A stretch of DNA of 64,000 nucleotides from contig NZ_JAUKPO010000007.1 of assembly GCF_030503435.1 (NCBI RefSeq), positions 275,474 to 339,473 of the forward strand. The letters run 5' to 3'. The position numbers were made by a program, and so were the translations under genes. The notes below the pieces were generated by a model. It had not been told where the DNA came from and did no database searches. It worked only from the letters and a program-made list of their open reading frames with translations. Source of the stretch: Rhodocytophaga aerolata. Its GTDB lineage: Bacteria; Bacteroidota; Bacteroidia; Cytophagales; 172606-1. Below, piece after piece: positions 1 through 64,000 of this stretch; position 1 is the stretch's first letter; every line of letters begins with the position of its first letter.

Positions 1-1138
1 CATGTTGTTCAGCTATGCCTACATCAAAGGCACGGTCAGGCATTTGCTGCATCATCAAATTAAGGGAACAACCAGATGGCATAGCCGGCGTAATCCCCAT
101 AATCTTACTGTTTTCTTTCGCTAGTTCTATAATCGTATGGCCAAATACATCTTGGTACTTAGGGGGCTGAGGTACCTCATACACCTTTTTGCGGATTTCT
201 CCGGTTACTTTATCAAATAAGCCGGGAGCATGCCATTTGGTTTGATCTTTCTCTGCTAATGCATATCCCTTCCCTTTCGTGGTGATACAGTGCAGTATTT
301 TTGGTCCTGGAATATCTTTTAAATCATTTAAAACACTTACTAGATGGTTGATATCATGTCCGTCAATCGGTCCGAAATAACGCAGCTTAAGCGATTCAAA
401 TAAATTGCTTTGTTTCAGAACCGAAGCTTTAATGCCACTTTCAATTTTCGATACTATTTCCTGTGCATTGGGCCCAAACTTACTAATCTTACCCAAAATA
501 TTCCATACTTCGTCTTTTAAGCGGTTATAGGTATGCGAAGTAGTAATATCTGTTAAATAATCTTTTAATGCCCCTACATTGGGATCTATAGACATGCAGT
601 TATCATTGAGGATGATGAGCAGATTTGAGTTAGAAACTCCTGCATGGTTCATTGCTTCAAATGCCATACCGCCGGTCAACGCCCCATCGCCAATAATAGC
701 AATATGTTGTTGTGTTTCATCTTTCTTATATCTGGAAGCAATTGCCATACCCAAGGCTGCCGATATAGAAGTAGAGGAGTGGCCTACGCCAAACGTATCA
801 TAAGGGCTCTCTTTGCGTTTAGGAAAACCGGAAAGGCCTTTATACAATCGGTTTGTATGAAATTTTTTTCTGCGCCCGGTTAATATTTTATGTCCATATG
901 CCTGGTGGCCTACATCCCATACCAACTGATCTTTAGGTGTATTAAATACATAATGCAGCGCAACGGTTAGTTCAATCACACCTAAACTTGCCCCAAAATG
1001 CCCACCATACATAGATACATTATCAATAATGAACTGCCGTAATTCCGTACATACCTGGTAGAGTTGGGAAGGGTCCAGTTTCCGCAGATCGTCTGGGTTT
1101 TCAATTTGAGCTAATAAAGGGCCGGGTTTTATGAGCAT
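1..1138 (-). CDS. dxs: 1-deoxy-D-xylulose-5-phosphate synthase, N-terminal part (runs off window)
   Basis: Condenses pyruvate and glyceraldehyde 3-phosphate with thiamine diphosphate (TPP) in the first step of the non-mevalonate isoprenoid pathway; cytosolic. About 379 residues are present of the usual 620-640; the rest lies beyond base 1. Visible are GHFGASLG near residue 45, the TPP motif GDGALTGG near residue 150, and PDRAFDVGIAEQH at the window edge, which carries the catalytic Glu. The start is the ATG at 1138 (MLIKPGPLLAQIENP), matching where the family begins. It is divergent from scpA across a 318-base AT-rich gap. Family assignment is secure; only the truncation by the window limits it. 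Confidence 0.95.
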   Translation of the reverse strand, partial: MLIKPGPLLAQIENPDDLRKLDPSQLYQVCTELRQFIIDNVSMYGGHFGASLGVIELTVALHYVFNTPKDQLVWDVGHQAYGHKILTGRRKKFHTNRLYKGLSGFPKRKESPYDTFGVGHSSTSISAALGMAIASRYKKDETQQHIAIIGDGALTGGMAFEAMNHAGVSNSNLLIILNDNCMSIDPNVGALKDYLTDITTSHTYNRLKDEVWNILGKISKFGPNAQEIVSKIESGIKASVLKQSNLFESLKLRYFGPIDGHDINHLVSVLNDLKDIPGPKILHCITTKGKGYALAEKDQTKWHAPGLFDKVTGEIRKKVYEVPQPPKYQDVFGHTIIELAKENSKIMGITPAMPSGCSLNLMMQQMPDRAFDVGIAEQH

Positions 1139-1456
1139 GTGCTTTTCATCAGATGGATAATTCCTTTAACAAGTAAACGAAGTAAATGTTTCTGTTTTAG
1201 AAGTTTAAATCCGTTTTATATTCTATTCTATTTAACAAAAAAATAACTATTTCAAGTTGCAAACAGATGGTTTGTTTTTTATTAAAAGTAAAAATAGTAT
1301 TTTTCTATATACTTACTATTAAACATTTTACCATTAATTTTGAAAAGATGCTATACTGCCCGGCTTTTTCAGGTTCTCTAAGGTATTTAAAGAATTGTAT
1401 CTTGAAGCAAGCACGGCAAAGCTACTTGTTTGTCACTAATTAAATAGACTATATCC
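1139..1456. other. dxs-scpA divergent intergenic region
   Basis: AT-rich gap between two divergent genes with no convincing coding sequence. A Bacteroidota-type -7 element, TAATTTTG, lies at 1335-1342 pointing towards scpA about 115 bases upstream; no good -33 TTTG is seen at the right distance. No riboswitch or RNA gene is recognised. Confidence 0.5.
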
Positions 1457-2224
1457 TTGACGTTTGAAATAAAACTTCCCCTTTTTGAAGGCCCTTTTGA
1501 TCTGCTGCTTTTTTTTATAGAAAGAGATGAACTAGATATACATGATATCCCTATTTCTAAAATTACTGACGATTTTCTAGCGTATGTTAAACAGCTGGAA
1601 GCTATTAATATAGATCTGGCTAGTGAGTTTATTTTGGTTGCTGCAACCCTTATGCGTATTAAAGCTAAAATGCTTTTGCCGCGCCATGAAGTAGATGCAC
1701 AGGGGAATGAGATTGATCCTAGAGCAGAATTAGTCCGCCATTTATTAGAGTATAAAAAATATAAATCTGTCATTGGGGAGTTAGCTACGCTTGAAGAAAC
1801 ACGGGCAAGTAAAGAAGCCAGAGGAAATGTAGTAAGAGAATTTCAGGCGATTGCAGATAAAAGTAATGTAGACATAGAACTACAAGACCTTAGTTTATAT
1901 AAACTTCTGAAAGTCTATCAGCGGGTAATAAACCGGTATGAGCATGCAAAAAACAGACCTGTGCATACAGTGGTACAGTATCCATACACCATTACTCAAC
2001 AAAAGGAATATATTTTGACTAAACTACAGGAGCATAAGCGGGTATCTTTTGAAGAGGTTATATTAATAGACCCGCTGAAGATAGCTGTTATTTATAATTT
2101 TCTGGCTATTCTGGAGCTGGCGCAGAGTGGTGCAGTTTCTATTCATATAGATCATGGATTTAATAACTTCTGGATTTCTACGTTTGAAGAAGAACCCATA
2201 AAAAAAGACCAATTACCTCAATAA
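1457..2224 (+). CDS. scpA: Segregation and condensation protein A
   Basis: Kleisin subunit of the bacterial Smc-ScpA-ScpB condensin, which bridges the Smc heads during chromosome segregation. The 255-residue product has the family N-terminus FEIKLPLFEGPFDLLLFFI followed by ERDELDIHDIPI, and a C-terminal winged-helix-like region (FEEVILIDPLKIAVIYNFLAILEL is split around residue 215). The start is TTG at 1457: an in-frame TAG at 1445-1447 excludes any upstream start, and the homology begins at once. scpB is not adjacent. The TAA stop lies inside a 58-base perfect palindrome. Length and conservation fit a functional protein. Confidence 0.93.
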   Translation: MTFEIKLPLFEGPFDLLLFFIERDELDIHDIPISKITDDFLAYVKQLEAINIDLASEFILVAATLMRIKAKMLLPRHEVDAQGNEIDPRAELVRHLLEYKKYKSVIGELATLEETRASKEARGNVVREFQAIADKSNVDIELQDLSLYKLLKVYQRVINRYEHAKNRPVHTVVQYPYTITQQKEYILTKLQEHKRVSFEEVILIDPLKIAVIYNFLAILELAQSGAVSIHIDHGFNNFWISTFEEEPIKKDQLPQ

Positions 2225-2268
2225 AAAAGCGGCTGATCTAGATCAGCCGCTTTTTTATTGAGGTAATT
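2211..2268. terminator. Bidirectional terminator, 58-bp perfect palindrome
   Basis: Arms 2211-2239 and 2240-2268 are exact reverse complements. The core is A6-GCGGCTGATC-TA-GATCAGCCGC-T6, so both strands give a GC-rich hairpin followed by a T run. It serves the convergent genes scpA and secDF. The outer arm contains the last codons and TAA stop of scpA. Confidence 0.9.
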
Positions 2269-2276
2269 AAGCTGCA

Positions 2277-5200
2277 TTACGATTTAACACCTGCTGAAGC
2301 TGTTTGTGGCTTCTTGGTTGTAAGTTTCTTTTTGGAGAAATCCAATACCACTGGTGAGGCAATAAAGATAGAGGAATATGTACCAAATATAATACCAATA
2401 GTCAACGCAAATGAGAAACCACGCAATACTTCACCGCCAAAGAAAAGTAATATCAGCACCACAAGTAAAGTTACTAAAGAAGTCATAATGGTACGGCTTA
2501 ATGTTTGGCCAATTGCCCGGTTAAGAATACTTGGCAATTCTTCTTTGGTTGTAGCCATGCTTGCAAATTCCCTGATACGGTCAAATACTACTACTGTATC
2601 GTTAATAGAGTAACCTACTACAGTTAGCATAGCAGCTATAAATACTTGATCTATTTCAAAGGATAAGCCGAATACCCGTGCAATAGCAAATGCAGACATG
2701 ACAAACAACACATCATGAAATAAAGCTAATACGGCACCTAAGCTATATTGCCATTTACCAAAACGGATAAGGATGTATAAGAAAATGACAGCCAACGAAA
2801 GCAACACCGCGTTGCGTGAACTATCCTGAATATCATCCGCCATGGTTGCTCCAACTTTCGAAGAACTTACAATAGTAGGGTTCAGAGTTTGGTATTGTTG
2901 CAAGCCTTGCATTAAAGCTAGCTCTACTTGTTTATCAGCCTGCCCAGATTCGTCATCAATTAAATAACTTGTAGTTATTTTCAGTTGATCGTCTCCATCA
3001 TAGGTCTTTACTTCAATACCGGTATTTTTGAAATCATCTACTAAGGCAGACCGTACTTCGGTAGCGGCCACGGCCTTATCGAAAGCTACTACATAGGAAC
3101 GGCCTCCTTTAAAGTCAACACCCATATTTAAGCCCATAAAAGCCATTAATAAAATACCGATGCCTATAACAATGCCTGAAAATACATATGCCTTGTTTCT
3201 ATTTCCGACGAAATCGAATTGAACACTATCAAACAGGTTTTTTGAAACAAACGTAGTTAACGTTACTTCCTTCGCATCTTTACGCTTGGCCACCCATTCC
3301 ATAATTAGCCTGGTAATGAATACGGCTGTAAATAATGAACATACAATACCGATCATTAAGGTTACTGCAAATCCCTTAACACCTCCAGATCCGAACACAT
3401 AAAGAATTACACCTGTGAGAAAAGTGGTCGCATTTGAGTCGATAATGGAACTATACGCTTTATCGTAGCCTAGTTCAATAGCTTTTAGCAGCGTACGGCC
3501 ATTTTTAAGCTCTTCTTTGATACGCTCAAAAATAAGTACGTTAGCATCTACCGCCATACCCATAGTAAGCACAATACCAGCAATACCTGGCAGGGTAAGA
3601 ACAGCACTAAACTGGGCAAGGATTCCTATAATGAAGAAGATATTGAAAAGCAAGGCCACATTAGCTACCATACCGCCTGAACCATAGTACAACAACATGA
3701 ACAGCACAACCATACCAAGCCCGGCAGCCATGGATATCAACCCTTGTGTAATTGCTTCCTGACCTAAAGACGGACCTACAACTGCTTCTTCTACAATACG
3801 GGTAGGGGCAGCTAGTTTACCGGCCTTTAGAATATTGGCTAAGTCTTTGGCTTCTTCAATCGTAAAGTTACCGGAGATAACAGAACTTCCATTAGGTATT
3901 TCATTCTGTACAGTAGGAGCGGAGTACACATTGTCATCCAGAATGATGGCTATTCTTTTACCAATGTTACTGGCTGTTAAGTTTTTCCATTTTCTAGAGC
4001 CGGCCGCATTCATTTGCATATTCACCTCTACCTGGCCGGTCTGGCTAAAGTCCTGGCGGGCATCCGAAATGACGTCTCCTTCCATGGCCACTTTGTTGTC
4101 GCGGCTTTTCTTTACAGCATGAAGGGTGATAAATTCATCTTTTCCTGTAGTACCTTTCTCAGCTTTTACTTCCCATAAAAAACGCACATTAGAAGGAAAC
4201 AGCGCCTTTACTTCCTGACGATTCAATAAACTGTTAACACGGGCTGTGTCATTTACATTGGCTATCAGTCCGTACATGGTAGGTGTCAGGTATCTTGCCA
4301 GGCCCCTTGTCTGATTTTGTAGACTGTTCAACGAATCTGCCTTGGTGGAATCAGCGCCAGCGGCATTTTTGCCGGCAAGCTGTTCTTCCAGAGAAGTGGC
4401 ACCTTTGGCTGTATCAGACTGCGCAGTAGCTAAGGTAGTCGAATCTTTAGGAAGTTCTGCTGGGTTCTGAGCAGTAACAGCCGGGGAATCTGCTTCGGTT
4501 TTTACCAGGTATTCGTCTAACTGCTGTAAGTAAGCTGCCAGGTCTTGCATTTCCCATACTTCGGCAAACTCTAATTTAGCAGCACTCGACAATAAATTCC
4601 GTACTCTTTCAGGATTATCTACTCCAGGTAGTTCTATTTGGATACGGCCGGTACCAGGCAAACGCTGGATATTTGGGTTAGATACACCAAATTTATCAAC
4701 CCTTGTGCGCAAAATTTCAAATGAGCGGCCTATCGCATCTTCTACTTCGCCATCGATCACACGCATTACTTCTGCATTGGAAGATTCATAGCTGATTTTG
4801 CCTTTGTTAGCTGCCGTAGAAAATATGCGGCTTAACTTACCTTCTGGGGCTACTTGCTGATATGCCCGGTAGAACAGATCTGTGTACTTATCTGTGCTGG
4901 TACGCTGCATTTCAGTAGCTCTTTTTATCGCTTCTTGAAATTTAGGATCGTTGCTGTTACCTGACATGGCTTTCAGTATCTCTACCGGAGATACTTCCAT
5001 GGTAACGTGCATGCCTCCCTGCAAATCCAGGCCGAGGTTGATTTCTTTATCTTTTACCTCTTTGTAGGTAAAGCTGGTGAAGCCTAAGTCATACACTGGT
5101 TGCTTCCATAAAGAATCCAGGTACGTTTGTCTTTTCTTATAATCTATTTTGCCGTTAGTAGTTGCGAAAGCATTTGCTTCCTGTTGGATGTTGCGGGCTT

Positions 5201-5279
5201 TGAATGTAAAGGATAAGAAGTAAATACACAACAATGAAATTATTGCTGTGAGAATGATAATTCCGGTTTTATTACGCAT
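2277..5279 (-). CDS. secDF: Protein translocase subunit SecDF (fused SecD-SecF)
   Basis: Inner-membrane RND-type protein that uses proton flow to help SecYEG export proteins. The 1000 residues hold SecD then SecF, the usual arrangement in Bacteroidota. A first membrane helix lies at about 6-25, the SecD signature LGLDLQGGMHV near 85, a periplasmic P1 region with an Ala/Ser/Thr-rich insertion around 260-320, and TM motif GMAVDANVLIFERIKEE near 580. SecF begins near 690 with GVDFKGG near 715 and GYSINDTVVVFDRIRE near 890. All functional motifs are present. The gene stands alone and converges on scpA. Confidence 0.97.
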   Translation of the reverse strand: MRNKTGIIILTAIISLLCIYFLSFTFKARNIQQEANAFATTNGKIDYKKRQTYLDSLWKQPVYDLGFTSFTYKEVKDKEINLGLDLQGGMHVTMEVSPVEILKAMSGNSNDPKFQEAIKRATEMQRTSTDKYTDLFYRAYQQVAPEGKLSRIFSTAANKGKISYESSNAEVMRVIDGEVEDAIGRSFEILRTRVDKFGVSNPNIQRLPGTGRIQIELPGVDNPERVRNLLSSAAKLEFAEVWEMQDLAAYLQQLDEYLVKTEADSPAVTAQNPAELPKDSTTLATAQSDTAKGATSLEEQLAGKNAAGADSTKADSLNSLQNQTRGLARYLTPTMYGLIANVNDTARVNSLLNRQEVKALFPSNVRFLWEVKAEKGTTGKDEFITLHAVKKSRDNKVAMEGDVISDARQDFSQTGQVEVNMQMNAAGSRKWKNLTASNIGKRIAIILDDNVYSAPTVQNEIPNGSSVISGNFTIEEAKDLANILKAGKLAAPTRIVEEAVVGPSLGQEAITQGLISMAAGLGMVVLFMLLYYGSGGMVANVALLFNIFFIIGILAQFSAVLTLPGIAGIVLTMGMAVDANVLIFERIKEELKNGRTLLKAIELGYDKAYSSIIDSNATTFLTGVILYVFGSGGVKGFAVTLMIGIVCSLFTAVFITRLIMEWVAKRKDAKEVTLTTFVSKNLFDSVQFDFVGNRNKAYVFSGIVIGIGILLMAFMGLNMGVDFKGGRSYVVAFDKAVAATEVRSALVDDFKNTGIEVKTYDGDDQLKITTSYLIDDESGQADKQVELALMQGLQQYQTLNPTIVSSSKVGATMADDIQDSSRNAVLLSLAVIFLYILIRFGKWQYSLGAVLALFHDVLFVMSAFAIARVFGLSFEIDQVFIAAMLTVVGYSINDTVVVFDRIREFASMATTKEELPSILNRAIGQTLSRTIMTSLVTLLVVLILLFFGGEVLRGFSFALTIGIIFGTYSSIFIASPVVLDFSKKKLTTKKPQTASAGVKS

Positions 5280-5430
5280 AGCGTTAAACGAATAGTTATT
5301 AAAATTTTAATGGATAAATGGTAGATGATCAGCTGGTAAAAGCTGAAAATGAGCTAGTAAACCTACGAATAGTGTACCTTAGGTAAACAATAGGTGTTAA
5401 AACAGAATACTAAGCGAGGTAATCCGGAGC

Positions 5431-5790
5431 CTATGGGGCATTAATGGCTATATGATGGCAAAAGGTATTTTCAAAATACGTATTAACAAAAGCGGGCTCC
5501 TCAAAGCTATGGTGTACAAATAAAAAAAGCTTCGAAAAAGTGGGAGTAAAATCAAAATAAAAGTCTTGCGAGAGATTAAAGTGTACAAAGGATACAATAG
5601 CCTCAAAGCTAACAGCCTGGATAGTAGCTTTAGGTAGCTTTTCTTTTTCGGAAGACGCTGTTTTTTTTGCCTGAGCAGCCGAAGTTACTTTACTTGCCGT
5701 GTGCCGGTATGTAGCCATACTGGTACCTAGCAAAGTAAGGAAAACTAAAAGAAGGCTTATTAAGCGTAATATGTTGACTTTCTTAGACAT
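5431..5790 (-). CDS. Small membrane-anchored or exported protein of unknown function
   Basis: A 119-residue protein starting at ATG 5790 (MSKKVNILRL); a TTG four codons upstream is also possible. One hydrophobic segment at about 8-25 is a signal peptide or N-terminal anchor. It is followed by a Lys/Ala/Ser-rich linker and a C-terminal half rich in Phe and His (FENTFCHH near the end). I recognise no domain. It lies upstream of secDF on the same strand, about 150 bases from its start, and could be cotranscribed, but nothing shows a link. It looks coding because of the clear start, signal-like N-terminus and absence of a better overlapping gene. Confidence 0.6.
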   Translation of the reverse strand: MSKKVNILRLISLLLVFLTLLGTSMATYRHTASKVTSAAQAKKTASSEKEKLPKATIQAVSFEAIVSFVHFNLSQDFYFDFTPTFSKLFLFVHHSFEEPAFVNTYFENTFCHHIAINAP

Positions 5791-5893
5791 GAAGAGATAC
5801 AAAAGTAACTATTCTAAAAGTAATAACGAAGAACATTCTTGATTTTGTTCCTCTGCTCAGATTGTATTTATATACTATTTGATGTAATTTTTT

Positions 5894-6586
5894 CTACCGA
5901 TTTATCTCAATAAATTTATCTACATCATGTGTCTTTCCCATAATAATCATAATATCTGAGTCATAAAGAACGGTGTTTCCTTTAGGAACACCAATAATAT
6001 GCTGCACTTTAATTACTTCTCCGTGGTGTTTCTCTTCAAATATCCGTTTTACGGTAATCAGATTCAGGTTGTACCGTTCACGCAGGCCTATTTCACTGAT
6101 TGTCCGGTTAGCTGCTCTTTTGGGCGTATTAACTTCTACAATTTCATAATCATCCGGAAGTGGCAGGTAAGATTTAATATTAGGATGAATCAATGTTTCG
6201 GCTACTGTACGTCCAACTTCATCTTCCGGAGAAAGTATTTCTTTTACTCCCATCTTGGTAAGAATCATTCGTTGATGGGCATTAGCGGCTCTGGCAATCA
6301 GCCGTTTAACATTCATTTCCAACAGTAGCACAGTAGTTAGTAATAATGCTTCAAAATCTTCCCCAATAGCTACCACAATGGCATCCATGTCATGAATGTT
6401 CTGGGCTTTTAGTGCTTTATCATCGGTAGAGTCGAGGGCTACAGCATAGGCTACATCATCTTTCAGCATTTCCACTGTTTCAATATTTAAATCTATAGCC
6501 AGTACCTCTGCACCTCTGGAGGCTAATGACCGGGCTATGGAGGTGCCAAACTGCCCTAAACCAATTACTGCAAATTTACCAATCAT
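5894..6586 (-). CDS. ktrA: KtrA/TrkA-type potassium channel regulatory protein
   Basis: Cytosolic RCK protein that gates a KtrB/TrkH-type potassium channel in response to nucleotides. The 230 residues contain an N-terminal Rossmann RCK_N domain with GLGQFG at 9-14 and the nucleotide-binding Asp at about 32 (AIDLN), and a C-terminal RCK_C domain from about 140 (VVEVNTPKRAANRTISEIGLR is split). No channel subunit is in the window. Its first codon overlaps the end of udk by four bases (ATGA), indicating translational coupling. Family is clear; the choice between KtrA and a TrkA-like name is less so. Confidence 0.88.
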   Translation of the reverse strand: MIGKFAVIGLGQFGTSIARSLASRGAEVLAIDLNIETVEMLKDDVAYAVALDSTDDKALKAQNIHDMDAIVVAIGEDFEALLLTTVLLLEMNVKRLIARAANAHQRMILTKMGVKEILSPEDEVGRTVAETLIHPNIKSYLPLPDDYEIVEVNTPKRAANRTISEIGLRERYNLNLITVKRIFEEKHHGEVIKVQHIIGVPKGNTVLYDSDIMIIMGKTHDVDKFIEINR

Positions 6587-7203
6587 CTGATTTTACTTTT
6601 TAAGAAAATGATGAGCATATCCAATGCTTTTTCGAAATGGAGATTATTAGGAACAATTATATCCGCGTCTGATTTAAAAGGGGCAATATACTTTTCATAC
6701 GTAGGCATTACATGTTTTTCATACCGGTAAAGTACATCTTCCAGGTCGTATCCACGCTCATCTTTATCCCGGACAATCCGCCGTTTAAGCTTTATATGCT
6801 CTGCTGCATCAATGAACACTTTTAAATCTAAAAGGTGCGCAATTTCCGGAAAATAAAATACAAATATACCTTCTACTACTATAACGGGAGCCGGCTGGAA
6901 GGTAAGCATCTTTGGCACTACACTGGGATTATTAAATGTATACTCCTGTTTTAGCACGGGTTTTCCGCTTCGTAAATCTTTAATATGTTGTGCATACAAT
7001 TCAAAATCAATAGATTGAGGAGTGTCAAAATTATATATTCCGTTTTCATCTACTGGCTGCTCGTTCCGTGGCTTGTAATAATTATCTTGCGATATCAAGC
7101 TTATTTCTTCCGGCAAAAAGGCATTTAATAAACTCCGCAAGAACATAGTTTTTCCTGAAGCGCTCCCTCCGGTAATGCCAACGATAAAGGGTCTGTTCAT
7201 CAT
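6583..7203 (-). CDS. udk: Uridine kinase
   Basis: Phosphorylates uridine and cytidine using ATP or GTP in pyrimidine salvage. The 206-residue protein has a Walker A GITGGSASGKT at 9-19, the substrate loop SQDNYYKP near 39-46, and the RRIVRDKDERGYDLEDVL region near 140-158 typical of uridine kinases. The first codon is doubled (MM), so the start may be 7203 or 7200. It is the first gene of a two-gene unit with the KtrA-like gene (four-base overlap). Confidence 0.93.
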   Translation of the reverse strand: MMNRPFIVGITGGSASGKTMFLRSLLNAFLPEEISLISQDNYYKPRNEQPVDENGIYNFDTPQSIDFELYAQHIKDLRSGKPVLKQEYTFNNPSVVPKMLTFQPAPVIVVEGIFVFYFPEIAHLLDLKVFIDAAEHIKLKRRIVRDKDERGYDLEDVLYRYEKHVMPTYEKYIAPFKSDADIIVPNNLHFEKALDMLIIFLKSKIR

Positions 7204-7462
7204 GGCTATAAAATTACGGCTTTTGTTGAGGAGTTTAAAATGATTCTGTGTTTTAGTATAATAGAGGATTGAGTATTAACGACCTATGATCAAATTTACC
7301 TAAAACAATTTTTGTAACAGATGGTTACTAATTAGTAATCTACCAAGGATGAATGGCATTATGTAAAAATATAATTTTGAACTATATGCTATAATTAATA
7401 TAATTTTTTTTATATTTTGGAAGTATTACTTATTTATTCTTTGCATTGGAAGTAGCAATCCT

Positions 7463-7849
7463 ATGAAAAGCTTTACAAAACATTGGGCAGGAAATATACC
7501 AAAAATATGCGTAGCGGCTTTGTTAAGCTTATTGGTTGGGAATTGCCTATGGTTAAAGCCTACAGTGGATGTACTCTTATCTGATGAAATAACGAGTATT
7601 GCCCGTGCTGTGCTCGTATCCTCATCACATACGGAACTTTATGCAGAAGCAAGCTGTACAGAGTCTTTTACTTTAACTCCAGTTCATCGGCCAATCAAGG
7701 GTAAAGTAAAAAATTATTTTGCTTGTCAATATTCTCAAGATGCAATTACTGCTGCAAATGCGCAGCTGAATAGTTTAACCAAAACGTATTTTGCTAATTG
7801 GTTATTTTCTAATCCTCTCTATCTGCTTCACCGGGTTCTGTTGATTTGA
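7463..7849 (+). CDS. Small exported protein of unknown function
   Basis: A 128-residue protein with an N-terminal hydrophobic segment at about 13-32 preceded by lysines, so it is probably a signal peptide or membrane anchor. The mature part has no recognised domain; it has a short basic stretch (RPIKGKVKNYF) and a hydrophobic C-terminus (LFSNPLYLLHRVLLI). A -7-like TAATTTTG lies at 7372-7379, about 85 bases upstream. It sits between udk and another small conserved-looking gene. Coding status is likely from position and composition, but function is unknown. Confidence 0.55.
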   Translation: MKSFTKHWAGNIPKICVAALLSLLVGNCLWLKPTVDVLLSDEITSIARAVLVSSSHTELYAEASCTESFTLTPVHRPIKGKVKNYFACQYSQDAITAANAQLNSLTKTYFANWLFSNPLYLLHRVLLI

Positions 7850-7963
7850 ATCGTGATTCTATCCGTTCAATTTTTTACTGTTTGGCTGGTTCATACACTT
7901 TTAAACCGCCAAGCAATAGGTAATTATTCTATATAATCCATTAAATCTAAATCAACTGTTACT

Positions 7964-8248
7964 ATGCAAGGAGTAATAACTGTTCCGAAAGAAGATATCG
8001 GACAAATGAAATTTTGTAAAGAAGATGTACTACAAGATGCTATCAGCCGTAAATTGAGAAAATACGACCTGCAAAGGGCACTTTCTCTGGGAAATCTGTA
8101 CCATCAAAAAGTAACTATGGTATACAAATTACGAACCGGAGAACTTCAACAAGTAGAAACCACCGTATGGGCTGTAGGGGAAGAATATGTAATTTTAAAA
8201 GGTGGTGTAACTATACCTGTTCATGCAATTGAACGAATAGAATTTTGA
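7964..8248 (+). CDS. Conserved small cytosolic protein of unknown function
   Basis: A 94-residue protein with no signal peptide or membrane segment. The N-terminal half looks helical and charged (KEDVLQDAISRKLRKYDLQRAL); the C-terminal half looks like a small beta-sheet (VTMVYKLRTGELQQVETTVWAVGEEYVILKGG is split, ending in VHAIERIEF), reminiscent of an Sm-like or barrel fold. That fold is only an impression. A palindromic terminator follows 24 bases after the stop. Similar short proteins are found in Cytophagales, to my recollection, without known function. Confidence 0.65.
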   Translation: MQGVITVPKEDIGQMKFCKEDVLQDAISRKLRKYDLQRALSLGNLYHQKVTMVYKLRTGELQQVETTVWAVGEEYVILKGGVTIPVHAIERIEF

Positions 8249-8272
8249 TATAGCGTACGCCTTTCAAACAAA

Positions 8273-8294
8273 AAGCCGGAAATATTTCCGGCTT
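8273..8294 (+). terminator. Probable terminator
   Basis: Perfect 22-base palindrome AAGCCGGAAAT/ATTTCCGGCTT, 24 bases after the preceding gene. Only a short T run follows, so its strength is uncertain. Confidence 0.6.
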
Positions 8295-8407
8295 AGGTTA
8301 AAGTTCTATCTATTGCACTAATTTTAAAAAACAGAAGTAGAGTTTTGCAGGAGCATTAGGTATTTAAATTTTGTAATAAGTAGGCTTATCGTAAGCAGTA
8401 GAATTAG

Positions 8408-8456
8408 GCATAAATAACAGAAGGAGGCTTCCAAAGTCTCCTTCTGTTATTTATGC
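8408..8456 (-). terminator. Terminator hairpin overlapping the acyl carrier protein stop codon
   Basis: Arms 8408-8426 and 8438-8456 are exact 19-base reverse complements with an 11-base loop. On the minus strand the hairpin begins in the last codons of the carrier protein and contains its TAA stop (8451-8453). The region after the stem is AT-rich rather than a pure T run. Confidence 0.65.
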
Positions 8457-8708
8457 AACTTTTGCAGTGGCTTCTGCTAATTTGTTTTCAATATATGCTA
8501 CGGCTTGTCCTACAGTTTTAATTTGCTCTCCTTCTGTATCAGGAATGCGGATATTAAACTCTTGCTCAAACTCCATAATCAGCTCAATGTAATCCAGAGA
8601 GTCAATTCCTAAGTCCTTTATGAAGTTGGCATTGGGCGTAATCTGCGATGCTTCTATACTTAACTTGTCTATTAGCATCTTTGATACTTTTTGGTGTACA
8701 CTTTCCAT
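8451..8708 (-). CDS. Acyl carrier protein
   Basis: Carries growing acyl chains on a 4'-phosphopantetheine arm. The 85-residue protein has the attachment motif DLGIDSLDYIEL with the modified Ser at position 37, followed by the helix II acidic face MEFEQEFNIRIPD that docks synthases. It is not beside fabF, where the housekeeping acpP often sits, so this could be a second, specialised carrier protein. No partner synthase is adjacent, and obgE lies downstream after a gap. Family is certain; the choice between acpP and a specialised carrier is open, so no symbol is given. Confidence 0.92.
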   Translation of the reverse strand: MESVHQKVSKMLIDKLSIEASQITPNANFIKDLGIDSLDYIELIMEFEQEFNIRIPDTEGEQIKTVGQAVAYIENKLAEATAKVA

Positions 8709-8930
8709 ACAGTCATTAAATTAATTTCAAAACAAATACAAAATAAATTGTGGTTTTGCACCAAATTTTAATACCTTATAATCTTATCAATTATTGAACC
8801 AATTTGTTTTAAGCTGTATAAATTTTTTTGTGCCTATACTATGAAAAAGATGTAGTATACACTAGTAAAGTGTTGTAAATAGTTTCCTACTAAAGCAATG
8901 GAAGCCTTAGTAAATTGTTATCTAGTAGGT

Positions 8931-9950
8931 TTATTCTGTCGCTATACTGTTCAGAGAATCAGTGTGTAAAGCTTGCCATATCAAATCTTTTAACTGTAAA
9001 ATGCCATGCCTGGTAACAGAAGAGATTAAAATGCTGGGTATTTCTTTGGGTAATATTTTAAGTAAACTTTTTTGCTCATCTGCTGGTATAAGATCAGCTT
9101 TAGAAATGGCTAGTATTCTTTGTTTATCTAATAATTCAGGATTGTATTTTTGTAATTCGTTTAACAGAATTTCATATTCCTTGGCTATATTCTCACTGCT
9201 AGCCGCTACCATAAAAAGTAACACGGAGTTTCTCTCAATATGCCGTAAGAACCGTGTTCCTAATCCTTTTCCTTCAGCGGCTCCTTCAATAATACCTGGT
9301 ATATCAGCCATTACAAACGACTGATGATCTCTGTAGGCAACCACGCCTAGGTTAGGTACCAGGGTTGTAAAAGGATAATCGGCAATTTCAGGTTTGGCTG
9401 CCGATACTACAGAAAGTAACGTTGATTTACCTGCATTCGGGAATCCTACTAAGCCTACGTCGGCCAGAATTTTTAGTTCTAAGATTATCCATTGCTCTAA
9501 TCCTGCTTCGCCAGGTTGGGAAACTCTAGGTGCTTGGTTAGTTGCTGTTTTGTAATGGTCGTTTCCTTGACCTCCTCTTCCTCCGGGCAATAATATACTT
9601 TCCTGCCCATCCTCCGTAATCTCTAAGAGTAGTTCATTGGTTTCTGCATCACGGGCAACCGTACCTATGGGTACTTCGAGTATTACATCCTGCCCCTGGG
9701 CTCCGGTACGCCGCCCGCCTTCCCCAGATGAACCTGCTTCTGCTACCACATGTTTGCGGTACTTAAGGTGTAGTAAGGTCCAGAGTTGAGTATTTCCCCG
9801 AAGAATGATATGGCCACCCCTACCACCATCGCCACCGTCCGGCCCTCCCTTGGGTACATGTTTTTCCCGGCGGAAGTGAATAGAACCCTTACCCCCAGCA
9901 CCTGAACGGCAAAGTATTTTTACATAATCTATAAAGTTGGAGGATGCCAT
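8931..9950 (-). CDS. obgE: Obg-family GTPase
   Basis: Ribosome-associated GTPase needed for 50S maturation and stress control. The 339 residues comprise the glycine-rich Obg fold at 1-158 ([18 protein letters not shown] near 27) and a G domain with G1 GFPNAGKST near 166, the [10 protein letters not shown]3 region near 215 and the G4 motif SKAD near 285. The variable C-terminal OCT domain is absent, as in many Bacteroidota. It follows adk on the same strand with a hairpin in the 204-base gap. Confidence 0.96.
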
Positions 9951-10076
9951 AGTTACAAGTAGGGTTATGTTGGATTGCTCTCTTACGTCACCGCAGAAAT
10001 AAATTATTTCCGGTTATCCTAGAGAAATGTACGATAAGTGACTAATAGAGTTTTATGTTAGTTTTAAGAATGAACA

Positions 10077-10118
10077 AGAGGTAAGAAGCCGGAAAAATCC
10101 TTCCTTGTTCTTACCTCT
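10077..10118 (-). terminator. Possible terminator or attenuating hairpin between adk and obgE
   Basis: Arms AGAGGTAAGAA (10077-10087) and TTCTTACCTCT (10108-10118) pair perfectly, with a second small inner inverted repeat. It lies 37 bases downstream of the adk stop on the minus strand. No strong T run follows, so this may be a partial terminator or an RNA end protector. Confidence 0.4.
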
Positions 10119-10154
10119 AATGTTGTTTTCAGCAGAATTTGCTTATACCGGTTC

Positions 10155-10730
10155 TCAGGATATAGTATCTATCTTGCTGCAAATGGTTGAAAAGATTTCA
10201 TCAATTTCGCCTATCCCATATACAGAAAGGTATTTGTTTTGTTTTCTATAATAATCGGCTACCGGCAAAGTTTTTTCATTATACTCTGTAATACGTTTGC
10301 GAACCAATGTCTCATTCTGGTCGTCGGGACGTCCGGAAGTTTGGCCGCGTAAAAGTACCCGCTTAAATAATTCTTCGTCTTCCACTTCCAGGGCTATCAT
10401 GCAGGTAATAGCTGTGTTATTCTGGCTAAGCATATAATCTAAGGCCTGCGCCTGAGTTACCGTACGGGGAAAGCCATCAAATATAAAACCTTTAGCCATG
10501 CTGTTTTCTTTGATTTTGTTTTCGATCATCCCGACTACTACCTCATCAGGCACCAGTATGCCTTTATCCATTAGTTCTTTTGCCTTCAGACCTAGGGTAG
10601 TACCAGCGTTAATTTCTCCCCTTAATAAATCGCCAGTAGATAAATGCACTAACTGGTATTTTTCTATTAACTTTTGGCTCTGTGTGCCTTTTCCTGCTCC
10701 CGGAGGTCCAAATAAAACGATATTCAGCAT
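10155..10730 (-). CDS. adk: Adenylate kinase
   Basis: Interconverts ATP, ADP and AMP. The 191-residue protein has the P-loop GPPGAGKGT at 8-16, the AMP-binding region HLSTGDLLR near 30, FDGFPRT near 84 and the arginine-rich region RGQTSGRPDDQ near 128. The LID is the short form without zinc cysteines. It lies between hpt (72 bases upstream) and obgE on the same strand, so hpt and adk may be cotranscribed. Confidence 0.96.
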   Translation of the reverse strand: MLNIVLFGPPGAGKGTQSQKLIEKYQLVHLSTGDLLRGEINAGTTLGLKAKELMDKGILVPDEVVVGMIENKIKENSMAKGFIFDGFPRTVTQAQALDYMLSQNNTAITCMIALEVEDEELFKRVLLRGQTSGRPDDQNETLVRKRITEYNEKTLPVADYYRKQNKYLSVYGIGEIDEIFSTICSKIDTIS

Positions 10731-10802
10731 GTTATTTCAGTAAATTAGTAATATAGCTATAAATTCATTTTGTAAACTATTCGCTTTCTGGCATTAAAAC
10801 TT

Positions 10803-11351
10803 TTAAAGCATGTTTCTACGATCTTCTTGCAACACATGGATGTCTTTCAAATTACGGCCTAATTGATCATAATCAAGCCCATAGCCTACTACAAACTGAT
10901 TAGGTATAGAAAACCCAATGTACTGTAACGGCAGTTGTTTGGCATAAGCATCAGGTTTGTGCAGGAGTGTAGCAATCTGAATAGATGTCGGATTTTTCTT
11001 ATGCAAATCGTTTACTATACCTTCTATCGTTATGCCTGTATCCACAATATCTTCCAAAATAATAATATGCCTGCCGCGTACTTCGTCTGACAATCCAATC
11101 AGTTGGGTGAGTTTGCCTGTTGAATGAATTTCTTGATAAGAGGCAACTTTCACAAAAGAAATTTCACATGGAATTGTAATATGCTTCAGCAAATCTGCTG
11201 CAAACATAAATGACCCATTGAGCACAGCCAAAAACATAGGAAGTTTATCTACATAATCCTGACTAATCTGCTCGGCCATGTTCTGAATCCTAGTCAACAG
11301 TTTTTCCTCAGGAATGAGTATATCAAACACCTTGTCTTTCAGTTGTACCAT
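10803..11351 (-). CDS. hpt: Hypoxanthine phosphoribosyltransferase
   Basis: Salvages hypoxanthine (and probably guanine) with PRPP, releasing pyrophosphate. The 182 residues include the PRPP-binding motif IIILEDIVDTGIT at 96-108, the flexible loop SYQEIHSTGKL near 71-81, and the purine-binding end FVVGYGLDYDQLGRNL near 155-170. It is upstream of adk on the same strand, a sensible purine-salvage pairing. A terminator separates it from the membrane protein upstream. Confidence 0.95.
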   Translation of the reverse strand: MVQLKDKVFDILIPEEKLLTRIQNMAEQISQDYVDKLPMFLAVLNGSFMFAADLLKHITIPCEISFVKVASYQEIHSTGKLTQLIGLSDEVRGRHIIILEDIVDTGITIEGIVNDLHKKNPTSIQIATLLHKPDAYAKQLPLQYIGFSIPNQFVVGYGLDYDQLGRNLKDIHVLQEDRRNML

Positions 11352-11410
11352 TAGTTTTTGTTTGCTTCCGGTTTCAAAGATAATAAACCTGTGATGTTTT
11401 CGGAAAAATA

Positions 11411-11448
11411 AAAAACTTCAAAAGAAAATAAGTTCTTCTGAAGTTTTT
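11411..11448 (-). terminator. Terminator between the pyrophosphatase-like gene and hpt
   Basis: Arms 11411-11426 and 11433-11448 pair over 16 bases with one mismatch or wobble. Read on the minus strand the stem ends in A and T runs. It lies 20 bases after the stop of the upstream membrane-protein gene. Confidence 0.75.
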
Positions 11449-11468
11449 AAGGCAGTACGTATTAGTAT

Positions 11469-12701
11469 TTATTTACTGTTAGTAAGCTGCGTAGAAATAT
11501 TTGCCAGCATGGCTACCAATGCAATAACGATTCCATATAAGCCTACCAGCTTATAGGAAAACAGAATAGAAAGGAGAATGAGTATAACTGGTAAAAAAGT
11601 AGAGAGTGTGTTAATAAAAAAATGGAAAACAGCATCCATACTAGTTACTCTAAAAGATTTTTTCGCCAGGTAAGAGAAGTATTTGCGATGCAAGGCATAA
11701 TAGCCCTGAATTACTTTGTTGGTAAGCAGGCCTCCAATAATACCAGCCTGGGCAGCATAGAATACTTGCATGGATGTATACTCAGTACCATTGCAAACCC
11801 AGAATGTTGGAAGCATGTATTGGGTTATAACAAAAGAAGCCATAATCATAAGTAAGGCACTCACCATTTTCTCTATAAGGTAGGCCACTGCATCTTTCTT
11901 CCAGCCATAAATTTTTGCCAGCATAGCTGCTACAGAAGAAATACCTACGCCTGAAATGGCCAGAAACAGAGGTAAAATAATTGGGCTGGCAGGTATTTGC
12001 ATCCGCTGAAAACTAGTGATTTCAGCCATTGTAGTTCCCAGGAGCATAGCTGCAACCAGCGTTCCCATTAAGGCATCGAAGCGGTCGTTGGTTAAAATTT
12101 TTGTGGAATGCCCAGCATACACAGAAGAACCAGATGTCATATGGCTGCTAAAGCATTCGTAAAGATGCATGCATAAAAGCAAGCCTGATGCCCCAACAGT
12201 GAAACTAGCTGCCAGGGATAATACTGTAAATGTATTCCAGTCGTAGCCATTCTGGTAGTTCATCACCACCATAAGCAAACTTGTTAATGAAATAAACAAA
12301 GCTCCTCCATTGCTAATATGCTTTTCATCTAAAATAATATGAATTGCTTTGCCCTTATGATTGTGCATGACTCCTGTAGTTACCCAGGCCATACCAGACT
12401 TAAGCACTGTGCTGAGGCCAATACTTACTATACCTCCTATAACCGCACTTACCCAGATAGCCATATACCGATCTGCAGTAATTCTGTAGCACACGAAAAG
12501 AATAAAACCTGATAGAATAAATAAAGTAAAGGGCTTATAGGCTTGCTGCATAAACAGATGGGCTTTCTGTAAGGCAGAGTGAATAACTAACGTAGTTTTT
12601 GTAGCCTTATGAGGTAAACTTCTTTGTAGCATCATCTTCAATGTTGTCAACAGCACTAGTATGGCCCCCCCGATAGACATATTCGTCAGTATATTTTCCA
12701 T
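11469..12701 (-). CDS. Truncated, apparently non-catalytic membrane-pyrophosphatase-like protein
   Basis: A 410-residue, highly hydrophobic protein with about 10-12 predicted membrane segments. Several stretches read like a drifted membrane-bound H+/Na+-pyrophosphatase. These are an N-terminal AIreGA-type helix (LVIHSALQKAHLFMQQAYKP, 38-57), a VAAMLLGTTM segment at 216-225 where the family has VAAMILGA, and a C-terminus (LSTFLPVIL through GLYGIVIALVAMLANIST at 387-404) matching the family's STALPV...GLYGIAIAAVGMLST block. The substrate motifs DVGADLVGK and DNVGDNVGD are missing; the corresponding place has GASGLLLCMHLYECF. The last third (the second acidic motif) is absent. Function is unknown. 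Homology is inferred from pattern only, but a non-enzymatic paralogue seems likelier than an active pump. Confidence 0.6.
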   Translation of the reverse strand: MENILTNMSIGGAILVLLTTLKMMLQRSLPHKATKTTLVIHSALQKAHLFMQQAYKPFTLFILSGFILFVCYRITADRYMAIWVSAVIGGIVSIGLSTVLKSGMAWVTTGVMHNHKGKAIHIILDEKHISNGGALFISLTSLLMVVMNYQNGYDWNTFTVLSLAASFTVGASGLLLCMHLYECFSSHMTSGSSVYAGHSTKILTNDRFDALMGTLVAAMLLGTTMAEITSFQRMQIPASPIILPLFLAISGVGISSVAAMLAKIYGWKKDAVAYLIEKMVSALLMIMASFVITQYMLPTFWVCNGTEYTSMQVFYAAQAGIIGGLLTNKVIQGYYALHRKYFSYLAKKSFRVTSMDAVFHFFINTLSTFLPVILILLSILFSYKLVGLYGIVIALVAMLANISTQLTNSK

Positions 12702-12988
12702 AAATCTTCCAGTTAATCATTACATGACCGTATAGTTTCCTATGCTTTGTATAAAAGTAATATATCAGGATTTTTAATAAGCTATTCGAACATAATTTGT
12801 TGAATATAAGATATATATTTATTGCATTATATACAAAATGTATTTTTACAGCCGTTGCAACAATACCATAGTAACCATTTTCATAATCATTTATTGCATA
12901 ACCTTACACGTTTTTTACCCATGTTTAGGTTTTAGCTGAATGAACTACTGCTTGTAAAACAGGGTTTTCTTCAGTAATTAGAGTTTGT

Positions 12989-14173
12989 ATGAAATATAAA
13001 TTATTGCTGATCTTCTTGCTGAGTACTGTGCATATGCATGGTCAAGAGAAACCTAAAATGCTTCTTATGGACGTGAATATGCAGATTGAGGCTACTCAGG
13101 CAGTGAATGATATGTACAATTTCCGTTTTGCGGAAGCAGAAGTAAAATTCAACTGGATTAAAAGGCAACATCCCGATCATCCTTTACCTTACTTTTTACT
13201 CGGCCTGAGTCAGTGGTGGAAAATTGTACCTAATATTGATGTACAAACCTATGATAATGCATTGCTCGCCTATATGGATACATCCATTTCTTTATCAGAA
13301 AAAATGTATGACCGGGATGAGAATAATATTGAAGCTGCTTTTTTTCTGGCGGCCGCCCACGGATTTAAAGCAAGGTTATTCTCCGAAAGGCGTGAATGGC
13401 GAAAAGCAGCCTTTGCCGGGAAAAACTCATTAAAATATTTGGATAAAAGTAAAGGTTTTGAAGAATTAAGTCCTGAATTTTTATTTGGCGATGCCCTTTA
13501 CAACTACTACCGGGAATGGATTCCCGACAATTACCCGGCTCTTAAGTCGATCTTATGGTTATTTCCTAAGGGCAATAAAGAATTAGGGTTACAACAGTTG
13601 AGAGAAGTCTCTAACAATGCGTTCTATACGCGTACTGAAGCTCAATATTTTTTGATGCGTATTTATACAGATGAGAATCAGCCTGCCAAAGCGTACCAGC
13701 TAGCTAAATATTTGTACGAAACCTTTCCGGATAATGCGTATTTTCATCGTTACTTCGCCCGTATGGCCTATGCCCAGGGTAGAATAGATGAAGCGGAAGA
13801 GGCTTCAGCCAGTATATTAGATAAATTATCGAGAAACATGCCTGGCTATGAAGCTACCAGTGGAAGATATGCCAGTTATTTTTTAGCCTATATCCATTTT
13901 TATAATAATGATATGGAGCAGGCAAAATCTTTCTATAAAAAAGCCGTAGTCTATTCAGAACAGACAAATGCCTACGAAAGTGGCTATTATCTGGCTTCGT
14001 TGACGGCTTTAGGGCGTATTTATAACAAAGAGCGAAATTATACAGAGGCTGAAAAGTATTATAATGTAATTCTAGACCGGGCAGAGAAAAAATCGGATGC
14101 TTACAAAGAGGCGAAAGACTATATGTCTAATAAGAATAGAAAGCAGCGCAGAAAAGCAGAGGCTGGTGTGTAG
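12989..14173 (+). CDS. Exported tetratricopeptide-repeat protein
   Basis: A 394-residue protein with a signal peptide (cut after about residue 18, VHMHGQ) and helical repeats over most of its length. Repeat-like stretches include FRFAEAEVKFNWIKRQHPDHPLP near 45, AKAYQLAKYLYETFPDNAYF near 235, IDEAEEASASILDKL near 265, MEQAKSFYKKAVVYSEQ near 310 and YTEAEKYYNVIL near 350. TPR arrays hold proteins together; this one acts outside the inner membrane. The C-terminus is very basic (KNRKQRRKAEAG). It stands alone, converging on the Lrp-family gene. The partner is unknown. Confidence 0.8.
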   Translation: MKYKLLLIFLLSTVHMHGQEKPKMLLMDVNMQIEATQAVNDMYNFRFAEAEVKFNWIKRQHPDHPLPYFLLGLSQWWKIVPNIDVQTYDNALLAYMDTSISLSEKMYDRDENNIEAAFFLAAAHGFKARLFSERREWRKAAFAGKNSLKYLDKSKGFEELSPEFLFGDALYNYYREWIPDNYPALKSILWLFPKGNKELGLQQLREVSNNAFYTRTEAQYFLMRIYTDENQPAKAYQLAKYLYETFPDNAYFHRYFARMAYAQGRIDEAEEASASILDKLSRNMPGYEATSGRYASYFLAYIHFYNNDMEQAKSFYKKAVVYSEQTNAYESGYYLASLTALGRIYNKERNYTEAEKYYNVILDRAEKKSDAYKEAKDYMSNKNRKQRRKAEAGV

Positions 14174-14191
14174 CCCCTGCTTTTAAATACT

Positions 14192-14668
14192 TTATGCCGG
14201 GATAGGAAGTACTTTGCTATTTTTGAACGTAGAAAGAATTACCATAGACTGCATGCTGTCTATTTCTTCAATATCACTTACCCGCTCCAGCATTAGCTTC
14301 TGATAAGAAGCAATATCTTTCGAGATGATCTTCAGAAGGAAATCACCGCTACCGGTTATGTGATGGCATTCTATAATTTCTTCAATACCTTTAATTTTTT
14401 CTACAAAAGCATCGATATAGGACTTTTTATGACCAATAAGGGATACCTGTACGAAGGTGGTTACGCCCAGGCCAACCTTTTCGGTATCTAGCTGGGCATG
14501 GTAACTTCTAATTAAGCCCGCATTTTCTAATTTCTTTACTCTTTCCAGCGTAGGTGCTGGCGAAAGCCCAATTTCTTTGGAGAGTAATGCGTTGGTAATT
14601 TTTGCGTTACTTTGCAAAATCTCCAGAATTTTTCTGTCTGTTGGATCTAATTTGATGGATGTGCTCAT
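14192..14668 (-). CDS. Lrp/AsnC-family transcriptional regulator
   Basis: A 158-residue DNA-binding protein that senses an amino acid or related small molecule. The N-terminal winged helix-turn-helix (residues 5-55, DRKILEILQSNAKITN then LSKEIGLSPAPTLERVKKLE) and a C-terminal RAM ligand and oligomer domain (about 70-150, with GSGDFLLKI near 107) are both complete. It is divergent from the DUF486 gene across a 398-base gap, which may include its own operator. The ligand cannot be told from sequence. Confidence 0.92.
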   Translation of the reverse strand: MSTSIKLDPTDRKILEILQSNAKITNALLSKEIGLSPAPTLERVKKLENAGLIRSYHAQLDTEKVGLGVTTFVQVSLIGHKKSYIDAFVEKIKGIEEIIECHHITGSGDFLLKIISKDIASYQKLMLERVSDIEEIDSMQSMVILSTFKNSKVLPIPA

Positions 14669-15066
14669 AAAAAAAGCAAAATAAAATTTGGCGCAAATGT
14701 AGCACCTTTTTGGATTTCAAGTGGTCGAATTTCTATTTATTAACTCCGTTGTTAATTAGTTGATATTACTAATTACTATAATGTGGTAATTGGCAATATA
14801 TTATGTAGGTATAAAAACTATTTTTAAAATTCAGTGCGAAAAAGAAGGGCTTAAAATAATTAAATATATTGCTGCAATATTACAATAAATTTACTTTACT
14901 CCAAGATGGTGTTTTTATAATTAATCTGAAAGCTTTACTGCAATTTTTCACTACTACATGAAATTATTACTGTCATGTGAAACTCAAAACCAAATCTATA
15001 ACAGGCATTTCTAATAAACTCTGTATTTTTGAAGATTAAACGTTAGCAAAACTAGTATATAACTTT
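14669..15066. other. Lrp-DUF486 divergent intergenic region
   Basis: AT-rich 398-base gap with no plausible gene. A -7-like element TATTTTTG is at 15024-15031, about 36 bases before the DUF486 start. No conserved RNA structure or clear operator palindrome is recognised. Confidence 0.45.
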
Positions 15067-15438
15067 ATGAAAGGAACCTATTCCATCCTGTTACTAATTC
15101 TATCAAATATATTTATGACGTTAGCCTGGTATGGACATTTGCAATTTAAAAATATCACTGCGTTAAAAAGTTTGGGATTGATTTCAGTCATTCTTATTAG
15201 CTGGGGATTAGCCTTTTTTGAGTATATTTTTCAAGTACCGGCTAATAAAATTGGGTACAGAGACAATGGTGGCCCGTTTAGCCTGTTTGAATTAAAGACC
15301 ATTCAAGAAGCAGTTTCTCTTACAGTATTTGCTTTTATTACCATATTTGTGTTTAAAACTGAAAAAATGGCATGGAACCATTTGGTAGGTTTTCTACTGA
15401 TAATACTAGCAGTGTTTTTTGTATTTAAAAAGTGGTAA
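15067..15438 (+). CDS. DUF486 (DMT-superfamily-like) membrane protein
   Basis: A 123-residue protein with four predicted membrane helices, matching the DUF486 family of small multidrug/metabolite-transporter-like proteins. Typical pieces are ILSNIFMTLAWYGHLQF near 10-27, WGLAFFEYIFQVPANKIGY near 46-65 and GGPFSLFELKTIQEAVSL near 68-85. Transport activity has not been shown for most members. It is followed 74 bases later by a MoxR gene on the same strand. Confidence 0.9.
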   Translation: MKGTYSILLLILSNIFMTLAWYGHLQFKNITALKSLGLISVILISWGLAFFEYIFQVPANKIGYRDNGGPFSLFELKTIQEAVSLTVFAFITIFVFKTEKMAWNHLVGFLLIILAVFFVFKKW

Positions 15439-15512
15439 CTGTTTCAGGCCGACTTTTATAAGTTGATAAAAAAGGATAAAGTCGGACTTTGGAGTATAGC
15501 TAATTTAAATTT

Positions 15513-16502
15513 ATGGCTGAAATTACTGAGTTAGAGCGGGTAAAGCTGCATCAGCATAAGGTGAAGCAGGTGTTTTCGGAAGTAGGTAAAGTAGTGGTAG
15601 GGCAAAGTTATATGATAAACCGGCTACTAATCGGGTTATTCACCAATGGACACATATTGCTAGAAGGTGTACCTGGCTTAGCTAAAACATTAACGGTAAA
15701 TACATTAGCCAAAGTGTTGCACCTAGATTTTCAACGCATACAATTTACTCCTGATTTATTGCCTGCCGACTTAGTGGGTACGATGATTTACAATCAGAAG
15801 CTGGGTAATTTTGAAGTTAAAAAAGGGCCTATTTTTGCCAATCTGATACTTGCCGATGAAATAAACCGGTCCCCTGCCAAGGTGCAGTCCGCTTTGCTGG
15901 AAGCTATGCAGGAGAAGCAAGTAACTATTGGCGAAACAACTTTTTATCTGGATAAACCTTTTCTGGTACTAGCAACACAAAATCCTGTAGAACAAGAAGG
16001 AACCTATCCTTTGCCCGAGGCCCAGGTAGACCGGTTCATGATGAAAGTACATATAAATTATCTGGATAAAGCAGATGAACTTGAGGTAATGCGCCGGATG
16101 TCGAATATGAGTTTTACTGGTGAGGTAAGCACGGTGCTAGATAAGGCTGATATTTTTTCTATAAAAGAAGAAATAAACCGGGTAAGTATATCTGAAACAC
16201 TAGAAAAATATATTATAGAACTGGTATTTGCTACCCGGCGGCCATTGGAGTATGGATTACGGGAAGAAGCCGCCTACATCCAGTTTGGAGTATCTCCCAG
16301 AGCAAGCATCAGTTTGAATCTTGCTGCGAAAGCTATTGCCTTTTTTAATGAACGGGATTATGTGTTACCAGAAGATATTAAAGAAGTAGCACACGATGTA
16401 TTAAGCCATAGATTAATCCTTAACTATGAGGCAGAGGCCGATGGCATTGTAGCTTCGCAGATAATAGATGTCATTCTTAAAAAAGTGGCCATTAGCAGAT
16501 GA
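15513..16502 (+). CDS. MoxR-family AAA+ ATPase
   Basis: Chaperone-like ATPase of 329 residues. Walker A GVPGLAKT is at 52-59, Walker B LILADEINR near 114, sensor 1 ATQNPVEQEGTYPLPEAQ near 150, and the C-terminal lid ends with PEDIKEVAHDVLSHRL near 290. MoxR genes usually precede a DUF58 gene and von Willebrand A-domain genes. Here the following gene, after 390 non-coding bases, is a TonB receptor, so the usual partners are absent. Family certain, client unknown. Confidence 0.93.
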   Translation: MAEITELERVKLHQHKVKQVFSEVGKVVVGQSYMINRLLIGLFTNGHILLEGVPGLAKTLTVNTLAKVLHLDFQRIQFTPDLLPADLVGTMIYNQKLGNFEVKKGPIFANLILADEINRSPAKVQSALLEAMQEKQVTIGETTFYLDKPFLVLATQNPVEQEGTYPLPEAQVDRFMMKVHINYLDKADELEVMRRMSNMSFTGEVSTVLDKADIFSIKEEINRVSISETLEKYIIELVFATRRPLEYGLREEAAYIQFGVSPRASISLNLAAKAIAFFNERDYVLPEDIKEVAHDVLSHRLILNYEAEADGIVASQIIDVILKKVAISR

Positions 16503-16892
16503 TAAACAGTTTCTAAATAAAGTTCAATTAGAAAAATTAGATGTATTTGTTAAAAAATTGTTAATATAAGTGACAGAAGCAATTTGCAGCCTTTGAAAAA
16601 ACTAGTAAAGCTCGCCCATCCTTTCAAACAATGGTTTTAGTATAACAAGAGCCATATTTTTTAAATAACATCTAGTGCATAGCTTTGGTAAATAGCAAAT
16701 TGTTTGAAAACAGATGAGTTATCCATTTCCAGAAGTAGTTTTTAATACTTTTTTAGTTTTATGCACCTGTTGATGAAAGTCAAATCAGATTAAGGAATTG
16801 TTAACAGAGCTTAACAGCTAATAATACTAATATAATTTTCGATTAATATTAGGCTAACAGTGTAAGACTAATTTTGCGGCAAAATCTTACAT
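16503..16892 (+). other. MoxR-TonB receptor intergenic region with TTAACA repeats
   Basis: 390 bases without a gene. The last 95 hold repeated TTAACA-like hexamers (16801-16806, 16811-16816, 16843-16848, 16854-16859) and a -7 element, described separately. The first 290 bases are AT-rich with no other recognised element. Confidence 0.6.
16801..16876 (+). promoter_or_regulatory. Putative Pho-box-like promoter of the TonB receptor
   Basis: TTAACA-N4-TTAACA at 16801-16816, then TTAATA-N5-CTAACA at 16843-16859, then nine bases, then the -7 element TAATTTTG at 16869-16876, 17 bases before the ATG. The direct repeats resemble PhoP/PhoB boxes (TTAACA half-sites 4-6 bases apart in Bacillus). The same layout recurs before the partner lipoprotein. 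Confidence 0.5.
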
Positions 16893-19691
16893 ATGTTAAA
16901 ACGTATAACTATTTTTTTTATACTTTCATTTCTTTGCACAATTTCTTTGTTTGCTCAGAGTGGAAGCATCAAAGGTACAATTCGGGATGCCGCAACAAAC
17001 GAAGGAATTATTGGGGCTAATGTTATATTAGAAGGAACCACCACAGGTGCCTCTACAGATGTTAACGGAAATTATGTAATTCCCAAAGTGCCCACCGGCA
17101 CAGTCAATCTTGTAATTTCTTATATATCCTATCGCACGAAGAAGGTAGAAGGGGTACGAATTGAAGAAAATAAAACTACTACAATTAACACCAATTTGGA
17201 AGAAGATGTAGCGATGCTACAAGACATTGTTGTAGTCGGTGCACGCGAGGCTCATACAGACATTGCCGTAATAAACGAAATAAAGAATGCTACTCAAGTA
17301 GTAAGCGGTGTATCTTCCGAACAAATTACACGCTCAATGGACCGGGATGCAGCACAAGTAATGATGCGCGTTCCAGGTATTACCATTCAGGATAACCGCT
17401 TTATTTCTATCCGTGGGGTTAGTGAGCGTTACAATCAGGTAATGATTAACAATGCTATTGCTCCTAGCACAGAAATAGATGTTCGTTCTTTTTCATTTGA
17501 TCTAATTCCTAGCAACATGATTGAACGAATGCTGGTTTATAAATCGGGTACGGCAGACCTACCTGGTGACTTTGCAGGTGGAGTAATTAAATTATTTACA
17601 CAATCTAGTGTTAACGAAAATTTTACGAACATATCGCTGAGTGGTGGCTTTAGAGTAGGAACTACCCTCAACGACTTTCAACAGAGCAAAACTAGCTCTA
17701 CAGACTTTTTAGGTTTTGATAATGGTTTCCGCAAGTTGCCCTCTGATTTTCCTGCTAACCTAAATGATGTAAGTGGGGAGAATGCTTTTGACGTTGTAAG
17801 AAGTCTACCTAATAATTTTTCACCTATTCGTTCTACAGCTGCACCTGATTTTAGTTTTGGCGTAGGCTTCGGGCGTAAATTTTTCATAGGAAAAGTAGAT
17901 GTAAGTAACCTCACTTCTATTAATTACTCTTACGGCTCGCAGTACATGAATATTGACCGTAATCTGTATTTGCAGTACAATTCCCAAACAGGTACTGTAG
18001 GCTCCCCTATATTTCAATATAATGATGATTTTTATGAGCGAAGTAACCGGGTAGGTATTATTCATAACTGGCGTTTTGTATTGAATCCTAACACAACTAT
18101 AGAATTTAAAAATTTATATAATCAAATCGGCGACCATGAGACTGTATTAAGAAATGGCCAGAATTTAGTGCAAAGATCTTCTGATGAATTACAAAATTAT
18201 GGCTACCGCTACACAGAAAGACGAATCTATAGCGGACAATTATTAGGCACGCACAAATTTGGAGGCGATCGTAGTACATTGAGCTGGCTGGTAGGTACTA
18301 ATTACTTACTAAGAAATGAGCCTGACTTCCGCCGCTTCCGTACTTTCCGCACTGCTGGAACCGATAATGGATATGAAATAATTACGCCCTCTCAGAGTAG
18401 TTTAGTAGATAATTCTAGGTTCTATTCAAATCTGGATGAGTACAGTATTTCTAATGGAGTGGATTTTGAGCGTAAACTGGGTAAGACCGATGCAAAAAAT
18501 CCTCTAGTTTACAAACTAGGATACTATGTAGATTACCGCGACCGTAGTTTCGCAGCCAGATATTTTTCTTATAACATCAGAAACCCTCGCCAAGAACTAA
18601 CTTTGTTGCCAATTGACCAGTTTTTTGCACCTGAAAATATTGGCCGTGGAGATGTTGAGGCTACCGAAGGGACCAACTTATCTGATAGCTATAAAGGAAC
18701 AAACTTGCTTACTGCCGGCTACGCAAGCATATCTATTCCATTCGGTCGGTTCTATTTATCTACGGGAGCTAGGGTAGAGCACAATCGCCAGCAATTGGAA
18801 AGCCGCGACAATGCAAATAGACGTCTAAATGTAGACAATCCTATATTTGTTCCTATGCCATTTGCTAACCTAAGCTTCGATTTGTCTGAAAGATCTCTTA
18901 TGCGGCTAGCATATAGCCGTACAGTTAACCGGCCTGAGTTCAGAGAATTGGCTCCATTTTTATATTATGATTTTGTAAATGAAGCAAACGTAGTAGGAAG
19001 CCCTGATCTTGAAACTGCACGAATCCACAATATAGACTTACGATACGAATTTTACCCTCGTCCTGGCGAAACTATATCCATCGCAGGATTTTATAAAAAC
19101 TTCGACAAACCAATAGAAAATTATGTAACGCAAGCTTCAGATGGTACCCAGCAATTCTCTTATAGGAATGCCGTATTAGCTAATAATGTAGGTGTAGAAT
19201 TAGAAGTTAGAAAGTCACTTTCTGATATAGCAGGCGAAAGTTTTCTCAAAAATTTATCTCTGGTATTTAACGGATCGTACATCTACAGCCGCGTAGATTT
19301 AGGAAGTGATCCCACGCTTATTCAAGACCGTATCCGGGCCTTACAAGGGCAATCACCTTACATAGCCAATTTAGCTGCATTCTATGACGACAGAGATCGT
19401 GGCTTTGCCTTCAATGTATTTTACAATGTTTTTGGAAAACGCATCTCCAGAGTAGGTAGCGATATATTTCCTACCGTTTATGAAATGCCACGCAATATGC
19501 TGGATGCTACTATAAGTAAAACCATCGGCGAGAAAGTGACTTTGAAAGTAGGCGCACAAAATATATTGAATGCTCGCTACCGTTTCTTCCAGGATTCTAA
19601 CAGAAACCGCGAAATAGGCGGAGTAGACCAATTAATTACCGGTTACCAGCGCGGAGCTTATTACACAGCAGGAGTAGCTATCAAATTATAA
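16893..19691 (+). CDS. TonB-dependent outer-membrane receptor
   Basis: A 932-residue outer-membrane importer energised by TonB. A signal peptide (1 to about 22, ending LFAQ) is followed by a carboxypeptidase-regulatory-like beta domain at 24-105 (GSIKGTIRDAATNEGIIGAN), a plug at about 125-240 (MMRVPGITIQDNRFISIRGV) and a barrel to the C-terminus (TAGVAIKL). It is not a SusC with a SusD partner: the next gene encodes a beta-helix lipoprotein. Direct TTAACA repeats in both promoters suggest phosphate-related regulation, hence possibly uptake of a phosphorus compound; this substrate guess is inference only. Confidence 0.92.
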   Translation: MLKRITIFFILSFLCTISLFAQSGSIKGTIRDAATNEGIIGANVILEGTTTGASTDVNGNYVIPKVPTGTVNLVISYISYRTKKVEGVRIEENKTTTINTNLEEDVAMLQDIVVVGAREAHTDIAVINEIKNATQVVSGVSSEQITRSMDRDAAQVMMRVPGITIQDNRFISIRGVSERYNQVMINNAIAPSTEIDVRSFSFDLIPSNMIERMLVYKSGTADLPGDFAGGVIKLFTQSSVNENFTNISLSGGFRVGTTLNDFQQSKTSSTDFLGFDNGFRKLPSDFPANLNDVSGENAFDVVRSLPNNFSPIRSTAAPDFSFGVGFGRKFFIGKVDVSNLTSINYSYGSQYMNIDRNLYLQYNSQTGTVGSPIFQYNDDFYERSNRVGIIHNWRFVLNPNTTIEFKNLYNQIGDHETVLRNGQNLVQRSSDELQNYGYRYTERRIYSGQLLGTHKFGGDRSTLSWLVGTNYLLRNEPDFRRFRTFRTAGTDNGYEIITPSQSSLVDNSRFYSNLDEYSISNGVDFERKLGKTDAKNPLVYKLGYYVDYRDRSFAARYFSYNIRNPRQELTLLPIDQFFAPENIGRGDVEATEGTNLSDSYKGTNLLTAGYASISIPFGRFYLSTGARVEHNRQQLESRDNANRRLNVDNPIFVPMPFANLSFDLSERSLMRLAYSRTVNRPEFRELAPFLYYDFVNEANVVGSPDLETARIHNIDLRYEFYPRPGETISIAGFYKNFDKPIENYVTQASDGTQQFSYRNAVLANNVGVELEVRKSLSDIAGESFLKNLSLVFNGSYIYSRVDLGSDPTLIQDRIRALQGQSPYIANLAAFYDDRDRGFAFNVFYNVFGKRISRVGSDIFPTVYEMPRNMLDATISKTIGEKVTLKVGAQNILNARYRFFQDSNRNREIGGVDQLITGYQRGAYYTAGVAIKL

Positions 19692-19714
19692 TACATTGAT
19701 TATATAAAGTTCAC

Positions 19715-19748
19715 TTAACATTAGTTTAATACTAGAAATATAATTTTG
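19715..19748 (+). promoter_or_regulatory. Putative Pho-box-like promoter of the beta-helix lipoprotein
   Basis: TTAACA (19715-19720)-N5-TTAATA (19726-19731), nine bases, then TAATTTTG (19741-19748), 32 bases before the ATG. Repeat period, distance to the -7 element and its sequence all equal those before the TonB receptor. The downstream gene therefore has its own, probably coregulated, promoter. Confidence 0.5.
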
Positions 19749-19780
19749 CAACATACGTACATTAAGTAACCTAAACAATT

Positions 19781-21208
19781 ATGAAAAAAATCCTAAGATT
19801 TGCTTTAATGGGACTACTGGTTTCTACTTTTGCTTGTAAAGACGATGATCCAGATCCAATAGATGCTGGCGAAACAGAACTGGTACTACTTTCAGGCAAT
19901 CTCACTACCCAAACATTAGATGCTACGAAGCAATATTTGATTCAAGGGCAAACCTTTGTTCAAGATGGTCAAGTACTGACGGTACCAGCGGGTACTGTTA
20001 TTTATGGAGAGAGACGTTCAAAAGGTACTTTAATTATAAATGAAGGAGGAAGGATAGTAGCAGAAGGTACAGCAGACAATCCTATAGTTTTTACCTCCAA
20101 TCAGGCAGAAGGCGAAAGAGATAGAGGCGACTGGGGCGGTGTAATTATATTAGGAAAGGCGAATGTAAACCAGAACCGTCCGGCTATTGAAGGCATTTCT
20201 CCTGAAGCAAGATACGGTACACAAGGTAGCACAACCAACGATGGAGACAACTCAGGTGTATTACGGTATGTGCGTATTGAATTTGCAGGCATTGAGTTAA
20301 CGCCTAACAATGAAACAAACAGCTTAACGCTGGGCGCTGTTGGCAATGGTACAGTTATAGAAAATGTACAAGTATCCTATGGTGGGGATGATGGCTTTGA
20401 GTGGTTCGGCGGTACAGTAAATTGCAAAAATCTTATTTCATACTCAACATGGGATGATGACTTTGATGTAGATTTCGGATATTCTGGAAATGTGCAGTTT
20501 GGTTTGGCAGTTCGAAATCCATCGTATGCCGACCAGTCAGGTTCTAATGGATTTGAAGTAGATAATGATGCTACTGGATCGGCTGCCATACCTCTTACCT
20601 CGGCTGTGTTTTCAAACATGACTATTCTGGGGCCAAGAGTTAATACAGGCTCTAGCCTTAATGCAAACTACCAAAATGCCTTGCATATTCGTCGCAATGC
20701 TGCAATTTCTATATTTAATTCTGTTATCTCAGGTTTCCCAACAGGTCTCCGGATGGATGGTGCGAATACAATCACTAACTATACAGCAGGCAGTGGTATA
20801 TTAGCAAACAACACCCTCATTGCTATAGGTAGCCGTTCTGCAGCTGCTACACCATTTGCTACTGACCAGGCTGCTATTGGTACTGCAGGCATAGAGGCTG
20901 CTTGGGCCGCATCCGGTAACGAACTAGTTTTGAATACTCCTCCAGCAGATAATAACGCAGCAGCAACCAAGCCAGATTATGCAGCAAATAATATAAATGA
21001 ACAGTGGTTTTTTAGTTCGTTTGCTCTAGGAGAATATCCTGCTAATCCCGGATTCACCATGACTTCTGTTAAAAGTGCAGATTTTACTAATCCGAAAATA
21101 TCTGGTGCTTTCTTCGATAAAGTAGCCTATCGTGGTGCAATTGGTACCACAGATTGGACTGATGGATGGTCTGATTTCAATCCAGTGAATGCACAATATG
21201 CACAATAG
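19781..21208 (+). CDS. Surface lipoprotein with parallel beta-helix, TonB receptor partner
   Basis: A 475-residue lipoprotein: lipobox ending at Cys19 (LVSTFACK) followed by an Asp-rich tether (DDDPDP). The body has repeated beta-helix turns (LTVPAGTVIYG, GRIVAEGTADNPIVFTS, GDWGGVIILG, VRIEFAGIE, GDDGFEWFGGTVNCKNL) with many Asp clusters (WDDDFDVDFGY) that could bind metal. Such proteins are common in Bacteroidota next to TonB receptors; some carry automatic transporter-like names with no support. It probably sits on the outer leaflet over the receptor. The ligand is unknown; the shared promoter plan ties the two genes. Confidence 0.8.
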   Translation: MKKILRFALMGLLVSTFACKDDDPDPIDAGETELVLLSGNLTTQTLDATKQYLIQGQTFVQDGQVLTVPAGTVIYGERRSKGTLIINEGGRIVAEGTADNPIVFTSNQAEGERDRGDWGGVIILGKANVNQNRPAIEGISPEARYGTQGSTTNDGDNSGVLRYVRIEFAGIELTPNNETNSLTLGAVGNGTVIENVQVSYGGDDGFEWFGGTVNCKNLISYSTWDDDFDVDFGYSGNVQFGLAVRNPSYADQSGSNGFEVDNDATGSAAIPLTSAVFSNMTILGPRVNTGSSLNANYQNALHIRRNAAISIFNSVISGFPTGLRMDGANTITNYTAGSGILANNTLIAIGSRSAAATPFATDQAAIGTAGIEAAWAASGNELVLNTPPADNNAAATKPDYAANNINEQWFFSSFALGEYPANPGFTMTSVKSADFTNPKISGAFFDKVAYRGAIGTTDWTDGWSDFNPVNAQYAQ

Positions 21209-21227
21209 ATAATTTTATTGCTTATTT

Positions 21228-21263
21228 TAAAGGCTTACCTCAGTTAATGGGGTAAGTCTTTTG
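21228..21263 (+). terminator. Terminator after the beta-helix lipoprotein
   Basis: Stem AAAGGCTTACC / GGTAAGTCTTTT with one wobble and an 11-base loop, 20 bases after the stop, ending in a T-rich run. Its end overlaps a possible TTG start of the next gene, which argues for the later ATG at 21279. Confidence 0.7.
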
Positions 21264-21278
21264 TTTAGTATATATTCA

Positions 21279-21857
21279 ATGATAAAAAAGAAATTACCTA
21301 TTTTACTATTCTGTATGCTCTCGATTTTTGTATGGAGTTGTGCTAAAAAAGAGACATACAGCCCGGAAACATACTTCTCTCCAGAAAAACAACACCAATT
21401 TTTGATGAATATAAGCCGATATGTTGCTAAACTTCCTAAACATACCTCGCATGAGCAAAAGTTTGATAGCAAACATGATCTATATTATCAGGAGGAAATG
21501 CAAAAGTATGAAATACAACATTATTATATTTCTTCAGATAGCGTACATTATTTTCTAATTAACCGTCCGGCCCCAAGTCTGTATGCTAAAAAGGTGGCTA
21601 TAGGAGGCAGGTTAAAATACGACAAAGGCATGCTGATTGAATACGAAGAAGTTTTTAGAACTTGGAAACTAAAAGAAGACGAACTCGAAAAAAAAGGAGA
21701 AATGCTTTTTGCAGCGATGGTAGAAAAAGGCAACGTAGATCAATACCTACCCAATAAAACTCAAGATGATTGGGTAGAATTTCCGGATAGCAAAAATTAT
21801 TTTGACAAAGCCAGCCGTCGTTGGCGTGTAAAGGGGCAGAATGATTCACATTTATAA
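21279..21857 (+). CDS. Small lipoprotein of unknown function
   Basis: A 192-residue protein starting at ATG 21279 (MIKKKLPILL); an upstream in-frame TTG lies inside the preceding terminator. The lipobox ends at Cys21 (SIFVWSCAKK). The mature protein is highly charged, with a mixed alpha/beta look: HYYISSDSVHYFLINRPAPSLY near 85-105 and AIGGRLKYDKGMLIEYEEVFRTWKL are split around 110-130. I know no domain here. It sits between the beta-helix lipoprotein and a GT9 gene, without a sign of shared transcription. Confidence 0.7.
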   Translation: MIKKKLPILLFCMLSIFVWSCAKKETYSPETYFSPEKQHQFLMNISRYVAKLPKHTSHEQKFDSKHDLYYQEEMQKYEIQHYYISSDSVHYFLINRPAPSLYAKKVAIGGRLKYDKGMLIEYEEVFRTWKLKEDELEKKGEMLFAAMVEKGNVDQYLPNKTQDDWVEFPDSKNYFDKASRRWRVKGQNDSHL

Positions 21858-21998
21858 TTAACTACTAACCACAGAAAGTGCGCCTTTATAAAATTATCCT
21901 TCTTTTTTAATTTATTGTAAACCGTAAGAGCTATTCATATGTTTGTGAATAAATGGACTAGTAAATTTCTTTACAACCAATACGGTTAAGCTCAATTC

Positions 21999-23015
21999 AT
22001 GCCAAAGAAAAAAATCCTGATTATCCGCTTCTCATCCATAGGAGATATTGTACTAACCACACCTGTAATCCGGGCCGTAAAGTTACAAGTAGAAGATGCC
22101 GAAGTACACTACTGCACCAAAATTCAGTACAAGCAATTAGTAGAACATAACCCATATATAGATAAGTGCTTCTATCTGGAAACCCGCCTGGCTGATTTAA
22201 TTCATCAGTTGCAGCAAGAGAAGTATGAGTATATTATTGATCTGCATCATAACATCCGCACCAGAATTATTAAATTACGATTAGGGGTAAAGGCCTACAG
22301 TTTCGATAAACTCAATTATGAAAAGTGGTTACTCGTAAATCTAAAGATCAATAAACTTCCCAACATCCATATAGTAGACCGGTATCTGGATACAGTAAAA
22401 ACATTAGGCGTAAAAAAAGACCAGTTTGGCCTGGAATATTTTATTCCTGACAAAGATGTAGTAGAACCCGAATGGCTCCCCCAGACTCATCGCCGGGGAT
22501 TTATCGCCTATGCTATAGGCGGACAACATGCTACCAAAAAATTGCCCGTTTCCCGCATGATCGAATTATGTGATAAAATTAATAAACCCATCGTATTGCT
22601 GGGAGGCAAAGAGGATGCAGAAAATGGGGAAACCATAGCTAAGTTCTTTGAAAAACACGAACGGAACGCCTCTTACGAAAATGCATTACGTGATTTGAAT
22701 AAAAAAACAGTTATCTATAATGCCTGTGGTAAATATAACCTCAATCAGTCGGCTTCCCTTATTCAGCAGGCGCAAGTAGTTTTTACGCATGATACTGGTA
22801 TGATGCATATTGCTGCGGCTTTTAAGAAAAAAGTGTATAGCATTTGGGGAAATACCATACCTAGTTTTGGCATGTACCCTTATCAGACTCCTTTTGTTGT
22901 ATTCGAAAATAATAAGCTTAGTTGCCGACCCTGCTCTAAGTTAGGCTACCCCAAATGCCCGTTAAAACACTTCAAATGCATGAATGATATTGTATTTGAT
23001 TTTTATATTCCTTAA
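21999..23015 (+). CDS. Glycosyltransferase family 9 (heptosyltransferase-like)
   Basis: A 338-residue GT-B enzyme with the family opening KILIIRFSSIGDIVLTTPVIRAVK (split, residues 4-27) and the C-terminal donor-binding part FTHDTGMMHIAAAFKKKVYSIWG near 263-285 (DTGMMHIA is the hallmark). Relatives add heptose or other sugars to lipopolysaccharide core on the cytosolic face. Cys-rich CRPCSKLGYPKCPL near 310 is typical of this branch. No other LPS genes are adjacent, so donor and acceptor are unknown. Confidence 0.9.
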   Translation: MPKKKILIIRFSSIGDIVLTTPVIRAVKLQVEDAEVHYCTKIQYKQLVEHNPYIDKCFYLETRLADLIHQLQQEKYEYIIDLHHNIRTRIIKLRLGVKAYSFDKLNYEKWLLVNLKINKLPNIHIVDRYLDTVKTLGVKKDQFGLEYFIPDKDVVEPEWLPQTHRRGFIAYAIGGQHATKKLPVSRMIELCDKINKPIVLLGGKEDAENGETIAKFFEKHERNASYENALRDLNKKTVIYNACGKYNLNQSASLIQQAQVVFTHDTGMMHIAAAFKKKVYSIWGNTIPSFGMYPYQTPFVVFENNKLSCRPCSKLGYPKCPLKHFKCMNDIVFDFYIP

Positions 23016-23151
23016 CTGAATACCCTCTGAAATACAATATGTTAGCTGGCAATGGCATAAAGCAGATTTGCTTCTCTGTTAAAATTTTGTAAATTTCATG
23101 CATACATCTTACATCTAAGTTGTATTAACCAGCAAAGAGATAACCTAAGCT

Positions 23152-25128
23152 ATGAATGCTATAATGAAACCTTTGAGAATGGTGCCCGGTGGTGTAGGTC
23201 CACTACTGGCAATTTTTTCTATTTTATTTTATGTGCCCACACATGCTCAGATTGCTATCAGAGGTGAAATTAATTCGTATGCCGCCGTAACTGGATTTGA
23301 TGTGTGTGCTAACAAATTGAGTGTAGCAAGTACAGCTGGTTTCCAACCTGGTAATGTTGTCATGCTTATACAAATGCAGGGTGCAACTATTAATGAGAGC
23401 AATAGTTCTGCGTATGGCAGTATTTCAAGCTACAATAATGCCGGGAATTTTGAAAAAGCTGTGATCGCTGAAATACAAGGGAACACCATCTCTTTTACAA
23501 AAGATTTAATTAAAACTTATGATGCGAACGGGAAAGTACAAATGGTAAGCATTCCTCAGTACGGCACTGGGACTGTAATTGTGCTAGGTGAACTTACTGC
23601 TGCCCCATGGAATGGTACTACAGGCGGTGTTCTGGCTTTTGAAGCTATTGGTGGCACAGTAGATGTAAGAGCAAATATTAATGTTAATGGCAAGGGATTT
23701 AGAGGTGGGGGAATAACCTTACGAAGAGGTAATGGAAATAATTGTAATCCATTCTTTCCTAGTCCGGACTACTATTATGGAAGTGATAGCTGGGAAAGTG
23801 CTTTTAAAGGTGAAGGCATTGCCGAAACAATAACCGGAAAGGAATTAGGTAGAGGCTCACAAGCGAATGGAGGTGGGGGTGGTAATGACCATAACTCCGG
23901 TGGTGGCGGTGGAGCGCATGCCGCTTTAGGAGGAAACGGTGGAGAAAACAGAGAGCCTCCATTAAATTTGTTTGGTAGCAACCAGTGTAGAGGATACAAT
24001 CCCGGCTTAGGTGGTAGAGCTTTACAAACTACAGAACTTATTTTCATGGGTGGCGGAGGTGGAGGTGGACATAGTAACAACGAGAATGCTGGTACTCCAG
24101 GAGCGAACGGCGGCGGTATTGTTTACATATCAGCAAACGAATTGATTGGCAATAATAGAGTTATAAGTGCAAATGGAAATAATGCGATAAATGGACTTGG
24201 AGATGGAGTAGGTGGGGGTGGTGCAGGAGGCACTGTTATTTTAAATATCAATCAAGTAAATGCACAAGATTTACAAGTACAGGTAAAGGGTGGTAATGGC
24301 GCAGATGTAGATAACTTAGGGGATGATCGTTGCTTTGGCCCAGGTGGTGGAGGTAGCGGTGGGGTAATTGCCTTAAGTGACCAAATAGATCTTACTGAGA
24401 TTATTGCCGATCTTTCTGGTGGCATTTCAGGAGTTACATTAAACAGTACAAGTGAGCTGAACTGTAATGGCAGCACAAATGGGGCTACAGCCGGAGGTAA
24501 CGGCATTGTACGTAACAGTGTATTTATTCCAACTGGGTTGCTTGATCCGGGAAGTGGTTGTTTTACACCTACACCTGTAGATTACCTGTACTTCAAGCTA
24601 CAGCCCCAAGATAATATAGTGCACCTGGAATGGGCGACTGCCAGAGAAAAGGACAATGATTATTTTTCTATTGAACGTTCTGAAAATGGCAAAGACTTTT
24701 ATGAGATAGCCAGAGTACCGGGTAAAGGTACCTATAGCGGCGTTTCTACTTATACCATTAACGATAATAATCCTTTATTTGGGCTTAGCTATTACCGTAT
24801 CAAACAAGTAGATTATGACCGTAAGTCTGCCTATACAGGTATTGAGCCTGTACGGTTCAGCGCCGGTGAGATGCTGCTAAGTGTTTATCCGAATCCAGTC
24901 CAAAGTCAGGATAATTTAAATATAACCTTATACAGTCCGGTAGAAGGAGAAGCTACGTTACGTGTATATACACTCTTGGGTGAGGAAAAATATACTGCTA
25001 CTTACGGTGTTACCAAAGGTGCTCAAAAACTTGACTTATCCATGAATAATTTCACTACCGGCTGGTATGTTATTCATCTGCAAATAGGAAACTACTATAA
25101 AGTTCAGAAGATAAAGGTAGTCAGGTAA
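23152..25128 (+). CDS. Large glycine-rich T9SS-secreted protein
   Basis: A 658-residue secreted protein. A signal peptide ends near residue 33 (YVPTHAQ); the start could also be the Met at residue 5. A central region at about 150-470 is very rich in Gly and Asn with runs such as NGGGGGNDHNSGGGGGAH, separated by beta-strand-like segments, suggesting an adhesive or surface-coat scaffold. An Fn3-like domain at 475-575 (DYLYFKLQPQ... SYYRIKQVDYD) leads to a type-A T9SS sorting domain at about 578-658 (SVYPNPVQSQDN... YKVQKIKVVR), which directs crossing of the outer membrane and anchoring. No T9SS machinery is nearby. Exact role unknown. Confidence 0.85.
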   Translation: MNAIMKPLRMVPGGVGPLLAIFSILFYVPTHAQIAIRGEINSYAAVTGFDVCANKLSVASTAGFQPGNVVMLIQMQGATINESNSSAYGSISSYNNAGNFEKAVIAEIQGNTISFTKDLIKTYDANGKVQMVSIPQYGTGTVIVLGELTAAPWNGTTGGVLAFEAIGGTVDVRANINVNGKGFRGGGITLRRGNGNNCNPFFPSPDYYYGSDSWESAFKGEGIAETITGKELGRGSQANGGGGGNDHNSGGGGGAHAALGGNGGENREPPLNLFGSNQCRGYNPGLGGRALQTTELIFMGGGGGGGHSNNENAGTPGANGGGIVYISANELIGNNRVISANGNNAINGLGDGVGGGGAGGTVILNINQVNAQDLQVQVKGGNGADVDNLGDDRCFGPGGGGSGGVIALSDQIDLTEIIADLSGGISGVTLNSTSELNCNGSTNGATAGGNGIVRNSVFIPTGLLDPGSGCFTPTPVDYLYFKLQPQDNIVHLEWATAREKDNDYFSIERSENGKDFYEIARVPGKGTYSGVSTYTINDNNPLFGLSYYRIKQVDYDRKSAYTGIEPVRFSAGEMLLSVYPNPVQSQDNLNITLYSPVEGEATLRVYTLLGEEKYTATYGVTKGAQKLDLSMNNFTTGWYVIHLQIGNYYKVQKIKVVR

Positions 25129-25146
25129 AACAGTGTACAAAAAGAG

Positions 25147-25192
25147 ACACCCTATACATGGCATCTGCTAATAGATGCCATGTATAGGGTGT
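25147..25192. terminator. Bidirectional terminator hairpin
   Basis: Perfect 20-base arms 25147-25166 and 25173-25192 with a six-base loop GCTAAT. It lies between the T9SS protein gene and a convergent lipoprotein gene. T runs are short on both sides, so efficiency is uncertain. Confidence 0.7.
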
Positions 25193-25222
25193 ACTTATTA
25201 TTACTATAAAAGTTTGTAAAAA

Positions 25223-25624
25223 TTATTGCTTAGTACTCTGCTGCGATTGTCCGTCGCCTGAATTCTTCCCTGAAGCGTTATTGGCATCCTGCCCATCACT
25301 ATCTTCTACATTTGCATTGTTGCCATACCCTGAGGCATTGGTTCCGGATTGGTTTTTCTGAATAGAATCCATTTCAACTCCGGGAGTAGCTACTGAGTCA
25401 GAAATCTGGCCTGCACCACCGGGCTTCCCATTACTGCTTCCGCCAATGGAAAGTGTATCAGCAGGATCATCGCCGGCATTATCCATATCCGAGCCATTTA
25501 CAACATCCGAACTATTGTCTACAGAGCTTTCCTGGCTGCCACATGCAGAAAAGAAACCTGCCAATACAATAGCTGCTATTGCCGTTCCTAGTTTAAGTTT
25601 ATTCATAAGATGATTTATTTCCAT
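25223..25624 (-). CDS. Small disordered lipoprotein
   Basis: A 133-residue lipoprotein; start at 25624 or at the internal Met (25606). The lipobox ends at Cys28 (GFFSACGSQ). The mature chain is almost entirely Ser, Asn, Asp, Gly and Gln (VDNSSDVVNGSDMDNAGDD, KNSGDGQSQQSTKQ) and is predicted to be disordered and acidic, with no aromatic core. It is the last of four lipoprotein genes on this strand, 128 bases after the previous one, and may have its own promoter. No known domain; role unknown, but its location next to an ECF sigma circuit suggests an envelope function. Confidence 0.7.
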   Translation of the reverse strand: MEINHLMNKLKLGTAIAAIVLAGFFSACGSQESSVDNSSDVVNGSDMDNAGDDPADTLSIGGSSNGKPGGAGQISDSVATPGVEMDSIQKNQSGTNASGYGNNANVEDSDGQDANNASGKNSGDGQSQQSTKQ

Positions 25625-25752
25625 AGCTTTATAAAGTTTGTTGATGAATTGTTGAATCCTTTCTTCGTAAGAAAGTAACTATAGATTAGATGAAGTTCGT
25701 TTGTAACTTATATTCTATGATATAGCTTGCTAGTTCTGTAAGACTTCATAAG

Positions 25753-25986
25753 TTATAAACTATCGGTCTTGTCTTTAATTTCGGTGTTGTCAATCATCAA
25801 TGTGTCATTTTTACGAACTTCTGTATTGTCCTGATCCGCACCAGTGCTGTTATTGTTAAAGTTTTCACGACTCGCTTCCTGCCCTGAGCAAGCAGGTATA
25901 CCGGCTAAGCAACTACATAACAAAGCCACAAGACTAATTTTCAAAGCAGATCCATTCCGGTTTATCTTACTATTTTGCTTTTTCAT
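25753..25986 (-). CDS. Small disordered lipoprotein
   Basis: A 77-residue lipoprotein. A long charged N-region (MKKQNSKINRNGS) precedes a hydrophobic stretch and a lipobox ending at Cys33 (AGIPACSGQ). The mature tail of about 44 residues is polar and charged (NNNSTGADQDN, DNTEIKDKTDSL). It starts 12 bases after the stop of the next gene upstream, so it is very probably cotranscribed with it. No domain recognised. Confidence 0.68.
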   Translation of the reverse strand: MKKQNSKINRNGSALKISLVALLCSCLAGIPACSGQEASRENFNNNSTGADQDNTEVRKNDTLMIDNTEIKDKTDSL

Positions 25987-25998
25987 ATAAGCGGGTAT

Positions 25999-26298
25999 TT
26001 ATTGTTTTGTTTTGCTACTGGCCCGCATGGCACTATCCGTAGACATTCCTTTATCTATTACAGGGTTATTATCTAAGTCTGGATTTGCAGCAGGTGTACT
26101 GTCTGCTCTAACGCCTATAGGAGCCGTAGTATCTTCGTTGTTTGATTGTGGAAGTGTTGCTTCATTATCAAAATTCTTATCACTCTGGGTGTCATAGTCC
26201 CGGCCTCCGCAAGAAGTTATACTTAAGCTGGCAATTAATGCCAAGAAAGCAGCATTGTATATAAAAGCAGACTTGATTTTTTCTAATGAGCGTTTCAT
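25999..26298 (-). CDS. Small disordered lipoprotein
   Basis: A 99-residue lipoprotein with lipobox at Cys30 (LSITSCGGRD). The mature part is rich in Asp, Asn, Ser, Thr and Pro (QSNNEDTTAPIG, NPDLDNNPVIDKG) and has no predicted fold. It begins 26 bases after the stop of the upstream lipoprotein gene and is followed 12 bases later by another, forming a three-gene unit. Function unknown. Confidence 0.68.
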   Translation of the reverse strand: MKRSLEKIKSAFIYNAAFLALIASLSITSCGGRDYDTQSDKNFDNEATLPQSNNEDTTAPIGVRADSTPAANPDLDNNPVIDKGMSTDSAMRASSKTKQ

Positions 26299-26324
26299 AG
26301 CTGATAATTTAAAATAATTATAGG

Positions 26325-26594
26325 TTACTTTTTATTAACTGTATCAGCAGACATTTGCCGTCCGGTACCGCTTGTGTCAGTATCTGCACGGCCCACAGCT
26401 TCATCGGTGCCTGCACGGCCGGCTTTTCCAGTAGTATCCACCGTAAAATCAGTTTGCTCCTCGCCTAAGTTACTATCCTGCCCCTGCTGGTTCTGACTAC
26501 TATCGCAGGAATACAAACCGGTAGAAATCATTAGCATACTCATGCCTACCCATTTTACCCAAGATGTTCTTGTATTTTTCTTAAATAGTTTCAT
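26325..26594 (-). CDS. Small disordered lipoprotein, first gene of the minus-strand set
   Basis: An 89-residue lipoprotein. Its basic N-region is long (MKLFKKNTRTSWVKWV) and the lipobox ends at Cys30 (TGLYSCDSS). The mature part is low-complexity Gly/Thr/Asp (GKAGRAGTDEAVGRADTD). The CDSS after the lipobox is shared with the two plus-strand lipoproteins near the sigma factor. A GAAACT-N15-GTAT pattern, typical of ECF promoters in spacing, lies about 40-65 bases upstream. Probably the promoter-proximal gene of a unit with the next two. Confidence 0.68.
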   Translation of the reverse strand: MKLFKKNTRTSWVKWVGMSMLMISTGLYSCDSSQNQQGQDSNLGEEQTDFTVDTTGKAGRAGTDEAVGRADTDTSGTGRQMSADTVNKK

Positions 26595-26633
26595 TTTATT
26601 CGTATTTTAGGTTGTTGGTTTATGTTGATGCAG

Positions 26634-26658
26634 ATACGAAATATTTTGAAAAAGTTTC
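26634..26658 (-). promoter_or_regulatory. Candidate ECF-type promoter of the lipoprotein unit
   Basis: On the minus strand GAAACT (26658-26653), 15 bases, then GTATCT starting at 26637. The spacer and the GTAT core equal those of the three GGTTAC-type promoters near the sigma gene, but the upstream hexamer differs. Weak evidence. Confidence 0.3.
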
Positions 26659-26753
26659 ATCCATAAAATCAACATCTTACGTGTTTTATTGTACGTTCAT
26701 TGCTTACGAAAACAAAACCACTAAGTTTTATAGGTTTATAAAATAAATACACA

Positions 26754-27095
26754 TTGATAGCAATTGTCAGGCATGCTTCCTTCATCCCTGCCCGGGGTAT
26801 GGCCTTATTTCCATTTATTCTCGTTAAGCATCCGCAAGATCTGGCAGATGCCAGGTTAATCCGGCACGAATACATTCATATTTGGCAGCAGATAGAATTA
26901 CTTATTGTTCCCTTTTATGTTCTGTACCTGGCGAATTATTTGTGGAACCGGCTAAAGGGGCAGCCACATGAGCAGGCATATTATAATATATGTTTCGAAA
27001 AAGAGGCTTTTATGCATGACCATGATGAAAATTACTTGCGTGAAAGGCGGCTATGGGGTTTTTGGAGGTATATAATAAAGAAAAGCAGCTTTTAA
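26754..27095 (+). CDS. Small HExxH protein, putative membrane-associated metallopeptidase-like
   Basis: A 113-residue protein. It contains RHEYIHIWQQIELL (HEYIH near residue 39), the HExxH zinc motif, followed by a hydrophobic helix (IVPFYVLYLANYLW) and FEKEAFMHD, where a Glu could be a third ligand. The start is taken as TTG 26754, the only one before the conserved GMALFPFILVKHP; an in-frame TAA is at 26739. A later ATG at 26799 is possible. Similar small proteins occur widely in Bacteroidota, by recollection, without known activity. Its stop codon lies in the loop of a terminator. Confidence 0.7.
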   Translation: MIAIVRHASFIPARGMALFPFILVKHPQDLADARLIRHEYIHIWQQIELLIVPFYVLYLANYLWNRLKGQPHEQAYYNICFEKEAFMHDHDENYLRERRLWGFWRYIIKKSSF

Positions 27096-27112
27096 GGCTG
27101 CCTTTCTTTATT
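27074..27112. terminator. Terminator whose loop contains the HExxH gene stop codon
   Basis: Arms 27074-27089 and 27097-27112 pair over 16 bases with one mismatch; the TAA at 27093-27095 is in the seven-base loop. A-rich and T-rich ends allow action on both strands, serving also the convergent protease gene. Confidence 0.75.
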
Positions 27113-27162
27113 GCACAGATATCTTCTTGCTAAAATGTTATTCTGTAAGCTATCAATATATT

Positions 27163-28269
27163 TTATTTATGCTGATAGACTTTTACATTAAATACCAGAT
27201 TTTGCAGATACTTTATTTGTTCAGGTCGCTTTAGCTCTTTAATAGAATTTTTGGCGGGCAAGATAATTGGCTCAGGCAAAGAATCTCTAGGTATAGAATC
27301 AATTACTTCTAAAAGATATTTAGCCTTAATGGCAAATGCCGCACCTTCTGCATCCGTATGTTTACCTGAGATAATACCTACCAAATTTCCTCGGTCGTCC
27401 AGAAGAGGGGCACCACTATTGCCTGGGTTTACAGGTATAGAAATCTGATAAGCAGCCGTATCTCCCTCAAATCCGGTTTTAGAGCTGATGGTACCGTCTC
27501 CATACACCATGTCTTCCCGGGGAAAGGCCAACGTATACACTGGTTCTCCCAGATCAGATTCTCTGGTCTTAAAGCCATAAGGTATTTTCATAGATATAGG
27601 AAAATCCGGATCAGTAATTTTGAGCACTGCCAGATCGCTGAATTTATCAATATATACCTCTTTTGCCTTGTAGCGGCACAATTCATTTACTTTAGATTCT
27701 ACATATACTGAATCTGCCCCGGCTATTACGTGCCTGTTGGTGACAATGTATCCGTTTGAGGAAATTAAAAAACCGGTAGCGCTATAAGTAACTGGCTTAT
27801 AATCAGATGTATTACTGGATGTGGCGCTAACTATGTTTTTCTGGGTATTTTTAATAGAATTCAGCTCCCGTTTCAACTCTTTGTAATAGCTGATCTGACG
27901 GTTTTCCAGAGAATGAAGATAATCAACGGTGAATAGGGTACCCATAACTGTAATAACTGCTACGGAAGCAGCAACAACCATAGTGGGTAAATGTTTTTTC
28001 CAGAAAACCTGTATGCTGTATTTAGCAAACCTGCTCCTGTTAGCAAAGCTTTCAGTTTCCATTTCCTCGTGAAACTGGTTAAGCTTTTGCTTTAAGCCTG
28101 TTCGTTTTCCATACAAGGTAAAACTTTCCATCAGTAGCTTATGGCTACTTACTTCTATCGCCAGCTGAGGATCTTGTTTTATTTTTGTTTCAAACAAATC
28201 TGCCTCTTCCTTGCTTAATGTACCTGCTAAGTACTGTTCAATCTGTTCAATGTTACTCATGTTTACCAT
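27163..28269 (-). CDS. Anti-sigma-like / trypsin-like serine protease membrane fusion
   Basis: A 368-residue single-pass protein. The cytosolic N-terminus (1-90) resembles Bacteroidota anti-sigma domains (IEQIEQYLAGTLSKEEADLFETKI is split), one membrane helix is at about 94-115, a short coiled coil at 118-146, and a periplasmic HtrA/trypsin-like domain at 155-330. The triad is complete: His180 (TNRHVIAG), Asp212 (FSDLAVLKI), Ser285 (NPGNSGAPL). There is no PDZ domain. The start may be 28269 or the Met at 28260. It lies 21 bases after an ECF sigma gene, the usual anti-sigma position. I infer it holds the sigma factor and senses or processes envelope signals; direct proof is lacking. Confidence 0.82.
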   Translation of the reverse strand: MVNMSNIEQIEQYLAGTLSKEEADLFETKIKQDPQLAIEVSSHKLLMESFTLYGKRTGLKQKLNQFHEEMETESFANRSRFAKYSIQVFWKKHLPTMVVAASVAVITVMGTLFTVDYLHSLENRQISYYKELKRELNSIKNTQKNIVSATSSNTSDYKPVTYSATGFLISSNGYIVTNRHVIAGADSVYVESKVNELCRYKAKEVYIDKFSDLAVLKITDPDFPISMKIPYGFKTRESDLGEPVYTLAFPREDMVYGDGTISSKTGFEGDTAAYQISIPVNPGNSGAPLLDDRGNLVGIISGKHTDAEGAAFAIKAKYLLEVIDSIPRDSLPEPIILPAKNSIKELKRPEQIKYLQNLVFNVKVYQHK

Positions 28270-28290
28270 AATATAGGCTTCCTGTCAAAA

Positions 28291-28860
28291 TTATTCACTA
28301 TGATAACTGGAGAAAAAAAGCTTTTTTAACCGCATCAGGCATTTATATTTTTGATTTTTGGCATTGTCCGTATTTGTATATCCCATTTTTTCCATAATCT
28401 GCTGCATAGTAAAATTATGAATAAAAAAATCTTCCAGGATGGTGCGGCAAGGTTCGCCTAACTTTTCCAATGCCTGTTTCATAACTTTAAATTGCATATC
28501 CTTGTCTTCAATCTCTGCATCCTCTTTCACGAAAGGAATAAAACTCTCAAAGTCTTCAATCTTACCAACGTACCTGCTTTTTTCAGCCAACTTTTTCAAC
28601 CACAACCGGCGGCTTACCGAATAAATGTATGTTTTTACTTTGCAGGTAAGCTCAAACCCAGGAATTTGCAGATTTTCATACAGCACAATAATAGATTCCT
28701 GATAAATATCTTTGGCTTCCTGCTCGGTTCCGCTGTTGTTGCCAATAAAATGCAGCACCATGGGAAAGTACGTTCTATACAATAAATTTAATGCTTTGTC
28801 ATCTCCCCGTTTAAGCGCCAAGAGTAGCTCTTCATCAAATTCAGGCAATACTTTATTCAT
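28291..28860 (-). CDS. ECF RNA polymerase sigma factor
   Basis: A 189-residue sigma-70 factor with only regions 2 and 4. Region 2 is at about 25-90 (YRTYFPMVLHFI, EAKDIYQESIIVLYENL) and region 4 at about 130-185 (LGEPCRTILEDFF, FTMQQIMEKMGYTNTDNAKNQKYKCL). The tandem gene 21 bases downstream encodes an anti-sigma-like protease. A GGTTAC-N15-GTAT motif faces it, ending about 12 bases from the ATG, so autoregulation with a very short leader is likely. Two divergent lipoprotein genes carry the same motif and are probable targets. Confidence 0.93.
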   Translation of the reverse strand: MNKVLPEFDEELLLALKRGDDKALNLLYRTYFPMVLHFIGNNSGTEQEAKDIYQESIIVLYENLQIPGFELTCKVKTYIYSVSRRLWLKKLAEKSRYVGKIEDFESFIPFVKEDAEIEDKDMQFKVMKQALEKLGEPCRTILEDFFIHNFTMQQIMEKMGYTNTDNAKNQKYKCLMRLKKLFFSSYHSE

Positions 28861-28871
28861 TAAATTTGCAT

Positions 28872-28898
28872 TAATACACTAAGGTAGGAATTGTAACC
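28872..28898 (-). promoter_or_regulatory. Predicted autoregulated ECF promoter of the sigma/protease operon
   Basis: Minus strand: GGTTAC at 28898-28893, 15 bases, GTATTA at 28877-28872. Hexamer and spacer match the two plus-strand copies. The ATG is 12 bases below the -10 region, implying a nearly leaderless mRNA. Confidence 0.6.
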
Positions 28899-28919
28899 TG
28901 TAAAAAATAAATCTTTTTT

Positions 28920-28948
28920 GGGTTACCTTCGTTAGTTTTCGGTATAAA
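28920..28948 (+). promoter_or_regulatory. Predicted ECF promoter of lipoprotein gene at 28993
   Basis: GGGTTACCT from 28920, then GTATAAA at 28942-28948, with GGTTAC (28921-28926) separated from GTAT by 15 bases. CCAAAATTT follows at 28950. The same string order occurs before the next lipoprotein gene. Confidence 0.7.
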
Positions 28949-28992
28949 GCCAAAATTTATTAAACCTTTAACCTTAAAACTTGACAATGACT

Positions 28993-29202
28993 ATGAAAAA
29001 AGTAATGTATGCAGCTTTGTTTGTTCTTGGAACACTTAGCTTTTCTGCCTGCGATAGCTCCACAAGTTCAACCACTGAGTCTGACGAAAGAGTAATCGAT
29101 AGAGACACTGTTGGAACAGAGGTAGAAGTTGAAGAAACAGTTGTAGAAACAGACACCAGCACCAGAACTCAAACAATGGAAACTGATACAACAAAACAAT
29201 AA
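28993..29202 (+). CDS. Small disordered lipoprotein, predicted sigma target
   Basis: A 69-residue lipoprotein starting at MKKVMYAALF; earlier in-frame starts at 28981 and 28987 are possible but less typical. The lipobox ends at Cys20 (LSFSACDSSTSST). The mature tail is acidic and Thr/Glu/Val-rich (TVGTEVEVEETVVETDTSTR). It is a paralogue of the next gene: both have MKK, a hydrophobic stretch, then ACDSST at the same position. An ECF-type promoter motif lies 45-73 bases upstream. No fold is expected; function unknown. Confidence 0.75.
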   Translation: MKKVMYAALFVLGTLSFSACDSSTSSTTESDERVIDRDTVGTEVEVEETVVETDTSTRTQTMETDTTKQ

Positions 29203-29228
29203 AATAATATATTGTACTCTGATATAAC

Positions 29229-29261
29229 AAAAAAAGCCGGTATTCTATACCGGCTTTTTTT
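29229..29261. terminator. Bidirectional terminator between the paired lipoprotein genes
   Basis: A7-GCCGGTAT, loop TCT, ATACCGGC-T7; perfect 15-base arms (29229-29243, 29247-29261). It separates the two lipoprotein genes, so each needs its own promoter. Confidence 0.92.
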
Positions 29262-29287
29262 ATTGTAAAAAATATAAATAATCCGTT

Positions 29288-29316
29288 GGGTTACCTGTTT
29301 TGATTTATTGTATAAA
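29288..29316 (+). promoter_or_regulatory. Predicted ECF promoter of lipoprotein gene at 29354
   Basis: GGTTAC at 29289-29294, 15 bases, GTATAAA at 29310-29316, followed at once by CCAAAATTTT. Shared with the upstream gene: TGGGTTACCT, the 13-base spacer to GTATAAA, and CCAAAATTT. It overlaps an in-frame upstream start, so the true start is 29354. Confidence 0.7.
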
Positions 29317-29353
29317 CCAAAATTTTAACTATTACTTTAAAGAAAACAAGAAA

Positions 29354-29536
29354 ATGAAAAAGATTTTATTCGTAGCACTACTTGCCTTCACTACTTTAGG
29401 TTTCACGGCTTGCGATAGCTCAACCACCACTACTAACGATGAGTCTACTGATACAACTACTGTAGAAACAGCTCCTGAAGAAATTACTCCAGCTGATACT
29501 ACTTCTATGTCTGCAGACACAACTAGCGCTCAATAA
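29354..29536 (+). CDS. Small disordered lipoprotein, predicted sigma target
   Basis: A 60-residue lipoprotein starting at MKKILFVALL, chosen because the predicted promoter lies over any earlier start. The lipobox ends at Cys20 (LGFTACDSSTTTT). The mature 40 residues are almost wholly Thr, Ser, Asp, Glu, Ala and Pro. Clear paralogue of the preceding gene and under the same promoter motif. A perfect terminator follows. Function unknown; surface tethering is possible but not shown. Confidence 0.75.
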   Translation: MKKILFVALLAFTTLGFTACDSSTTTTNDESTDTTTVETAPEEITPADTTSMSADTTSAQ

Positions 29537-29548
29537 TCAAATTTATAG

Positions 29549-29590
29549 CAACAAAAAAGGCCTGATATGTATATCAGGCCTTTTTTGTTG
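29549..29590. terminator. Bidirectional terminator
   Basis: Perfect 20-base arms (29549-29568, 29571-29590), core A6-GGCCTGATAT-GT-ATATCAGGCC-T6. Serves the lipoprotein gene and the convergent TerB-like gene. Confidence 0.92.
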
Positions 29591-29603
29591 TATTATCTGT
29601 TAC

Positions 29604-30002
29604 TTATCTATCTACAGTCAGGTAGTTGATCTGCAAATCATTCTGGAACTTCTGGATCAAATCCTGTTGAAAAAGATTAATAATGCCTCTTTCTTTCGCT
29701 TCAGAAGCAGGGCTGTGATGGCTGGCTTCAGCAATAGCTTTCAGGATACTTACAAGGTGTTCATACTCAGGGCTTGGGCCATGTTCTTTAAAAATATCCA
29801 TAGCTTTAGCATATACGTATTCTACCGTGTTGTCTTTTTGAGCTTCATATTTAAACGACCATACAATATCTTTGGCCCAGCTATGGTTCCTTACTATATG
29901 TTCCAAAGTTGCCACTTCTTCTCCTTGCACCACTCCATCAGCTTTGGCAACGGCATAAATGAGCTCACCAAACGCTTCGTATAATTTTTCTTTCGTAACC
30001 AT
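29604..30002 (-). CDS. TerB-like cytosolic protein
   Basis: A 132-residue all-helical protein with the TerB-type opening ELIYAVAKADGVVQGEEVATLEHIV (split, about 13-37), where the acidic DGVVQGEE loop is typical of metal-binding TerB folds. A second similar helical unit ends near 110 (AIAEASHHSPASEAKERGI). The family is linked to stress and phage/tellurite responses, but role here is unknown. It stands alone. Confidence 0.75.
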   Translation of the reverse strand: MVTKEKLYEAFGELIYAVAKADGVVQGEEVATLEHIVRNHSWAKDIVWSFKYEAQKDNTVEYVYAKAMDIFKEHGPSPEYEHLVSILKAIAEASHHSPASEAKERGIINLFQQDLIQKFQNDLQINYLTVDR

Positions 30003-30304
30003 TCGTGTAAATTTTTTGCCTTTTATCTGAAGTGAATATACTTTGTAACCTTCATTTTCACAACTTATCCTAAGTGAATCTGTTGATTAAGTTATATATA
30101 GTTAGCTATCAACAAATAAAAGTTGGATGAAGCTTTATTTAATAATTCATATAAAAAACTGGACAAACGGTAATGAGTTTGCGTAAATATCTTACATAGG
30201 TTTTTTATAGGCTGAAAATCAGGCAGCTATATAAATCTTTTCTATTTTATTGTTGTTATTCATACACTGTACTACATTTAGCCAAACTTTAATGAATATA
30301 GCAT
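30003..30304. other. Intergenic region between TerB-like gene and thiL
   Basis: 302 AT-rich bases between divergent genes. A GGTTAC on the minus strand (near 30045) is not followed by GTAT at 15 bases, so I do not call it a sigma target. No thiamine-riboswitch-like sequence is recognised before thiL. Confidence 0.4.
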
Positions 30305-31330
30305 ATGAAACGGACAGAGCTTAAAGAGTTGGGAGAATTTGGCTTGATAGACAGAATAGAGGCTGATTTTAAAAATATAAATTCTGAAACGGTTAAAGGT
30401 ATAGGCGATGATGCAGCAGTGATTGATAATGGAAGTAATGTATACACGGTCGTTTCTACAGATATGTTGGTGGAGGGAGTACACTTCGATTTAAGTTATG
30501 TTCCCTTGCATCATTTGGGGTATAAAGCAGTGGCCGTAAATATTTCAGACATTGCTGCAATGAATGGCATACCTAAGCAAATAACGGTAAGCCTGGCGTT
30601 GAGTAGCCGTTTTTCAGTAGAAGCAATAGATGCACTGTATCAAGGTATTAAAATTGCTTGTGACGATTACAAAGTAGATTTGGTGGGTGGAGATACAACC
30701 AGTTCCAGAGCTGGGCTGGTTATTTCAATAACAGCAATAGGAGTAGTAGAAAAAAATAAAATAGCCTACCGCCATACAGCCAGGCCAAATGATATTATTT
30801 GTGCTACCGGCGATCTGGGTGGCGCTTATCTAGGCTTACAAGTGTTGGAGCAGGAAAAACAAGTATATCTGGCAAATCCGGAAATGCAGCCTCAACTGGC
30901 AGGAAAAGATTATTTACTGAAGCGGCAATTAAAACCGGAAGCCCGGATGGATGTAATCTATGAGTTGAATGATATAGGCGTAGTTCCTACATCCATGATT
31001 GATATTTCAGATGGGTTAGCTTCCGAACTTATGCACTTGTGCCGCTCTTCTAATACTGGCGCAGTTATTTTCGAAGACAAACTACCTATTCATGGCGAAA
31101 CGTACAATACGGCTGTTGAATTTAACATTGATCCGGTAACCTGTGTGCTGAACGGAGGGGAAGATTACGAACTGTTGTTTACGATTAGTCAGGAAGATTT
31201 CCCCAAAATTAAAAACCATGCAGATATTGCCCTTATTGGCTATATGACTAATATACCTAAAGAAATACTGTTAAATACTAAGTCTGGCACACCCGTACCG
31301 ATACGGGCGCAAGGCTGGGTACATTTTTGA
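30305..31330 (+). CDS. thiL: Thiamine-monophosphate kinase
   Basis: Phosphorylates thiamine phosphate to thiamine diphosphate, the active cofactor. The 341-residue PurM-like protein begins ELGEFGLIDRIE, has the metal and ATP sites GIGDDAAVID near 37 and STDMLVEGVHFD near 50, DLVGGDTTSS near 128, DISDGLASELMHL near 237 and NGGEDYELLF near 283. The family is unambiguous. The enzyme supports TPP enzymes in the window such as Dxs and pyruvate dehydrogenase E1. Confidence 0.96.
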   Translation: MKRTELKELGEFGLIDRIEADFKNINSETVKGIGDDAAVIDNGSNVYTVVSTDMLVEGVHFDLSYVPLHHLGYKAVAVNISDIAAMNGIPKQITVSLALSSRFSVEAIDALYQGIKIACDDYKVDLVGGDTTSSRAGLVISITAIGVVEKNKIAYRHTARPNDIICATGDLGGAYLGLQVLEQEKQVYLANPEMQPQLAGKDYLLKRQLKPEARMDVIYELNDIGVVPTSMIDISDGLASELMHLCRSSNTGAVIFEDKLPIHGETYNTAVEFNIDPVTCVLNGGEDYELLFTISQEDFPKIKNHADIALIGYMTNIPKEILLNTKSGTPVPIRAQGWVHF

Positions 31331-31364
31331 GAAACTTGATAAACTATGTTAACTATCTACTATT

Positions 31365-31769
31365 ATGGAAGCATTTCATAAATATTGCATTTTCACATGC
31401 ATACTATGGTTTGGTATGGGAATGCTTATGAGTATTCCGGTATTGGGGCAGGAAAATAAGATTACAGCTACAACTAAAACAAGCATATCTGACGAATTTG
31501 ATCTGAAAGAACTTAAAAACAGGCAGCGCCGAACAGTTTCTTACTTAGTAGTAACTGATATCCGGGATATAGCTTATGGAAACCGCTGTGTAACGGAAGC
31601 TACCCGCAGATTAGGGTTTGTTTATACGCCCATGCCTATCAGTGAGATAGAAAGAAAATCAAGATTCCATTACTTCACCCATAACCAGTTCACCAAACTA
31701 AAGATTACATTAAAACACGGTCCGGGCTGGAAAAAGAAGTTGAGAAAAAGCATTGCACGATGCGGGTAA
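31365..31769 (+). CDS. Small exported basic protein of unknown function
   Basis: A 134-residue protein with a signal peptide (hydrophobic 8-27, cut near VLGQ at 28). The mature part has Arg/Lys clusters at NRQRRTVSYL near 52 and a very basic C-terminus KHGPGWKKKLRKSIARCG. Two Cys in the mature part (NRCVTEA and the penultimate residue) could form a disulfide. I recognise no family. It follows thiL by 34 bases and may be cotranscribed. Confidence 0.6.
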   Translation: MEAFHKYCIFTCILWFGMGMLMSIPVLGQENKITATTKTSISDEFDLKELKNRQRRTVSYLVVTDIRDIAYGNRCVTEATRRLGFVYTPMPISEIERKSRFHYFTHNQFTKLKITLKHGPGWKKKLRKSIARCG

Positions 31770-31778
31770 AAGGGTTTG

Positions 31779-31816
31779 TACGCAGGCACATACGTAGGTA
31801 AGTGCCTGTATTTTTT
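31779..31816. terminator. Terminator between small exported gene and purB
   Basis: CAGGCAC (31783-31789) pairs with GTGCCTG (31802-31808), with partly paired flanks, and is followed by T6. It overlaps the purB stop on the other strand. Confidence 0.65.
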
Positions 31817-33158
31817 ATAAACCAGTATAGTTAAAAGGCGTAATCAACCGTAGCTCTTCTTTCACTTCATCACTTACTGCCAAAGTATTGATAAAATTGG
31901 TAATGGCAGGAAACGTAATTTTATCATTGGTACGGGTAAGTTCTTTTAAAGCTTCATAAGGCTTGGGGTAGCCTTCCCGCCGCAATATGGTTTGAATTCC
32001 TTCTGCTACCACAGCCCAGTTATTCTCCAGATCTTCACTCATTTTTGCTACATTAATTTCAAGCTTGCCTAATCCTTTCAGCAGCGACTGGCAAGCGATA
32101 AGTATATGTGCCAAGGGTACGCCAATATTGCGAAGAACAGTAGAATCCGTTAAGTCCCGTTGAAGCCGCGATATAGGAAGTTTGGCAGATAAATGTTCTA
32201 AAAGAGCGTTGGCAATTCCTAGGTTTCCTTCAGAATTTTCAAAATCTATTGGATTCACCTTGTGAGGCATGGCCGAGGAACCTATTTCGCCTTTTTTGAT
32301 AGCTTGTTTAAAATAACCCATAGATATGTATTGCCACATATCGCGGTTCAAATCTATGAGAATGGTATTGATGCGTTTAAGGTTATCGAACAGGGTTGCC
32401 AGAAAATCATAATGTTCAATCTGGGTAGTGTAGCGGCTGCGGCTCAGTCCAAGAATGGTATTAACAAAATAATCTGCAAAATTTACCCAATCTATATGCG
32501 GATAGGCTACTGTATGGGCATTAAAGTTGCCAGTGGCGCCACCAAATTTAGCTGCATAGGGTATTTGTTCTAACAAGGCCAGTTGCTTTTGAAGCCGTTC
32601 ACAGAATACCATTATTTCTTTGCCTAACCGTGTAGGGGAGGCAGGTTGGCCATGCGTGTAAGCCAGCATAGGAATAGAGGTCCATTGTGAAGCTAAATTC
32701 AGGAGTTTTTGATGCAGGTTATTCAATACGGGCTTTATCTCTTTTTCCAAGCCTTCTTTTAAGGAAAGTGGAATGGCGGTATTGTTAATATCCTGCGATG
32801 TAAGCCCAAAATGAATAAATTCACTAAAATTTTCTACCTCCAATGATTCCATTCTGGACTTAATATAATATTCCAGGGCTTTAATATCATGGTTGGTTGT
32901 TTTCTCAATATCTTTTATTTGTCTGGCATCCTCTATACTAAAGTTCTCATACAATTTTCTTAAATCATTGTATTTCTCTTTAGGAAAATCAGCTAACTGG
33001 GGCAGCGGCAATTCACATAAGGCAATAAAATATTCTATTTCTACGCGTGTTCTAAAATAGATTAGTCCCTTCTCAGAGAAGTAAGGAGACAAATGAGAAG
33101 CCTGTTGCCAGTATCGGCCATCTATCGGCGAAATGGCAGAAAGTGAATCTAGGTGCAT
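31815..33158 (-). CDS. purB: Adenylosuccinate lyase
   Basis: Removes fumarate in two steps of purine synthesis (from SAICAR and from adenylosuccinate). The 447-residue product starts at Met 33158 (MHLDSLSAISPIDGRY); an in-frame start 11 codons upstream is less likely because the family begins here. Visible are TTNHDIKALEYYI near 82, HFGLTSQDINNTA near 112 and the catalytic flexible loop GSSAMPHKVNPIDFENSEGN near 288. It belongs to the E. coli-type PurB branch. It is divergent from the PaaE-like reductase. Confidence 0.96.
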   Translation of the reverse strand: MHLDSLSAISPIDGRYWQQASHLSPYFSEKGLIYFRTRVEIEYFIALCELPLPQLADFPKEKYNDLRKLYENFSIEDARQIKDIEKTTNHDIKALEYYIKSRMESLEVENFSEFIHFGLTSQDINNTAIPLSLKEGLEKEIKPVLNNLHQKLLNLASQWTSIPMLAYTHGQPASPTRLGKEIMVFCERLQKQLALLEQIPYAAKFGGATGNFNAHTVAYPHIDWVNFADYFVNTILGLSRSRYTTQIEHYDFLATLFDNLKRINTILIDLNRDMWQYISMGYFKQAIKKGEIGSSAMPHKVNPIDFENSEGNLGIANALLEHLSAKLPISRLQRDLTDSTVLRNIGVPLAHILIACQSLLKGLGKLEINVAKMSEDLENNWAVVAEGIQTILRREGYPKPYEALKELTRTNDKITFPAITNFINTLAVSDEVKEELRLITPFNYTGL

Positions 33159-33503
33159 AAGTGGCGTTGTTAATCCTCTCAAAGTTGACAATTATTCTCG
33201 ATTTTTCTATATATCTGTAAACCTTTCCCAGAATTATTGAAACGGTAGCAAAACCTGTTCCTCGTAAAACTTGTGTTGCCATAATTTGTTATCAAACTGA
33301 GAGATGAACTGAAAATAAGCAGACTTTAATTTCTAGGGCTGATATGTTAAAATATTCAGCGGTAATTATCTTAGTTTTGCTACATAGAAACAAAACCGGC
33401 TCTTGTACGCTATACTTAGCTATTAACTTGCGTAAATCTGTAAGGACTAGTGTAAGCAAAGGCCAGAAAAGTAGTTTAGTCAATTGTATTAGCCTATTAC
33501 TCC
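33159..33503. other. purB-reductase divergent intergenic region
   Basis: 345 bases without a convincing gene. Short open frames here lack family resemblance. No hairpin or RNA motif stands out; probably the promoter region of both genes. Confidence 0.4.
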
Positions 33504-34571
33504 ATGAGCACCAAGTACCATAAATTACGCGTAACAAATATCATTAAGGAAACTCCGGACACCATATCTGTCTATATGCAACAGCCTGCTCAAAGCAAAA
33601 TTGCCTATAAGCCGGGTCAGTTCCTCACGGTACTTATTCCAATGGGTGGCGAAACCGTGCGCCGGTCCTATTCTATGTCTAGTTGCCCGCATACAGATAA
33701 AGAACTCTGCGTAACCGTAAAGCGGGTAGCCAATGGCAAAGTCTCTAATTATTTAAACGATCATTTGCGGGTAGGGCAGGAACTGGAAGTAATGGAACCA
33801 ATGGGGAGTTTTTCTTTAGATCTACGGCCTGTACAACGGCATGTTATTCTAATTGGCGCTGGCAGCGGCATTACTCCACTAATGTCTATTGCTAAGGCTG
33901 TGTTGCGTATGGAATCTTCCAGTATTGTGTCGCTGCTCTATGGCAACCGCAACCAGGATACTATTATTTTCAAAAATGCCCTGGAAGAATTACAGAAACA
34001 ATATGCTAACCGGCTCCGGATTGTGCATGTGTTAAGCCAGCCAAATCCAGGTTGGAATGGGCTTACCGGACGGCTGAACAGAACATTGGCAATAAAGCTG
34101 ATTAATGAATTGCCTAAACTAGATGTATACCGTACCGATTATTATATATGTGGCCCCTCTGGTATGATGGAGGAGATGGAGCAAGCATTAAATATTTTGT
34201 ATGTACCCAAAGAGAAAATTCACAAAGAAAGCTTTGCAACTACACCTTCTGCAGATACTACTCCAAAGCCAGTGGAAGACGATAATAAAGAAGTAAAAAC
34301 CCAGGTGGTTACTATTATTTATGAAGGCAGTGAATACAAAGTAAAAGTAGAGCCACATCAGAGCATACTGGACGCTGGCCTGGATATGGATATAGACCTG
34401 CCCTATTCTTGCCAAAGTGGTTTATGTACGGCTTGCCGCGGAAAGTGCATTTCCGGAAAGGTACTCATGGATGAAGAAGATGGCTTGTCTGAGTACGAAA
34501 TGAAAGAAGGATATGTGCTGGTGTGTGTAGGCCACCCACTGACCTCCGATGTTGTAATTGAAATTGACTAG
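33504..34571 (+). CDS. PaaE-type ferredoxin-NAD(P)H oxidoreductase
   Basis: A 355-residue flavoprotein: FAD-binding barrel at 1-105 (RRSYSMSS near 54-61), NAD(P) domain at 110-240 (GAGSGITPLMSIAK near 118), and a C-terminal plant-type 2Fe-2S domain with Cys303, Cys308, Cys311 and Cys341 (YSCQSGLCTACRGKC). This arrangement is that of PaaE and related phenylacetyl-CoA epoxidase reductases. paaA-D are not in the window, so electrons may go to another oxygenase. A linker rich in Pro/Asp/Glu (residues 247-265) joins the last domain. Confidence 0.9.
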   Translation: MSTKYHKLRVTNIIKETPDTISVYMQQPAQSKIAYKPGQFLTVLIPMGGETVRRSYSMSSCPHTDKELCVTVKRVANGKVSNYLNDHLRVGQELEVMEPMGSFSLDLRPVQRHVILIGAGSGITPLMSIAKAVLRMESSSIVSLLYGNRNQDTIIFKNALEELQKQYANRLRIVHVLSQPNPGWNGLTGRLNRTLAIKLINELPKLDVYRTDYYICGPSGMMEEMEQALNILYVPKEKIHKESFATTPSADTTPKPVEDDNKEVKTQVVTIIYEGSEYKVKVEPHQSILDAGLDMDIDLPYSCQSGLCTACRGKCISGKVLMDEEDGLSEYEMKEGYVLVCVGHPLTSDVVIEID

Positions 34572-34606
34572 ATATATTCTACCATTTATAAGCTGCTATT
34601 GAACAA

Positions 34607-36334
34607 ATGCCTGAAACTACCTTATCTATCCCACAACGGAAACAAAGAACCTTTTTGCCGGATAATTTTCAGTTAATTACCTGGGAAAGTATCCAGCCTT
34701 TTGTGGAAAATCTAAAATACCGCCCAATTCATTCTGCTAAAGACCTCCAGCACTGGTTTGAAGACAGAAGCGAACTGGAAGCGTATTTGGCGGAAAATTT
34801 TGCCTGGCGGTATATCCGCATGACCTGCGATACAGCAAACGAACAGCTGGTAACGCATCTGCAAGATTTTATTACCAACATACAACCCAAAATTGCTCCT
34901 GAAACAAATGCACTCAATGAAAAAGCCTTGCTGAATGAGTACCTGACCTGGATTAAAGCAGAGGGATTTGAGATTATGATACGGTCTATGAAAAAGGATT
35001 TTGAAATTTTCCGGGAAAAAAATATTCCGGTTATTACTCAAATCCAGACAGAAGAGCGTAAATACGGTGCCATAGCCGGAGAGATGACAGTAGAGATAGA
35101 TGGAAAAGAACTGACCTTACAACAAGCTTCCGATTTTCTACAATCTACCAACCGTGCTGCACGTGAGGAAGCTTACAAAAAAATTGCTGAAAGGCGGTAT
35201 CAAGATAAAGACAAGCTGGATGAATTATTTAACAAACTCATTCAACTCAGGCACCAGCAGGCAACCAATGCAGATTTTAAAAACTTCCGCGACTACATGT
35301 TTGCTGCGTTAGGCCGTTTCGATTACACCCCTGAAGACTGCTTTGCTTTCCATACTGCTGTGGCAGAGTCGGTAGTTCCTTTATTGAATGAAATGGCTCA
35401 AGAACGAAAAGAAAAGCTGAAGCTAGATATACTTCGCCCTTGGGATACAAAAGTGGATATTTCCAATAAACCTGCCTTAAAACCCTTTACTAGTGGCGAA
35501 GAGTTAATTAATAAAACCATTGAATGCTTCACCAAACTAGATCCGTATCTGGGACAATGCCTGGCTATTATGAAGCAAATGGGCCACCTGGATCTGGAGT
35601 CCCGCAAAGGTAAAGCACCAGGTGGGTATAACTATCCACTAGATGAGATTGGCGTACCATTTATTTTTATGAATGCTACGTCCAGTTTACGCGATATGGT
35701 AACCATGCTCCATGAAGGGGGGCATGCCGTACATTCATTCCTTACCAGGGACTTGTCTTTGAATGCATACAAACATCCGCCTTCTGAAGTAGCCGAACTC
35801 GCATCTATGTCTATGGAACTCATAAGCATGGATCATTGGAATTTATTTTTCGAAAGTGAAGAAGATCTTCGCCGGGCTAAAAGGCAACATTTGGAGCAAA
35901 TCATAGAAACACTCCCTTGGGTAGCTACCATTGATAAATTTCAGCACTGGATCTACGAGCATCCAACACACACAGTGGAAGAAAGAAAACATACCTGGCT
36001 ACGCATCTATGAGCAATTTTCAGATTCTGTAACAGACTGGGCAGGATTGGAAGAATACAAAGCATATATCTGGCAGAAACAACTACATTTATATGAAGTC
36101 CCCTTCTATTATATAGAGTATGGAATTGCGCAGCTGGGAGCCATTGCAGTCTGGAAAAATTATAAAGAAAATCCGCAAAGAGGCTTACAAGGCTATATAA
36201 ATGCTTTGAAATTGGGCTATACAAAACCTATAAGCCAGATTTACGAAGCTGCGTACATTCCCTTTAATTTTTCGAAAGAGTATATTACGGAGTTGATAAG
36301 TTTTGTGAAAACCGAATTAGAAAAGGTAAAATAG
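34607..36334 (+). CDS. M3-family oligoendopeptidase
   Basis: A 575-residue cytosolic zinc peptidase that degrades short peptides, like PepF. The HExxH-type site is LHEGGHAVH with His369, Glu370 and His373; the third ligand Glu lies in PSEVAELASMSMELIS near 390-405. It starts 35 bases after the reductase gene on the same strand, so it may be cotranscribed, though functions are unrelated. No signal peptide. Slightly shorter than the 600-residue PepF standard, as expected for this branch. Confidence 0.93.
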   Translation: MPETTLSIPQRKQRTFLPDNFQLITWESIQPFVENLKYRPIHSAKDLQHWFEDRSELEAYLAENFAWRYIRMTCDTANEQLVTHLQDFITNIQPKIAPETNALNEKALLNEYLTWIKAEGFEIMIRSMKKDFEIFREKNIPVITQIQTEERKYGAIAGEMTVEIDGKELTLQQASDFLQSTNRAAREEAYKKIAERRYQDKDKLDELFNKLIQLRHQQATNADFKNFRDYMFAALGRFDYTPEDCFAFHTAVAESVVPLLNEMAQERKEKLKLDILRPWDTKVDISNKPALKPFTSGEELINKTIECFTKLDPYLGQCLAIMKQMGHLDLESRKGKAPGGYNYPLDEIGVPFIFMNATSSLRDMVTMLHEGGHAVHSFLTRDLSLNAYKHPPSEVAELASMSMELISMDHWNLFFESEEDLRRAKRQHLEQIIETLPWVATIDKFQHWIYEHPTHTVEERKHTWLRIYEQFSDSVTDWAGLEEYKAYIWQKQLHLYEVPFYYIEYGIAQLGAIAVWKNYKENPQRGLQGYINALKLGYTKPISQIYEAAYIPFNFSKEYITELISFVKTELEKVK

Positions 36335-36769
36335 TACATAAATGCTTGCCACATACTACTTTCTACATAAATAATAAGGGAATGCTCCTGCACAAGCATT
36401 ATATTATTTAGGTACTGGCATCGTCCGCAGAAGAGTTTAGGTATGTCGTGGGATTCTCTCTAGAAAATACCTTTTACAAGTCTACCAAAATAGCAGGTTA
36501 CATTCATCTATGTAATATTTATTAAGGGGAAATAGCACTACGGATAAAATTGTGAAGCGCAACTACCAGAATTTGACTATTTGCCTCCTTATACATCTTT
36601 TTTGCTTAAACTTTACATGTAGGAAAATCTTTGAGAAGGAATGAGATTGGCCATAATTTGATAGAATAGTATACCATTACTTACCTATATTTGCATTCTA
36701 TCCTAAACCAGCAGCGATTTTCTTCCATTTTATTCATTTTTTACAACATTCTTTTTGTTATAAATAGTT
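36335..36769 (+). other. Intergenic region upstream of terC-like gene
   Basis: 435 bases without a gene. A Bacteroidota-type promoter can be drawn: TTTG at 36657-36660 and TATATTTG at 36686-36693, 25 bases apart, 76 bases before the ATG. GGGGAAATAGC near 36530 recalls the manganese riboswitch common before terC genes, but the fold was not convincing. A weak hairpin (GAATGCT/AGCATT near 36380) may end the peptidase transcript. Confidence 0.4.
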
Positions 36770-37576
36770 ATGGATTCTCTTCACCAGCTGCTAACTGAAC
36801 TGTTTGGGCAGGATCTACAGGCAGCGGCCTTTGTAATACTTAACCTGATCATTATAGAGAGCTTACTTTCAGTAGATAATGCAGCAGTATTAGCTACTAT
36901 GGTAATGGACTTACCACGTGCGCAAAGGGCAAAAGCCTTACGGTATGGTATTCTGGGTGCATATGTTTTCAGAGGTATATGTTTATTATTGGCTTCATGG
37001 ATTATCAATTTTGGTTGGCTGAAAGGTTTGGGTGGCCTGTATTTGTTTTGGCTCGCCTTTAACTATTTTCGGTCAAAGGCTACTCCCAAAGATGAAGACG
37101 ATACACTTAATAAGCAGGACAACCGCATTTATAGAGCTTTTCTCCGGATGTTGGGTGGTCCTTTTTGGGCCACAGTTGTATTTGTGGAGATAATGGACCT
37201 GGCTTTTTCTATTGACAATGTATTTGCTGCAGTTGCCTTCACAGATAACCTGTATCTTATCTGGATTGGGGTATTCCTGGGTATTCTCTCTATGCGTTTT
37301 GTTGCCCAAGGGTTCGTAAAGTTAATGGAAAGATTCTCTTTTCTGGAGCCTACTTCTTTTATAGTAATTGCCTTGCTTGGAATAAAACTAGTGGCCTCTT
37401 ACATCAGCGAGTTTGATAAGTCCAGTGCCTTCTATCATTTTATAAATAATGAAGAAACAGACTTATATGTCTCCATTACTACTGTGCTTATTTTCTTTAT
37501 TCCTGTGTTCACTTCTTTGTTGTTCAATTATCCTAAACACACGGTAACAGAGCAGAAAATAGCTGAAAAAAAATAA
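36770..37576 (+). CDS. TerC-family integral membrane protein
   Basis: A 268-residue inner-membrane protein with about seven helices and paired acidic motifs ESLLSVDNAAVLA near 24-36 and EIMDLAFSIDNVFAAVA near 138-154, the hallmark of the TerC fold. Members export manganese or help metal loading of exported proteins. The second half carries TSFIVIALLGIKLVASY near 198. It stands alone. Confidence 0.94.
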   Translation: MDSLHQLLTELFGQDLQAAAFVILNLIIIESLLSVDNAAVLATMVMDLPRAQRAKALRYGILGAYVFRGICLLLASWIINFGWLKGLGGLYLFWLAFNYFRSKATPKDEDDTLNKQDNRIYRAFLRMLGGPFWATVVFVEIMDLAFSIDNVFAAVAFTDNLYLIWIGVFLGILSMRFVAQGFVKLMERFSFLEPTSFIVIALLGIKLVASYISEFDKSSAFYHFINNEETDLYVSITTVLIFFIPVFTSLLFNYPKHTVTEQKIAEKK

Positions 37577-37822
37577 TTTTAACGTTGGCTTCTGTCTTCT
37601 ATAACAGGTGAATTGCATTCGCAACGTATGCATAAATACGGTTTCAGGTAAGTTTTGCTAAAACAAAATTTACATAGAGGCGTATTGTCTTACAAAGTCC
37701 TATGGTAGGCTTATACATTCTCTGTATAGGTTTTTCTCCAAAAATTTTAGTTGAAAAACGGATTTTCCTGCTATAAGGAAGGATGAATAGTAATTTAGTT
37801 AACCACTAAACTAACAAACCAC

Positions 37823-38392
37823 ATGAAAAAAATAGAAAATAAGAAAGTAGCTATTCTGGTAGCTAACGGGTTTGAGCAGGTAGAGCTTACCTCGCCGAAA
37901 GAAGCATTGGAGCAAGAAGGCGCCATAACTCATATTGTTTCACCAGAATCTGGCGAAGTAAAAGGCTGGGACGAAACTGACTGGGGTAAAACTTTTAAAG
38001 TAGATGTACCCTTGAATGAAGCGGATGCGGAAAATTACGATGCGCTAGTACTGCCTGGCGGGCAGATGAACCCGGATTTTTTAAGGGTAAATGAAAAAGC
38101 GGTTGCGTTTATTAAGCGTTTTTTTGAAGCTGGCAAACCCGTAGCTGCCATTTGCCATGGTCCGTGGACATTAATTGAGGCTGATGTAGTACGTGGCCGC
38201 ACAGTAACCTCTTATCCTTCTATTAAAACTGATTTGAAAAACGCCGGTGCCAATTGGGTAGACCAGGAAGTAGTTACAGATAATGGACTGGTTACTAGCC
38301 GGAAGCCAGATGATCTGCCTGCTTTTAATAAAAAGATGATTGAAGAGATCAGGGAAGGAAAACATCAGGCGCAAGCTTCTAGCAGCAAATAA
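37823..38392 (+). CDS. DJ-1/PfpI-family protein (glutamine-amidotransferase-like)
   Basis: A 189-residue cytosolic protein with nucleophile Cys111 in AAICHGPW, the nucleophile-elbow motif, and Glu18 (NGFEQVELTSP) positioned as in PfpI and YhbO. Relatives are called proteases, chaperones or deglycases; substrate is uncertain. Ends SRKPDDLPAFNKKMIEEI, the normal C-terminus. A strong terminator follows 22 bases after the stop. Confidence 0.93.
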   Translation: MKKIENKKVAILVANGFEQVELTSPKEALEQEGAITHIVSPESGEVKGWDETDWGKTFKVDVPLNEADAENYDALVLPGGQMNPDFLRVNEKAVAFIKRFFEAGKPVAAICHGPWTLIEADVVRGRTVTSYPSIKTDLKNAGANWVDQEVVTDNGLVTSRKPDDLPAFNKKMIEEIREGKHQAQASSSK

Positions 38393-38413
38393 GATAGCTG
38401 TATTTCGTTAGAC

Positions 38414-38457
38414 AAAGCAAAAACTCCTCTTCCTTTACGAAGAGGAGTTTTTGCTTT
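38414..38457 (+). terminator. Terminator after the PfpI-like gene
   Basis: Perfect 18-base arms (38414-38431, 38440-38457) with an eight-base loop; core AAACTCCTCTT / AAGAGGAGTTTTT. Confidence 0.92.
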
Positions 38458-38586
38458 ATGTGCTGCTAGGTTAGGTGCGGATTCATAAGTGCAAAAAGAA
38501 TGTTAAGGGATATATGCAAGAATATTTCATTGATCCGCAGTTTTTATTAATTTACTTCGAATCTGTCTGAAATTAACTAGTTGTAT

Positions 38587-39912
38587 ATGAAAAAGCTTTT
38601 GTCAAAGTACCCATATAGGTATAGTTGTTTGCTAAGTATATACTTCGCTTTTTCTATGCTATCCATAGCCACCGCTCAGACTTTTCAACCTAATTATGAA
38701 GAGGCCAACGTAGGCAATTACCGGTTGCCAGAGGTATTACAAACAGATAAGGGTAAGAAAATAACGACATCCAGGAAATGGGAAAAAAGTATGCGGCCAA
38801 AAATACTAGCAAAATTTGCTGAACATGTGTATGGCAAATTTCCGGGCCGGACAAAGGACATGCATTTTACAATAAATTCTGTAGACAGTACAGCACTGGG
38901 AGGCAAAGCTACGCGAAAGCAAGTAACCATATTTTTTACAAAAGCTGCTGATTCTCCAAGCATGGATGTATTGCTTTATCTCCCTAACCAAGTAAAAGAG
39001 CCAGTACCGGTATTTATTGGCTTAAATTTTTATGGCAATCACTCTATACAAACCGACCCTGGTATTCAGCTTTCCGAGCGGTGGATGAATAATAATGAAC
39101 CATACAAAGTGGTAAATAACCGGGCTACTGAGGGTTCGCGTGGAGCGCAGGCTAGCCGGTGGCCGGTAGAAGAAATCTTAGCCCGAGGATATGGCTTAGC
39201 TACAGCCTATTATGGCGACCTGGAACCTGATCATACTGAAGGCTGGAAAACCGGAATTCGTACCACCCTGCAAGAAGAATTGACTATAAAACCAGAAGAA
39301 TGGGGTGCCATTAGTGCCTGGGCATGGGGACTAAGCCGGATAATGGATTACCTGGAGACCGATAAGCAGGTAAATGCCAAACAAGTAGCCATCACAGGTC
39401 ATTCGCGGATAGGAAAAGCAGCTTTGTGGGCAGCTGCCAACGATCAGCGGTTTGCTATGGTTATTTCCAATGATTCTGGCGAAGGAGGCACAGCCCTTGC
39501 ACGCCGCAATTATGGCGAAACCCTTGAAAGAATTAACACAAGTTTTCCGCATTGGTTTGTTTCTAAATACAAAGAGTACAACACCAACGTAGATCAACTT
39601 CCTGTAGACCAGCATATGTTACTGGCTTTAATGGCTCCGCGTCCTTTGTATGTAGCCAGTGCCGAAGACGACCAGTGGGCCGATCCTAGAGGAGAGTTTT
39701 TAAGTGCTAAACATGCAGAACCAGTTTATGAATTATATGGTAAAAAAGGCCTGGGTACAGAACAAATGCCAGCTATTGAGCAGCCAGTAGGCGAATATAT
39801 CCGTTACCACATCCGCACCGGGAAGCATGACATTACTCTATATGACTGGCAACAGTTCTTAACTTTTGCTGATAAACATTTTAAGCAAGTAGCAAAAGCA
39901 ATCAACCAGTAA
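38587..39912 (+). CDS. CE15-like glucuronoyl esterase / alpha-beta hydrolase, exported
   Basis: A 441-residue exported hydrolase starting at ATG 38587 (MKKLLSK) with a signal peptide ending near SIATAQ (about residue 31). The nucleophile motif is GHSRIGKAALW near 270-280, close to the GCSRxGK of glucuronoyl esterases; an acidic residue in NDSGEGG near 297 and His in RTGKHDITLYDW near 417 complete a plausible triad. The family cleaves lignin-hemicellulose esters or acetyl-xylan-like esters in the periplasm. No other polysaccharide genes are adjacent. Substrate is uncertain. Confidence 0.85.
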   Translation: MKKLLSKYPYRYSCLLSIYFAFSMLSIATAQTFQPNYEEANVGNYRLPEVLQTDKGKKITTSRKWEKSMRPKILAKFAEHVYGKFPGRTKDMHFTINSVDSTALGGKATRKQVTIFFTKAADSPSMDVLLYLPNQVKEPVPVFIGLNFYGNHSIQTDPGIQLSERWMNNNEPYKVVNNRATEGSRGAQASRWPVEEILARGYGLATAYYGDLEPDHTEGWKTGIRTTLQEELTIKPEEWGAISAWAWGLSRIMDYLETDKQVNAKQVAITGHSRIGKAALWAAANDQRFAMVISNDSGEGGTALARRNYGETLERINTSFPHWFVSKYKEYNTNVDQLPVDQHMLLALMAPRPLYVASAEDDQWADPRGEFLSAKHAEPVYELYGKKGLGTEQMPAIEQPVGEYIRYHIRTGKHDITLYDWQQFLTFADKHFKQVAKAINQ

Positions 39913-39980
39913 CATCAACTAAAACAATTTACCTTTTGTGTTGGATGACTAACTCAGTAGCAAAACTCATGTAAATTTCG

Positions 39981-40532
39981 CTACATTAAGTTAACCAGTC
40001 GGTAAAAATCCTTCATTGTTTTGCGGAAATTATCCCGGTCAGTCTCGGTCTGAAACAATTCTATCCACTGCTTATCTTCCGTGTAAACCAGAAGTTTATG
40101 TTTGGCCATTACACTCTGGTAAATCTCTGAAGCAAACTTAAAATGATTATCCTTTGGGCCGAAGGTAAACCGGTACACACCAGATTGTTTCCTGTCAATA
40201 TCCTGCCATTCCACTTCAATAGATGACATATTGTCAAAAAAAGCGCTAGGTTCTATTATTACATAGGCCTCATCATGTAGCCAGTTATTAACCAAAGCTA
40301 GGTTTAACACTGGTTTATCGATAGCTAGATTTCTTTTTCCAAAGCGGTATACTTCCAATTTAGTGTTTTCAGGTATCTCACGGTCATAATAGATTTGCCG
40401 TACATTTTTAAAAAATAATCTAGAATCAGCCGATGTGCTGAATTTTGCTTGGTTTTGGTCAACTCTCTTATCAGGGCTAACGTTGCAGGCGAATAACAGG
40501 AATGCAACTATGACTAAGGGGATTCGTTTCAT
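39981..40532 (-). CDS. Lipoprotein of unknown function
   Basis: A 183-residue lipoprotein with lipobox ending at Cys16 (AFLLFACNVS). The mature part is well-mixed alpha/beta, with FFKNVRQIYYDRE near 46-58, WLHDEAYVIIEPS near 85-97, FTFGPKDNHFKFASEIYQSVM near 120-140 and a basic end. It looks globular but I recognise no family. It is divergent from the LemA cluster and converges on the CE15-like gene. Confidence 0.65.
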   Translation of the reverse strand: MKRIPLVIVAFLLFACNVSPDKRVDQNQAKFSTSADSRLFFKNVRQIYYDREIPENTKLEVYRFGKRNLAIDKPVLNLALVNNWLHDEAYVIIEPSAFFDNMSSIEVEWQDIDRKQSGVYRFTFGPKDNHFKFASEIYQSVMAKHKLLVYTEDKQWIELFQTETDRDNFRKTMKDFYRLVNLM

Positions 40533-40740
40533 GGGTAGTTACTTCAGTCTACTAGAAATTAGTTGGCTATTTGCAAGCCAATGTTACCATCCGGACAAAT
40601 GGACATGTATTCCGGGTATAGCAGGTTTGGCAAGCATTTGGATATAATTGGTTTATAGCAACAGGTTCTATACCTTTGGTAACAATGTTGCCAGGGGATT
40701 GTTCCTCATCATGCATATTTTAAAAACACATCTACCTCCT

Positions 40741-41325
40741 ATGAAAACAAGATTTTTTTCTGTTATTAGTGTTATAGTTTTATTCTTTTCCTTGAGCGGC
40801 TGTGGGTACAACAGCATGGTCGATAAACGTGAAAATGTATCTGGCAAATGGGCGCAAGTGCAGAATGCCTATCAGCGCAGAGCAGATCTGATTCCTAACC
40901 TGGTAAATACAGTAAAAGGGGCAGCTAATTTTGAACGCGAAACATTAACACAGGTTATTGAAGCCCGGGCAAAAGCTACCTCTGTCAATATTACCAGTGC
41001 TGATAGCTTAACTCCACAAAAATTTCAGCAGTTTCAACAGGCGCAAGATGCCCTGGGATCATCTTTATCCAGGTTGCTGGTAAGTGTAGAACGTTACCCG
41101 GAGTTAAAAGCTAACCAGAACTTTCTGGAATTACAGGCACAGTTAGAAGGTACAGAGAACCGTATATCCGTTGAACGTAAAAACTTTAACGATGCTGTAC
41201 AGGATTATAATTCCTACATAGCCAGGTTTCCTAATAACTTATCTGCCGGGATGTTCGGCTTTGATCCTAAGCCCTATTTTGAAGCTCAGGCCGGTTCAGA
41301 CCGTGCTCCGCAGGTAGAATTTTAA
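40741..41325 (+). CDS. LemA-family lipoprotein
   Basis: A 194-residue protein starting at ATG 40741 (MKTRFFSVIS); an in-frame upstream start would destroy the signal peptide. The lipobox is LSGCGYN near Cys21, then the LemA signature VSGKWAQVQNAYQRRADLIPNLVNTV (split) and long helices (ERKNFNDAVQDYNSYIARFPNN). LemA proteins are membrane-linked helical bundles of unknown role, often with TPM proteins. Two TPM genes follow, the common gene order. Confidence 0.92.
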   Translation: MKTRFFSVISVIVLFFSLSGCGYNSMVDKRENVSGKWAQVQNAYQRRADLIPNLVNTVKGAANFERETLTQVIEARAKATSVNITSADSLTPQKFQQFQQAQDALGSSLSRLLVSVERYPELKANQNFLELQAQLEGTENRISVERKNFNDAVQDYNSYIARFPNNLSAGMFGFDPKPYFEAQAGSDRAPQVEF

Positions 41326-41350
41326 CGCGTTTGTTAAGCAAAATTTAATA

Positions 41351-41383
41351 GCCTATCCTAGACTTGCCAAGTTATGGGTAGGC
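41351..41383 (+). terminator. Weak terminator-like hairpin inside the LemA-TPM cluster
   Basis: GCCTATCC pairs imperfectly with GGGTAGGC 26 bases after the lemA stop, followed by TTGCTTT. It may be leaky and set different levels for lemA and the TPM genes. Confidence 0.35.
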
Positions 41384-41498
41384 TTGCTTTATCCGGTAAG
41401 CTGAAAGGCTTGGCAGTTTCTGTTTGTTTAAGGGAATGCCAAAGCCACTTAGTAATTGTTCTATATTAATCGGCTTCTATACATCTGTTCATTTATTT

Positions 41499-41942
41499 AT
41501 GGCATCAAGCTTTTTTACCCAGGCGCAGCAAGACCGGATTGTACAAGCTATCCGGGATGCGGAAAAAAATACATCCGGTGAAATTAAAGTGCATATTGAA
41601 AAAGAATGTTCCGGCGATGTTATGACACATGCCAAGGAAGTTTTTCTTTTATTAAAACTGCATGAAACCTCTCTACGGAATGGGGTGCTCTTTTATCTCG
41701 CTCTGGAAAGCCACAAGTTTGCCATACTGGGTGACGAAGGCATAGATAAGGTCGTACCTGCCAATTTCTGGCAAGAGATTAAACAGGCTATGCGCAGCCA
41801 GTTTAAACAGGGACTTATTACGGAAGGATTGTGCCAGGGCATACGAATGGCAGGCCACGAACTAAAAGCACATTTTCCTTATCAGGCCAACGATAAGAAT
41901 GAATTGTCGGATGATATATCTTTTGGGGATAGTAAAGGATAA
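41499..41942 (+). CDS. TPM-domain protein without signal peptide
   Basis: A 147-residue protein starting at ATG 41499 (MASSFFTQAQQDR); an upstream start would add a hydrophobic tail with no family match. It has a short TPM domain: IVQAIRDAEKNTSGEIKVHIE near 13-33, LFYLALESHKFAILGDEGIDKVV near 66-88 and IRMAGHELKAHFP near the end. TPM proteins are linked to membrane quality control; this short form lacks a membrane helix and probably acts in the cytosol. Second gene of the LemA-TPM-TPM set. Confidence 0.85.
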   Translation: MASSFFTQAQQDRIVQAIRDAEKNTSGEIKVHIEKECSGDVMTHAKEVFLLLKLHETSLRNGVLFYLALESHKFAILGDEGIDKVVPANFWQEIKQAMRSQFKQGLITEGLCQGIRMAGHELKAHFPYQANDKNELSDDISFGDSKG

Positions 41943-41991
41943 TAAATGTTGATCTATACGAAGAATTATAGCTTTTTATAAAGCCTTGTGA

Positions 41992-42765
41992 ATGAAAAAA
42001 ACAAAATTTATACTGATAGCTTTTATTATTGGTTTGCTGGCTACCGGAGCTTCTGCCCAAACTTTTCCGGAGAAACCCAATCCGCCCAGGTTGGTGAATG
42101 ATTTTGCCGGTGTGTTGAGTGAAAATGAAGAAAATGCTCTGGAGCGCAAATTAGTAAGGCTTGACGACACAACTTCTACTCAAATTGCTATTGTAATTGT
42201 TAATACCTATGGAGACTATGACCGGGCGCAGTATACCTTTGAGCTGGCAAATAAGTGGGGAATAGGGCAAGCAGGTAAAAACAATGGCGTATTAATTACC
42301 ATAGCTATAAAAGACCGCAAATATTTTACAGCTACTGGCTACGGTGCCGAAGGGGCGCTGCCCGATGCGATTATTAAAAGAATAGAAGAACAAACATTTC
42401 CACCAAATTTCAGAGCCGAAAACTATTACCGGGGTCTTGATGAAGCAACTACCTTAATGGCCCGTGCTATTGCAGGAGAATATCAGGCGGAAAATACAGA
42501 TGAAGGCGAAGGAGGCAGTGGAGGGATGAGTTTTATTTTTTTGCTCATTATTATCATTATTATTATTGCTGTGATCAGGCGTGGGGGTAGAGGAGGAAGA
42601 GGCGGAGGTGGCCGGTATTACGGTGGGGGTGGATTTTTCCCTCCGTTTATAACCATGGGAAGAGGCGGAAGCTTTGGTGGAGGCAGCTTCGGTGGGGGAG
42701 GTGGTGGCTTTGGCGGTTTTGGTGGCGGTAGTTTTGGCGGTGGCGGTGCTGGCGGTGACTGGTAG
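41992..42765 (+). CDS. TPM-domain membrane protein with glycine-rich tail
   Basis: A 257-residue protein: signal peptide ending GASAQ near 23, a TPM domain (residues 30-165: VNDFAGVLSENEENALERKL is split, NNGVLITIAIKDRKYFTATGYGAEG), a membrane helix at about 183-198 (FIFLLIIIIIIIAVI), and a very glycine-rich C-terminus (GGRGGRGGGGRYYGGGG, GSFGGGSFGGGGGG). This is the classic form found next to LemA. The Gly tail probably faces the cytosol and is disordered. Confidence 0.93.
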   Translation: MKKTKFILIAFIIGLLATGASAQTFPEKPNPPRLVNDFAGVLSENEENALERKLVRLDDTTSTQIAIVIVNTYGDYDRAQYTFELANKWGIGQAGKNNGVLITIAIKDRKYFTATGYGAEGALPDAIIKRIEEQTFPPNFRAENYYRGLDEATTLMARAIAGEYQAENTDEGEGGSGGMSFIFLLIIIIIIIAVIRRGGRGGRGGGGRYYGGGGFFPPFITMGRGGSFGGGSFGGGGGGFGGFGGGSFGGGGAGGDW

Positions 42766-42784
42766 TAAAGAAGTTAACCTTAAG

Positions 42785-43813
42785 CTAAACAGCATTTTTT
42801 ACAGTAGAACCCCGGATAATTAACCTGGTTTTTAATACTGTTTTCGGGCATACACTCTCCTTGGATGGCCTATTTATCTGTGCGAAAAGCAACCGGGCGG
42901 CCGTTTGCCCGATTTCAAAAGTAGGTTGGGCCACGGTTGTTAAGCCAGGATCTACAAGCGATGCAGTAGGTTCATCCGTATAGCCAGCAATAGCTATATC
43001 TTCCGGTATTCTAATGCCTTGCTCTTTTAAAACTTTCATTGCACCAAAAGCCACAGAATCGCTTACTGCAAATATGGCATCGGGTAGGGGGCGAACCTGC
43101 AACAACTGCCGGGCAGCATCCATACCGCTGGCAATATTAAAATCGCAGGATAGCATAAGTTCTTCTCTGACTGGTAGATTATGTGTTTTAAGAGCATCTA
43201 CATATCCTCTTCTCCGTTCCTGGCTGATAGATAAGTTCTGTGGACCGCAAAAGTGTGCTATGCGTTTTCGCCCAATACTAATCAAATGTTCAGTGGCGGC
43301 TACTGCTCCATCATAATCGTCTACTACAACTTTGGCCACTGGCATGCCTTCATACACCCGGTTAAAAAAAACAATCTCGATACCCTTTTGCTGCAAACAT
43401 TGTAAATGGTCAAAATTAGTTGTCTCTTTTGATACCGAAACTAACAAGCCATCTACCCGGCTGGATGCTAATGTATAAATATTCGATACTTCCGTTGTAT
43501 ACGATTCATTTGACTGGCATACCATTACATTGTAGTTTGCTTTGGCAGCTTCTTCTTGAATGCCACTTATAGCCGATGCATAAAAAGGAATTACGAATGT
43601 AGGAATAACTACGCCTATCGTATTTGTCCGCCGCTTAACCAAACTCTGGGCAATCTGGTTGGGCCGGTAATCTAACTCAGCAGCTAACGTTGTTACCGCT
43701 TTTTTTGTGTTTTCATTAATGTCCGGAAAATCCCGCAACGCTCTCGAAACAGTAGCTACCGAAATATTCAATTGTCTAGCTATATCTTTAATAGTTACTT
43801 GTCCACTTGACAT
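42785..43813 (-). CDS. LacI-family transcriptional regulator
   Basis: A 342-residue repressor or activator. The HTH (VTIKDIARQLNISVATVSRAL, split, residues 6-26) is followed by the hinge LDYRPNQIAQSLVKRR near 48-63 and a periplasmic-binding-protein-like sensor domain from about 65. It probably controls carbon-source genes and may control the divergent phosphodiesterase-like gene 192 bases away. Ligand unknown. It ends 20 bases from the convergent TPM gene without a clear hairpin. Confidence 0.94.
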   Translation of the reverse strand: MSSGQVTIKDIARQLNISVATVSRALRDFPDINENTKKAVTTLAAELDYRPNQIAQSLVKRRTNTIGVVIPTFVIPFYASAISGIQEEAAKANYNVMVCQSNESYTTEVSNIYTLASSRVDGLLVSVSKETTNFDHLQCLQQKGIEIVFFNRVYEGMPVAKVVVDDYDGAVAATEHLISIGRKRIAHFCGPQNLSISQERRRGYVDALKTHNLPVREELMLSCDFNIASGMDAARQLLQVRPLPDAIFAVSDSVAFGAMKVLKEQGIRIPEDIAIAGYTDEPTASLVDPGLTTVAQPTFEIGQTAARLLFAQINRPSKESVCPKTVLKTRLIIRGSTVKNAV

Positions 43814-44005
43814 AAGATTTGCAGATAATGTGAGTTAAGAATAGATAGCGAATCAAAAAGAAATTTCAAAAAAATAAGTGTCTTCCGAGCAAATAAAATT
43901 ATGGTAATATATATTTTATATAAATATAATGCAATTAAAGCTTTATTAATTGACTATGTACCCGCTTAGCAGTAATTTAAGCCGGCTTTTGTTAAATATA
44001 TATTT

Positions 44006-44821
44006 ATGAATACATACCGGTTTAGTTTTTTTGTCAGCTCATTATTGCTTTTGAGCATAAGCCTGTTTTCTTATACTGTTCGGGCGCAGGTACACCCTTT
44101 GCTTAAAGCACATGCACATAATGATTATATGCATGCTAAACCTTTGTTCGATGCATTAACTTATGGATTTACGAGTATAGAAGCTGATATTCATCTGATT
44201 GATAATGAACTATATGTTGTACATGATAAGCCTGAATCTACTAAAGGACTACCTACTTTAAAAGCATTATATTTGGAGCCTTTGGCTAAACATATAAAAC
44301 AGAATAATGGATTTGTCTACAAAGGACACACCTCACCTGTGTATCTGATGATTGATATTAAAACTGACGGCACAGCTACGTACGCAGTCTTAAAGAAGCA
44401 ACTGGCTTTGTATAAAGAGATACTCTACTCGCCGGCTAATCCTAAGGGCCAGGTTCAAGTAGTATTATCAGGTAACAGGCCCATAGACTCAGTAAAAAGT
44501 GAGTCGGCTGCACAGGTTTCTATAGATGGCAGGCCAGAGGATCTGCCTGCAAATTATCCGGTTCAGTTTATGCCAGTTATCAGCCAGAATTATTTTAAAA
44601 TACTTGCCTGGACAGGTGAAGGAAATATTAGCCAGGAAGACAAACAAAAGTTAGAACAGTTAGTAAAGGCTGTACATGCTCAAGGTAAGAAACTACGGCT
44701 TTGGGCATCTCCTGAAAAAGAAACAGTATGGCAAGTATTACTAGAAACAGGCGTAGATTTTATCAATACGGATAAATTACCTGCACTCCAGGCCTTTATG
44801 CAAAAAGCAACCACTAAATAA
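44006..44821 (+). CDS. Exported GDPD/PI-PLC-like phosphodiesterase
   Basis: A 271-residue protein with a signal peptide (cut near VRAQVHP at 28-30). A TIM-barrel phosphodiesterase pattern is visible: AHAHNDYMHAKPLFDALTYG near 34-53, SIEADIHLIDNELYVVHD near 57-74 (catalytic Glu, Asp and His of GDPDs), DIKTDG near 114, and the end RLWASPEKETVW...VDFINTDKLPAL. The short form resembles yeast Aim6-like proteins rather than canonical GlpQ. Substrate unknown; acts in the periplasm. Confidence 0.8.
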   Translation: MNTYRFSFFVSSLLLLSISLFSYTVRAQVHPLLKAHAHNDYMHAKPLFDALTYGFTSIEADIHLIDNELYVVHDKPESTKGLPTLKALYLEPLAKHIKQNNGFVYKGHTSPVYLMIDIKTDGTATYAVLKKQLALYKEILYSPANPKGQVQVVLSGNRPIDSVKSESAAQVSIDGRPEDLPANYPVQFMPVISQNYFKILAWTGEGNISQEDKQKLEQLVKAVHAQGKKLRLWASPEKETVWQVLLETGVDFINTDKLPALQAFMQKATTK

Positions 44822-44946
44822 GTACTGAACAGAGGATAATCTTAATTATAAGGTTAACCCATTGTGATTAATTTTCTTGTAACAACTGGTGTATCTCCTC
44901 GATATGCAATAGGTATTTAGTTTCCCGGCTTAGCAGCATATTTTTA

Positions 44947-45726
44947 TCAGTTGCCTTTAAAGTTTGGTTTCCGTTTTTCCATAAAAGCCTGTATTCCTTC
45001 CTTATTATCCTGCGTTCTGCCAGCTTGTTCCTGATAAAGAGCTTCATATTCCAGCATTTCTTCTAAGGAGGAATGAAAAGAGAGATTGAGCAGCCGTTTC
45101 ATCAAGCCAACCGTTTTTGTAGGAGCAGCAGCGTAATAATGTACATACTGTGCTACGGCTTTATCCAGGTCGGAAGTAGGCACCGTTTTATTTACTAGGC
45201 CCATAGCCTGCGCTTCTGTAGCAGGGACCTTTTTACCCATGGTAGAAAGCTCAAAAGCTTTGGCAGACCCTACTAATCGGGGCAAAAAATACGAAGAACC
45301 AGAATCCATAACTAAACCAATACCAATAAATATTTCAGCTAACGAGGCTTCTTCAGAGGCTACAATAATATCGCAGGCTAAAGCTAATGAGCAACCAGCA
45401 CCGGCAGCAATACCATTAAGCCGGCAGATAATCGGTTTTGGCATATGGCGCATGGCCGTAATAATAGGGTTGTATCGGGCTCGCACGGTTTCGGCCAGAG
45501 AAGCTATTTGTAAGCCTGCAATAGCTTTTAGGTCTTGCCCCGAACAGAAACCTTTTCCAGCGCCGGTTAGTACAACTACTCGTACAGCCTCATCCATACT
45601 AGCTTTTTTAAAAGCATCTTGTAGCTCGTAACTAAGTTTATCGTTAATGGCATTGTATACTTCCGGCCGGTTCAGGGTAATAGTACAGGTGCTTTCCGAT
45701 ACCTGATAGAGAATATGTTCAAACAT
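44947..45726 (-). CDS. Enoyl-CoA hydratase/isomerase, PaaG-like
   Basis: A 259-residue crotonase. The oxyanion-hole segments are GKGFCSGQDLKAI near 57-69 and NGIAAGAGCSLALACD near 104-119. The Asp in GIGLVMDSGSSYFLP near 138-152 replaces the usual second Glu, a pattern of PaaG-type isomerases (2-(1,2-epoxyphenyl)acetyl-CoA isomerase) rather than beta-oxidation hydratases. A PaaE-like reductase is elsewhere in the window, but no phenylacetate cluster is present. Exact substrate uncertain. Confidence 0.87.
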   Translation of the reverse strand: MFEHILYQVSESTCTITLNRPEVYNAINDKLSYELQDAFKKASMDEAVRVVVLTGAGKGFCSGQDLKAIAGLQIASLAETVRARYNPIITAMRHMPKPIICRLNGIAAGAGCSLALACDIIVASEEASLAEIFIGIGLVMDSGSSYFLPRLVGSAKAFELSTMGKKVPATEAQAMGLVNKTVPTSDLDKAVAQYVHYYAAAPTKTVGLMKRLLNLSFHSSLEEMLEYEALYQEQAGRTQDNKEGIQAFMEKRKPNFKGN

Positions 45727-45937
45727 AGCTTTAGATTTTTGGAGGTTTTAGGAAAGGTACAAATCCTGCCTTAGAAAAACTATTTATTAAAAACAGACTA
45801 ATCTGGAAAAATAGCGCTGGTGAACGAAACAACGAACTGAGATTCCAGGCTATTTACTCTCTTGAAGCAACTATTCCGCTACACGGACGTACATTAAAAA
45901 CCAGTTTGTCTTTACATTTTTTGCCCGTTAGGGTATT

Positions 45938-47185
45938 ATGGCAAATGTGATAAATAAACATCAACCACTTAAACAGTCCGTTACACATATGACTAATCAG
46001 GAAATTCAAGAACGTATTAAAGTATTAAGCAATCAGTCGGCTTATCCTTCTGTTTCAATCTTGTTCCCTTTAGCAGAAGCAGGAAGACCTACGTTCAATT
46101 CACCAGAACATACATTAAAAGTGATGATTCAAGAAACGTATCAGCGGCTGGGCGCAATGGAAGATGAGCGGGCATTAGAATCTATCAAAAGCAAACTCAG
46201 TTCCATCGCCAAAAATATGAAGTTTGAAGAGGCAGGTAAAAGCTTAGGTATTTTTGTATCTCCGGAGCATGAAGAGGTAATGTCGTTGCCTTTTCAGGTA
46301 GACCGGAATGTATTTATTGGAGACAATTTTCAAATCAGAGACCTGGTAAAGGCACGTAACCGGCTAGACGAATATATAGTGCTCTTATTAAGCGAAAAGA
46401 AAGTTTTAGCGCTAAGAGGTGCAGCTACACAGCTTTCGTTTGTCGAAATACCTGGTTTACCGTCTGACAAAGGCGATCCTGGCGTGTCTGGCAATGCGCT
46501 CGATACGGATGAAATTATAACTGATCAGATAGATACTTCCATTGAACGTGACTCTCCTTCTCCGGATGGCTTAGCCGATCAACGTGCTCATCCCGATCAG
46601 TCTTCTATTGCCGGGGTACGGAACGATGAAAAAACCAGGTATTTTATGACCCGTGTAGATAATGCACTTGGAAAATACCTGACTGAAGAAGGCTTACGTG
46701 TAGTACTCGTGGGCGTAGATAGAACCCTTAGTCATTATAAGAAATTTTCTAAGTACACAGATAAAATTTTAGGGGAAGTACATGGGAATTACGACTTTGC
46801 GCCTGCGCCTGCTATTGCTGATTTAGCATGGCCTGTGGTACAGCAAAAGCTACAGGAAGAAAAAAATACCTTATTGAATGAGTTGGAAAATATAGGACGA
46901 AACTTCTATGTTGGAGGAATTGCCTCTGTATGGCGGGCAGCCTATGAAGGGCGTATCCGCACGTTGCTGGTGGAGGAAAACTATCAGATACGCGCACTGG
47001 CTCAAGACGAAGGCTATTCTCTGCTACTAGATATACCAGAAAATTCCAACGGTTCAGACAAAGTAATGGAGGATGCTGTAGACGATTTAATTGAACTAGT
47101 AATGAGCAGAGCAGGCCAGATTGTATTTGTTAATGATGGCGAGCTTGAAAAACATCAGCGGGTAGCTGCTATTTGCCGCTATTAA
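45938..47185 (+). CDS. eRF1-like (baeRF-type) protein
   Basis: A 415-residue cytosolic protein similar to bacterial/archaeal eRF1-like proteins (baeRF). The N-terminal part reads QSAYPSVSILFPLAEAGRPT near 35-54, then FVSPEHEEVMSLPFQVDRNVFIGDNF (split) near 105-130. The C-terminal part is an RNase-P-Rpp38/L7Ae-like fold (GRIRTLLVEENYQIRAL near 346-362, ending GQIVFVNDGELEKHQRVAAICRY is split). An acidic linker lies at 170-220. The start may also be Met 18 (45989). The family is suggested to act on ribosomes or in RNA stress; activity is unknown. Confidence 0.75.
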   Translation: MANVINKHQPLKQSVTHMTNQEIQERIKVLSNQSAYPSVSILFPLAEAGRPTFNSPEHTLKVMIQETYQRLGAMEDERALESIKSKLSSIAKNMKFEEAGKSLGIFVSPEHEEVMSLPFQVDRNVFIGDNFQIRDLVKARNRLDEYIVLLLSEKKVLALRGAATQLSFVEIPGLPSDKGDPGVSGNALDTDEIITDQIDTSIERDSPSPDGLADQRAHPDQSSIAGVRNDEKTRYFMTRVDNALGKYLTEEGLRVVLVGVDRTLSHYKKFSKYTDKILGEVHGNYDFAPAPAIADLAWPVVQQKLQEEKNTLLNELENIGRNFYVGGIASVWRAAYEGRIRTLLVEENYQIRALAQDEGYSLLLDIPENSNGSDKVMEDAVDDLIELVMSRAGQIVFVNDGELEKHQRVAAICRY

Positions 47186-47203
47186 ATCTGCATTGTTTTA
47201 CTT

Positions 47204-47242
47204 ACAAAAGCCTCATATTTTTAAAAGATATGAGGCTTTTGT
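47204..47242. terminator. Bidirectional terminator
   Basis: Perfect 15-base arms (47204-47218, 47228-47242), core AAAAGCCTCATAT / ATATGAGGCTTTT. Lies between the eRF1-like gene and the convergent dehydrogenase gene. Confidence 0.88.
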
Positions 47243-47273
47243 GTATATTTTTTCTGCTAAACAATACTAAAAT

Positions 47274-48497
47274 TTACTTAAACGCCGGAATACCGGTAAT
47301 CTCATTACCTAAAATCAACAAATGTATATCGTGTGTTCCCTCATAGGTAATAACAGATTCCAGGTTCATCATATGGCGCATAATAGAATATTCTCCCGTA
47401 ATTCCCATGCCTCCATGAATTTGCCTGGCTTCACGGGCAATGTGTAAAGCCATTTCTACATTATTACGTTTAGCCAGAGAAATCTGGGTAGTCGTAGCTT
47501 TGCCTTCATTTTTCAACATGCCTAACCGCCAGCATACTAGTTGGGCTTTCGTAATTTCTGTCAGCATTTCTGCTAGTTTTTTCTGTATCAGCTGAAAAGA
47601 GGCAATTGGCTTATCAAACTGAATACGTTCCATGGCATAGCGTCTGGCTGAATCGTAACAATCCATGGCCGCACCTAATGCACCCCAGGCAATGCCATAC
47701 CTGGCAGAATCCAGGCACTTTAACGGACCTTTTAATCCATCAATATTAGGCAGCAGGTTTGCTTTAGGAATTTTTACATTATCAAATACCAATTCGCCGG
47801 TACAGCTGGCCCGTAACGACCATTTGTTGTGTATTTCTGGTGTAGAAAAACCTTCCATCCCTCGTTCTACTATAACTCCCCGGATGCGTCCGTCTTCATT
47901 TTTCGCCCATACAACGGCTACATCTGCCATCGGAGAGTTAGAAATCCACATCTTGGAGCCATTTAGCAGATAGTAGTCGCCTGCATCTTTAATTGTAGTA
48001 AGCATACCCGCCGGATTTGAACCAAAATCTGGTTCTGTTAACCCAAAGCATCCCAGCCATTCACCAGAAGCAAGTTTAGGTAAGTATTTTTTCCGCTGCT
48101 CTTCGCTGCCAAACGCATATATCGGATACATCACCAGAGAACCCTGCACCGATGCGGTAGACCGCATACCAGAATCGCCCCTTTCAATCTCTTGCATAAT
48201 TAGGCCATAGGCTATGTAATCCAGTCCGCCGCCACCATATTCTGCTGGTATAGTGGGGCCAAAGGCACCTATTTCGCCAAATTTCTTTACCAAATGTTGT
48301 GGAAAGGCTGCCCGCTGAGCATAGTCTTCAATAATGGGAGAGATTTCTTTTTTTACAAAACTGCGTATACTGCTTCTGATGAGTTTGTGCTCTTCGGTAA
48401 GCAGATCGTCTATCTGGTAGAAATCCGGAGATTCAAATACGTCGTTTGCTTGTTTTTTATTGGCAGATACAGAGGTGTCTAGCGTGCTGGTAGCCAT
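47274..48497 (-). CDS. gcdH: Glutaryl-CoA dehydrogenase (acyl-CoA dehydrogenase family)
   Basis: Oxidises and decarboxylates glutaryl-CoA to crotonyl-CoA in lysine and tryptophan breakdown. The 407-residue FAD protein shows GCFGLTEPDFGSNPAGM near 149-165, RQIHGGMGITGEYS near 357-370 and the catalytic Glu386 in TYEGTHDIHLLILG, the glutaryl-CoA dehydrogenase version of the motif. It is divergent from a tryptophan 2,3-dioxygenase gene, which supports a role in tryptophan catabolism. Confidence 0.9.
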   Translation of the reverse strand: MATSTLDTSVSANKKQANDVFESPDFYQIDDLLTEEHKLIRSSIRSFVKKEISPIIEDYAQRAAFPQHLVKKFGEIGAFGPTIPAEYGGGGLDYIAYGLIMQEIERGDSGMRSTASVQGSLVMYPIYAFGSEEQRKKYLPKLASGEWLGCFGLTEPDFGSNPAGMLTTIKDAGDYYLLNGSKMWISNSPMADVAVVWAKNEDGRIRGVIVERGMEGFSTPEIHNKWSLRASCTGELVFDNVKIPKANLLPNIDGLKGPLKCLDSARYGIAWGALGAAMDCYDSARRYAMERIQFDKPIASFQLIQKKLAEMLTEITKAQLVCWRLGMLKNEGKATTTQISLAKRNNVEMALHIAREARQIHGGMGITGEYSIMRHMMNLESVITYEGTHDIHLLILGNEITGIPAFK

Positions 48498-48642
48498 AAG
48501 CTTTAAGTTTACATTGTTTTAATTCAATTAAATAGTCAAATTTACAACATAAAAAATACAATTCCTGGTTTTAAAAAAGGGCTTTTTATTCTAGATACTT
48601 ATAGCTGTACTCCATTATTCCCCGTATTTAAAAATAAAGACC

Positions 48643-49635
48643 GTGCAACATCATCAACCTGTTCCTGAAGACAAACAAGCCCAGTTATTAGAGGCATTAA
48701 AAGCAAAGTTCGAGACTTCCGGCCAGGATATAAATGCCTATCTGGAAGGCTTATTATATGCCGATTATCTGTCATACTGGGATTATATACACCTGGATAC
48801 ATTACTTTCTTTGCAGAATCAGGAAACTACTTTCCCTGATGAAATGATCTTCATTACCTATCATCAGATTACAGAACTCTATTTTAAGATGATCTTGTCG
48901 GAAATGGAGCAGATAGGAAAGCAAACGGACGTTAGTGAGGCTGATTTTACTATGCGCATGAGCCGGATCAACCGGTATTTTGAGATGCTGGTGCAATCGT
49001 TTGATATAATGGGTGAGGGGATGGAGGCGGCACAATTCAGAAAATTCAGACTTTCATTAACACCGGCCAGTGGTTTTCAGTCTGTACAATTCCGTATGAT
49101 TGAGATACGGGCTACCGAATTTATAAATCTGGTAGATAAAGAAGTACGCCATGAGTTGCATGCAGACCAGCCCATGAGAGAGCTGTATGAACATATTTAC
49201 TGGAAGCGGGGAGCCACAGAGCTATCTACCGGCAAGAAAACCCTTACACTCCAAAAGTTTGAGGAAAAATACGAGCATACCCTCATTGCATTTGCTGAAG
49301 AGGCCCGCCATACTAATCTCTGGACAGCATACGAACGATTACAAACCCATACAACGCCTGGCGAAAAACTTATACAAGCTATGCGCCATTTCGATACACT
49401 GGTAAATATAGACTGGGCTTTGGCCCATTTTAAATCGGCTATGCGCTACCTGCATCAGGAACCCGAATCGGTGGCTGCTACCGGGGGCACCAACTGGCAA
49501 CAATACCTGCCCCCTTTTTTTCAGAAAAGAATATTTTATCCGGAATTATGGTCAGACACAGAAAAGCAGAATTGGGGAAAAAGCTGGGTGGAAAAACATG
49601 TGTTAACACAGAAAAATAAGCCTGGTAAAAAGTAA
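48643..49635 (+). CDS. kynA: Tryptophan 2,3-dioxygenase
   Basis: Haem enzyme opening tryptophan to N-formylkynurenine, first step of the kynurenine route. The 330-residue protein has FITYHQITELYFKMILSEM (near 68-86; HQxTEL is the distal-side motif), the SGFQSVQFR signature near 144-152 and ATGGTNWQQYLPP near 279-291, which binds the substrate. The start is GTG at 48643. It lies head-to-head with gcdH, 145 bases away, sharing a promoter region. Confidence 0.94.
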   Translation: MQHHQPVPEDKQAQLLEALKAKFETSGQDINAYLEGLLYADYLSYWDYIHLDTLLSLQNQETTFPDEMIFITYHQITELYFKMILSEMEQIGKQTDVSEADFTMRMSRINRYFEMLVQSFDIMGEGMEAAQFRKFRLSLTPASGFQSVQFRMIEIRATEFINLVDKEVRHELHADQPMRELYEHIYWKRGATELSTGKKTLTLQKFEEKYEHTLIAFAEEARHTNLWTAYERLQTHTTPGEKLIQAMRHFDTLVNIDWALAHFKSAMRYLHQEPESVAATGGTNWQQYLPPFFQKRIFYPELWSDTEKQNWGKSWVEKHVLTQKNKPGKK

Positions 49636-49876
49636 AACAGCTTTCTTTGGGATTTATACACTAAAAAAGATACTTATTGCCTACAGGTTATTATTACTCC
49701 ACTAATGTTGCCGGAAATAACTATTAGTTAAGAAGTCTTGGCAAAAAATTCTTTTACATCTGCACAGATCATAACGGGCGCATATATTTTTATAATTTAA
49801 TTACAAGTTTATCTGCCTACCTTTGTATAAGAGCACTACTGCCGAAAACGTATATTTTCAGGCTTTCTAGCCCATT

Positions 49877-51706
49877 ATGCGACATGTAATCAGCATATTA
49901 TTAATTATGGTTGCCACGCTTGCTTTCTCCCAGGAAAGACAAGTAGAAACATTTTATGACCAGGGTAAAAATACTATAAAAGAGAGATATACGGTTAAAG
50001 GCAATGATCCACCGGTTATACAGGGTTTATACACAAGTTACTATAGCAATGGCAATGTAAAAAGCAAAGGATGGTATAGTAACAACATACCCAATGGTGA
50101 ATGGGAGTATCATTACGAAAACGGTAAACTCAAAATGGCTGGTACGCTGGCTTCAAATCTGGCTGAAGGCTACTGGAAGTATTATTTCGAAAATGGTAAT
50201 CTGCATATGGAAGGCAACCTGCAGGCTGGGAAACGTCAGGGATTATGGAAGTTCTACTATGAAAAAGGCCAGTTAAAAAGTGAAGGTTATTTTGCAGAAG
50301 ATATAAAAGAAGGCGCCTGGAAATATTATTATGAAGATGGCACAGTAAAAGCAAAAGCTAATTTTCAGGCAGATAGAGGGCTTTATCAGGAATTTTATAC
50401 ATCTGGTAAATTAAAAATGGAAGGAGTAATAGCAGGTGAAAAAAGTGACAGTACCTGGAAGTATTATTATGAAGATGGATCATTAAAAGCCACAGGTCCC
50501 GAAAAAGATGGCAAAAAAGAAGGCTTCTGGCGTTTCTATCACCGCAATGGGGAATTGCTGGGCGAAGGTAATTATAGTAAGGGGCAGACCGAAGGCTTCT
50601 GGAAATATTACGATTCTAATGGCAAACTCAGCACCGAAGGCATAGAAAAAGGAGGTGAGAAGGAAGGTATCTGGAAATTATATTATCCATCTGGAGCCTT
50701 TAAAGGAGAAAGTAATCTAACACATGGAGAGGGGCCCTACAAAGAATACTATGAAAGCAAAAAACTAAAAGCAGAGGGTTATCTGAAAGATGGAAAAAAT
50801 CATGGGGAATGGAAGTATTATACCGAAGATGGCCAGCTGGAAGGAGAAGCTTTGTTTACTGATGGAGAGGGCAACTACAAAGGGTACTACACAAATGGTA
50901 ATTTGCAGATGGAAGGAAGGATAAAAGATGATAAACGGGTAGGTGAATGGATATTATATAAATCTAATGGAGAAGTAGCCGGATATTATGAGGCTTTTTA
51001 CAATGATGACACCTTTACATTTAAACCTTCTGAAAATGCAGTAGCCCGGCCAGATACTATACAACGACGTGCTAATTTCCCTTACGAAAAACCTCCGCTA
51101 CGGCTAAAAAAGCCTCAGCTGCGCTATTTTAAACCTAAAATAAATGAATATAAAACGTTTATTTTAAGTACCAATCCGCTTGCCCTCACTACAGGCAGTT
51201 TTCCTGTTTCCCTGGAGTATTATATACAGCAACGCCTTGGCCATGAACTGAAATATACTGTTTACCGGAATCCTTTTTTTACGGCAAGTTCCAGAATAGA
51301 GTTAAATACGGTATACCGGAGTGGTTTTTCTGTAGATCTGCGGCAAAAATTCTACCAGCCGGAGGGGCAATTGGGTATGCTGTATGGTGCCCATGAAATC
51401 CGCTTCTCTTACCTGGACCACCAGGCCAACATTCTGGAGCAACGGAATAGTATATTGGTAAACCGAACTTTACATGCACCGGAAACATTATACGAATATA
51501 GCCTGCTATTGGGCAACCGATGGATGTATAATGTTGGAATGCATGGCATTACCTTCGACATTTTCTGTGGATTAGGTATTGGAATAAGAAACTACAAACA
51601 GAAGTGGGAAAGTACCCTGGAAAAAGATGCCTTGTTTGAAAATGTAAAGAAAAACAATATTACATTCCCAGTACGCTTGGGTGCCAGTATCGGCTATGCC
51701 TTTTAA
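49877..51706 (+). CDS. MORN-type repeat protein with barrel-like C-terminus
   Basis: A 609-residue exported protein. A signal peptide ends near residue 18 (TLAFSQ). From about 42 to 375 run about 14 repeats of a 23-residue MORN/YwqK-like unit with core GEWKYYYEDGxLKxEG; three units carry a Tyr in place of Trp. The last 190 residues are unlike this: alternating aromatic strands (SLEYYIQQRLGHELKYTVYR, GLGIGIRNYKQKW) ending in GASIGYAF with a terminal Phe, as in outer-membrane beta barrels. I infer a surface or periplasmic repeat stalk on an outer-membrane barrel. Similar proteins are often automatically named antitoxin, which I do not support. Confidence 0.75.
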   Translation: MRHVISILLIMVATLAFSQERQVETFYDQGKNTIKERYTVKGNDPPVIQGLYTSYYSNGNVKSKGWYSNNIPNGEWEYHYENGKLKMAGTLASNLAEGYWKYYFENGNLHMEGNLQAGKRQGLWKFYYEKGQLKSEGYFAEDIKEGAWKYYYEDGTVKAKANFQADRGLYQEFYTSGKLKMEGVIAGEKSDSTWKYYYEDGSLKATGPEKDGKKEGFWRFYHRNGELLGEGNYSKGQTEGFWKYYDSNGKLSTEGIEKGGEKEGIWKLYYPSGAFKGESNLTHGEGPYKEYYESKKLKAEGYLKDGKNHGEWKYYTEDGQLEGEALFTDGEGNYKGYYTNGNLQMEGRIKDDKRVGEWILYKSNGEVAGYYEAFYNDDTFTFKPSENAVARPDTIQRRANFPYEKPPLRLKKPQLRYFKPKINEYKTFILSTNPLALTTGSFPVSLEYYIQQRLGHELKYTVYRNPFFTASSRIELNTVYRSGFSVDLRQKFYQPEGQLGMLYGAHEIRFSYLDHQANILEQRNSILVNRTLHAPETLYEYSLLLGNRWMYNVGMHGITFDIFCGLGIGIRNYKQKWESTLEKDALFENVKKNNITFPVRLGASIGYAF

Positions 51707-51816
51707 ATAATATACTATAATGTTGCTAAAGCTTTTTTGAGATAACGGCAATAGTTGTATACTTTTTCTATAAGTTGTTTTGTACCATTTAAGGATAACT
51801 CCCTTACAAAGTATTT

Positions 51817-53415
51817 ATGAAAAAAATGCTTGATTTAGCACTCTCTCCGGAAGTAGCTTTCAATGAAGATGCCTTTACAAAGCATATCACGCAACTCCTC
51901 AGAATTACATCTACCGACCAGGTCACCATTCGGAAGTTAAAACGTTCCATTGATGCCCGTTCAAGGCAAATAAAGGTAAATGTGCAGGCAGAGGTATATG
52001 TAGGTGAACAAGCTCCTCTTTTACTCAGCTATAGAAAAGATTTTCCAAATGTACACAATGCTCCACAGGCTATAGTGGTAGGTGGCGGCCCTGCCGGAAT
52101 GTTTGCTGCCTTGCGCCTGATTGAACTAGAAATTAAGCCAATTGTGCTGGAACGTGGCAAAGATGTACGGTCTAGAAGAAGAGATTTAGCAGCTATTACC
52201 AAGCACCATACGGTAAATCCGGATTCCAACTATTGTTTTGGCGAGGGGGGCGCAGGAACCTATTCGGATGGTAAACTATATACTCGTTCTAAGAAAAGAG
52301 GCGATGTTCGACGTATTTTGGAGATTCTGGTGGCCCATGGAGCCACAGCAGATATCTTGGTAGATGCCCACCCTCATATTGGGACGAATAAGCTGCCAGG
52401 TATAGTAACGGAACTGCGAGAAAGTATCCTAAACGCTGGCGGGGAATTTCATTTCGATACAAAAGTGACAGATGTTGTGCTGAGCAACCAGGAAATAAAA
52501 GGAGTAATCACTGAAAAAGGCGATAAAATTGAAGGTCTTGGTGTGATACTGGCCACTGGGCATTCAGCCAGAGATATTTTTGAATTGCTGCACCACCGAG
52601 GTATCTATATAGAAGCCAAGCCTTTTGCTATGGGCGTACGCATCGAGCATCCCCAACCACTTATAGATCGTATCCAGTATCATTGTGAAAACCGGGGCGA
52701 ATATTTGCCGGCTTCTTCCTACGCTTTAGTGGCTCAGGTAAAACACAAGGGTGTAGAAAAAGGGGTATTCTCTTTTTGTATGTGCCCTGGAGGATACATA
52801 GTGCCTGCGGCTACGGCTCCCGGCGAAGTAGTGGTAAATGGCATGTCTCCTTCCCGCCGCGATTCTAAATATGCCAATTCGGGTATGGTCGTGGCTATCG
52901 ACGAAGACGATATGCTTCCTTATCAAAAATTTGGTCCGCTGGCGGGCTTACAAATGCAGAAAGAGCTAGAGCAGCGGGCTTGTCACTTGGCTGGGGGTAC
53001 GCAGGTTGCGCCTGCGCAAGTTATGTCAGATTTTGTGCAAGGGAAACTATCCAAAGAATTATTACCTACCTCTTATCAACCAGGTTTGCAGTCTGTGCAA
53101 ATGAACGAAGTACTTCCTGAGAATATTGCCTACCGATTAAAAGAAGGCTTTAAAATCTTTGGCCAGAAAATGAGAGGCTATTTAACTGACCAGGCACAGA
53201 TTATTGGTGTAGAGAGCCGTACATCTTCTCCGGTGCGTATTCCCAGAGATAAAGAAACCTTGGAACATGTACAGGTAAAACGCCTTTTCCCTTGTGCAGA
53301 AGGAGCAGGCTATGCTGGAGGCATTGTTTCAGCAGCTATGGATGGCGAGCGGTGTGCGGAAAAACTGGCTGCTATGTATGCTGGTAAAAAAGATGTTTCG
53401 TATACCTCTGCTTAA
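51817..53415 (+). CDS. FAD-dependent oxidoreductase of uncharacterised family
   Basis: A 532-residue flavoprotein. An N-terminal domain of about 80 residues (KKMLDLALSPEVAF...) precedes the FAD-binding VVGGGPAGMFAALRL near 86-100. Further conserved pieces are NYCFGEGGAGTYSDGKLYTR near 138-157, HPHIGTNKLPGIV near 187 and FCMCPGGYIVPA near 322, and the C-terminal FAD-ribityl segment EGAGYAGGIVSAAMDGE near 497-513. This uncharacterised family is widespread in bacteria; the electron partner and substrate are unknown. It is alone, 110 bases after the MORN gene. Confidence 0.88.
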   Translation: MKKMLDLALSPEVAFNEDAFTKHITQLLRITSTDQVTIRKLKRSIDARSRQIKVNVQAEVYVGEQAPLLLSYRKDFPNVHNAPQAIVVGGGPAGMFAALRLIELEIKPIVLERGKDVRSRRRDLAAITKHHTVNPDSNYCFGEGGAGTYSDGKLYTRSKKRGDVRRILEILVAHGATADILVDAHPHIGTNKLPGIVTELRESILNAGGEFHFDTKVTDVVLSNQEIKGVITEKGDKIEGLGVILATGHSARDIFELLHHRGIYIEAKPFAMGVRIEHPQPLIDRIQYHCENRGEYLPASSYALVAQVKHKGVEKGVFSFCMCPGGYIVPAATAPGEVVVNGMSPSRRDSKYANSGMVVAIDEDDMLPYQKFGPLAGLQMQKELEQRACHLAGGTQVAPAQVMSDFVQGKLSKELLPTSYQPGLQSVQMNEVLPENIAYRLKEGFKIFGQKMRGYLTDQAQIIGVESRTSSPVRIPRDKETLEHVQVKRLFPCAEGAGYAGGIVSAAMDGERCAEKLAAMYAGKKDVSYTSA

Positions 53416-53695
53416 GCCTTCTGGCCAAATGCTTACACCCCCTTATTAAAGCATTTCTATAGACTTACTCAGCTGATGGCACATAAGCTAGCACACCTAA
53501 GTTTACTCAATATTTGTGCTGATAAATTTTTCATGAGGCAACAATTGAAAGTTTTGCTTTTTTTCTTATTTTAGATACCCGTCCCAATAAAAAATTAAAA
53601 ATAGCATAACTAATTCCTATACATTTTAGTTGAATTTGCGTAGTATATATAAACCCGTTAAGTAGTATGATATAGAAATTCAATTTACTAATGCC

Positions 53696-53941
53696 ATGAC
53701 TATCAAATACCTGATTCTTTGGATACTAAGCTTTGCCACGGTTACCTGGATACTGATTAAAGCGTTGCGCAAAAGCTATTTTCCGCCCCATAACGACGAC
53801 GACGGAGGTACTCCTGTAGATATAAATCTGCCAATTTATGATCCACCTAGTGGAAATGGGTTAGATGATCTGCTGATCGACCGCCCGCCTAAGAACTTTG
53901 GAGATGGCCCCACAAAGCCAGTTCCTCAACAAATGCACTGA
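53696..53941 (+). CDS. Small membrane-anchored protein
   Basis: An 81-residue protein with one N-terminal membrane helix (about 4-22, YLILWILSFATVTWILI), then a basic KALRKSYF, then a Pro/Asp-rich tail (DDDGGTPVDINLPIYDPPSG, ending RPPKNFGDGPTKPVPQQMH). The tail is probably disordered and cytosolic or periplasmic. Its TGA stop is inside a hairpin. No known family. Confidence 0.6.
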   Translation: MTIKYLILWILSFATVTWILIKALRKSYFPPHNDDDGGTPVDINLPIYDPPSGNGLDDLLIDRPPKNFGDGPTKPVPQQMH

Positions 53942-53964
53942 GACGTTGCCCGGCAACGTCTCAG
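53938..53964. terminator. Hairpin containing the stop codon of the small membrane protein
   Basis: CTGAGACGTTGCC / GGCAACGTCTCAG, 13-base perfect arms around one central C. The TGA stop (53939-53941) is in the left arm. It also lies after the convergent dehydrogenase gene. No long T run, so a terminator role is likely but not certain. Confidence 0.6.
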
Positions 53965-53986
53965 TTGTCTATAGCCGTTATGTATA

Positions 53987-54883
53987 CTATTGAGAAGATT
54001 TTTTTCCCCGGGTTGCTTTTTCTATTTCATCCCAAAGTTGTCCGGGAATGGCATCCAGCATAGAGAACTCTCCGGCACCGTACAACCACTCGCCTCCATC
54101 TATTGTAATTACCTCGCCATTTACAAAAGCAGAAAACTCAGAAACCAGATAAGCCGCCAGATTAGCTAGCTCCTGGTGCTCTCCTACACGTTTTAAAGGT
54201 ACTCTTTCTGCAGGGTCCAGTTTTTTTGCTAAATCGCCAGGTAAGGCATCAGCCGGAAATAGTCTTTTCCAGGCACCCTCCGTTGGAAAAGGTCCGGGAG
54301 CTATGGCATTACTCCGTATTCCGTATTTTGCCCATTCTACAGCCAGCGAACGGGTAAGAGCTAGTACACCAGCTTTAGCACAAGCCGAAGGAACGACAAA
54401 GCCCGAACCAGTCCAAGCGTAGGTAGTAACGATATTGAGAATGGTACCTGGTTGTTTGCTGGCAATCCACTCCTTACCAAGAGCAAGTGTAAAATTGTAG
54501 GTTCCTTTTAGCACAATATCTACAATAGTATCAAAAGCTTTGGCTGATAAACGTTCGGTAGGGCTTATAAAGTTGCCCGCTGCATTGTTTACTAGTGCAT
54601 CTACCCTCCCAAAAACTTCCTTGGCTTTAGTTATTACTTGTTCGGTATCTGCGTAATTTCGTACGTCGCAAGCTACTGGCAATACCTTTCCACCAGTTTG
54701 TTGCATAAGTTCAGTAGCCGTTTGCTCTAATACATCCAGCTTACGGCTGGCAATTACCAGGTTGGCTCCTAATTCCAGAAAATATTTACCCATGGATTTT
54801 CCCAAACCTGTACCTCCGCCGGTGATTAGTATTGTCTGGCCTTGAAGAGCATTGTCGCGTAACATAGATTTTGTGTGTGCCAT
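53987..54883 (-). CDS. SDR-family 2,4-dienoyl-CoA-reductase-like enzyme
   Basis: A 298-residue NAD(P)H-dependent oxidoreductase starting at ATG 54883 (MAHTKSMLRD); an upstream in-frame start is less likely. The cofactor motif is TGGGTGLGKSMG near 22-33, then DVRNYAD near 79 and NNAAGNFISP near 102-111. The usual SDR Tyr of YxxxK is replaced (VVPSACAKAGV), as in mitochondrial-type 2,4-dienoyl-CoA reductases, with IRSNAIAPGPFPTEGAWKRL near 200-219 also matching that branch. Role: shortening unsaturated fatty acids. Substrate inferred from motifs only. Confidence 0.85.
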   Translation of the reverse strand: MAHTKSMLRDNALQGQTILITGGGTGLGKSMGKYFLELGANLVIASRKLDVLEQTATELMQQTGGKVLPVACDVRNYADTEQVITKAKEVFGRVDALVNNAAGNFISPTERLSAKAFDTIVDIVLKGTYNFTLALGKEWIASKQPGTILNIVTTYAWTGSGFVVPSACAKAGVLALTRSLAVEWAKYGIRSNAIAPGPFPTEGAWKRLFPADALPGDLAKKLDPAERVPLKRVGEHQELANLAAYLVSEFSAFVNGEVITIDGGEWLYGAGEFSMLDAIPGQLWDEIEKATRGKKSSQ

Positions 54884-55248
54884 ATTGGTTTGTTTAATTG
54901 CGTACAAGAAAGATAACATAAAATACCTAACATCCCTTTTGTGGCTAAGCAGTTGTTGAAAGAGTAATTAAACTTAAGACTTACAAAAGCCGTAAAGTTA
55001 AACAGTAGCCGATCAGGAATAGGCTTTATAAAAGTATAGCAATTGCACAGGTAAAAGGCTTTGTTGAAGTATAGGCTATTGATGGACAATCATTGCTTGA
55101 AAGATATATGTGGGTAAAATATACTTGTAAACATATACGAAAATTTACTACTTTACCGGATAATAGCCTGTAAGTGCCTGAATTTTACGTGTGCCCTGAA
55201 AATGATTAATACATTTAGTACGAACTTTCAATAACAAAAAATATACTT
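54884..55248. other. Intergenic region between dienoyl reductase and OmpA lipoprotein
   Basis: 365 AT-rich bases between divergent genes with no credible coding sequence or RNA structure. Probably holds promoters of both genes; no clear -7/-33 pair could be assigned. Confidence 0.35.
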
Positions 55249-56238
55249 ATGAAAACGTATTTACTTTATACCAGCATGTTGTTTATTAGTGTGAGTAGTT
55301 TAAGCAGTTGTGTTACAGCCAAACGATACGACGATATGGCGGCACGTGCCCGGCAGGCAGAGATAAGCAAAGCAGAATGTGAAGAGAAAATAGCTCTACT
55401 GGATGAGGACAAGAAACGCGCAGAAGCTCAGATACAGAGCCTGAATTCATTAACAGCCAGATTGCGTGAAGACAGCGTTCGTACACAGGATTTATATAGT
55501 AAGAATAAAGTGCTTTTAGATGACCTGTTTGATAAGTACGACCGCCTGAATAAGTCATATAACGGTCTGCTGGCCAATAGCGCGGCGGAAGCAGGCACCT
55601 TATCTAAAAACCTATCAGAAAAGGAAAGGGAACTGCTGGCCATGGAGCAAAACCTGTTAGCCAATAAAGCACAGGTAGATAAGTTGAGTGCCGACCTAAG
55701 TGCCCGGGAACAACGCCTGGGCGAACTGGAGCAAATACTAAAAGAAAAAGACCAGGCAGTGAATGATTTAAGAGACAAAGTAAACAAAGCCTTGCTTGGT
55801 TTCAAAGATAGCGGACTCACCGTAGATGTGCGTAATGGAAAGGTATATGTATCCCTTGCCGAAAAGCTACTGTTTAAATCCGGAAGTTATGCCATTGATC
55901 CCAAAGGCGTAGAAGCACTTACCCGTTTGGCAGGCGCATTAAAAGATCAGCAGGATATAAATGTAATGGTAGAAGGCCATACAGACGATGTACCGGTGTC
56001 CAAAGACAACGCTTGCATAGATGATAACTGGGATTTGAGTGTACTGCGGGCTACTTCCATTGTAAATACACTGGTAAGTAAAGGAGTGCCTCCTGCCAGG
56101 TTGATAGCTGCAGGTAAAGGAGAATTTTCGCCGGTTGAAGCAGCAAAAACAGCTGAAGCCCGCCAGCGCAACCGCCGTACAGAAATCATTCTGACTCCTA
56201 AGCTGGACGAATTGTTTCAGATATTGAATGTAAACTAA
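55249..56238 (+). CDS. OmpA-family lipoprotein with long coiled coil
   Basis: A 329-residue outer-membrane-linked lipoprotein. The lipobox ends at Cys21 (SSLSSCVTAKRYD). A coiled coil covers about 25-185 with heptads such as EISKAECEEKIALLDEDKKRA (split). The C-terminal OmpA domain (200-320) has SGSYAIDPKG near 217, VEGHTDDVPVSK near 244 and NWDLSVLRATSIVN near 262-275, the peptidoglycan-binding signature. It tethers the outer membrane to peptidoglycan. Followed 91 bases later by a methyltransferase gene. Confidence 0.92.
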   Translation: MKTYLLYTSMLFISVSSLSSCVTAKRYDDMAARARQAEISKAECEEKIALLDEDKKRAEAQIQSLNSLTARLREDSVRTQDLYSKNKVLLDDLFDKYDRLNKSYNGLLANSAAEAGTLSKNLSEKERELLAMEQNLLANKAQVDKLSADLSAREQRLGELEQILKEKDQAVNDLRDKVNKALLGFKDSGLTVDVRNGKVYVSLAEKLLFKSGSYAIDPKGVEALTRLAGALKDQQDINVMVEGHTDDVPVSKDNACIDDNWDLSVLRATSIVNTLVSKGVPPARLIAAGKGEFSPVEAAKTAEARQRNRRTEIILTPKLDELFQILNVN

Positions 56239-56329
56239 GTGTGAGACATATTCTGTAAAATGACTGAATTTTGTAGGGGAGCTTGTACGTTATAGAGTGC
56301 AGTCATTTTATGTATAACAATATTTTGCC

Positions 56330-57085
56330 ATGAGTATATCCGCACAGGTTCAGCAAGCCTACGAGAAACAATATGAAAGTTATCAATCAGCGTGGCGGGA
56401 GATTGGTGCCCAGCAAAAAGCATTAAATATTATTGAATTAACACGAGGCCTGAAGCTAAACAAAGTGTTGGAAGTAGGAGCCGGCGATGGCAGTATTTTG
56501 CAAGTCCTCAGCAAACATTCGTTTGCTAACGAATTATATGCCGTAGAAATATCATCCAGTGCCTTGCAGCAGATTCACCAAAGGCAATTGCCGCAACTTA
56601 AACAAGCTGTATTATTTGATGGATATACCCTGCCTTTTGCCGATCAGACATTCGATTTAGTAATATTGTCGCATGTGTTAGAGCACGTAGAGTTTGAACG
56701 TACGTTGTTGAGGGAATTACTAAGAGTAGCCAATTACCAGATAATAGAAGTTCCCAAAGATTACCGCTTCAATGTTGACAAAAAGGTGAACCATTTCTTA
56801 GCCTATGGTCATATTAACATGTATACGCCTTCTTCACTCCGCTTTTTGCTTAGATCTGAAGGGTATGAAATTCTAAAACAAAAGGTAGCTATCTATTCAC
56901 AAAAGACCTATCAGTATATGTTTGCAGGACCTAGAGGTAGCACTATTAAACGTATAAAAGCTGATTTGCTTTATTTGTTCAAAAGAACCATGGTTTCCTT
57001 TCCAGCTAATCGGGTACGTGATCATTTTGCCAATACCATTACGGTGCTTACAACTAAAGGGAAGGGCGGAGTAGAAATATTTTAG
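56330..57085 (+). CDS. Class I SAM-dependent methyltransferase
   Basis: A 251-residue enzyme with the SAM-binding motif [15 protein letters not shown] near 44-58, then [23 protein letters not shown] near 100-122 (Methyltransf_11 pattern). The C-terminal half (about 150-245) is basic and has a short hydrophobic segment near 203. Substrate cannot be told. It sits between the OmpA lipoprotein and ffh, with an imperfect hairpin downstream. Confidence 0.85.
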
Positions 57086-57094
57086 TTGATTGTA

Positions 57095-57136
57095 AGCAAG
57101 CTAAACCCAAAACTGCAGGTTAGACTGCTTTTTTTA
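57095..57136 (+). terminator. Imperfect terminator before ffh
   Basis: AAGCAAGCTAAACC pairs imperfectly with GGTTAGACTGCTT, followed by a T6 run. The ffh promoter candidate TATTTTTG (57138-57145) comes right after it. Confidence 0.5.
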
Positions 57137-57231
57137 GTATTTTTGTAACTATCTTAAAAATACATGCATAGAGTAAGTAATGTGGCTTATTCTACTAGCA
57201 ACCAACCGTAAACATCAGCAAATTCAAAAAT

Positions 57232-58563
57232 ATGTTTGAAAATTTAAGTTCTAAATTAGACAAGGCATTTAAGACCTTAAAAGGGCAGGGGAGAATATCA
57301 GATATCAACGTCGCCGCTACAGTAAAAGAAATTCGGAAAGCTTTAGTAGATGCCGACGTTAACTATAAAGTGGCTAAAACGGTAACTGACAAAATCCGGG
57401 ATGAAGCCTTAGGAAAAGAAGTATTAATATCTGTGCAGCCAGGACAATTGCTTGTGAAGATTGTACATGAGGAGCTGACCAAGCTGATGGGCGAAACAAA
57501 GCAAGATATTAATATTAAAGGCGATCCGGCCATTATATTAATTGCTGGTTTACAAGGTTCCGGTAAAACTACTTTTAGTGGAAAGCTGGCTAATTATTTG
57601 AAAAAAACCGGCCGTAATGTATTGCTGGTTGCCTGCGATATTTATCGCCCTGCGGCTATTGATCAATTAAAGGTGTTGGGCGAGCAAGTGGGTGTAGAAG
57701 TATATGCAGAGCCAGAAAATAAAAATGCTGTTCAAATTGCTAAAAATGCCATTCAACATGCCAAGAATACCAACAAGAAAATTGTCATCGTTGATACAGC
57801 AGGCCGTCTGGCGATAGATGAGCAAATGATGCGTGAGATTGCTGAAGTGAAAAAGGCTATTGCCCCCACCGAGACATTATTTGTCGTTGACTCTATGACC
57901 GGTCAGGATGCGGTAAATACTGCCAAAACTTTCAATGAACGGTTGAATTTTGATGGCGTTGTACTTACCAAACTAGATGGGGATAGCCGTGGAGGAGCGG
58001 CTCTTTCTATCCGCTCAGTAGTGGAGAAACCCATTAAATTTATAAGTACCGGAGAAAAGATGGAAGCTATTGATCTTTTCTATCCCGATCGTATGGCAAG
58101 CCGTATTCTGGGTATGGGTGACGTGATTTCCTTGGTAGAGAAAGCACAGCAAGCCTTTGATGAAGATGAGGCCCGCCGTATCAATCAGCAAATCCGCAAA
58201 AATCAGTTCAATTTCGATGACTTTATATCACAGCTGGAGCAGATCAAGAAAATGGGTAACATTAAAGATCTGGTAAGTATGATTCCTGGGGTAAGCAAGA
58301 TGATGAAAGATGTAGAAATAGATGATGATGCATTTAAGCCTATAGAAGCTATTATCCGGTCAATGACAAAGAAAGAACGGGCGAACCCCGACATGATAGA
58401 TGGTAGCCGCCGCAGAAGAATTGCAGCCGGTAGCGGTACCTCTATTCAGCAGGTAAATAACCTCATGAAACAATTTGGCGATATGCGCAAAATGATGCGT
58501 TCTATGAGTCAGATGGGAAGCGGCAAAGATGCCCTCCGCAAAATGAAGAACATGGGAAAGTAA
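57232..58563 (+). CDS. ffh: Signal recognition particle protein Ffh
   Basis: GTPase that with SRP RNA targets nascent membrane proteins to SecYEG. The 443-residue protein has the N domain (1-85), the G domain with GLQGSGKTTFSGKLA near 103-117, DTAGRL near 187-192 and TKLDGDSRGGAAL near 246-258, and a methionine-rich M domain (about 325-443; MKQFGDMRKMMRSMSQMG) that binds RNA and signal sequences. No SRP RNA gene was recognised in the window. A strong bidirectional terminator follows. Confidence 0.97.
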   Translation: MFENLSSKLDKAFKTLKGQGRISDINVAATVKEIRKALVDADVNYKVAKTVTDKIRDEALGKEVLISVQPGQLLVKIVHEELTKLMGETKQDINIKGDPAIILIAGLQGSGKTTFSGKLANYLKKTGRNVLLVACDIYRPAAIDQLKVLGEQVGVEVYAEPENKNAVQIAKNAIQHAKNTNKKIVIVDTAGRLAIDEQMMREIAEVKKAIAPTETLFVVDSMTGQDAVNTAKTFNERLNFDGVVLTKLDGDSRGGAALSIRSVVEKPIKFISTGEKMEAIDLFYPDRMASRILGMGDVISLVEKAQQAFDEDEARRINQQIRKNQFNFDDFISQLEQIKKMGNIKDLVSMIPGVSKMMKDVEIDDDAFKPIEAIIRSMTKKERANPDMIDGSRRRRIAAGSGTSIQQVNNLMKQFGDMRKMMRSMSQMGSGKDALRKMKNMGK

Positions 58564-58587
58564 GGTGAACCACTAAATATATTTTTC

Positions 58588-58631
58588 ATAAACAAAAGAG
58601 GCTGTTAAAATTAACAGCCTCTTTTGTTTAT
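58588..58631. terminator. Bidirectional terminator between ffh and pdhB
   Basis: Perfect 21-base arms (58588-58608, 58611-58631), core AACAAAAGAGGCTGTTAA / TTAACAGCCTCTTTTGTT. T-rich on both strands. Confidence 0.92.
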
Positions 58632-58683
58632 ATATCTGTATAGAATACTAACTCATTATCCATTCGTCAATATTTACTATTCA

Positions 58684-59661
58684 TTACTTGTAGGTTACTG
58701 CTTGTATTGCTTGCAGTGTTCTCTTAACATTAGGCAATACAGCTTCAATTAATGTGGGTGCATAGGGCAAAGGCACATCCATACTGTTTACCCGGTGAAT
58801 AGGCGCATCTAGATAATCAAAGGCATGCCGCTGTACATGAAAAGTTACTTCCGTAGAAATAGCTGCCAGAGGCCATGCTTCTTCTACAATAACCAGGCGG
58901 TTGGTTTTCTTAACAGAGTTCACAACCGTAGCGTAATCAATTGGGCGTACAGACATTAGATCAATTACTTCCGCAGCAATTCCATTTTTTTCAGCTTCCG
59001 CAGCAGCTTGTAAAGCTACTTTCATCATTTTTCCGAATGATACGAGTGTTACATCGGTGCCTTGCTTTACTACCTCTGCTTTACCAATAGGAATCAGGTA
59101 CTCTTCTTCAGGTACTTCGCCTTTGTCACCATACATTAATTCTGATTCCATAAAAATAACCGGATCGTCGTCGCGGATAGCAGATTTAAGTAATCCTTTG
59201 GCATTGTATGGATTAGAAGCTACGACAACCTTAAGGCCGGCGGTATTAGCATACCAATTTTCAAAATTTTGAGAGTGCTGAGAGCTGAGCATACCAGCAT
59301 TACCTGTAGGGCCACGGAATACCACCGGCGCAGAATACTGGCCACCCGACATAGACATAATTTTTGCAGCCCCATTAATAATTTGGTCAATAGCTACCAA
59401 TGAAAAGTTAAACGTCATAAATTCTATAATGGGACGAAGTCCGTTCATGGCTGCTCCTACTCCAATACCGGCAAAGCCAAGTTCAGCAATAGGCGTATCT
59501 ATTACCCGCTGAGGTCCGAATTCGTCCAGCATACCCTGACTTACTTTATAGGCACCATTGTATTCAGCTACTTCTTCACCCATCAAAAAAATGCGTTCAT
59601 CTCTGCGCATCTCTTCTGACATTGCTTCCCGTAAGGCCTCTCTAAATTGTATCTCTCTCAT
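58684..59661 (-). CDS. pdhB: Pyruvate dehydrogenase E1 component, beta subunit
   Basis: With E1 alpha and TPP decarboxylates pyruvate. The 325-residue protein starts REIQFREALREAMSEEM and has FLMGEEVAEYNGAYKVSQGM near 25-44, IIEFMTFNFSLVAIDQI near 79-95 and MESELMYGDKGEVPEEEY near 172-189, all typical of PdhB rather than branched-chain subunits. The alpha subunit is not in the window. The closely related 2-oxoisovalerate E1 beta is an alternative. Confidence 0.93.
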   Translation of the reverse strand: MREIQFREALREAMSEEMRRDERIFLMGEEVAEYNGAYKVSQGMLDEFGPQRVIDTPIAELGFAGIGVGAAMNGLRPIIEFMTFNFSLVAIDQIINGAAKIMSMSGGQYSAPVVFRGPTGNAGMLSSQHSQNFENWYANTAGLKVVVASNPYNAKGLLKSAIRDDDPVIFMESELMYGDKGEVPEEEYLIPIGKAEVVKQGTDVTLVSFGKMMKVALQAAAEAEKNGIAAEVIDLMSVRPIDYATVVNSVKKTNRLVIVEEAWPLAAISTEVTFHVQRHAFDYLDAPIHRVNSMDVPLPYAPTLIEAVLPNVKRTLQAIQAVTYK

Positions 59662-59833
59662 GTGAAATAATCTTTAATTATAAGCGTAATAATATGTTTG
59701 CAGCCTGCATACCTTAGACTTGCCCGGCATTTCAACGGCTGCAAAGGTAGAAGATATTTTGTTTATTGTAAAGTATATTGTTTGGCTTCCCTACACAAAT
59801 TTTATGGGTGTATGTTATCGCAAAAGACGTAAA

Positions 59834-59861
59834 AAAACCTGCCTCTATGGAGGCAGGTTTT
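59834..59861 (-). terminator. Terminator after the OmpA-TPR gene
   Basis: AAAACCTGCCTC / GAGGCAGGTTTT with a four-base loop (59834-59845, 59850-59861). Read on the minus strand a run of seven T follows, as expected for the OmpA-TPR transcript. Confidence 0.88.
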
Positions 59862-59884
59862 GTATACCTTATTACTTATAAGAA

Positions 59885-61672
59885 CTATCTAAGAGCATTT
59901 TTGAAGCTTTCAGAATTAGCATATGCATCGAACTCTAAGTCTTGCATAGCTTTTGTTCTTAAATCACTGCTTCCACTAACAGCTTTCTTCAAAGCATCTA
60001 GCATGGCGCTTTCATTTTTAGCTCTGGCCGCAGCAATAGCTGTAACATAGTGAGTCATAGCATCTGCACCTTCTTTAGCAGCAGCTTCATTTAGGGTACC
60101 AAGAGCCGCATCATACTGCTTAGCCAATACTTGAGCAAGGCCTTTGTTGTATAGTACATTTACATCGTCGCCAGCCTGAGACAGTGTATTTACTGCTTCA
60201 CTGTAGTTAGCAGATCTAATTTGCATTACACCTTTAGCAGCATTAATAGCTTTTGTTACTTCTTCGTTACCTGTTTGCTGAGTTGCTTTGTTGATAGCTT
60301 CCATAGCTTCTTTTCTCATACCTTTCATGCTATAAGCTACTGCTAAGTTGTTGTATACTTCAGCAGATTCTTGCTTGTTTCTAGCCATTTCCAGGTGAGT
60401 AATAGCCATATCAGCAAGTTGAGTTTTACGTGACTGATCTGTCTCTTTTTTTGCTAACTCTAAGTGAATAGCACCTAAGTCATTATGAGATTGCCAGTTG
60501 TCAGTTTTCTTTACATATGCTTCATAAATACCTTTCTTCTCATTCAAATCAGGAGTTAATGTAGCAGCATAGGCTAGTTCTTTTGCATTCAAAGCACTGG
60601 TGTCAGCTCTGCCTTCAGCCATTTGCTTAGCTATTACAGCTATTTCATTATCTGGCTTCTTCTCCATTAGAGTTAACATCTCAGTTTGAGCTGTTCTCAA
60701 TTTTGGATATACCTGATTTAATAAAGTTCTGTAGTACGGAAGTTTGTGCAGTTCATCTTCTTTTGTTTCAAAATCTCCACTACCATCAATAACAGTCAGA
60801 ATTTGTTGTTCTTGTTCTTCATTCAAGATATCAGTAGCTGCTAAAGTATCTTTCAGTTGCTGCCAGTCCTGGATGATAGGCTTCAGAACAAACTCTACAG
60901 AATCTGCTTTTTGTTTGTAGTTGTAAGATCTCATTTTGCCACGGTAGTATTTTTCAATGGCTTCAGCTCTGTTTTCAGACAACCGGGAGTTTACTCTTTC
61001 AGCACCTTCTGGTGAGTGAGTACCGGTAATAGTAACTGTTTTAGTTACGTTCTTCTCTTGAATGAATGCATCTAGAAATTTACCTCTGGTACTTCTTGTT
61101 TCACTGGTACGCAACTGAGCGCTACCTTGAGGGAAGAAAAAGGCAACATCTACCGGCTCAAACTCAGGATTAGGATTGTATCCGCTCTCTGCATAAGCTA
61201 CCAGATCTGCTTCTTTTACCAGCTTAGAGGTAGTAATAATACCTTTAGCAATAGGCATCTCTGGAGTGGTTTTAGATTTTTTGCCTTTTGCTGCTGTACC
61301 TTGAACTACTAACTCACCTCTTTCCATACCTTCCTGATAAGGAAAAGAGAAGTTTTTCTCGAGTTTGGGTTGTTCTTTTTTAGCATTTGGAAAATCAGCT
61401 GCGGCATACTCAAGATTACCTACATCTGTTTTTTTGTCGCCATACTTATAATCTACATCCGCCGTATAGGTTGTTTTTTTCTTTAACATTTTCACTGGAA
61501 GTGTTCCAGCAACATCAAATTTTACTTCGTCTGCATGCACTTCAAGAGGATTGGGTGTTACTTTCATCTCCTGGTCTTTAGACATTTTTACCATCTTAGG
61601 CAATGTACAGCTGGAGTAGCCCATTGCACTAACGATAGCAATCGTAGACAGTAAACTTCTAGTTCGAATCAT
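59885..61672 (-). CDS. Outer-membrane lipoprotein with OmpA-like and TPR domains
   Basis: A 595-residue lipoprotein, lipobox near Cys22 (GYSSCTLP). An N-terminal beta-rich region (30-170) precedes an OmpA-like segment at about 190-255 (VAFFFPQGSAQLRTSE, TITGTHSPEGAERVNSRLSENRAEAIEKYY is split). The Asp/Arg peptidoglycan contacts of classic OmpA appear altered. TPR-like repeats cover about 370-590 (DNWQSHNDLGAIHLEL, AEVYNNLAVAYSMKGM, NVLYNKGLAQVLAKQYDAALGTL). The fusion points to an envelope scaffold. Cys-free mature part. No partner is adjacent. Confidence 0.82.
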   Translation of the reverse strand: MIRTRSLLSTIAIVSAMGYSSCTLPKMVKMSKDQEMKVTPNPLEVHADEVKFDVAGTLPVKMLKKKTTYTADVDYKYGDKKTDVGNLEYAAADFPNAKKEQPKLEKNFSFPYQEGMERGELVVQGTAAKGKKSKTTPEMPIAKGIITTSKLVKEADLVAYAESGYNPNPEFEPVDVAFFFPQGSAQLRTSETRSTRGKFLDAFIQEKNVTKTVTITGTHSPEGAERVNSRLSENRAEAIEKYYRGKMRSYNYKQKADSVEFVLKPIIQDWQQLKDTLAATDILNEEQEQQILTVIDGSGDFETKEDELHKLPYYRTLLNQVYPKLRTAQTEMLTLMEKKPDNEIAVIAKQMAEGRADTSALNAKELAYAATLTPDLNEKKGIYEAYVKKTDNWQSHNDLGAIHLELAKKETDQSRKTQLADMAITHLEMARNKQESAEVYNNLAVAYSMKGMRKEAMEAINKATQQTGNEEVTKAINAAKGVMQIRSANYSEAVNTLSQAGDDVNVLYNKGLAQVLAKQYDAALGTLNEAAAKEGADAMTHYVTAIAAARAKNESAMLDALKKAVSGSSDLRTKAMQDLEFDAYANSESFKNALR

Positions 61673-61821
61673 GGTCTCAATTTGTTTAGTTGCGATTTGA
61701 TATTTGGTTGCGAAATTATAGAGATATTAAATTTATTACAATTTTGGTGACACTTTTTTTGTAATTTGCGTATAAAGGAACTAAATTCAACCAACGTTTT
61801 TTTGCAACTTTTGTTTTATCT

Positions 61822-62043
61822 ATGCAAAAAATTCAATATTTTTTCGAAAAACAAGCTTTTGGTGTTTGTACACGTTTAGGAGAAAAACTAGGTATTTCAA
61901 TTTGCAGCATACGCTTGTTTTTTATCTACAGTTCGTTTCTAACGTTTGGTTCTCCTATTATAGTATATCTTTCTCTGGCTTTTATTATGAATATGCGGAA
62001 ACATTTCCGTCGTAACAGCCACCCTTCTATCTGGGAATTCTAA
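61822..62043 (+). CDS. Short PspC-domain protein
   Basis: A 73-residue protein with the PspC pattern GVCTRLGEKLGISICSIRLFFIYSS near 13-37 (split by eye) and two hydrophobic helices (34-58). The canonical PspC is about 60-120 residues, so this is a full minimal domain. PspC proteins sense inner-membrane stress; no psp genes are nearby. It overlaps the stop of the convergent glycosyltransferase gene by four bases. Confidence 0.75.
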   Translation: MQKIQYFFEKQAFGVCTRLGEKLGISICSIRLFFIYSSFLTFGSPIIVYLSLAFIMNMRKHFRRNSHPSIWEF

Positions 62044-63056
62044 AATTTTAATTGCTTAAAAGTCCGTTTTTTCTCTATAAAAAAACTGTAGACAATACTT
62101 TTTTTATATATTTCCTCATGGGCAAACCCTTTTGCCAAACGTATACTTTTCTTTCTTTGTTGTTTCCAGACAGAAATATTTTTATAGAAACTCATATGAG
62201 CTTTAAAAACTGCTGCGAAGTTAGCAAAGGAAAATGTCAGCAAAAACTGGATAGCAGCTACGCCATCTAATACTAACCGTATAAAAATAATCCGCCACAG
62301 TTGATCTTCCGGCAAGTTTTTGTATAATAATACAATACCATTTCTAAAATTCAGGAATGTTTTCCGAGGATTAGATACTGGTAGTGTACCTCCGCCTACA
62401 TGAAAAACCGTGCTTTCTGCGCAATATATGATTTTATATCCAGCATTCTTTATTCGCCAGCAAAGATCTATTTCTTCCATATGCGCAAAAAAATGTGGAT
62501 CGAGCCCACCTAGTAACCAAAATAGTTCAGCTCTTACCACCATACAGGCCCCTGTTGCCCAAAATACTTCCCTTGTATCATTATACTGGCCATTATCTAT
62601 TTCAACATGTGAAAACAGCCTACCCCGGCAAAAAGGATACCCATACTTATCTATATAACCACCAGCTGCTCCGGCATATTCAAATGCTCGTTTGTCGGAA
62701 TATGATTTTATCTTAGGTTGACAGGCAGCTATTTGGCTATCACTTTCCATTAAAGCAATCAGAGGGTTCAACCAGTTAGGTGTCACCTCAACATCAGAAT
62801 TCAACAATATGTAATAAGTTGCCTTTATTTGCTGAAGTGCTAAATTATACCCCTGGCTGTACCCCTCATTACGGATGAGTCGAATAATTTCTATAGTAGG
62901 AAAATTCTGTTGCAAATATTCTATTGAGCCGTCGGTTGATTTATTGTCTGCTACTATTATCTGGCTACCTATACTATATGTAATAACGGAAGGCAGAAAT
63001 TTCTCCAAAAAATGTTTACCGTTATAATTCAATATAACAACCGCAACACTGTACAT
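62040..63056 (-). CDS. Glycosyltransferase family 2 (rhamnosyl-type)
   Basis: A 338-residue inverting GT-A enzyme. Features are VVILNYNGKHFLEKFLPSV near 6-24, ADNKSTDGSIEYL near 37-49, YYILLNSDVEVTPNW near 80-94 (metal-binding DxD-like SDV), and HMEEIDLCWRIKNAGY near 192-207. The C-terminal 80 residues have a membrane-associated amphipathic look, with a very basic end (KQQRKKSIRLAKG). Acts on cell-surface polysaccharide; sugar donor uncertain. It starts 9 bases after the ybaB stop, so the two are probably cotranscribed. Confidence 0.88.
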   Translation of the reverse strand: MYSVAVVILNYNGKHFLEKFLPSVITYSIGSQIIVADNKSTDGSIEYLQQNFPTIEIIRLIRNEGYSQGYNLALQQIKATYYILLNSDVEVTPNWLNPLIALMESDSQIAACQPKIKSYSDKRAFEYAGAAGGYIDKYGYPFCRGRLFSHVEIDNGQYNDTREVFWATGACMVVRAELFWLLGGLDPHFFAHMEEIDLCWRIKNAGYKIIYCAESTVFHVGGGTLPVSNPRKTFLNFRNGIVLLYKNLPEDQLWRIIFIRLVLDGVAAIQFLLTFSFANFAAVFKAHMSFYKNISVWKQQRKKSIRLAKGFAHEEIYKKSIVYSFFIEKKRTFKQLKF

Positions 63057-63065
63057 ATATTAAAA

Positions 63066-63398
63066 TTAAAACATGCTGCCAAGGTCAAGCCCTGGTATAT
63101 TTGGCATAATTCCTTGTGTGGTCTTTTTTAACTCTTCTTTTGCTTTAACATCTACTTCGGCCAAAGCTTTGTTAACAGCTGCCACTATCAAATCCTGCAT
63201 CATTTCTTTATCGTCTGGCTTAATCACATCCGGATCAATTTCCAGAGATACCAATTGTTTTTTGCCATTAACAGTTGCTTTTACCATACCTGCGCCAGCT
63301 TCTGCGCTAGCTTGTACATGTACTAAGTTATCTTGAGCTTCTTTCATCTTGGCTTGTAATTCCTTTACTTTACCAAGCATTCCCATCATGTCAAACAT
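63066..63398 (-). CDS. ybaB: YbaB/EbfC-family nucleoid-associated protein
   Basis: A 110-residue DNA-binding dimer protein, with MFDMMGMLGKVKELQAKMKEAQDNL (split, 1-25), VKATVNGKKQLVSLEIDPDVI near 39-59 and PGLDLGSMF at the end, as in the family. It usually sits beside dnaX and recR; here it is followed by a GT2 gene and preceded by a gene-free region. The start is ATG 63398. Confidence 0.95.
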   Translation of the reverse strand: MFDMMGMLGKVKELQAKMKEAQDNLVHVQASAEAGAGMVKATVNGKKQLVSLEIDPDVIKPDDKEMMQDLIVAAVNKALAEVDVKAKEELKKTTQGIMPNIPGLDLGSMF

Positions 63399-64000
63399 AT
63401 GTGTAAATCGTTGTTAGTTGTGGTTCTACTTATTTTTAAAATTGATTATTAAACGAGTATATAATATAAAGAATCATAAATATACTAGAGTAAATATTTT
63501 TACAAACGTATATCTAATATATACAGCTAAATTTTCTCATAAATATCCATCCTCAATCAACTTATAAGCATGCTTACTATTAGTAGAAAAAAATAATTGC
63601 TAAAGTATTTGGAAAGGTAAGAGGAGTCGGGTAGGATTGCAACCCGATTGGGAAGCGAGCGGGAGCTAATAGTACAGGGCAAGAATAAGAAGGCTAAGAC
63701 AAGAAAAAAAGAGTAAAAAAAATAGGTCTTTAGATTTGGGGGGAAACAAAAAGCGTGGTATGTTTGCAGCCCGTTTGGAGAGAAAGAGGAGCAGCGAGGG
63801 AGGGTGAAAAAAGGCAGAAAATATTTTTCTTTACTTATTTGGAAACTTAAAAGAAAGCCCCTAGATTTGCAATCCTTTTGAGAAAGAGAGCAAAAAAGCG
63901 GGAAAACAGGGAAGGTAGAGTTTATACGAATAGATTAGTTTACGGGTAAAATAGTTTTAGGTTTGTAAAAACCACCATCTTAGCAAGTAGTGCTGAGAAG
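63399..64000. other. Gene-free purine-rich end of window
   Basis: 602 bases with no credible gene. The first 200 are AT-rich and probably hold the ybaB promoter. From about 63605 to 63930 the plus strand is strongly purine-rich (for example only about 4 pyrimidines in 63781-63820), with three related repeat units described separately. Confidence 0.6.
63627..63892 (+). repeat. Three degenerate repeat units with TTTGCArYCC core
   Basis: Units at 63633-63663, 63760-63790 and 63863-63892 share AKRTTTGCARYCC followed by a T-rich TTGG/TTGAG step and a purine-rich tail (GARAGARAG). Their TTGC cores are 127 and 103 bases apart. The first unit has a TCGGGT/ACCCGA inverted repeat (63627-63632, 63642-63647). 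The copies are imperfect, so they may be decayed mobile or dispersed palindromic repeats. Confidence 0.5.

Follow-up and report, generated by a model that had tools for sequence, protein, structure and literature searches.

Autoregulation of ECF sigma factors is textbook knowledge, an autoregulated bipartite promoter being typical of these regulators even if not universal, and the boxes of many ECF groups follow a GGAAC / GTC consensus; envelope stress control is less well known outside Proteobacteria. The closest known system to the locus described here is that of sigmaE, RseA, DegS and RseP in E. coli (PMC8103513). Accounts from Bacteroidota include the dual-membrane anti-sigma pairs of Bacteroides, such as Dma1 (PMC12596196), an anti-sigma of P. 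vulgatus with a predicted outer-membrane beta-barrel at its end (PMC9308784), and a survey that finds class I anti-sigma domains next to just 6% of the ECFs of Bacteroidetes (PMC7406223). Among the matches listed in the open-licence literature, no title or abstract start describes the fusion or the motif reported below; the system may nonetheless figure as a group in the ECF reclassification.

The window, that is the whole stretch of 64,000 nucleotides of Rhodocytophaga aerolata DNA that was analysed, carries an ECF sigma gene followed by the gene of its partner protein, two small lipoprotein genes and three promoter-like sites, with the following coordinates:

28291..28860, minus strand: ECF sigma factor of 189 aa, with matches to TIGR02937 and Sigma70_r2
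27163..28269, minus strand: partner protein of 368 aa, with a predicted anti-sigma domain, membrane segment and trypsin domain
28993..29202, plus strand: small lipoprotein A of 69 aa, lipobox FSAC, tail rich in Thr, Ser, Asp and Glu
29354..29536, plus strand: small lipoprotein B of 60 aa, lipobox FTAC, tail rich in Thr, Asp and Glu
28871..28898, minus strand: promoter-like site of the sigma operon, -35 GGTTAC at 28893-28898 and -10 GTATTAA at 28871-28877
28921..28948, plus strand: promoter-like site of lipoprotein gene A, GGTTAC at 28921-28926 and GTATAAA at 28942-28948
29289..29316, plus strand: promoter-like site of lipoprotein gene B, GGTTAC at 29289-29294 and GTATAAA at 29310-29316

It can be held with good confidence, on comparative sequence evidence, that the three sites are promoters of one ECF sigma factor, serving its own operon and the two lipoprotein genes, and that this sigma would be restrained by the fused anti-sigma-like/protease partner encoded behind it. 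The sigma protein scores 63.5 bits against TIGR02937 (cut-off 42.9, residues 23-180) and thus belongs to the ECF superfamily; its Pfam match is limited to region 2 (Sigma70_r2, 25.5 bits over a threshold of 24), and no region 4 Pfam model matched. Its start codon lies 10 nt past the -10 element, so that the transcript would be nearly leaderless if that element is the promoter.

All three GGTTAC-N15-GTAT copies reported in the initial annotation are present, each with a 15-base spacer (cores at 28898-28874 on the minus strand, 28921-28945 and 29289-29313 on the plus strand), and all fit inside 446 bp. The spacers, which had been called identical, are so in length, whereas their sequences are unrelated; the extension of the two lipoprotein copies to TTGGGTTACCT, GTATAAA and CCAAAATTT is borne out, and the sigma-side copy consists of AGGTTACAA and GTATTAA. 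The lipoprotein genes, also described as divergent, are both divergent from the sigma operon but lie in tandem relative to each other. Three copies in the window compare with 0.09 expected, and at least three were found in 0 of 100 shuffles. Between the sigma site and the divergent lipoprotein A site lie 22 bp of A+T-rich DNA (28899-28920), with the two -35 boxes turned towards each other, and facing pairs of this kind also recur in other families.

The conservation of the sigma-side site was evaluated on loci drawn from named records and other genomes, including 80 fetched from one match list, which comprised 48 of the 50 outside-family matches at 43% identity or more together with 32 weaker ones that were picked. 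The 128 loci were reduced to 120, the window's own included, after removal of one without a sigma gene and of seven others (five duplicates, one broken frame, one masked). With a rule asking for GGTTAC and a GTATWAA-like -10 element (at least six of seven letters) within 220 nt, the motif is found upstream of the sigma gene in 104 of 120 loci, among them the window, while mononucleotide shuffles average 0.1; a comparable site is thus kept in relatives, and in 78 of the motif-bearing loci all seven -10 letters agree. It occurs in 55 of the 60 loci with a protease-type partner and in 49 of the 60 without one. The region 4 helix KYKC is present in all 104 motif-bearing loci, and the motif accompanies it in 104 of 116 loci with the helix and in none of the four without it, a comparison among related loci and not 120 independent tests; by the rule used the motif is absent from 16 of the 120 loci, 12 of which have the helix. 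In one incomplete genome (L029, G002:C119) the sigma gene has a broken frame, although its partner gene and the promoter-like sites are still present; an assembly error may be responsible.

These upstream sites also bear on the nature of the element. GGTTAC-N15-GTAT could be the binding site of a transcription factor instead of a sigma promoter, a reading that draws on the difference between its boxes and the GGAAC / GTC consensus. The motif, however, stands upstream of sigma genes in one fixed direction with a spacer of 15-17 nt, and the start codon, as chosen by script, follows the -10 element at 10-16 nt in 62 of 104 loci and at no more than 25 nt in 91 of 104, distances that would leave many of the transcripts almost without a leader. 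As the motif is, moreover, associated with the sigma gene itself and with sigma-bearing genomes, the transcription factor reading is very improbable.

A whole-genome scan, which had been proposed as a check of the motif, gave a divided answer when applied to the 9.07 Mb of the window genome (202 contigs) with the pattern read backwards as control. The short form GGTTAC-N15-GTAT has 24 sites against 27 for the reversed control, which is chance level, and of the 21 sites beyond the window trio 14 fall inside open frames of at least 250 codons; as a genome-wide signature the short motif was therefore rejected. Once WAA is added the pattern becomes specific, with five GGTTAC-N15-GTATWAA sites against none in the control: the three of the window, one on contig C111, 40 nt ahead of a DUF4349 lipoprotein gene, and one on contig C134 that lies opposite a 407-codon open frame and is chance-like. 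In eight genomes of the family the same form has 34 sites against 5. Allowing one mismatch gave nothing above control in either the window genome (13 sites against 19) or G004, a genome of the same genus (17 against 20), and since the relaxed pattern adds nothing the regulon looks very small. Four of the five sites in G004 precede the sigma gene, two small lipoprotein genes and a DUF4349 lipoprotein gene, as in the window genome, and the sites of lipoprotein genes A and B each have a counterpart there. A four-promoter regulon is predicted, with its fourth member, the DUF4349 lipoprotein gene, elsewhere in the genome. The chance frequency of the short core could suggest that the three window copies arose by chance or by local duplication; their unrelated spacers, the 0 of 100 shuffles and the retention of the sites at counterparts in many genera leave this explanation practically no credence, the comparative counts already refuting it.

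Among the neighbouring genes, a TerB-like gene (29604-30002, minus strand) was considered as another target and rejected, since the only near-match, at 30022-30050, has two mismatches, and no motif stands just upstream of its homologue in G004 (L249). Three further small low-complexity lipoprotein-like ORFs lie beyond the sigma operon (25223-25624, 25999-26298 and 26325-26594, all on the minus strand), with no N15 motif nearby within two mismatches; the genome of the same genus (L026) has two small lipoprotein-like ORFs at that place. The two window lipoproteins score 23 and 30.2 bits against the PG1828 family model (NF050142, cut-off 50) and are not assigned to that family.

The motif follows the presence of the sigma across the order. 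Among 146 genomes of the Cytophagales, with presence defined as a match of at least 44% identity, the 55 with the sigma contain 113 N15-GTATWAA sites, a figure that counts sigma promoters too, compared with 26 for the control, while the other 91 contain 26 against 70; the genomes are related, so that a p-value for this comparison overstates independence. The system is widespread in Cytophagales, and an enrichment seen only in sigma-bearing genomes links the motif to the sigma in the way expected of a regulon.

The genes behind such sites were examined in 40 stretches, of which 34 have non-sigma sites in genomes with the window-type sigma (type I, below), three lie beside sigma genes and three come from genomes without that sigma; the stretches were selected and not drawn at random, and some belong to closely related pairs such as G005/G006. 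Stretches and family loci together gave 79 distinct sites, of which six were assigned to sigma genes by script and 73 were left, four of the latter (L081, L223+, L224-, L225+) being sigma promoters by inspection. A lipoprotein-like ORF begins within 110 nt at 41 of the 73 sites by script, compared with 87 of 4000 positions picked at random within those loci; L218, L220 and L227 also precede lipoproteins, as judged by eye, and none of the sites from genomes without the type I sigma (L221, L222, L226) precedes one by script. Most of the 41 ORFs encode short lipoproteins of 56-92 aa with simple tails, and sites before small lipoprotein genes occur in six families (f1, f4, f10, f11, f14 and f21, with spacer 16 in f4). 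DUF4349 was recognized in six scanned target proteins (L076, L098, L103, L213, L218, L227) and also, at L040 and L057, in divergent ORFs close upstream of the sigma gene, which no exact motif faces. A YfbK/VWA lipoprotein is found at +187 from the site in G005 (scanned, L095) and in G006 (by eye, L102). The initial proposal that one sigma acts on its own and neighbouring promoters therefore gains comparative support from the 104 of 120 loci, the N15 enrichment and the recurrence of lipoproteins.

The sigma genes fall into two types. Type I sigmas are 44-100% identical to the window protein and are followed by a partner with the trypsin Ser motif; in the 60 loci of this kind, four of which have variant Ser motifs counted as protease-type, the spacer is 15 in 43 and 16 in 12, and the motif is absent in 5. 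In the 60 loci where no protease-type partner was seen, four of them (L052, L053, L160, L176) with an ORF below 200 aa read as the partner, in some cases because the contig or locus stops there, the spacer is 16 in 47 and 17 in 2, and the motif is absent in 11. Most of these non-protease loci have a type II sigma, 33-41% identical to the window protein, and the gene behind many of them is, as judged by eye, presumably FtsX-like. The window genome carries both types, type I with N15 in the window and type II on C134 (57455-57970), where an N16 site lies 23 nt before the gene; at this paralogous locus (L157, G000:C134:56050-58300) the partner is a 299-aa protein without a protease domain and the gene behind it is taken, by eye, to be FtsX-like. 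The recognition helix AKxxKYKC is common to both types, which fits a shared -35 box.

This resemblance gives some ground for supposing that the window sites are read by another sigma or sigmas, for example the type II paralogue, with the window genes being cross-regulated: the two types share both the helix and the -35/-10 boxes, the type II sigma has its own site in the same genome, and some type I genomes combine an N16 sigma promoter with N15 targets (L148/L198, L149/L199, L121/L227). On the other side, 47 of the 49 motif-bearing loci without a protease-type partner have spacer 16 whereas the window sites have 15, and the N15 enrichment follows the presence of type I, so that cross-regulation is judged unlikely, and reading by the sigma of the window is preferred.

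Within that preferred reading, it is hypothesized that a single base pair of spacer keeps type I and type II apart. In family f4, eight of nine type I sigma promoters are N16, and four small-lipoprotein promoters of that family are N16 as well. Against the hypothesis, a strict coupling of spacer and sigma is ruled out by several loci. In f4 itself the sigma promoter of L139 is N15, and the N16 sigma promoter of L121 goes with an N15 DUF4349 target (L227). In f11 the sigma promoters of L148 and L149 are N16 with a -10 element one letter off while their lipoprotein targets (L198, L199) are N15, and L146 has an N16 sigma site with an N15 site on the opposite side. Because a type I genome can pair an N16 sigma promoter with N15 targets, the regulons are not told apart by spacer length alone. 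Of the 50 motif-bearing loci without a protease partner at spacer 16 or 17, 48 have a linker of 42 aa between sigma regions 2 and 4; in type I the linker measures 47-51 and 53-56 aa at spacer 16 and 48-55 aa at spacer 15, and owing to this overlap linker length is not claimed as the cause of the spacer. N16 sites elsewhere in the genomes precede varied genes; those in G049, G029 and G108 (L228-L241), 6 of 14 of which stand ahead of proteins that look large and secreted when judged by eye, possibly represent a different regulon.

The product of the gene that had been annotated simply as a protease is, from its predicted domains, a fusion in which an anti-sigma-like N-terminus is joined to a DegS-like trypsin domain without a PDZ domain. 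Its predicted layout is the following:

residues ~1-75: anti-sigma-like domain
residues ~97-115: membrane segment, then a helical linker
residues ~160-325: trypsin domain
C-terminal end: VFxVKVY-like

Helices are predicted at 4-14, 20-32 and 34-76, and the first 65 residues match the start of the non-protease partners of type II sigmas (hhalign probability 97.8, E 1e-12). The anti-sigma model NF052375 gives weak, below-cut-off matches in the window protein (E 0.0049), L041 and L063 and no match in L033, the best relative reaching 38.1 bits against a cut-off of 100, and zf-HC2 matches weakly one of the 16 members scanned. A hydrophobic peak at ~97-115 is the basis of the predicted membrane segment; the structural model has a pLDDT of 71.9, falling under 50 over 70-125 and 150-160, which comprise this segment and part of the linker. 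A Dma-type dual-membrane anti-sigma was rejected as a class for the protein, its C-terminal part being a trypsin domain and not an outer-membrane beta-barrel.

The C-terminal part matches Trypsin_2 with 78.9 bits and constitutes, by its trypsin fold and H/D/S triad, a serine protease domain of the HtrA type. The best structural matches of the predicted model are DegS folds lacking the PDZ domain (E 6e-12), and no PDZ family appears among the matches of the 16 members scanned; the score of 62.2 bits against a cut-off of 422.95 places the protein outside the DegS equivalog. The invariance of the catalytic residues H180, D212 and S285 in 60 of 60 relatives, together with the DegS folds as the closest ones, makes it seem that catalysis is selected. 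The trypsin domain might nevertheless not be the trigger: the partner would then be an ordinary anti-sigma, with the domain as a folded periplasmic sensor or a protease acting on other targets, and other enzymes would release the sigma. The missing PDZ domain, the lack of a known ligand and the existence of the related type II partner family without a protease domain speak for this view, and the invariant triad and DegS-like fold speak against it; it is a serious alternative, although credited with somewhat less than even weight. A VFxVKVY-like sequence stands at or near the chain end in most of the 60 relatives, and might act as a peptide that the protein itself supplies to its protease domain.

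In the favoured model, the sigma would bind the GGTTAC-N15-GTATWAA sites and transcribe its own operon and the two small lipoprotein genes, whereas the N-terminal domain of the partner would bind the sigma and hold it inactive. By analogy to sigmaE/RseA/DegS/RseP, the trypsin domain would be activated by an envelope signal and cleave the periplasmic linker, either in the same molecule or in an adjacent one. RseP, of which the genome encodes a homologue (267 bits, over cut-off), and cytoplasmic proteases would then finish the release, and the free sigma would raise its own level and that of the lipoproteins. The most far-reaching version, in which the partner is a one-piece RseA-DegS, an anti-sigma with its own site-1 protease, the small-lipoprotein regulon is order-wide and one base pair of spacer separates it from a sister sigma with the same boxes, is tentative and somewhat doubtful.

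The locus offers a defined promoter-like signal and a compact predicted switch, with protease and anti-sigma part in one chain, and through it both DUF4349 lipoproteins and small low-complexity lipoproteins acquire a predicted regulator. With spacers of 15 and 16 bases at two sigma genes in a single genome, the idea that promoters are chosen by spacer length can be tested directly.

The known systems share individual traits with this one. Like the E. coli sigmaE system (PMC8103513), the locus combines an ECF sigma, a membrane anti-sigma-like partner, a DegS-like protease domain and an RseP homologue in the genome, the sigma gene has a promoter-like site of its own, and the likely targets are envelope genes; unlike in E. 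coli, the anti-sigma-like domain and the protease form a single polypeptide without PDZ, the boxes are GGTTAC / GTATWAA, and the targets found are mostly small and DUF4349 lipoproteins. With the Bacteroides dual-membrane pairs (PMC12596196) it has in common a Bacteroidota ECF sigma and an unusual, long anti-sigma tied to the envelope, whereas the C-terminal part is a trypsin domain here and a predicted beta-barrel in the P. vulgatus protein (PMC9308784). The SM6 promoters of F. psychrophilum are likewise a Bacteroidota ECF promoter class that includes a sigma/anti-sigma operon, but their -10 region holds a conserved CGT box and their targets include type IX secretion genes (PMC9723704). In IutY, too, parts of an ECF signalling chain are joined in one protein, in that case sigma and anti-sigma (PMC7593790), while here the fused parts are an anti-sigma-like domain and a protease. 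The system differs from the known ones in that an anti-sigma-like domain is fused to a protease, in its pair of boxes and in its predicted regulon of lipoproteins, DUF4349 proteins among them, its predicted control being RseA/DegS-like.
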